IMG/VR virus record: IMGVR_UViG_3300010885_085588
Location: 1-20,090 of that record
Direction: 5' to 3' (one strand)
Length of the DNA: 20,090 nucleotides
Source: a virus
In this document: positions 1 through 20,090 of the stretch, piece after piece
Numbering within the stretch: the first letter of the stretch is position 1
Layout of the letters: each line of letters opens with the position of its first letter
The notes under the pieces: generated by a model
What the model was told of the DNA's origin: nothing
What the model saw: only the letters and a program-made list of their open reading frames with translations
Databases searched by the model: none
Translations under genes and position numbers: made by a program

Positions 1-2
1 CG

Positions 3-299
3 GCTATAAATTTAGCTTATCATTTTGGAGCAGAAAAAATATTATTGTTTTGTTGTGATGATAGTTTTAGCGGAGAAAGAGCAGGATCAATAAAATTAAA
101 TAATGGTTTGTATGAATATCCGCAGCAGCAAATAGCACATGGAATTATTGATGGGTTTTTTTATTGGTTTAATAATCATCCTTATTATGAAACAAAATTA
201 GCTGATCATTCAAGCAGTCAAGAATATAAGCATGCGCCATATATAAGTGAGGAAGATATCCTTCCGTTTTTTCAACAAGGTGGTGAAAAATATGAATAA
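3..299 (+). CDS. C-terminal fragment, possible MptE/DUF115-like protein (5' end outside window)
   Basis: An open frame enters from the left edge and ends at TAA 297-299. The true start is outside the window, so the internal TTG at 45 should not be taken as the start. The first visible residues run INLAYHFGAEKILLFCCDDS, a small-residue helix followed by a hydrophobic strand and acidic residues. This resembles the Rossmann-like end of MptE-like/DUF115 proteins, which often sit in glycan or nucleotide-sugar clusters; a later stretch is YPQQQIAHGIIDGFFYW. The family call is from memory of pattern only. The next gene overlaps its stop by 8 bases and its SD lies in this coding end, so the two are probably co-translated. 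Nearby glycosyltransferase-like genes fit a carbohydrate role, but the catalytic half is not visible. Confidence 0.6.
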   Translation, partial: AINLAYHFGAEKILLFCCDDSFSGERAGSIKLNNGLYEYPQQQIAHGIIDGFFYWFNNHPYYETKLADHSSSQEYKHAPYISEEDILPFFQQGGEKYE

Positions 300-603
300 A
301 TGGAATTACACAAATGACGATCCCTTTGGCCCATTCAATCTGAGTGATTTCAAAAAATGGATGTCAGATCAGCATGATGCTAGAAAATCCAATATGGTTG
401 GTCTTAAAATAGAGTCAAAGATTCCTCTGAAAAAATTAATTTCAAGGATTGAAACTCAAGATGGTGAATTATTGGAAGTCTCCAAAGATTTTAAGAAAAA
501 TGGTGGCACAATCACAGAAGAAAATGGCCATTACATGTATGTTTCAGTAGACAGTGGTTCGTTCATGATTCACAGAATGCATTTGAAAAGATCAGAAGAC
601 TAA
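292..603 (+). CDS. Small hypothetical protein (103 aa)
   Basis: I chose ATG 292 because an SD-like AAGGTGGTG (277-285) sits at good spacing; longer in-frame starts upstream have no SD and lie inside the previous gene. The protein begins MNKWNYTNDDPFGPFNLSDF, is rich in Lys and charged residues, and has no membrane segment or motif I recognise. Its last part (YMYVSVDSGSFMIHRMHLKR) reads as beta strands. It overlaps the truncated upstream gene by 8 bases (same operon), and its TAA stop overlaps the TAG stop of the minus-strand gene on its right within the four bases CTAA (600-603). Function unknown. Confidence 0.7.
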   Translation: MNKWNYTNDDPFGPFNLSDFKKWMSDQHDARKSNMVGLKIESKIPLKKLISRIETQDGELLEVSKDFKKNGGTITEENGHYMYVSVDSGSFMIHRMHLKRSED

Positions 604-965
604 GTGCCTTTACGAATCATTGTTGTTTTTTGAGGCAATGATTTTGTATTTGCATTGCTTTGTGCCGTGACACTGTAGATTTCGGGCTGTGAACTTAGAG
701 GAATGTTGTTATAACTGCGAACTTTAAGAGCAGCCCTGAAATCAGCAAACGTATCAGCTGATTGAATCCATGGTTCCCAATAGATTCTATCATCATAAAT
801 TTTTTGTTTTAATTCTCCTGATATTTCAGCTGGAAGACTGAGAGCATCAACATCTTCCAGTCTTGATGCGATAATGGGCAATCCTCTACAAATAAACAAT
901 ATTTTGACGCTACTTTTATCTCTTTTGGCAAGATAAATATAAACATCTGTATTTTTGTTGGCCAT
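600..965 (-). CDS. Hypothetical phage protein (121 aa)
   Basis: An uninterrupted minus-strand frame from ATG 965 with a weak SD (AAGAGA) just upstream. It starts MANKNTDVYIYLAKRDKSSV and the first 35 residues look like a beta hairpin (VYIYLAKRD, VKILFICRG), followed by a helical, acidic middle (EDVDALSLPAEISGELKQKI). The C-terminal 40 residues are polar and probably disordered. I recognise no catalytic motif. It lies just downstream of the 46-residue ORF on the same strand (2-base gap), so both probably form one small operon. Convergent with the plus-strand gene at 292-603. Confidence 0.7.
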   Translation of the reverse strand: MANKNTDVYIYLAKRDKSSVKILFICRGLPIIASRLEDVDALSLPAEISGELKQKIYDDRIYWEPWIQSADTFADFRAALKVRSYNNIPLSSQPEIYSVTAQSNANTKSLPQKTTMIRKGT

Positions 966-967
966 TT

Positions 968-1108
968 TTATTTCTCTTTTGTTTTTGAAAAAAGCTCTTC
1001 AAGTAGAATCTCCATTACTATTTTAGTATATTCATCCTGAGAACCAAACTCCTTGACAAATTCTTGGAGTGCATTCACAGTTGATCCTATTTCATCTTGG
1101 TGGTTCAT
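968..1108 (-). CDS. Very small hypothetical protein (46 aa)
   Basis: The frame is open further upstream, but ATG at 1108 has a clear SD (AGAGGGA on the minus strand) at normal spacing, and the longer version would run deep into the divergent gene. The product starts MNHQDEIGSTVNALQEFVKE and is predicted to be one or two acidic amphipathic helices ending in SKTKEK. Its stop is 2 bases from the next minus-strand start (965). Its start codon touches the start codon of the plus-strand gene at 1109. No function can be assigned. The good SD and tight coupling are the reasons for calling it real. Confidence 0.6.
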   Translation of the reverse strand: MNHQDEIGSTVNALQEFVKEFGSQDEYTKIVMEILLEELFSKTKEK

Positions 1109-1714
1109 ATGATCCCTCTTCCAGAATACGCAAAAATCAAAGACAATTATTGCATTGCATACTTTGGTTATAGTAAAGAATATCTTGTCCAATTGCGTCT
1201 TCTTAGGCCATATATTGAAGAAGCATTCCCCGGTATTCAAATATACTTATGTTCTAGAGACGATTTGACATATCTATTCAAAGATGAGCCAAGAACTCTC
1301 GATAAATCCACATTAATGGGAAACAAAAAACAATTTGCTTATATTCGTGAAATATCATATAAAAACTCAATTCATCCAGTTGAAGAACTTATGGATGAAT
1401 CAGAAATAGAAATTAAACCAATTTCAACAAAAGAAGGAAATATAGGCTCAGCAGTTCTTTTAACTAATTGTTGCTCTCCTGTTAAAAGTTTGAATCATTA
1501 TCAAATAAAAAGTGCAATTCAATTGGCTGAATTGAAAAATTGCACTATCGCAATCAATGAACCATATGAAAATTATGATTGGGTTATTGGCGTGGAAAAC
1601 GAACAACTTTACGAGGCTGCGGCCCAAGGTAAAAAAGTTACCCTTATTCCTACGGGAATTGGTAAAAATCTATTTAAGAAGATGTTTCCTTTTGCAGAAA
1701 TAGTTGAGATGTGA
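1109..1714 (+). CDS. Glycosyltransferase-like protein of unknown specificity (201 aa)
   Basis: ATG 1109 is preferred over TTG 1097 because GGTGG (1099-1103) lies just upstream of the ATG. The protein starts MIPLPEYAKIKDNYCIAYFG. The N-terminal half contains YLVQLRLLRPYIEEAFPGIQ followed by a strand ending in LCSRDD, like the helix-strand pattern of a GT-B domain. The C-terminal part (WVIGVENEQLYEAAAQGKKV, then a TLIPTGIG turn) resembles the nucleotide-sugar side of GT9/GT-B proteins, in which a strand is followed by a glutamate and a short helix. At about 200 residues it is shorter than a full glycosyltransferase, so it could be a degenerate or accessory version. The neighbouring GT9 gene at 2428 supports a glycan setting. 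Moderate confidence in the gene, low in the function. Confidence 0.7.
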   Translation: MIPLPEYAKIKDNYCIAYFGYSKEYLVQLRLLRPYIEEAFPGIQIYLCSRDDLTYLFKDEPRTLDKSTLMGNKKQFAYIREISYKNSIHPVEELMDESEIEIKPISTKEGNIGSAVLLTNCCSPVKSLNHYQIKSAIQLAELKNCTIAINEPYENYDWVIGVENEQLYEAAAQGKKVTLIPTGIGKNLFKKMFPFAEIVEM

Positions 1715-1735
1715 ATATGATCTGATTTCTCCTGC

Positions 1736-1784
1736 ATAAATATAAAAGAGGTAGGGAAATTTTTATTTAACCTCCAAGGAGAAA
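1736..1784 (+). promoter_or_regulatory. AT-rich leader with strong SD before the virion-like gene
   Basis: The 71-base gap holds ATAAATATAAAAG (1736-1748), a possible -10 or phage late-promoter-like box, and then AAGGAG directly before ATG 1786. I cannot find a convincing -35. Together with the terminator at 2389 this suggests a separately transcribed, strongly translated gene. The SD is clear; the promoter is inferred. Confidence 0.35.
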
Positions 1785-1785
1785 A

Positions 1786-2364
1786 ATGAGCGTATTCAGA
1801 GTAAATTTGAATAACACTGTTCAGGGCACTCTTGACCTGAATCCGGCAACTACAGCTGAGTTTGTCACTTCTGTGCAGCGTACAGTTTATGTTACCGGGC
1901 CAAACAAAATTTATCGCAAACTTGCTGATGGTGATACATTCACTGATTGCAACTACTGGAAAAAATTTGCTTATCCACAAGTTCCTTATGATCAAGCATT
2001 CATCGAAGTTGTTACAGATGATGGTTCAATCTATAGCGACATTCCAGAAGAAAACAATTTCCCAACAGTTTACAGTTTATCTGTAAATGATGGAACTGCT
2101 TTTGCAGCTAATGAAGCCGACATAGTTGGCGATTATGGTTATCCTGCTAACTTCGTACAGATTAATTCAACAGATGCTGGCGGTGGCGACATTCGTGTAA
2201 AACTTAATGGTTTAGCTGGAGCTATATTTGATCTCAAGGCTGGAGACACTCAAGTTTTCAATTATGGCGACCTCGCAGTAACCAAATTGAATTTTGACAA
2301 CGACAGTGGCAACGATCAGACTGTTCAAATTATTGTTTCCGTTAAGAGCGTCTGCACTAGCTGA
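1786..2364 (+). CDS. Probable virion structural protein, beta-rich (192 aa)
   Basis: Strong SD (AAGGAG) and ATG 1786. The protein starts MSVFRVNLNNTVQGTLDLNP and is rich in Thr, Val, Asn, Asp and Gly with few charges, as in capsid-decoration, fibre or tail-tube proteins. The C-terminal part (IRVKLNGLAGAIFDLKAGDT, then FNYGDLAVTKLNFDNDSG) reads as alternating strands of a jelly-roll-like sandwich and resembles C-terminal domains of many phage surface proteins. The gene has its own leader and a strong hairpin terminator directly after it, consistent with a highly expressed monocistronic structural gene. No catalytic residues are visible. The exact role (decoration, fibre, neck) cannot be told. 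Confidence 0.75.
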   Translation: MSVFRVNLNNTVQGTLDLNPATTAEFVTSVQRTVYVTGPNKIYRKLADGDTFTDCNYWKKFAYPQVPYDQAFIEVVTDDGSIYSDIPEENNFPTVYSLSVNDGTAFAANEADIVGDYGYPANFVQINSTDAGGGDIRVKLNGLAGAIFDLKAGDTQVFNYGDLAVTKLNFDNDSGNDQTVQIIVSVKSVCTS

Positions 2365-2388
2365 ATAATATAAAATATTTTAAGACTC

Positions 2389-2422
2389 AAGGCCTAGTCT
2401 CAGCACTAGGCCTTACTATTTT
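2389..2422 (+). terminator. Rho-independent terminator-like hairpin
   Basis: Perfect 10-bp inverted repeat: AAGGCCTAGT (2389-2398) and ACTAGGCCTT (2405-2414) around a 6-base loop, followed by ACTATTTT. It lies 24 bases after the stop of the virion-like gene. The T tract is interrupted, so termination may be partial. The hairpin ends only 13 bases before the start of the GT9 gene. Confidence 0.75.
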
Positions 2423-2427
2423 AAGTC

Positions 2428-3375
2428 ATGAGAAATGGCAATCTTTCTATCAAAGAATTTTATGCGACAAGAAATAAAATACTTTTTATTTCAGATTGGG
2501 GAGGTCTTGGCGATATCATCATACACAGAATGTGTCTTGCAGATGTTAAACGCATAATACCAGACGCAGAAATTCACTTTTGTTGTTTAGATCAATATTT
2601 AGACGCAATAAAAGATCATCCTTTCATAAGTAAATTCGTCAGACCACAAGAACTTAAAAAAGAAGAATATTTGGTTTTTTATCAAACTGATGTTAAAGTT
2701 TCAAATAAATATGAAAGCTTTTATGGAATAAAATGTAAATTACATCGATCCGATATTTGGGCATTATCATGCGGATATGAATTAGAAGATCATAATATGT
2801 ATTTTAATTTGAATACCGATCTTTTGAAGATATATCAAAATAAACTTGAAGAATTTCGCAAAAAGAAAGATCAACCAATTATAATTTTTTCTCCTGATTC
2901 AGCAATCAAGACAAAATGTCTTACTCCTCATCATCTAAAGATTATTGACAATTATTTGAGAGATTTCAATGTTGTCGTTTTAAGCAAAAAAGAGGATGAT
3001 AAATATGGATTCCAAACAATAAAAAATACTAGCTTAACAGAATGGTTATACTATACTGCTTCAGCAGATTATGTTATTTCTGTAGATACAGCAACATTTC
3101 ATTTAGCAGGAGGACTTAAAAAGCCTCTTTTAGGCATATTTACATTTGCTAATGGAAAGACTTATGGAAAATATTATGATTTTGTTTTAGTTCAAAAACA
3201 TTTTGATAGTGGAAAATGGGATTGTGGTCCATGTTATAATTTCAGAACATGTCCAAAAACAAAAAGCGAATTAAAGCCTTGTCTAACTGAAATTTCTGAA
3301 GAAGAAATAAAGTCAGGCATAGATCAGCTTTTTGTGAGATGGCCTTGGAAAAATAAAATTCATTTGCAGAACTAA
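2428..3375 (+). CDS. GT9-family (heptosyltransferase-like) glycosyltransferase (315 aa)
   Basis: Length and pattern fit ADP-heptose:LPS heptosyltransferase-like GT9 enzymes, which move a sugar from a nucleotide donor. The N-terminal nucleotide fold shows KILFISDWGGLGDIIIHRMC (residues 18-37), the Gly-rich loop typical of the family. The C-terminal lobe has YVISVDTATFHLAGGLKKPL, matching the conserved Asp-Thr/Ser...His-Leu-Ala...Pro donor-site block. A Cys-rich end (CGPCYNF, CPKT, CLTEI) resembles GT9 proteins of large phages and of bacteria that carry DCGPC near the end. No usable SD precedes ATG 2428: the upstream 13 bases are TTTTAAGTC-type sequence next to the hairpin. Expression may rely on terminator read-through. 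Likely acts on a host or virion glycan; the sugar is unknown. Confidence 0.8.
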   Translation: MRNGNLSIKEFYATRNKILFISDWGGLGDIIIHRMCLADVKRIIPDAEIHFCCLDQYLDAIKDHPFISKFVRPQELKKEEYLVFYQTDVKVSNKYESFYGIKCKLHRSDIWALSCGYELEDHNMYFNLNTDLLKIYQNKLEEFRKKKDQPIIIFSPDSAIKTKCLTPHHLKIIDNYLRDFNVVVLSKKEDDKYGFQTIKNTSLTEWLYYTASADYVISVDTATFHLAGGLKKPLLGIFTFANGKTYGKYYDFVLVQKHFDSGKWDCGPCYNFRTCPKTKSELKPCLTEISEEEIKSGIDQLFVRWPWKNKIHLQN

Positions 3376-3409
3376 CTATAATGACTATGAAGGGTTGTGT
3401 GGAGGCGAA

Positions 3410-3655
3410 TTGGCTAATTTATTGAAGCCAAATACAGTTAAGGTTGTGACTCAAGATGGTGAATTACATGTCACTATTTCTTTAGAGCTTACAATCAACT
3501 TAAACAGCGACGATCTTAAAATTGCCGTTGCGCCTACTCATGTTGTGTCAGATTCTTCTGTTGCCAAGAAGACAGTGGTCACTAATGACAACCCGATGTG
3601 GGAAATTCCTGATTTTACTTCCACACCTAAAGTTGAATTTGGAAAGAAAGTATAA
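3410..3655 (+). CDS. Small partner-like protein before the actin-like gene (81 aa)
   Basis: I place the start at TTG 3410 because GGAGG (3401-3405) is just upstream; another TTG at 3395 has a poorer SD. From 3410 the protein reads MANLLKPNTVKVVTQDGELH, then a beta-hairpin-like stretch (VTISLELTINLN), a Ser/Thr/Val-rich linker, and a distinctive tail NPMWEIPDFTSTPKVEFGKK ending in Val. The tail looks like a short linear binding peptide. The gene is 11 bases upstream of the actin-like ATPase, in the same operon, so it may be an adaptor or regulator of the filament; this is inferred from position only. No family is recognised. Confidence 0.65.
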   Translation: MANLLKPNTVKVVTQDGELHVTISLELTINLNSDDLKIAVAPTHVVSDSSVAKKTVVTNDNPMWEIPDFTSTPKVEFGKKV

Positions 3656-3666
3656 GGAGAAATGAA

Positions 3667-4674
3667 ATGGCTTGTTCAATGGACGTTGGAACCTACAATC
3701 TCGTTTTTTGTCGCAGAAATGGAGAAGGAAACTTTACTTATCATCGTCAAGTAAATGCTTTTCTTGAAATGCCTTTGGAAAACAGGTTTGTTTTTGACAT
3801 GATGAAACAAGCTGGTGTCCCATTAATTGAACTTGAAAAAAGAGCATACGCACTTGGAGAAGCAGCAGTTGAAATGACTTATACAATGAGTGCATTAGAA
3901 CTCAAGCGCCCAATGACTCATGGATGTGTAAATCCAAAAGAAAAAGATGCTTTTCAAATCATGAGCATCATGATGCACAACTTGATTGAAGGCGTCAAAA
4001 AAGACGGCGAAATATTGTATTATTGTGTTCCAGCTAATGCCGTTAATCAAGATACTGATGCTGATTATCACCAGAGAATTCTACAAGCAATTTTCAATGC
4101 TTATAAAAATGAAACAGGATATAGAGTAGAGGCTCATCCGATTAATGAAGCCTTAGCTTTGGTTTATGCAGAGCTTGGTAAGAAAGCATTCACAGGTATC
4201 GCCGCAAGCTTTGGAGCCGGAATGATAAATGTTTGCTACGCAATGTATGGCAACCCTGTCTTTAGTTTTGCGATTGTTAATTCAGGAGACTGGATTGATC
4301 GTCAGGCAGCTAAGGCAACTGGCGAAAACATTTCATTTATCAATAAAGAAAAAACTAAAATAGATTTGTCTAAGTCTCCAACTAATCTTGTCGAAAGAGC
4401 AATCCATACTCAGTACAGGCTTATGATTGAGCATACTGTTAATGGATTAAAAAAAGGATTCTCAGACATCAATAAGGCTGTCAGAACTGATGGTGAAATT
4501 GATGTCGTAATCGCTGGTGGAACCAGTTCTCCTAATGGATTTACAGAAATATTTAAGGAAACCCTTAGCGGGGTTGAATTGCCAATAAAAATTGGCAATG
4601 TCATCAAGCCTGCTGACCCATTGTACTCGGTTAGTAGAGGATGCTTGATAGCAGCAGAATCCGCATCGAAGTGA
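3667..4674 (+). CDS. Actin-like ATPase (ParM/MreB/Alp superfamily), 335 aa
   Basis: SD AAGGAG (3654-3659) fixes ATG 3667. The layout matches bacterial actin homologues: phosphate-1 loop MDVGTYNL (5-12), a YYCVPANAV strand (118-126), a connect helix with Glu161 (INEALALVYAEL), a phosphate-2 block ASFGAGMINVCYA (180-192), SGDWIDRQAAKATG (206-219), and the adenosine loop VIAGGTSSPNGF (281-292). Such proteins polymerise with ATP and move plasmids or phage DNA, or position cell components. In the phosphate-2 block the usual aspartate (D-x-G-x-G-T) is Ser181 and the last Thr is Met, so hydrolysis may be altered. It sits between an 81-residue gene and a tandem-repeat gene with 11- and 15-base gaps. 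A cytoskeletal or DNA-partition role is likely; the cargo is unknown. Confidence 0.8.
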   Translation: MACSMDVGTYNLVFCRRNGEGNFTYHRQVNAFLEMPLENRFVFDMMKQAGVPLIELEKRAYALGEAAVEMTYTMSALELKRPMTHGCVNPKEKDAFQIMSIMMHNLIEGVKKDGEILYYCVPANAVNQDTDADYHQRILQAIFNAYKNETGYRVEAHPINEALALVYAELGKKAFTGIAASFGAGMINVCYAMYGNPVFSFAIVNSGDWIDRQAAKATGENISFINKEKTKIDLSKSPTNLVERAIHTQYRLMIEHTVNGLKKGFSDINKAVRTDGEIDVVIAGGTSSPNGFTEIFKETLSGVELPIKIGNVIKPADPLYSVSRGCLIAAESASK

Positions 4675-4689
4675 AAAGAAAGGCAAAGA

Positions 4690-5148
4690 ATGAAATATAA
4701 TCAGAAAAGCGTCAGCGACTTAGGTGCTGCCGCTTACCTTCTAATGCATGATTTGAAGGTTGTTGGAAGAAAAGGCAGAGACATTTTTTTTGTCGTTGAC
4801 CCAAAACATGCAGTTGAACATTTTGATCAACTTACACTTGATTACCTATCAAGTGAATTCCATCGATTTGATGCTTGCATCATGAGCTTGAAAAAGATTG
4901 GTGAATATAATTTTAATCCACAAAACTATCGATTTGTAACCGATCTAGGCGCTGCTGCCTATATCCTTATGCATAAATATAAAGTTGTTGGCAAACGTGG
5001 GAAAGCCATTTATTTTGAAGTAGATGATGTTGCAGCAGAAAAATTCGACGAAATAGCACTAGAATACATTTCAAGTGATTTTCATCGCTTTGATTCATGC
5101 TTAATGTCATTGAAAAAAATTGGTGAATATATAAGTGATCAATATTAA
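4690..5148 (+). CDS. Tandem DUF5659-like protein (152 aa, internal duplication)
   Basis: Two near-identical domains fill the protein: residues 8-73 (starting VSDLGAAAYLLMHDLKVVGR) and 83-147 (starting VTDLGAAAYILMHKYKVVGK). Both have the order DLGAAAY, KVVG, a basic turn, an aromatic strand (IFFVV or IYFEV), then FHRFD and SLKKIGEY. This pattern fits DUF5659, a small domain of unknown function that I know mainly from phage proteins, usually as a single copy. A GAAAGG SD lies before ATG 4690. The gene follows the actin-like ATPase after 15 bases. A DNA- or filament-binding dimer made of two fused domains is an inference from the duplication. Confidence 0.8.
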   Translation: MKYNQKSVSDLGAAAYLLMHDLKVVGRKGRDIFFVVDPKHAVEHFDQLTLDYLSSEFHRFDACIMSLKKIGEYNFNPQNYRFVTDLGAAAYILMHKYKVVGKRGKAIYFEVDDVAAEKFDEIALEYISSDFHRFDSCLMSLKKIGEYISDQY

Positions 5149-5159
5149 AAAAAAATCAA

Positions 5160-5167
5160 TATATAGT
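5160..5167 (+). promoter_or_regulatory. TATATAGT motif, copy 1
   Basis: TATATAGT 14 bases before ATG 5182, just ahead of the SD. The same octamer occurs before 10688 and 15413. It could be a phage-specific promoter element, but the distance to the SD leaves almost no leader. Confidence 0.35.
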
Positions 5168-5181
5168 CATAAGGAGACTGT

Positions 5182-6324
5182 ATGTTGAAATTTAGAAAAA
5201 TTAACGAAAACGTAAAAAAAGCAGAGGAAATCATGAAGATTTCCTCTGCGATTGATGATGTAGTTAATCAATGGATTTCAGATCTAAAGCATGAAATTAT
5301 AACAGGCTCAAGTATTCAGAATCGTGGAATTTGGGATAGATTCAAAAATTTTGTCGCCAATGTGTGGCACGGATATGATAACAAAAAAAACCCTTATTAT
5401 TCAATAAACAAACTAGGATACGGCCTTGGATCTGAAAATAAAAACGAATCATTGAAAAGCTATAATGATCTTCGAGAAACTTGCGAAAGTTTAGAAGACA
5501 AAATAAATGAAGAAGATTTATCAAATTTAAGAATTATGCAAATAATCGACAAACATGCAGCTTTACTCAAAACAAAAATGAAAGAAGTTCTTGTTCCAGT
5601 TTTAACAGCGTCTACCGATGCATATGAAAAATTAGGTAAATTATCTTATACACTAAGTCCAGAAGAAAAAGAAATTGTAAGAAGAAAAGATGTTAAAAAA
5701 CCAACAGAAATTGTTGCTCCTCAAAAAAAACCGAAAACGAAATCTGGAGACCAGACAGCGCCTCTTTCCCCTGAAAATAGGATAGGAAAAACAAAACTAT
5801 TGTCAGGTAAAAAACTAAAAAGAAATTACACATTAACTTCTACTGAAGATTATCCAAAACCCTTTAATTCTCCAAAACCTGATGATACTCCAAAACCCGT
5901 TAATGCTACAAAACCTGATGATGCAGATCAACCAACAATCAGCACCAAGCCATTGGGCCAAGGAAAAGAAAAATCAAAAGAAGCAAAATACATTGAGACA
6001 ATTATATCAGATTTAGATATCCTTGGTAGAAACACAGAAAGACTCAAAGAACTAAGCAAAAGATTACCAGATTATAAAGAATCTTTTTACCAAGAATTAG
6101 AACGTGTCATTTTGAGGGAGCTTGAAGATTTACCTTCTGGAGGCGTGAGAGAATTTTACACTACCAAATTTGAAGAAGCAAAAAGTCTTAAACAAACCGC
6201 TAATTTGCTAAATGCTCTTTTATCAGGGCTTGATCCAGAAGAGCATACAACAAATGAATCATTTAGCATTGTTGGTTTAGCCAAGAGAAAAATTTTGAAA
6301 TTCCGTCAACTTTGTTACGGTTGA
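5182..6324 (+). CDS. Hypothetical helical protein with Pro/Lys linker (380 aa)
   Basis: ATG 5182 has a strong SD (AAGGAG 5171-5176). Residues 1-160 are helical and charged (start MLKFRKINENVKKAEEIMKI, then RGIWDRFKNFVANVWHGYDN), residues 170-265 are a low-complexity Pro/Lys/Thr/Asp linker with a repeated PKP-DDTPKP-type unit, and 270-380 form a second helical domain (YIETIISDLDILGRNTERLK). The linker corresponds to a 36-base repeat in the DNA. No enzyme motif or membrane segment is visible. The two-domain-plus-linker shape suits a structural or scaffolding protein, or a protein that bridges partners, but no family is recognised. Its last 10 bases overlap the end of the minus-strand gene at 6315. 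Confidence 0.75.
   Translation: MLKFRKINENVKKAEEIMKISSAIDDVVNQWISDLKHEIITGSSIQNRGIWDRFKNFVANVWHGYDNKKNPYYSINKLGYGLGSENKNESLKSYNDLRETCESLEDKINEEDLSNLRIMQIIDKHAALLKTKMKEVLVPVLTASTDAYEKLGKLSYTLSPEEKEIVRRKDVKKPTEIVAPQKKPKTKSGDQTAPLSPENRIGKTKLLSGKKLKRNYTLTSTEDYPKPFNSPKPDDTPKPVNATKPDDADQPTISTKPLGQGKEKSKEAKYIETIISDLDILGRNTERLKELSKRLPDYKESFYQELERVILRELEDLPSGGVREFYTTKFEEAKSLKQTANLLNALLSGLDPEEHTTNESFSIVGLAKRKILKFRQLCYG
5854..5925 (+). repeat. Two copies of an imperfect 36-bp coding repeat
   Basis: Copies at 5854-5889 and 5890-5925 share the frame CCAAAACCC...TTAAT...CAAAACCTGATGATRCW, each made of two 18-base halves. They encode the PKP-rich linker of the 380-residue protein. They look like recent in-frame slippage, not a regulatory array. 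Confidence 0.75.
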
Positions 6325-6329
6325 TTTTT
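6305..6329 (+). terminator. Weak hairpin at the end of the 380-aa gene
   Basis: GTCAAC (6305-6310) can pair with GTTGAT (6320-6325, one G-T pair) around a 9-base loop, followed by a short T run. It overlaps the stop codon. The stem is only 6 bp, so this is a weak candidate. Confidence 0.25.
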
Positions 6330-6734
6330 CCCAATCATTTTTTTGTTAAAATCATGCGCTTGTCTCTGCAAGGATGCTAATGTTGCAGGATCAATAAAAG
6401 GTGATTTATTTGGATCAATTTCAACTATTCCATTAGGGTTTCTTGGTGGATTTTTCTTAATATCTTCTACAATGTTTTGATATTCAGGATTGTTTTCATC
6501 AATGACTTGCTCTTCAATAATACCAACAACATATTCCATGGTGTAAAAATTCTTACATCCAGTTACATGATGCCTTGTGAAAACTCCATCTTCATCAATG
6601 TTTTCAACTATTCCCGTAAAAAAATCAGCAAATTGATGGTCTTCAAAATTATTCTTTGCAATGCCAGTTGTTAAAACAGTGCATACTTTACCAACAAATT
6701 GCTCTTGTAGTTTTTTTATAGATGTAATTTTCAT
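6315..6734 (-). CDS. Hypothetical protein with N-terminal beta-barrel-like part (139 aa)
   Basis: ATG 6734 lies in the four-base ATGA overlap with the stop of the upstream oxygenase-like gene, so translation is probably coupled; I see no good SD. The first 75 residues alternate short strands (KVCTVLTTG, DFFTGIVENIDEDGVFTRH, YTMEYVVGIIEEQVID), which suggests a small SH3- or OB-like barrel. The remainder is Pro/Asn-rich and ends in a helix (LASLQRQAHDFNKKMIGKNQ). It resembles widely spread small phage proteins, but no function is known to me. Its end overlaps the convergent 380-residue gene by 10 bases. Confidence 0.7.
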   Translation of the reverse strand: MKITSIKKLQEQFVGKVCTVLTTGIAKNNFEDHQFADFFTGIVENIDEDGVFTRHHVTGCKNFYTMEYVVGIIEEQVIDENNPEYQNIVEDIKKNPPRNPNGIVEIDPNKSPFIDPATLASLQRQAHDFNKKMIGKNQP

Positions 6735-7309
6735 GATGTGTATAAGCTATATCCTATGCTAATTCTGTCTGTTTCAGAAAAAACGCTATGCCAAATTGGT
6801 TTTTCACCAATCTTGAACATCCTAAAGTTCCATCCCTGTTTATCCCAAGATGTTATGATTTCTTCTGTTTCAGGATCACGAAAACGAAAGAAAGATTTTT
6901 CACCTTCTCTGGCAAATGTACAGTATATCCTATATCCCTTGTTGTTACTATTTGTGTGCCATCCCATATATCCATTTACTGGATACCATATCCGACCACT
7001 TATTCCCATTGATTTAATGTTTCTGCCAACCAAGTGTCTTGTAAGTCTTTTGTGCAAGAAATCAAAATTTATATTGTTAAATTTATAAACATTACAGTCA
7101 TAGGTTGCAACATTTCTATCTTTACTAATTATTGTATCTAAAGATTCTTTTGAAACCCTAGACAAAGCATAATCTTTTGTAACTTCTAATCTGTAAAGAG
7201 TTTTCTCAACTTTATTGGTATCGTAATTTATTGCGTCTACTATCTTTTCAAGACCTGCATATAAATGATCATCCTTTATGTCAAGATCTTCGTATAATTT
7301 TTCGCTCAT
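6731..7309 (-). CDS. 2OG-Fe(II) oxygenase-like protein (192 aa)
   Basis: Start taken at ATG 7309 because GGGAGAA lies just upstream; the longer frame adds MQDVFVLCIMYWENF without an SD. The C-terminal half matches the jelly-roll core of small phage 2OG-Fe(II) oxygenases: RIWYPVNGYMGWHTNSNNKG (106-125), SFFRFRDPETEE, WHSVF (His174) and DRISIGYSLY (Arg182). These give a possible H-x-N...H metal site and a 2-oxoglutarate-binding Arg. Asn120 stands where the usual motif (H-x-D/E) has an acidic residue, so activity is uncertain. Targets in phages can be nucleobases, proteins or small molecules; none can be chosen here. The 139-residue gene follows through an ATGA overlap. Confidence 0.6.
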   Translation of the reverse strand: MSEKLYEDLDIKDDHLYAGLEKIVDAINYDTNKVEKTLYRLEVTKDYALSRVSKESLDTIISKDRNVATYDCNVYKFNNINFDFLHKRLTRHLVGRNIKSMGISGRIWYPVNGYMGWHTNSNNKGYRIYCTFAREGEKSFFRFRDPETEEIITSWDKQGWNFRMFKIGEKPIWHSVFSETDRISIGYSLYTS

Positions 7310-7325
7310 GAAATTCTCCCAATAC

Positions 7326-7354
7326 ATTATACATAAAACAAAGACATCTTGCAA
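7326..7354 (-). promoter_or_regulatory. Sigma70-like promoter for the oxygenase-like operon
   Basis: On the minus strand TTGCAA (7349-7354) and a perfect TATAAT (7326-7331) are 17 bases apart. The predicted start (about 7319) would leave a leader of about 10 bases that begins at the SD. The boxes fit well; the very short leader argues for caution. Confidence 0.45.
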
Positions 7355-7367
7355 TTATTGGAGTATG

Positions 7368-7859
7368 ATGAAAAAGAAAATCAATGAAGTCGCTCCTTCC
7401 GGTTGGGAAGGAACTGTCAAAGCAATGAAAAAACACAAAGAAATTGATAATCCTTGGGCATTGGCTTACAGCATGAAAAAAAAAGGATATAAATCACATA
7501 AAAATGAAAAGAAGAAAAAGAAGAACGAACAATCTTTTTTATTACCAACATTTTCTGAATGGCTTAAAAATAATCATGGTGAAATTTATGATGAAAATTG
7601 GAAAAATTGGATATTGGCTGGTTTAGCAGGCATGGGTATTGGCTCTGGTCTAGGGGCTGCTGCGCCTTATACGAAAAATTTTGATCCTAAAAATGCATTG
7701 CATCATGCGGTTGGAGCAAAACACACAGCCATGGATGCATTTTCAGATATGCCAATAGAAAAAAGAGTTGGATTGGGTGGAGCTCTTGGTGCCGCTGCTG
7801 GCGCTGGGGTTCTTGCTAGTGCCTTAAGAAAAAGAAAAGGCAATTTGATGAAAAAATAA
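7368..7859 (+). CDS. Small membrane protein with phage N-terminal motif and glycine zippers (163 aa)
   Basis: GGAG (7360-7363) favours the second of two tandem ATGs (7368; the other is 7365). The start reads MKKKINEVAPSGWEGTVKAM, followed by KKHKEIDNPWALAYSMKKKG. This W-E-x-T-V-K-A-M ... N-P-W-A-L-A motif is common near the start of phage virion-associated proteins as I recall. A Lys-rich linker follows. The C-terminal half has two Gly/Ala-rich hydrophobic segments (ILAGLAGMGIGSGLGAAAPY and VGLGGALGAAAGAGVLASAL) typical of glycine-zipper membrane helices, and a basic end. This combination suits a virion protein that reaches or enters the host membrane; that is inference. The stop is one base from the convergent primase stop. 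Confidence 0.7.
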   Translation: MKKKINEVAPSGWEGTVKAMKKHKEIDNPWALAYSMKKKGYKSHKNEKKKKKNEQSFLLPTFSEWLKNNHGEIYDENWKNWILAGLAGMGIGSGLGAAAPYTKNFDPKNALHHAVGAKHTAMDAFSDMPIEKRVGLGGALGAAAGAGVLASALRKRKGNLMKK

Positions 7860-7860
7860 T

Positions 7861-8928
7861 TCATTGCCATATATCACTAAAAGCTAAATAATCTGCAACT
7901 GTTCCACGAGGCCCCGAATAATCTAGGGGCCTTTGGTTTTTTATAATGTAATGATGCAATAGAGCAGGGCTATTTTTAACTAAAAATTCATTCCAGTCAT
8001 TGTATCCTTTGGGAGGAATGACATACAATAATTTTTCAGTTGTTTTCTTCGCCGTTTCTAAAGTGGTAATTATTGAACTCATCTTCAATGTTCCAGACTT
8101 ACCAGCATTGTCTCTATCCAAACAAAGAACTGCTCTGTAATCACTTAAAAGTAAGGCTTGCTTTTCACCCATGTTTTTGCCACCGCAGGCAGCAGCATTT
8201 AATTCAGCCTGCCTAAGGCTAATTGCATTGAATTCGCCCTCACAGATGTAAACAAGGCTGTTTGCGGCTGGCCATGGCCCAGCCATATAGACTACATCTT
8301 CTTTACCCACTCCGATTTCTTTAGGCGGACCTAAATATTTGCATTTTGAATTACCTAAGGCCCGACCATTGAAATAAATTAATTTTCCTTGTCGGTCATA
8401 ATATGGAATTATAATTCTGCCTTTGTATCGGCCATCGTTGCAGATATACAAACCGTTGATTGATAATTTTCTTGATTCCAAATAACTTTCAGCTTTTTGT
8501 CGCCACCAATTGTTTGTTCCCAAATCAGAAATTAAAAGGCAATTAGGAGGTAAAGACAAACCTTCTTTTTTCTGAGGCTCTTCATTTTCAACAGGTTTAT
8601 CTTCTGCTGCAAAAATTGCTTCTAATTGTTTTTCCAATTCTCTAATGCTGGTAACGCCATTCAAACGAGCAATTGCCGTATCCCTGTCACAGGAATCAAC
8701 AATCATTACAAGCTTTACCAAGCTTCCAACTTTTTCTGTTTTGAAGCAATGAAAAGAACCGTGTTTACGTTTCTTTTTGCCTCCAGATGGATTACACCAC
8801 AAGTGAAAATCGTCGTCATCTGTCTCAAAGATGCTATTTATTCTTATCTCTGGTGGGCGCACAACTACATTTTCTGCTCCAAAGCGATCTATTGCCCACT
8901 GTTCAAATTTTTTGAATGGTATGCCCAT
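7861..8928 (-). CDS. DnaG-type DNA primase with TOPRIM domain (355 aa)
   Basis: Makes RNA primers for DNA replication. ATG 8928 with SD AAAGGT is preferred to GTG 8943. The N-terminal zinc-finger region is reduced: Cys45, His60 and Cys61 in LWCNPSGG and KHGSFHCFK, followed by VGSLVKLVM, as in the CHC2 fold. The catalytic TOPRIM part has VYICEGEFNAIS (Glu230), AACGGKN (247-252) and VLCLDRDNAGKSG (Asp271, Asp273), which bind metal. A YNDWNEFL segment (309-316) is typical of the end of this domain. No helicase domain follows, so the helicase should be elsewhere. The minus strand has a TATAAT at 8962-8967 with no clear -35. It is divergent from the nuclease at 8967, forming a replication module. 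Confidence 0.88.
   Translation of the reverse strand: MGIPFKKFEQWAIDRFGAENVVVRPPEIRINSIFETDDDDFHLWCNPSGGKKKRKHGSFHCFKTEKVGSLVKLVMIVDSCDRDTAIARLNGVTSIRELEKQLEAIFAAEDKPVENEEPQKKEGLSLPPNCLLISDLGTNNWWRQKAESYLESRKLSINGLYICNDGRYKGRIIIPYYDRQGKLIYFNGRALGNSKCKYLGPPKEIGVGKEDVVYMAGPWPAANSLVYICEGEFNAISLRQAELNAAACGGKNMGEKQALLLSDYRAVLCLDRDNAGKSGTLKMSSIITTLETAKKTTEKLLYVIPPKGYNDWNEFLVKNSPALLHHYIIKNQRPLDYSGPRGTVADYLAFSDIWQ
7908..7942 (+). terminator. Terminator for the plus strand, inside the primase gene
   Basis: AGGCCCC (7909-7915) and GGGGCCT (7926-7932) form a GC-rich 7-bp stem with a 10-base loop, followed by TTGGTTTTTT. It lies about 50 bases after the stop of the plus-strand membrane-protein gene, within the convergent primase coding end. 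On the minus strand no T run follows, so it should act only on plus-strand transcripts. Confidence 0.55.
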
Positions 8929-8966
8929 AGCTTTACCTTTCACTTATTGGCCATTAGAATGATTAT

Positions 8967-9743
8967 ATGGAAAATAACAAACTCATCTGCGAACATATAT
9001 CGGTTTCAAGAAAACAAACTTGGGACTCTTGCCAACTTGCTTACAAATACCGATACCATCTAAAAATGGTTTCAGATCAACCTGTTCAGCCATACTTCAC
9101 CTATGGAAAAGTTGTCCATAAGATAGCAGAAGTCTATGTGCAAGAGCAAGGCAAAAAAGCAATTGAAACAATTGCTGCTGAAGTTCTTTCTGGAAAAATC
9201 GCAGTCGAAGAAGGAAAACCCGCCCCAATAATTGATCCTGATTATAAAAAGAAATTGCCAGAACATTTAAGAAACATTAAAAAAATCAATGATCAAATCG
9301 GCTATGATGGTAAACTTGAATGGCTATTTAAGTATGATATGCAACCACCTGATAATCATATGATCACAGGAGTCATCGACCGTCTTATCATTCGTGACGA
9401 TAAATATTTTATTCTTGATTACAAAACCACTAAAAAAGGCAAATGGCGTAAAAATGCTGGTAATATTGGCAAAGACTTACAACTTAGATGCTACGCAAGA
9501 GTAGTCAACAAACATTTTGGAGCAAAACCAGAAAACATCAGAGCAGCCTTGCTCTACCTAGATGGCAATGACTTAGTCTCTACGAGATTCAATGAAGAAT
9601 CAATTATGACAGCTGAAAAAGAACTGCACGAAGCATACAAACATATTATTTCAACTGATCCTGATGAAACATATGGAAGAGTTGGGGATCAATGTCGCAG
9701 GTGTGATTGGCGAAAAATATGCGTTGCTTATCGCACTACTTAG
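8967..9743 (+). CDS. RecB/Cas4-type PD-(D/E)XK nuclease with Fe-S cysteines (258 aa)
   Basis: Motifs of the PD-(D/E)XK exonuclease family appear in order: SVSRKQTWDSCQLAYKYRY (12-30), TYGKVVHKIAEVY (45-57, His51), GVIDRLII (135-142, Asp138), YFILDYKTTKKG (147-158, Asp151, Lys153) and LQLRCYARVV (171-180). Cys22 plus a C-terminal C-x2-C-x5-C (243, 246, 252) match the four cysteines that hold a 4Fe-4S cluster in Cas4/AddB-like enzymes. The length is slightly larger than Cas4. No cas genes or array lie nearby, so a phage recombination, DNA-end-processing or host-DNA role is likelier than CRISPR adaptation. ATG 8967 has only a weak SD. Its TAG stop overlaps the protease stop in TTAG (9740-9743). 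Confidence 0.85.
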   Translation: MENNKLICEHISVSRKQTWDSCQLAYKYRYHLKMVSDQPVQPYFTYGKVVHKIAEVYVQEQGKKAIETIAAEVLSGKIAVEEGKPAPIIDPDYKKKLPEHLRNIKKINDQIGYDGKLEWLFKYDMQPPDNHMITGVIDRLIIRDDKYFILDYKTTKKGKWRKNAGNIGKDLQLRCYARVVNKHFGAKPENIRAALLYLDGNDLVSTRFNEESIMTAEKELHEAYKHIISTDPDETYGRVGDQCRRCDWRKICVAYRTT

Positions 9744-10636
9744 GGCAGCAATATATATTCTGGTCTAAATTCTTCTTTACTTCCGCTTCTGTCATTAATT
9801 CTGATCTGTTTAGCGTTTCCAATAATTTGTTTTTGTTCCAAAAGAAAATTGTATCCAATTTGTTTGGCCCAAAACTTATGAATGACAAATAAAGGTGTAA
9901 AATAGCCTTTACCAGTACCGTCACGATATTGGGTTCCCCAACATGTTCCTATATAATATCCATTGTCGTCCATCAATCCTCCTCCACTTCGACCGGGACG
10001 AGGTGAGTTCTTCTCTGAAACGAGATCTGCACCCTCTATTCCAAGCATTTGAATGTCATAATGAGCCACTTCAGTACCCGCATCACAACCAACAGAGTGA
10101 GAATGTTGACCAGCGATATAATTGTAATTTTTTGGACCTAATGGAAAATAATTTGGCTCCCAATCAGGAGTGAAAGTGATTAGACCAGTGTCTTGACCAT
10201 TGATGTAACTATAAAAAATAACTGTTGATTCATATGATTTTGGTGAATCTAACTTAAGATCATTGTGATACCATGTTATAACCTTACATTTAATATTGCG
10301 CTTTTTTCCTTCATCTGCATTCATAACTCCTTGAGTCCATAAGTGACCACATGTTGCAACATAGGCAAGATTTTTGACTTTATCGTAATGTATGATTGTT
10401 CCAGAACCTGAAGCCCCACCGACAGCGATTTTTACAGAAGGAGCCAGATATTTTCTGAACTCTGGTCCACGCTTGGGAATTGGAGGCTGATTATCATTGC
10501 CAAAATTGTCTCTTTCGAGAATTGGCATGTTGTCGAAAGAATCAATATCATAAAATTTTGGCACATCTTGATGTGAATTAACAGGAAAAACTATGAAAAG
10601 AAAAATTATAAAGAAAAAAGTTGTTTTTTTAAGCAT
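9740..10636 (-). CDS. Exported trypsin-like serine protease (298 aa)
   Basis: The N-terminus MLKKTTFFFIIFLFIVFPVN is a clear signal peptide or membrane anchor. The protease domain shows the chymotrypsin-fold triad: TCGHLW (His98), GQDTGLITF (Asp149) and RPGRSGGGLMDDNG (Ser217), with the GxGTI-type strand GSGTIIHYD before the His. The protein therefore acts outside the cytoplasm, cleaving proteins in the envelope or released material; the substrate is unknown. GGAG at normal spacing precedes ATG 10636. Cysteines 96, 117, 184 and 232 could form disulfides. An exported protease is uncommon in a phage and may be a host-derived cargo gene, although no change in base usage is obvious by eye. Confidence 0.85.
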   Translation of the reverse strand: MLKKTTFFFIIFLFIVFPVNSHQDVPKFYDIDSFDNMPILERDNFGNDNQPPIPKRGPEFRKYLAPSVKIAVGGASGSGTIIHYDKVKNLAYVATCGHLWTQGVMNADEGKKRNIKCKVITWYHNDLKLDSPKSYESTVIFYSYINGQDTGLITFTPDWEPNYFPLGPKNYNYIAGQHSHSVGCDAGTEVAHYDIQMLGIEGADLVSEKNSPRPGRSGGGLMDDNGYYIGTCWGTQYRDGTGKGYFTPLFVIHKFWAKQIGYNFLLEQKQIIGNAKQIRINDRSGSKEEFRPEYILLP

Positions 10637-10648
10637 TGCAACTCCGGT

Positions 10649-10676
10649 ATTATCAGCCTAAAATATATAGTCTCAA
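10649..10676 (-). promoter_or_regulatory. Possible sigma70-like promoter for the protease
   Basis: Minus strand TTGAGA (10671-10676) and GATAAT (10649-10654) are 16 bases apart. The predicted start falls at the SD, which makes the leader almost absent. It overlaps TATATAGT copy 2 on the other strand. Confidence 0.3.
10664..10671 (+). promoter_or_regulatory. TATATAGT motif, copy 2
   Basis: TATATAGT 16 bases before ATG 10688, followed by an AAAGGA SD; same arrangement as before 5182. Confidence 0.35.
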
Positions 10677-10687
10677 AGGATTTAATC

Positions 10688-11131
10688 ATGGCAACACTTA
10701 CTGTATCGCATTATTTATATTTCACCAAAGAACAACGCTATAGCCTGAATGAAGGCAAAGACATAGATGTTGTTGGCATATGTGTACCAGTATGGTTCAG
10801 CAAAGGAAATACTACTGAACCAGCACCGGAAATTTTCTGCAAATATAAAATTCAAAACCCAAGACAAGGCGTCAACATCAAACAAACTGATGATGGATTT
10901 ACAGTCATCATGCCAAATATAGAAGCAGATGATACTGTAAGTGAAGAACTAATGAAAACAGCACAGAACAAAATAGGAACAAGTGAATCGTTACTTGATC
11001 TTGCCGATGGAGGTAAAGAATTTTGTGAATTCAGACTTTATCAGAAACTTCAAATTAATGATCAGCTTCATCATCTAATTCATTATATTGATATAAGACC
11101 AATTGAAGCTTTAACTGAAACAATTGGTTAA
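10688..11131 (+). CDS. Hypothetical protein (147 aa)
   Basis: SD AAAGGA with good spacing to ATG 10688. The protein begins MATLTVSHYLYFTKEQRYSL and is acidic, with mixed strands and helices (VVGICVPVWFSKG, EIFCKYKIQNPRQG, FCEFRLYQKLQINDQLHHLI). No signal peptide, membrane helix or known motif is seen. It stands alone on the plus strand between two minus-strand genes. Its stop overlaps the minus-strand stop in the bases TTAA (11128-11131). Function unknown; a small cytoplasmic or virion protein are both possible. Confidence 0.7.
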   Translation: MATLTVSHYLYFTKEQRYSLNEGKDIDVVGICVPVWFSKGNTTEPAPEIFCKYKIQNPRQGVNIKQTDDGFTVIMPNIEADDTVSEELMKTAQNKIGTSESLLDLADGGKEFCEFRLYQKLQINDQLHHLIHYIDIRPIEALTETIG

Positions 11132-11637
11132 GCAGAATCGTGCAGTTGCAAAGACATTTTTAGATTTACTGTATCGCCAGAAGCTAATGTTATTGCCGAA
11201 CTTAAAGCGGCAGATGAGATTAAAACACCAGAATCATCAGAACTTGTTGTCATAAAAAGATTACTTACAGGTCCAAATCCAACTCCTGATGCTGTAAAAA
11301 TGATAGTTGGACTTGTTGCACGGTAAATGCCATTGACTGATTCTATTGTGAATTGAGATGACGAACTAATTGGTATTCTTGAATAGCCGCCAGCTGTTGG
11401 TTCGTCAAACAAAGATGATATAGTATCTGTAATTTGAATGGTGCCTCTTGCATCAAGACCGAAATAATAGTTACTTGGTAATATAGATCCATCATTTGCA
11501 AAACAGACAGAAAGAAGGAATGATTCTCCCTCTTGATGAAGGACATTGTGAATGTTCTCATCACGCCAAATTACTTCGCCTTTTCTAATATGTTCAATTT
11601 GGTCTATCTTGAGAATTCCACGCCATGCTTTTTTCAT
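11128..11637 (-). CDS. Probable virion protein (169 aa)
   Basis: Start ATG 11637 sits in the ATGA overlap with the upstream 2H gene and has an AGGAAAG SD. It reads MKKAWRGILKIDQIEHIRKG, then VIWRDENIHNVLHQEGESFL, NYYFGLDARG and GGYSRIPISSSSQFTIES. The order W-R-D-x-N-hxNhLHxEGE, Y-x-G-L-D-A-R and G-Y-S/A-R recurs in small head- or tail-associated proteins of many tailed phages. The C-terminal half is Ser/Thr/Gly-rich and beta-rich. It ends the minus-strand operon that begins with the terminase, consistent with a structural role. Exact position in the virion is unknown. Confidence 0.72.
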   Translation of the reverse strand: MKKAWRGILKIDQIEHIRKGEVIWRDENIHNVLHQEGESFLLSVCFANDGSILPSNYYFGLDARGTIQITDTISSLFDEPTAGGYSRIPISSSSQFTIESVNGIYRATSPTIIFTASGVGFGPVSNLFMTTSSDDSGVLISSAALSSAITLASGDTVNLKMSLQLHDSA

Positions 11638-12158
11638 TTTTTCTTTCCTAAAATTAATTTAATTTTTGATTCAGGTGATGAAAATAAAAGTTCATCAATT
11701 CTAAATGTCTTGCCATAAAAGTATTTATTGTCTAAAAACTTTTCCCCACAACCTTTGTTCAAGTAACATATCGTAACATGCGGTATGTAATTTGAATAAA
11801 ATGAATCATGTTTTATAGAATTACTTAAGTAATCATGTATTTTTTTAATTTCTTCGTTCAATATCTCAATGTAAAGAACGTCAAACTTACTGTTGGTTGT
11901 AAATTTTTTTATATTGCCAAGAGTGCAATTAAATGGTGATTCCGTTTCAACAGTTTCTTTTATATTTCTTACATTTTGCTGCTTCAAGTCACTAAGAACA
12001 GTAACATGTGTATTGTGTGTTCTTCCATAATCATTATTTTCTTTATAAAGAAAATCATCGCTTACATAATCATATCCCCATGATATGATATCATCTGCAA
12101 GATCTTCAGGAAGTTCTGCTAAAATATAAGTTTTATCCAAATACATTGTGTAACTCAT
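11634..12158 (-). CDS. 2H phosphoesterase (2'-5' RNA ligase-like), about 174 aa
   Basis: The two H-x-T motifs that define the family are present: THVTVL (His51, Thr53) and IPHVTICYL (His127, Thr129), counted from ATG 12158. The N-terminal part has YILAELPEDLADDIISWGYD, typical of the phage branch. Such enzymes hydrolyse or ligate 2',5' or cyclic phosphodiester bonds; in phages some act on RNA repair or on cyclic nucleotide defence signals, which I cannot decide here. Several ATGs are clustered (12179 to 12146); I chose 12158 since GGGA lies at workable spacing. The start overlaps the upstream gene by about 26 bases, and the stop overlaps the next gene by 4. Confidence 0.75.
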   Translation of the reverse strand: MSYTMYLDKTYILAELPEDLADDIISWGYDYVSDDFLYKENNDYGRTHNTHVTVLSDLKQQNVRNIKETVETESPFNCTLGNIKKFTTNSKFDVLYIEILNEEIKKIHDYLSNSIKHDSFYSNYIPHVTICYLNKGCGEKFLDNKYFYGKTFRIDELLFSSPESKIKLILGKKK

Positions 12159-12477
12159 CATCATTGTTCCCATCATCATCAATTATTGGCTTAGGCAAAT
12201 TTCGTCTATTCTTGATTTGTTCAAGTTTAGTCTTTTCTGCATTAAGTTCATGATCAATAGCGTTCAAAGCCTTAAAATAATCTGATTTTTTAACAACAAA
12301 TGTATTTTTTCTTTTCTCATGACTCATTTCCCTGATATTTCTCTTCTTCTCTACATCCTCAACTAGATCGATTGCTCTGACAATCAACCTTTTAACTTCT
12401 TGTAAGTTGAAATCGTTTGGAGAATCGGCCAAAGCCTGCATTAAATGATTCTTCAAATTTTCAGTATTATTTTTCAT
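12133..12477 (-). CDS. Hypothetical helical protein (114 aa)
   Basis: ATG 12477 is preceded by GAGGT and overlaps the end of the 326-residue gene by 11 bases, so it is co-translated. It starts MKNNTENLKNHLMQALADSP and is nearly all helix (LQEVKRLIVRAIDLVEDVEK, YFKALNAIDHELNAEKTKLE), with an acidic, Asn/Asp-rich tail (DDDGNNDDELHNVFG) encoded in the same bases that provide the ATG cluster of the next gene. It could be a small coiled-coil structural or adaptor protein. No motif is recognised. Confidence 0.7.
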   Translation of the reverse strand: MKNNTENLKNHLMQALADSPNDFNLQEVKRLIVRAIDLVEDVEKKRNIREMSHEKRKNTFVVKKSDYFKALNAIDHELNAEKTKLEQIKNRRNLPKPIIDDDGNNDDELHNVFG

Positions 12478-13447
12478 TTCCTGACCTCACTAATTCAATC
12501 CATCTTATATTCGCATCTTCTATCAAGTTATAGCCAATTATATTTCCTTCTTGCAAATTACGAATAAGGCCTTCGTCATCGATCCTTACTTTCCAGACAT
12601 CATCACCTTCAGAATAAGGCAAATTTGTCAGCATTGTTCCTTGAGGTATAACCGCTTTAATTCCCAAAGATACATCTCTTTTTTTTCTTTCAAATAGGGT
12701 TCTGTTTTTTGAAGGTTGTGACATATAAAGAGATAATATTTTTTTAATTTCTGGGCTTTCTTTCAATCTTGCTATTAGATTTTTCATTTGATCAATTATT
12801 TTTTGCGGCATTTCGTTGAAAACAATGTTTTCTATTTTAAGTCCTTTGTCTGTTTTTTTTATGTCAAAATTTGATTTATAAAATTCACCAATATTAACTC
12901 TTGCTGTGTCAGCAACCCAATCATTTTCTGGAACCAGAGCTTCAATATAAATTGGATGGTTATCCCAAGGAATTTTATCTATGATGGACTCAATTCTTGA
13001 TGTCATTTCACCAAGAACAGTTCTAGACTTTTCAACAAATGTAAGAATAGCTTTGTCAATATCATTTGGATGGATGGTTTTTTTAATGATGTTAGACTGA
13101 TATGTTAGAAAAATTCCTTCAAGAAACTGAACAACATCAGTTTGCACAGAGTTTTTATAAACCCACATATCAAGATTTTCAATTTGTTTTATTATTTTGC
13201 TGGGATTGCCATTTTGAATGGAAATAATAAAAGCCTCTGTGTGAGGATAGCTTATTTCTTCCATTTTTCTTCTTATCTGATTCACATCAAATGTTTTTTT
13301 AAGAGCATCACGACCTATGGGATCATGCTTTAGAACCATACCACTGAGATTTACATAAACATGTTCACGATATTCATCTAATGAAATCATGATTTCAGGT
13401 TTGGATGTAATTTTCTGAGAAAAAAATTCTTTATAACTTCTAAACAT
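12467..13447 (-). CDS. Hypothetical protein (326 aa)
   Basis: ATG 13447 with SD AAGGTG at 6-base spacing is the likely start; a GTG at 13456 overlaps that SD. It begins MFRSYKEFFSQKITSKPEIM, a short amphipathic leader of a kind common in large-phage proteins. The rest is mixed: helical N-terminal two-thirds (IRRKMEEISYPHTEAFIIS, KIIDQMKNLIARLKESPEIK) and a beta-rich end (GIKAVIPQGTMLTNLPYSEG, IRWIELVRSG). No signal peptide or catalytic motif. It is 22 bases downstream of the terminase gene, so it may take part in packaging or head assembly; this rests on position only. Confidence 0.7.
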   Translation of the reverse strand: MFRSYKEFFSQKITSKPEIMISLDEYREHVYVNLSGMVLKHDPIGRDALKKTFDVNQIRRKMEEISYPHTEAFIISIQNGNPSKIIKQIENLDMWVYKNSVQTDVVQFLEGIFLTYQSNIIKKTIHPNDIDKAILTFVEKSRTVLGEMTSRIESIIDKIPWDNHPIYIEALVPENDWVADTARVNIGEFYKSNFDIKKTDKGLKIENIVFNEMPQKIIDQMKNLIARLKESPEIKKILSLYMSQPSKNRTLFERKKRDVSLGIKAVIPQGTMLTNLPYSEGDDVWKVRIDDEGLIRNLQEGNIIGYNLIEDANIRWIELVRSGNEK

Positions 13448-13469
13448 AATATTCACCTTATATGGTTTT

Positions 13470-15326
13470 TCAAAAACCGAATTCTCTCAAAAGTCTGTCA
13501 TATTTTCTCTCAGGTACATATGTGAAGCCACCAGCATAGTTATCTTTCTCTGGTGCCAATAAATCAATATCATCTCCTGCAAGCAATTCTTCTGGTGATC
13601 CTTCCATCAATTGTCTCTTTATGTCTTCATAAACTTGGTTTTTAACTATTTGCATAGACTCTTTAGGCTTTTCAGATCCCATTGGTAAATCACGCAATAA
13701 AGTGTCACGAATGTAAAGTCCAATGCACATAGCCATGATGGCATCATCGTGTTTACCTTTTTGCGCTTGTGCTTTTCTGCTTACTCTATTATATTCAAAT
13801 GTCTGCAACTCAGTAACAAATCTTATGCTGTTAATTCTAACAGTCATGTTCGTAAGTCTGTTTTGCAAAGCTTCAAGATACAAAGGTCTATTAGTCTGGC
13901 CTACTTTTACGCCCGGCTTTGCATTAGCCCCTTTTGTATTTTCGTAATATAAGTTATCATAGTATAAAGTATGCTGCAAAGAACTCAGAACTGCTCCTCC
14001 CGGACCCATGTTTTCAACTACAACTAATGCATTATTGTAAAATGTTGCAACTTCATTGATTACCTGTGCAAATTCGTGTGGTATAATCAGATTTGAATAA
14101 AACTCAGCTACTTGTTCTAAAGTTGCTGTGTCAATGATATGAAAAACACTACTATCATTGTTTTCTCCCTGACCTTCAGCGCAGTCTGCGGTGAGAATAT
14201 ATTCATGACCTTCTACAGGATCTTTCCAAATCCACATTGCGCCTCTATTATCATCAGTTTCCAATTGTGCAATTCTGCCAATTTGGTTTGCCCATTTTGG
14301 AAATAGTTTACGACTTGGGAAATTATTTCTTGTTTGTTCTGTCATACCTGTGATGATTTTTGCACTAAAATAAGTTTCACCTGATCCTTGAAATTCACGC
14401 AAAACTTCCTGACGAAATCCTTTTTCACCTAACTGCGCTTTCTGCTCAGCAACCCATTTTTTATCATTGTAATCTGGATGTTCCCAATAATCCAAATCAA
14501 TGACGTGAAATTTATTCAGGGCCTCTTTAGCTTCATTATAGGTTTGTTCATACCAGTTACCAAGACCATTAACAGTAGAAACAAGTGTACATGAACCACC
14601 TGTTGAAAGGATTGGCCACATAGCCTTCCAGTGCTTTTCCATGTCATCAATGAACGCACACTCGTCTACAATCAAAAATGTAACTGATTTACCACGAGCA
14701 GCTTCTGGAGAATAAAATTTCAAAGCTGATCCAGTATCAGTGAACATTTTCAAGTGGTCATTCCATTTAGCATCTTTCCTTGGTTTAAGCCATTCAGGCA
14801 TGTTTTCACAGCTTCTGTCAATCATCATGCCGATATCTGTGGCTTCACGGTCGGTTTTCGACAACAACATGATCTGCTGATCAAGCTGAAACATACATCG
14901 CCACAAGCCCCAAAGAAGGGTTACAGTCGTAAGACCACCCTGACGAAACTTAGAAATAATGTTGAAGCGATAATTTTCATAATCACGAATTGTTTTACGC
15001 TGATACTTGAAAAGAACGAATGGTATAAGACCTCTCATCGGGTGAAGAATCTTAACATATTTGTGACAAAAGTAATCAAAACTTTCTGCACATTTTATCA
15101 GTTCTTTTTTTCTTCTGACAGGGTCATATTTGTCCACGTTGTCAAGCGGTTCATCAGGATCTATCTGCAATTCGTATTTGTCAAATTCATAATATTGAGG
15201 GTCATATTGCAGCCTTTTTGTGACTGGATCTATATTTCCCCCAGAAAGGTAATAGTCCCTTAATGTTTTGAACTTACCACGCCAGACTGATTCTTTTATA
15301 CTTTTGAAGTATTGCTTTTCTTCCAT
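13470..15326 (-). CDS. terL: Large terminase subunit, T4 gp17 type (618 aa)
   Basis: Motor and nuclease that packages DNA into the prohead. Length is normal for T4-like TerL. The ATPase domain has a variant Walker A SKFRQGGLTT (125-134), Walker B VTFLIVDECAF (215-225, Asp221, Glu222) and the coupling motif STVNG (250-254). The RNase H-like nuclease domain has ILTADCAEG (Asp381), ALVVVEN (Glu438) and KHDDAIMAM (Asp527/Asp528). All acidic residues needed for cleavage are present. ATG 15326 with weak SD (AGGC). No small terminase is recognised in the window. It leads a five-gene minus-strand operon. Upstream is an 86-base divergent region with a palindrome. Confidence 0.93.
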   Translation of the reverse strand: MEEKQYFKSIKESVWRGKFKTLRDYYLSGGNIDPVTKRLQYDPQYYEFDKYELQIDPDEPLDNVDKYDPVRRKKELIKCAESFDYFCHKYVKILHPMRGLIPFVLFKYQRKTIRDYENYRFNIISKFRQGGLTTVTLLWGLWRCMFQLDQQIMLLSKTDREATDIGMMIDRSCENMPEWLKPRKDAKWNDHLKMFTDTGSALKFYSPEAARGKSVTFLIVDECAFIDDMEKHWKAMWPILSTGGSCTLVSTVNGLGNWYEQTYNEAKEALNKFHVIDLDYWEHPDYNDKKWVAEQKAQLGEKGFRQEVLREFQGSGETYFSAKIITGMTEQTRNNFPSRKLFPKWANQIGRIAQLETDDNRGAMWIWKDPVEGHEYILTADCAEGQGENNDSSVFHIIDTATLEQVAEFYSNLIIPHEFAQVINEVATFYNNALVVVENMGPGGAVLSSLQHTLYYDNLYYENTKGANAKPGVKVGQTNRPLYLEALQNRLTNMTVRINSIRFVTELQTFEYNRVSRKAQAQKGKHDDAIMAMCIGLYIRDTLLRDLPMGSEKPKESMQIVKNQVYEDIKRQLMEGSPEELLAGDDIDLLAPEKDNYAGGFTYVPERKYDRLLREFGF

Positions 15327-15372
15327 TTTCGCCTATTAAAGGATTTTCTTGTTTTGCCGAACAAACTAGTAT

Positions 15373-15386
15373 AACTATATATAGTT
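15373..15386. promoter_or_regulatory. 14-base palindrome with TATATAGT copy 3, terminase/M28 divergent region
   Basis: AACTATATATAGTT is a perfect palindrome in the gap between the terminase and the M28 gene, so each strand carries TATATAGT. TATAAC (15370-15375) on plus and TATACT (15368-15373) on minus could be -10 boxes. It may be an operator or a two-way promoter core. Confidence 0.4.
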
Positions 15387-15412
15387 GGAAGGAAAACAAA
15401 ACAGAGGTAACC

Positions 15413-16549
15413 ATGAAAAAGCTTTATGTTGCTGCGATGATTGTTGGACTAGCGATATTGTTTTTAGTAATAAATAAAGAAAAAACTGCTCTTCTTGCTC
15501 CTCAAGAACCAGTAAATCCATTTGAAGAAATTATTAAACAAGAAAATAAGAAAGAAGAGAAACCAAAACTAACTGTCGCAGAAGCAATTGCTAAAATAGA
15601 CAGAATTAGCCTTAAAGAAAATGTTGAATACCTTGCTTCAAATGAACTTGAAGGAAGAATGTCTGGTAAAAAAGGCAATAAAATTGCCGCTGATTTTATC
15701 AAGAAGAGATTTGAAAAAAATGATCTTCTCACTGAATATGATAAATTTTCAATAAGAAGAATAAATCCCGGACCAAAAAATGAAATTGGCGATGATTTCA
15801 CACAAAATATTTACACATGGATAGAAGGAAACGATCTTGTCCTAAAAGACGAAATTGTCGTCATTGGCGCTCATATGGACCATATAGGCTATGGTCCAAG
15901 TTACAGCAGATATGGCAACAATAGAATTCACAATGGCGCTGATGACAATGCGAGCGGAACAGCTGCACTTATTGAAATTGCCGAAGCATTTGCCGCAATG
16001 AAAGGCCAAAATAAAAGAACTGTAGTGATTATGGCTTTTTCAGCAGAAGAAATGGGCCTGAAAGGAAGTTTACATTACGTCAATAACCCTAAGTTTCCTA
16101 AAGGAAATCCCGATATCAAGAAACATGTATTTATGCTTAATATGGATATGATAGGATATCTTGGTAAAAGTAAAACTGCTGTTTTTGATGATGGATCAAG
16201 TTCTCCTGATATTGGATTCATAATAAAACAATTATCTGAAAAATATTCATTTGCAAAAAGTGTTACTCTTCGTGGATCTGGAGGTAGTGATCATGCTCCT
16301 TTTTACAATAAAAAAATTCCAGTTGCATTTTTACATACTGGACTCCATGATTATTATCACACTCCTAAAGATACTGCCGACAGGATTAACTATGATGGTT
16401 TAGAAAAAGTTGCCAGATATGGTTTTGAACTTGCTTGGAATGTTTGCAATGCTGTAGAAAGAGTTGAATTCGATTATGGTTCTTTTACAGAAATGGATTA
16501 TAGCCATGATCATGGTCAAAAAGACATGCCTTTGGAGGAAACGCCATGA
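15413..16549 (+). CDS. Membrane-anchored or secreted M28 zinc peptidase (378 aa)
   Basis: N-terminal MKKLYVAAMIVGLAILFLVI is a signal anchor, followed by a Lys/Glu/Pro-rich spacer (residues 30-55). The M28 di-zinc ligands are all visible: GAHMDHIG (His154), NGADDNASG (Asp178), FSAEEMG (Glu212 catalytic base, Glu213 ligand), NMDMIG (Asp245) and YYHTPKD (His316). Enzymes of this family remove amino acids or short peptides from N- or C-termini outside the cytoplasm. A PA-type insert is not obvious. GAGGT precedes ATG 15413. The C-terminal tail is acidic and His-rich (DYSHDHGQKDM). The ferritin-like gene follows with a 4-base overlap, so the two are made together. Rare in phages; probably acquired from a host. 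Confidence 0.88.
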   Translation: MKKLYVAAMIVGLAILFLVINKEKTALLAPQEPVNPFEEIIKQENKKEEKPKLTVAEAIAKIDRISLKENVEYLASNELEGRMSGKKGNKIAADFIKKRFEKNDLLTEYDKFSIRRINPGPKNEIGDDFTQNIYTWIEGNDLVLKDEIVVIGAHMDHIGYGPSYSRYGNNRIHNGADDNASGTAALIEIAEAFAAMKGQNKRTVVIMAFSAEEMGLKGSLHYVNNPKFPKGNPDIKKHVFMLNMDMIGYLGKSKTAVFDDGSSSPDIGFIIKQLSEKYSFAKSVTLRGSGGSDHAPFYNKKIPVAFLHTGLHDYYHTPKDTADRINYDGLEKVARYGFELAWNVCNAVERVEFDYGSFTEMDYSHDHGQKDMPLEETP

Positions 16550-16974
16550 ATAAAGAAGAAATGATTGATGTTTTGAATCAAGACCTTAAAAATGAATGGA
16601 TGCATCTCCATTTTTACTTGTATCACGCAAGTATGGTTACTGGTCTTCATTGCCATGAATATAAAGAACTTTTATTGGAAGAAGCTGCCAGTGAAATGGT
16701 TCATGTAACCCAATTTTCCGATCTTATCATTGGACTTGGAGGCCTTCCAACAACTTCATTCAATGAATTCCCCGTTTTCAATGATCCTAGAGACATTATT
16801 GAGTACGCTGTCTATATGGAATCACTAGTTGTTTCCAATTACACTTTAAGAATTAAAGAAGCAACTGAACTTGGAGGAGTAGATGGTCAATGGTTGGAAA
16901 TATTTCTTGAAAAACAAATAGAACATAGCCGTGAAGATGTAGATCATTTCAAACAAATTCTTCGTGGAATATAA
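16546..16974 (+). CDS. Ferritin-like/bacterioferritin-type protein (142 aa)
   Basis: A four-helix-bundle protein of ferritin-like size. Likely diiron residues: Glu17 (LKNEWMHLHFYLYHA), Glu50 and His53 (EEAASEMVHVTQF), Glu92 (YMESLVVSNY) and the fourth helix LEKQIEHSREDVDHF with His127; the residue three before it is Gln124 where classic bacterioferritins have Glu, so the site may differ. Possible roles are iron storage, iron delivery or oxidative protection. ATG 16546 overlaps the M28 stop (ATGA), with GGAGG inside the M28 end. Translational coupling suggests a shared purpose or shared acquisition. No signal peptide, so it is cytoplasmic. Confidence 0.75.
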   Translation: MNKEEMIDVLNQDLKNEWMHLHFYLYHASMVTGLHCHEYKELLLEEAASEMVHVTQFSDLIIGLGGLPTTSFNEFPVFNDPRDIIEYAVYMESLVVSNYTLRIKEATELGGVDGQWLEIFLEKQIEHSREDVDHFKQILRGI

Positions 16975-16980
16975 TATAAC

Positions 16981-17008
16981 TTGATTTTCTCATTGTTGAT
17001 GATACAAT
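16981..17008 (+). promoter_or_regulatory. Sigma70-like promoter before the small basic protein
   Basis: TTGATT (16981-16986) and TACAAT (17003-17008) are 16 bases apart, giving a start near 17015 and a normal leader of about 20 bases to ATG 17035. Confidence 0.45.
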
Positions 17009-17034
17009 TTTCTTGTACACAAGGAGCATTGATC

Positions 17035-17337
17035 ATGAAATATAATGTTGTCTCTACTCTTCCTGTTGCCCGTTTTTGGTATAAAGGCAATCATAGTCAT
17101 CCTGTGCGCCGAACTGTACTTATCACGCAACAAGATAATGAGTCAATCACAGGATATGAACTTCGTGAAGGAACTAAGACTAGAATCGCTAAATATTCAC
17201 CTGTGAAAACTTATATTATCAATAAAATTGCTAAAACTTCTAACCTCCGCAATAGCAATCCGCTCCGTAAAAATAGCAAGATAAGGTCTACTCTTGTACG
17301 AAAGCCATTACTAGATCTCATCGAAACTGGAATTTGA
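17035..17337 (+). CDS. Small basic protein, WYL-like pattern (100 aa)
   Basis: AAGGAG at normal spacing supports ATG 17035; the longer frame from 16981 would cover the promoter. It begins MKYNVVSTLPVARFWYKGNH and continues HPVRRTVLITQQDNESITGY-ELREG, then VKTYIINKIAKTSNL. The run Y-K/R...R-T-V...I-x-G-Y-E-L-R-E-G...V-K-T-Y-x-I-x-K-I resembles the SH3-like barrel of WYL domains, which sense nucleic acid or small ligands, but this is a pattern impression only. The end is Lys/Arg-rich. A nucleic-acid-binding or regulatory role is plausible. It sits between the ferritin-like gene and the RCC1 gene, which it is separated from by a hairpin. Confidence 0.65.
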   Translation: MKYNVVSTLPVARFWYKGNHSHPVRRTVLITQQDNESITGYELREGTKTRIAKYSPVKTYIINKIAKTSNLRNSNPLRKNSKIRSTLVRKPLLDLIETGI

Positions 17338-17345
17338 TTCAAAAA

Positions 17346-17402
17346 TCCTCAAAATGTCTTCGAGACACTACTAAATAAAGTAGTGTCTTTTTATTTTGAG
17401 GA
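17346..17402 (+). terminator. Two-part hairpin: terminator whose outer stem contains the SD of the RCC1 gene
   Basis: Inner stem AGACACTACT (17363-17372) and AGTAGTGTCT (17379-17388), perfect 10 bp, loop AAATAA, followed by TTTTATTTT: a terminator for the gene ending at 17337. Outer arms TCCTCAAAAT (17346-17355) and ATTTTGAGGA (17393-17402) also match perfectly and include the SD GAGGA of the next gene. Confidence 0.7.
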
Positions 17403-17408
17403 ATCAAA

Positions 17409-19499
17409 ATGTCTTATTTTCAAAACCTTTTCAACGATTACTACGGCTATTATACTGCTGGAGACTCATCTAGTTTCAAACTTACCTTTAAGGTTCCTGC
17501 TAACAAGAATCATGGTGAGTTTTTCATTAACTGGAATGCTGGTCCTTATGATTTCAGTTCATTTGGCAGCAATCTAACATTTAATTTTGCCTTTGATCCA
17601 TCATTCAAAAACTGGTCTTCTTTCACAGTTGATGTTGTTGGAGTTGATTTTGCCGCAACAACAGTTTATGAAATTGTTGATATTCTTAACAACGACTCAA
17701 ACTTCAAAGACTGGTACACAGCAGGAATTTATAACAACAATCAAATCGGAATACGCCAAAAAAGACCAGCAATACAATTTCACACTTATATCTCAAACTC
17801 ATCAGCCGAATTTACTCTAAAATTCAATAAAAATGCTGGCATCGCAGATATTCCTTCTTATTTCGACAAGGACACAATTGATAACCGCTTCACAAGCCAG
17901 ATTGCACATGGTCACCTAATCAGACTTGGAAAAACCATTATTGGCAATACAGCTTCAGATTCAACAGCTGTAACTGTAATAAATCACGGTTTAACTAATG
18001 GCGATACCGTTTACATCGTCAATAGTAATTCAATTCCATCTATTGATGGCTCATACAATGTCACCGTTACTGGGACCAATGAATTCGTAATCGACGCAAG
18101 TGTAGCTGTGGCAGGGACATCTGGCGAGATGCTCACAGAAAATGATTATCAAGTACTTGTTGATGCTGGAATCGACTACACAAAGATGCTTTCTGACTAC
18201 GAACACCTACAAGGTCGTTGTGAAGCATTCAAATTTACAAAAAATACACTTGATTCTTCATCCAGAATTGTATCTCAAATAATTTATGCAGCAGGAGCAA
18301 CTGCTGGTATGCTGGGTAAGAAAACCACTTATACATATCTTTCAAGCAATACAACACCAGATTCGGTGTCAGAAATTCCTTATATTTTAACAAGTGAAGA
18401 CCTAGTCATAGAAACGCCAGCACCAACACCACCCGGAAGATTATTTAACTGGGGCAGAAATGATTCTGGTCAACTTGGAAGAAATGATACTGATAATAGA
18501 TCTTCTCCTGTTCAAACAATTGCTTATGGAATCGACTGGAAACAAGTGAAAGATGGCTTTGCCTTCTCGATGGCAATTAAGGATAATGGAACACTATGGG
18601 CATGGGGCGATAATTATTCTGGTCAATTAGGAGATGAAACTATTGATAATAAATCTTCACCAATTCAAATTGGATCTGATACCAACTGGAGTTCCATATC
18701 TTGTGGTGATTATCACACAGCAGCTATAAAAACAGATGGAACACTTTGGATTTGGGGTTCAAATTATAATTATCAATTAGGAACCAATAATGGTTATAGT
18801 GTTTGGGAATCATCTCCAGTTCAAACATCAATTGGAGGAAACGACTGGGTATCAGTATCTTGCGCTTACAATCATACTGTCGCATTAAAATCTAATGGAA
18901 CAATGTGGGCTTGGGGCAATGGTTACTATGGTCAACTTGGAGATGATTCAACTGATAGTCGTTCATATCCAGTAATGAATAATTACGGTGAAGACACTTG
19001 GTCTAAAATTTATGCTGGCTACAATTGTACTTTTGGCATAAAGAATGATGGTACTTTGTGGTCGTTTGGATTAAATGACAATGGAACATTAGGAGATGGC
19101 ACAGACCAAAATCGTTCTTCTCTTGTTCAAGTTCTTGGTTCAGGAATATGGAAACAAGTTGACGTTAAGCAAACAGCAATTGCAATTAAACAGGACGGAA
19201 CTTTGTGGACTTGGGGTGTTGGAAATGATGGACAATTAGGAAACAACGAAGTTGTTAATTACTCTTCACCAATTCAAACAGTCATGGGAGGAAATGGATG
19301 GGTTCAATGTTCGGCAGGAGGTACTTTAAGTGCTGCAATTCGCAATGATGGAACGCTTTGGACTTGGGGAGGGAATTTATATGGTCAATTAGGAAATGGA
19401 ACTGAAGATAACACTTCTTCTCCAATTCAAGTTACCGGCATTAACTGGGCTTATGTTGCCTGTGGTAGCGGTGCAACTTCTGCAATTAAGTCCGTTTGA
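17409..19499 (+). CDS. Probable tail-fibre/appendage protein with seven-blade RCC1 propeller (696 aa)
   Basis: Three parts are visible. Residues 1-160 are beta-rich with few charges (start MSYFQNLFNDYYGYYTAGDS), as in virion attachment domains. Residues about 185-230 carry GLTNGDTVYIVNSNS and GSYNVTVTGTNEFVI, a small beta domain seen in phage adhesins. After a Pro-rich hinge (ETPAPTPPG, about 334-342) come seven RCC1 repeats, each with W/F-G-x-N-x-x-G-Q-L-G and S-S-P-V/I-Q: WGRNDSGQLG, WGDNYSGQLG, WGSNYNYQLG, WGNGYYGQLG, FGLNDNGTLG, WGVGNDGQLG and WGGNLYGQLG. Seven repeats make one closed beta propeller, a likely binding head. GAGGA is the SD. Probably a receptor-binding or surface-display protein. 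Confidence 0.85.
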   Translation: MSYFQNLFNDYYGYYTAGDSSSFKLTFKVPANKNHGEFFINWNAGPYDFSSFGSNLTFNFAFDPSFKNWSSFTVDVVGVDFAATTVYEIVDILNNDSNFKDWYTAGIYNNNQIGIRQKRPAIQFHTYISNSSAEFTLKFNKNAGIADIPSYFDKDTIDNRFTSQIAHGHLIRLGKTIIGNTASDSTAVTVINHGLTNGDTVYIVNSNSIPSIDGSYNVTVTGTNEFVIDASVAVAGTSGEMLTENDYQVLVDAGIDYTKMLSDYEHLQGRCEAFKFTKNTLDSSSRIVSQIIYAAGATAGMLGKKTTYTYLSSNTTPDSVSEIPYILTSEDLVIETPAPTPPGRLFNWGRNDSGQLGRNDTDNRSSPVQTIAYGIDWKQVKDGFAFSMAIKDNGTLWAWGDNYSGQLGDETIDNKSSPIQIGSDTNWSSISCGDYHTAAIKTDGTLWIWGSNYNYQLGTNNGYSVWESSPVQTSIGGNDWVSVSCAYNHTVALKSNGTMWAWGNGYYGQLGDDSTDSRSYPVMNNYGEDTWSKIYAGYNCTFGIKNDGTLWSFGLNDNGTLGDGTDQNRSSLVQVLGSGIWKQVDVKQTAIAIKQDGTLWTWGVGNDGQLGNNEVVNYSSPIQTVMGGNGWVQCSAGGTLSAAIRNDGTLWTWGGNLYGQLGNGTEDNTSSPIQVTGINWAYVACGSGATSAIKSV

Positions 19500-19668
19500 T
19501 TTTATCCATAAAATCAAAATAATTCCAATCAGCTGCTGATTCTTTGTAGCCACTTATACTTATGGTTTCTTTCTTTTTAGTAATTGTAGGGCGAAAAAAA
19601 GGCAAGTTGTGCAAAACACAACTTGCCCAATCTTTTTCCATCAGTGATCTCCAGCCATTACTGGTCAT
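19486..19668 (-). CDS. Doubtful 60-aa ORF crossing a terminator
   Basis: ATG 19668 lies 10 bases after the stop of the tail-anchored gene with a GAGGA SD, and the frame starts MTSNGWRSLMEKDWASCVLH with ordinary composition. Against it, codons 14-25 are formed by a strong hairpin and its T tract, and its end overlaps the RCC1 gene by 14 bases. It may be a real gene expressed only by read-through, or no gene. Confidence 0.35.
   Translation of the reverse strand: MTSNGWRSLMEKDWASCVLHNLPFFRPTITKKKETISISGYKESAADWNYFDFMDKIKRT
19594..19627 (-). terminator. Strong Rho-independent terminator, probably two-way
   Basis: GGCAAGTTGTG (19601-19611) and CACAACTTGCC (19617-19627) pair perfectly over 11 bp with a 5-base loop. 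On the minus strand seven T follow directly (19594-19600). On the plus strand CAATCTTTTT follows, so it may also stop transcripts from the RCC1 gene ending at 19499. Confidence 0.85.
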
Positions 19669-19678
19669 AGATCCTCGA

Positions 19679-20089
19679 TTACATGCAAAATATAATATAG
19701 CCTAGACCAATAACCTGAGCAGCAATTACAACCAAAATAATTTTGTCCATGATTGACATTCCGTCTTTCTGTGGGACAGTCATCTTTTGAATTTCTTCAG
19801 AAATGCCCTGAGACTTTACTTCACATTTTTTAGCGGAATGTGCTGCGAAAGACATTTCACGATTAGCCTTGATTGCAGCAACAATAGCATCAATCATTTC
19901 CTGTTTAGTAACAGGTTTGTTTATATCATCTTGTTTTTGATCAGAAGAAGATATAGTTGTGATATGATCAACAACTCGCATTGTAGAATTTTGTTCAATA
20001 GATTCTACTTTTTGATCAATTATATTTCCTGTCATAGGATCAATTGTTTCAAATTTACGCTCATAAAGAACAGGTTTAACTTTTTCCAC
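19679..20089 (-). CDS. Tail-anchored membrane protein, 5' end possibly outside window (136+ aa)
   Basis: The frame is open to the right edge; the first codon visible is GTG at 20089 and the real start may lie beyond, so it is treated as partial. Residues 1-90 are polar and charged (VLYERKFETIDPMTGNIIDQ, KQEMIDAIVAAIKANREM). The end has one hydrophobic helix, MDKIILVVIAAQVIGLGYII, followed by FCM, which marks a C-terminal membrane anchor with the bulk in the cytoplasm. No family recognised. The terminator at 19594 ends its transcript or separates it from the 60-residue ORF. Confidence 0.7.
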   Translation of the reverse strand: MEKVKPVLYERKFETIDPMTGNIIDQKVESIEQNSTMRVVDHITTISSSDQKQDDINKPVTKQEMIDAIVAAIKANREMSFAAHSAKKCEVKSQGISEEIQKMTVPQKDGMSIMDKIILVVIAAQVIGLGYIIFCM

Positions 20090-20090
20090 A

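Follow-up and report, generated by a model that had tools for sequence, protein, structure and literature searches.

Cytoskeletons of phages are known mainly from the tubulin spindles of nucleus-forming phages and from a few ParM- or AlpC-like actins. The prophage actin and adaptor pair AlpAC aids phage replication, and its operon is preceded by 24 alpS repeats (PMC4446434). Volactin (PF25216), a family previously described only as a haloarchaeal cell-shape actin, is reported from Haloferax to influence cell shape in vivo and to form dynamic filaments, which elongate and depolymerise fast in cells (PMC10869688). We found no report of a volactin in phages in the open-access literature.

Here we describe such a protein, with two small candidate partners, in a 20,090-nucleotide stretch of DNA (the window) from IMG/VR virus record IMGVR_UViG_3300010885_085588. 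The original prediction of an undescribed phage cytoskeletal system proves a fair reading, no description of one having been found in the literature searched. The novelty lies in the viral volactin clade with its two-partner cassette; phage actins and the volactin family were each already known.

The gene block and its conservation

Only 11 and 15 bases separate three plus-strand ORFs (3395/3410-3655, 3667-4674 and 4690-5148), the tight packing that had been claimed for them, and the features of the region are:

1786..2364, + strand: p192, a conserved gene; nearly all 74 loci have a homologue of it upstream of the actin
2428..3375, + strand: GT9, glycosyltransferase family 9-like (PF01075, 33.5 bits, cut-off 22)
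3410..3655, + strand: sm86, a small candidate partner of 81 aa when started at TTG 3410 (51 distinct homologues aligned)
3599..3652, + strand: conserved C-terminal tail of sm86, WEIPDFTSTPKVEFGKKV (motif in 51/51 homologues)
3667..4674, + strand: phage volactin, actin-fold ATPase, 335 aa (PF25216 at 7e-64, AF2 model and fold search)
4147..4149, + strand: Glu161 codon, catalytic-Glu position of the actin/MreB/MamK family (141/141 volactins)
4207..4209, + strand: Ser181 codon, phosphate-2 position (141/141 volactins; aligned with the MamK Asp)
4690..5148, + strand: dup, second candidate partner, two copies of one domain (model pLDDT 91.6)
5182..6324, + strand: p380, downstream gene, evolving fast and containing a Pro/Lys repeat segment of low complexity (same-place homologue)

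The cassette reaches beyond three genes, to p192 and GT9 upstream and to p380 downstream: the order p192-GT9-sm86-volactin-dup-p380 recurs across loci and is found also in the 595-kb phage LR756511. GT9 is a conserved neighbour of the actin in most loci, and p380 has a homologue at the equivalent place in most of them, often with partial similarity. A terminator-like hairpin lies between p192 and GT9 (window 2389-2414), and p380 has a 12-bp stem at its start (window 5221-5249). As had been noticed originally, the locus shows no repeat-rich, centromere-like site: we found no iterated repeat array at or near the block in positions 1-7500 outside coding repeats. The clear repeats are all coding, being the two halves of dup and the Pro/Lys repeats of p380 (inside which an 18-base tandem repeat occupies 5849-5924), and as these are the sole ones, centromere-like repeats were rejected as a candidate.

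We compared the block with 74 IMG/VR relatives at 58-98% identity and with LR756511; these phages are uncultured, and the completeness of IMG/VR records is not given. Both sm86 and dup stand beside the actin in every one of the 74 loci that is not cut by a contig end, and in LR756511, so that the co-occurrence proposed as a check on the triplet is upheld. The only loci without sm86 (L020, L049, L057, L070) or without dup (L030, L060, L068, L073) are on contigs that end on the side concerned. Compared with close relatives, volactin has a dN/dS of 0.04-0.06, dup one of 0.01-0.09 and sm86 one of 0.12-0.25, values of purifying selection. The three-gene pattern is more than chance, given the low values for the actin and dup (0.01-0.09 taken together) and an order kept across dozens of contigs. 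Several lineages have, between volactin and dup, a gene of a fast-evolving family (about 230-350 aa) that the window lacks (L018 3822-4772; L024 7293-8342; L043 6198-7196; L293 9117-9980; L076 9083-9775).

Larger contigs speak to the same unit. Nine large phage records, most of them in the same terminase clade, all carry volactin, sm86 and p192, and dup was found in all nine as well, in four by profile search and in the other five beside the actin in fetched loci. Five terminase-clade records (381, 158, 64, 55 and 43 kb), which are possibly incomplete, lack all four genes; in two of them the neighbouring genes remain, followed instead by a gene of 819-929 aa and one for a head-tail adaptor. 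In large contigs p192 is present or absent as volactin is, and this all-or-none pattern of the four genes among large terminase-clade contigs supports their being one functional module.

Other genes of these phages include, in the window, a ferritin-like protein (16546-16974) and an M28-family peptidase (15413-16549), adjacent to each other beside the terminase gene, and a 696-aa protein with seven RCC1 repeats (17409-19499), which perhaps belongs to the virion or binds the host. In a 323-kb volactin-bearing phage contig, a tmRNA gene (L300 13483-13842; tag GTVNYAMAA) adjoins tRNA-Leu.

The volactin ATPase and its phosphate-2 serine

The 335-aa ATPase is a member of the Volactin family PF25216 (216.8 bits, 7e-64; curated cut-off 35 bits), and the match is full length, spanning residues 1-330 on profile positions 1-321 of 321; identity to archaeal copies is 32-36%. 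The structure model is that of a close homologue, L035 (actin 78% identical), rather than of the window protein itself, and L035 sm86 and actin were modelled jointly by translating the stop codons as Gly, a step taken solely to make the joint model. In this AF2 model most of the actin reaches a pLDDT of about 90 or higher, and the fold search returned Z scores of 28.3 for MamK in its filament state, 27.0 for BeeR, 25.6 for MreB and 25.5 for crenactin, with EutJ also among the Foldseek matches. A profile search of the PDB matched MamK at 1.4e-6; against the NCBIfam MamK model NF040964 the window ATPase scores 30.5 bits, below the cut-off of 400 bits. The phosphate-1 Asp and the catalytic Glu position are both present together with the actin fold: D6, E161, G183 and G185 are conserved among volactins, and Glu161 aligns with the Glu of MamK VSEPF. 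The claim of an actin-like ATPase is thereby borne out, the predicted fold being that of actin and not one outside the actin/HSP70 superfamily.

Ser181 does lie where it had been placed, at the phosphate-2 Asp, as a profile alignment sets it against the Asp of MamK IIVDIGAGTTD. The description of this motif as unusual does not hold for the family to which the protein belongs. Position 181 is always Ser, and position 161 always Glu, in all 141 distinct full-length volactins (52 from phages and 89 from archaea, Omnitrophota or LR745208), so the SxGxG motif, with Ser replacing the phosphate-2 Asp, is a family feature and we reject a phage-particular change of the active site. The further suggestion that Ser181 slows hydrolysis and gives stable filaments likewise falls away: the same Ser is shared with the dynamic Haloferax volactin, and E161 is kept. 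Since Ser181 is a family trait and Haloferax filaments are dynamic, there is no ground for expecting stable filaments here. The invariant phosphate-2 Ser instead offers a direct test of ATP hydrolysis by actins that are without the canonical Asp.

The same site is visited by mobile elements in relatives of this phage. In seven loci (L068, L072, L073, L074, L075, L080 and L286) an in-frame insert lies directly after Ser181, within the phosphate-2 motif; it starts CLCP and finishes HN before Cys. Pfam finds LAGLIDADG_3 in it at 4.5e-11, above the cut-off, and Intein_splicing (1e-7) and Hint_2 (3e-6), both slightly below theirs. By these signatures the insert is a LAGLIDADG-bearing intein, with Cys1, a Hint domain, an endonuclease and an HN|C junction, and the phosphate-2 site is a homing target. 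In five further loci a GIY-YIG/NUMOD3 homing endonuclease gene is present in the sm86-volactin junction (L028 7248-7967; L041 3044-3586; L050 7324-7995; L056 7313-7930; L060 2806-3519), confirmed by Pfam in L028, L056 and L060. Such mobile elements favour conserved genes.

In a maximum-likelihood tree, the 29 phage representatives fall on one side of a branch with support of 100 and a length of 2.5 changes per column, with the archaeal and Omnitrophota volactins on the opposite side; on this tree the phage volactins form one clade, far from the archaeal and Omnitrophota copies. The volactin of a second huge phage, LR745208, is a different one and falls with Omnitrophota (support 94), a placement made unsure by long branches, and we found no sm86, dup or p192 in this phage. 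Volactin scores above the cut-off in 54/247 genomes of an archaeal phylum and in 7/193 Omnitrophota genomes, and neither sm86 nor dup was found beside those cellular volactins that were examined. In Omnitrophota, two adjacent volactin paralogues come after genes for a ParA-like ATPase and a coiled-coil protein (L092 and L158, about 4.3-8.6 kb). In archaea, volactin domains occur within open frames of about 1180-1260 codons (G367, G386, G406), and these long frames suggest multi-domain volactins.

The two candidate partners

The sm86 frame is open from 3395. TTG 3410, which sits behind GGAGG, is the preferred start because homologues begin M-[AP]-[QN]-L-[IL]-[KR]-P there. The protein consists of a conserved N-terminal beta-hairpin region, a variable linker of 24-37 residues and a conserved C-terminal tail, a layout that would be usual for a short docking peptide. 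The tail, [IV]P[DEN]F...FG[KE], is present in all 51 distinct homologues, with the Pro, both Phe and the Gly unchanged throughout, and so the C-terminal peptide that had merely looked conserved is indeed so. In the L035 read-through model the tail (pLDDT about 59-63) is better ordered than the linker (34-40), at values that are not confident. When every frame of the phage loci and of one 323-kb contig was searched, the motif turned up nowhere outside sm86, and on this ground we rejected the idea that IPDF...FGK is a recurrent sorting tag. A family search gave no match for sm86 to any known family.

The duplication claimed for the third protein is real: dup (152 aa) is a true tandem duplication of a beta-alpha-beta-beta-alpha-alpha domain, as borne out both by the model and by homologues, which are of a single domain in L048, L065, L066 and L076 and in LR756511. 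Its proposed identity as DUF5659 (PF18903) had to be given up, as the window dup has no match at E<=1 and the best single-domain homologue reaches 16.3 bits, below the curated cut-off of 23.6. No match in the family search of dup passed any cut-off, and no solved fold was assigned to it (Foldseek E>=0.04, VIA Z<5).

How the partners relate to the actin is suggested by one locus, L004, in which a divergent sm86 (63% identity) stands beside a 97% identical actin, so that sm86 and actin are separately exchangeable. There, an exchanged GT9-sm86 pair lies next to a nearly identical volactin-dup pair, and volactin and dup therefore look like the tighter unit. The pairwise distance correlation is highest for volactin-dup (0.82), followed by volactin-sm86 (0.74), with shared ancestry uncontrolled in both.

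Possible roles of the phage volactin

We propose, with a probability of about 0.6, a viral branch of volactin that would form its own filaments together with two phage-specific partners and so organise the infected cell. The region is the core of a conserved gene block in a clade of huge tailed phages, with contigs up to 595 kb. Volactin would bind ATP and polymerise like its haloarchaeal relatives, and the filament could serve as the phage's own skeleton, positioning or scaffolding cargo such as replicating genomes or capsids. sm86 may act as an adaptor, with a folded N-terminal hairpin, a disordered linker and an IPDF...FGK tail docking on filament or cargo, and dup may be a second binding protein which regulates or bundles filaments. 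Speaking for this reading are the full-length family match, structural neighbours that are filament formers, the steady company of sm86 and dup, purifying selection on the actin and dup, a tail motif confined to sm86, the volactin-dup distance correlation, the dynamic filaments of the haloarchaeal relative (PMC10869688) and the help that AlpAC gives to phage replication (PMC4446434). Speaking against it are the modest confidence of the sm86 tail in the model, the separate exchange of sm86 and actin in L004, the failure of dup to match a solved fold, and partners unlike known DNA-binding adaptors at a locus where no centromere-like repeats were found.

An actin fold with small genes next to it could also belong to a type II partition-like system, in which the actin moves phage DNA and sm86 or dup is the DNA-binding adaptor, as in ParMRC or AlpAC. 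Prophage AlpAC is a precedent for this (PMC4446434), and the order of small protein then actin resembles that of alpA-alpC. However, of the features of such a system the locus itself has the actin-like ATPase and not the iterated centromere-like site, unlike AlpAC with its alpS array (PMC4446434); the space from the end of GT9 to the sm86 start at 3410 is about 34 bases, and neither sm86 nor dup is in a recognisable DNA-binding family. The lack of a repeat array at the locus makes partition less likely, and we consider it distinctly improbable. We also think it unlikely that the protein is a non-polymer member of the fold whose clients are sm86 and dup, for example an assembly factor of the Hsp70/EutJ kind, or a protein of the virion or of its assembly. 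The actin/HSP70 superfamily does have members that form no filaments, EutJ appears among the Foldseek matches, the terminase gene is no more than about 10 kb from the block, and two related contigs that lack the block have a head-tail adaptor gene close by; but the best structural matches are filament formers, headed by filament-state MamK, and the one studied member of the family forms filaments (PMC10869688).

Another explanation is interference with the host, by which a host-derived volactin would co-polymerise with or poison a host actin and alter cytoskeleton or cell shape. Its cellular relatives are cytoskeletal, and the family is present in archaea and in Omnitrophota bacteria. Yet the branch of 2.5 changes per column from all cellular copies argues against a recent copy of a host gene, and strict retention with two phage-only partners points to a function of the volactin's own, making interference very unlikely in our view.

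Returning to the viral volactin, a conserved branch of the family in phages whose genomes measure several hundred kilobases would enlarge the viral actins by one lineage and bring an archaeal cell-shape family into bacteriophage biology. More tentatively, and with somewhat less than even odds, PhuZ tubulin and the ParM/AlpC-type actins may here be joined by a third kind of phage cytoskeleton, in which volactin filaments with two phage-only partners and no centromere would arrange genomes or capsids without a PhuZ spindle. We found no match to tubulin (PF00091) in 23 viral or phage records up to 595 kb, the single match falling on a different contig of the bacterial bin to which L080 belongs, nor any MreB-family gene or second actin above cut-off in the same phages, and such companions were rejected on this basis. 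The actin, sm86 and dup give defined proteins with which to probe how replication is arranged in non-tubulin huge phages.

Among known systems, the PhuZ spindle of nucleus-forming jumbo phages is alike by analogy only, as a phage-encoded cytoskeleton in a jumbo phage; PhuZ is a tubulin and the window protein an actin. AlpC and AlpA of prophage CGP3 (Corynebacterium glutamicum) are likewise a phage-encoded actin and a small partner encoded upstream, whereas here no repeat array was found and a candidate second partner, dup, lies downstream. MamK is the best solved relative both by profile and by fold, but it has Asp at phosphate 2 where the phage protein has Ser. Closest is VolA (HVO_2015, Haloferax volcanii), which is of the same full-length PF25216 family and has the same SxGxG phosphate-2 motif; in contrast to VolA, the phage copies are a separate long-branch clade, flanked by sm86, dup, GT9 and p192.
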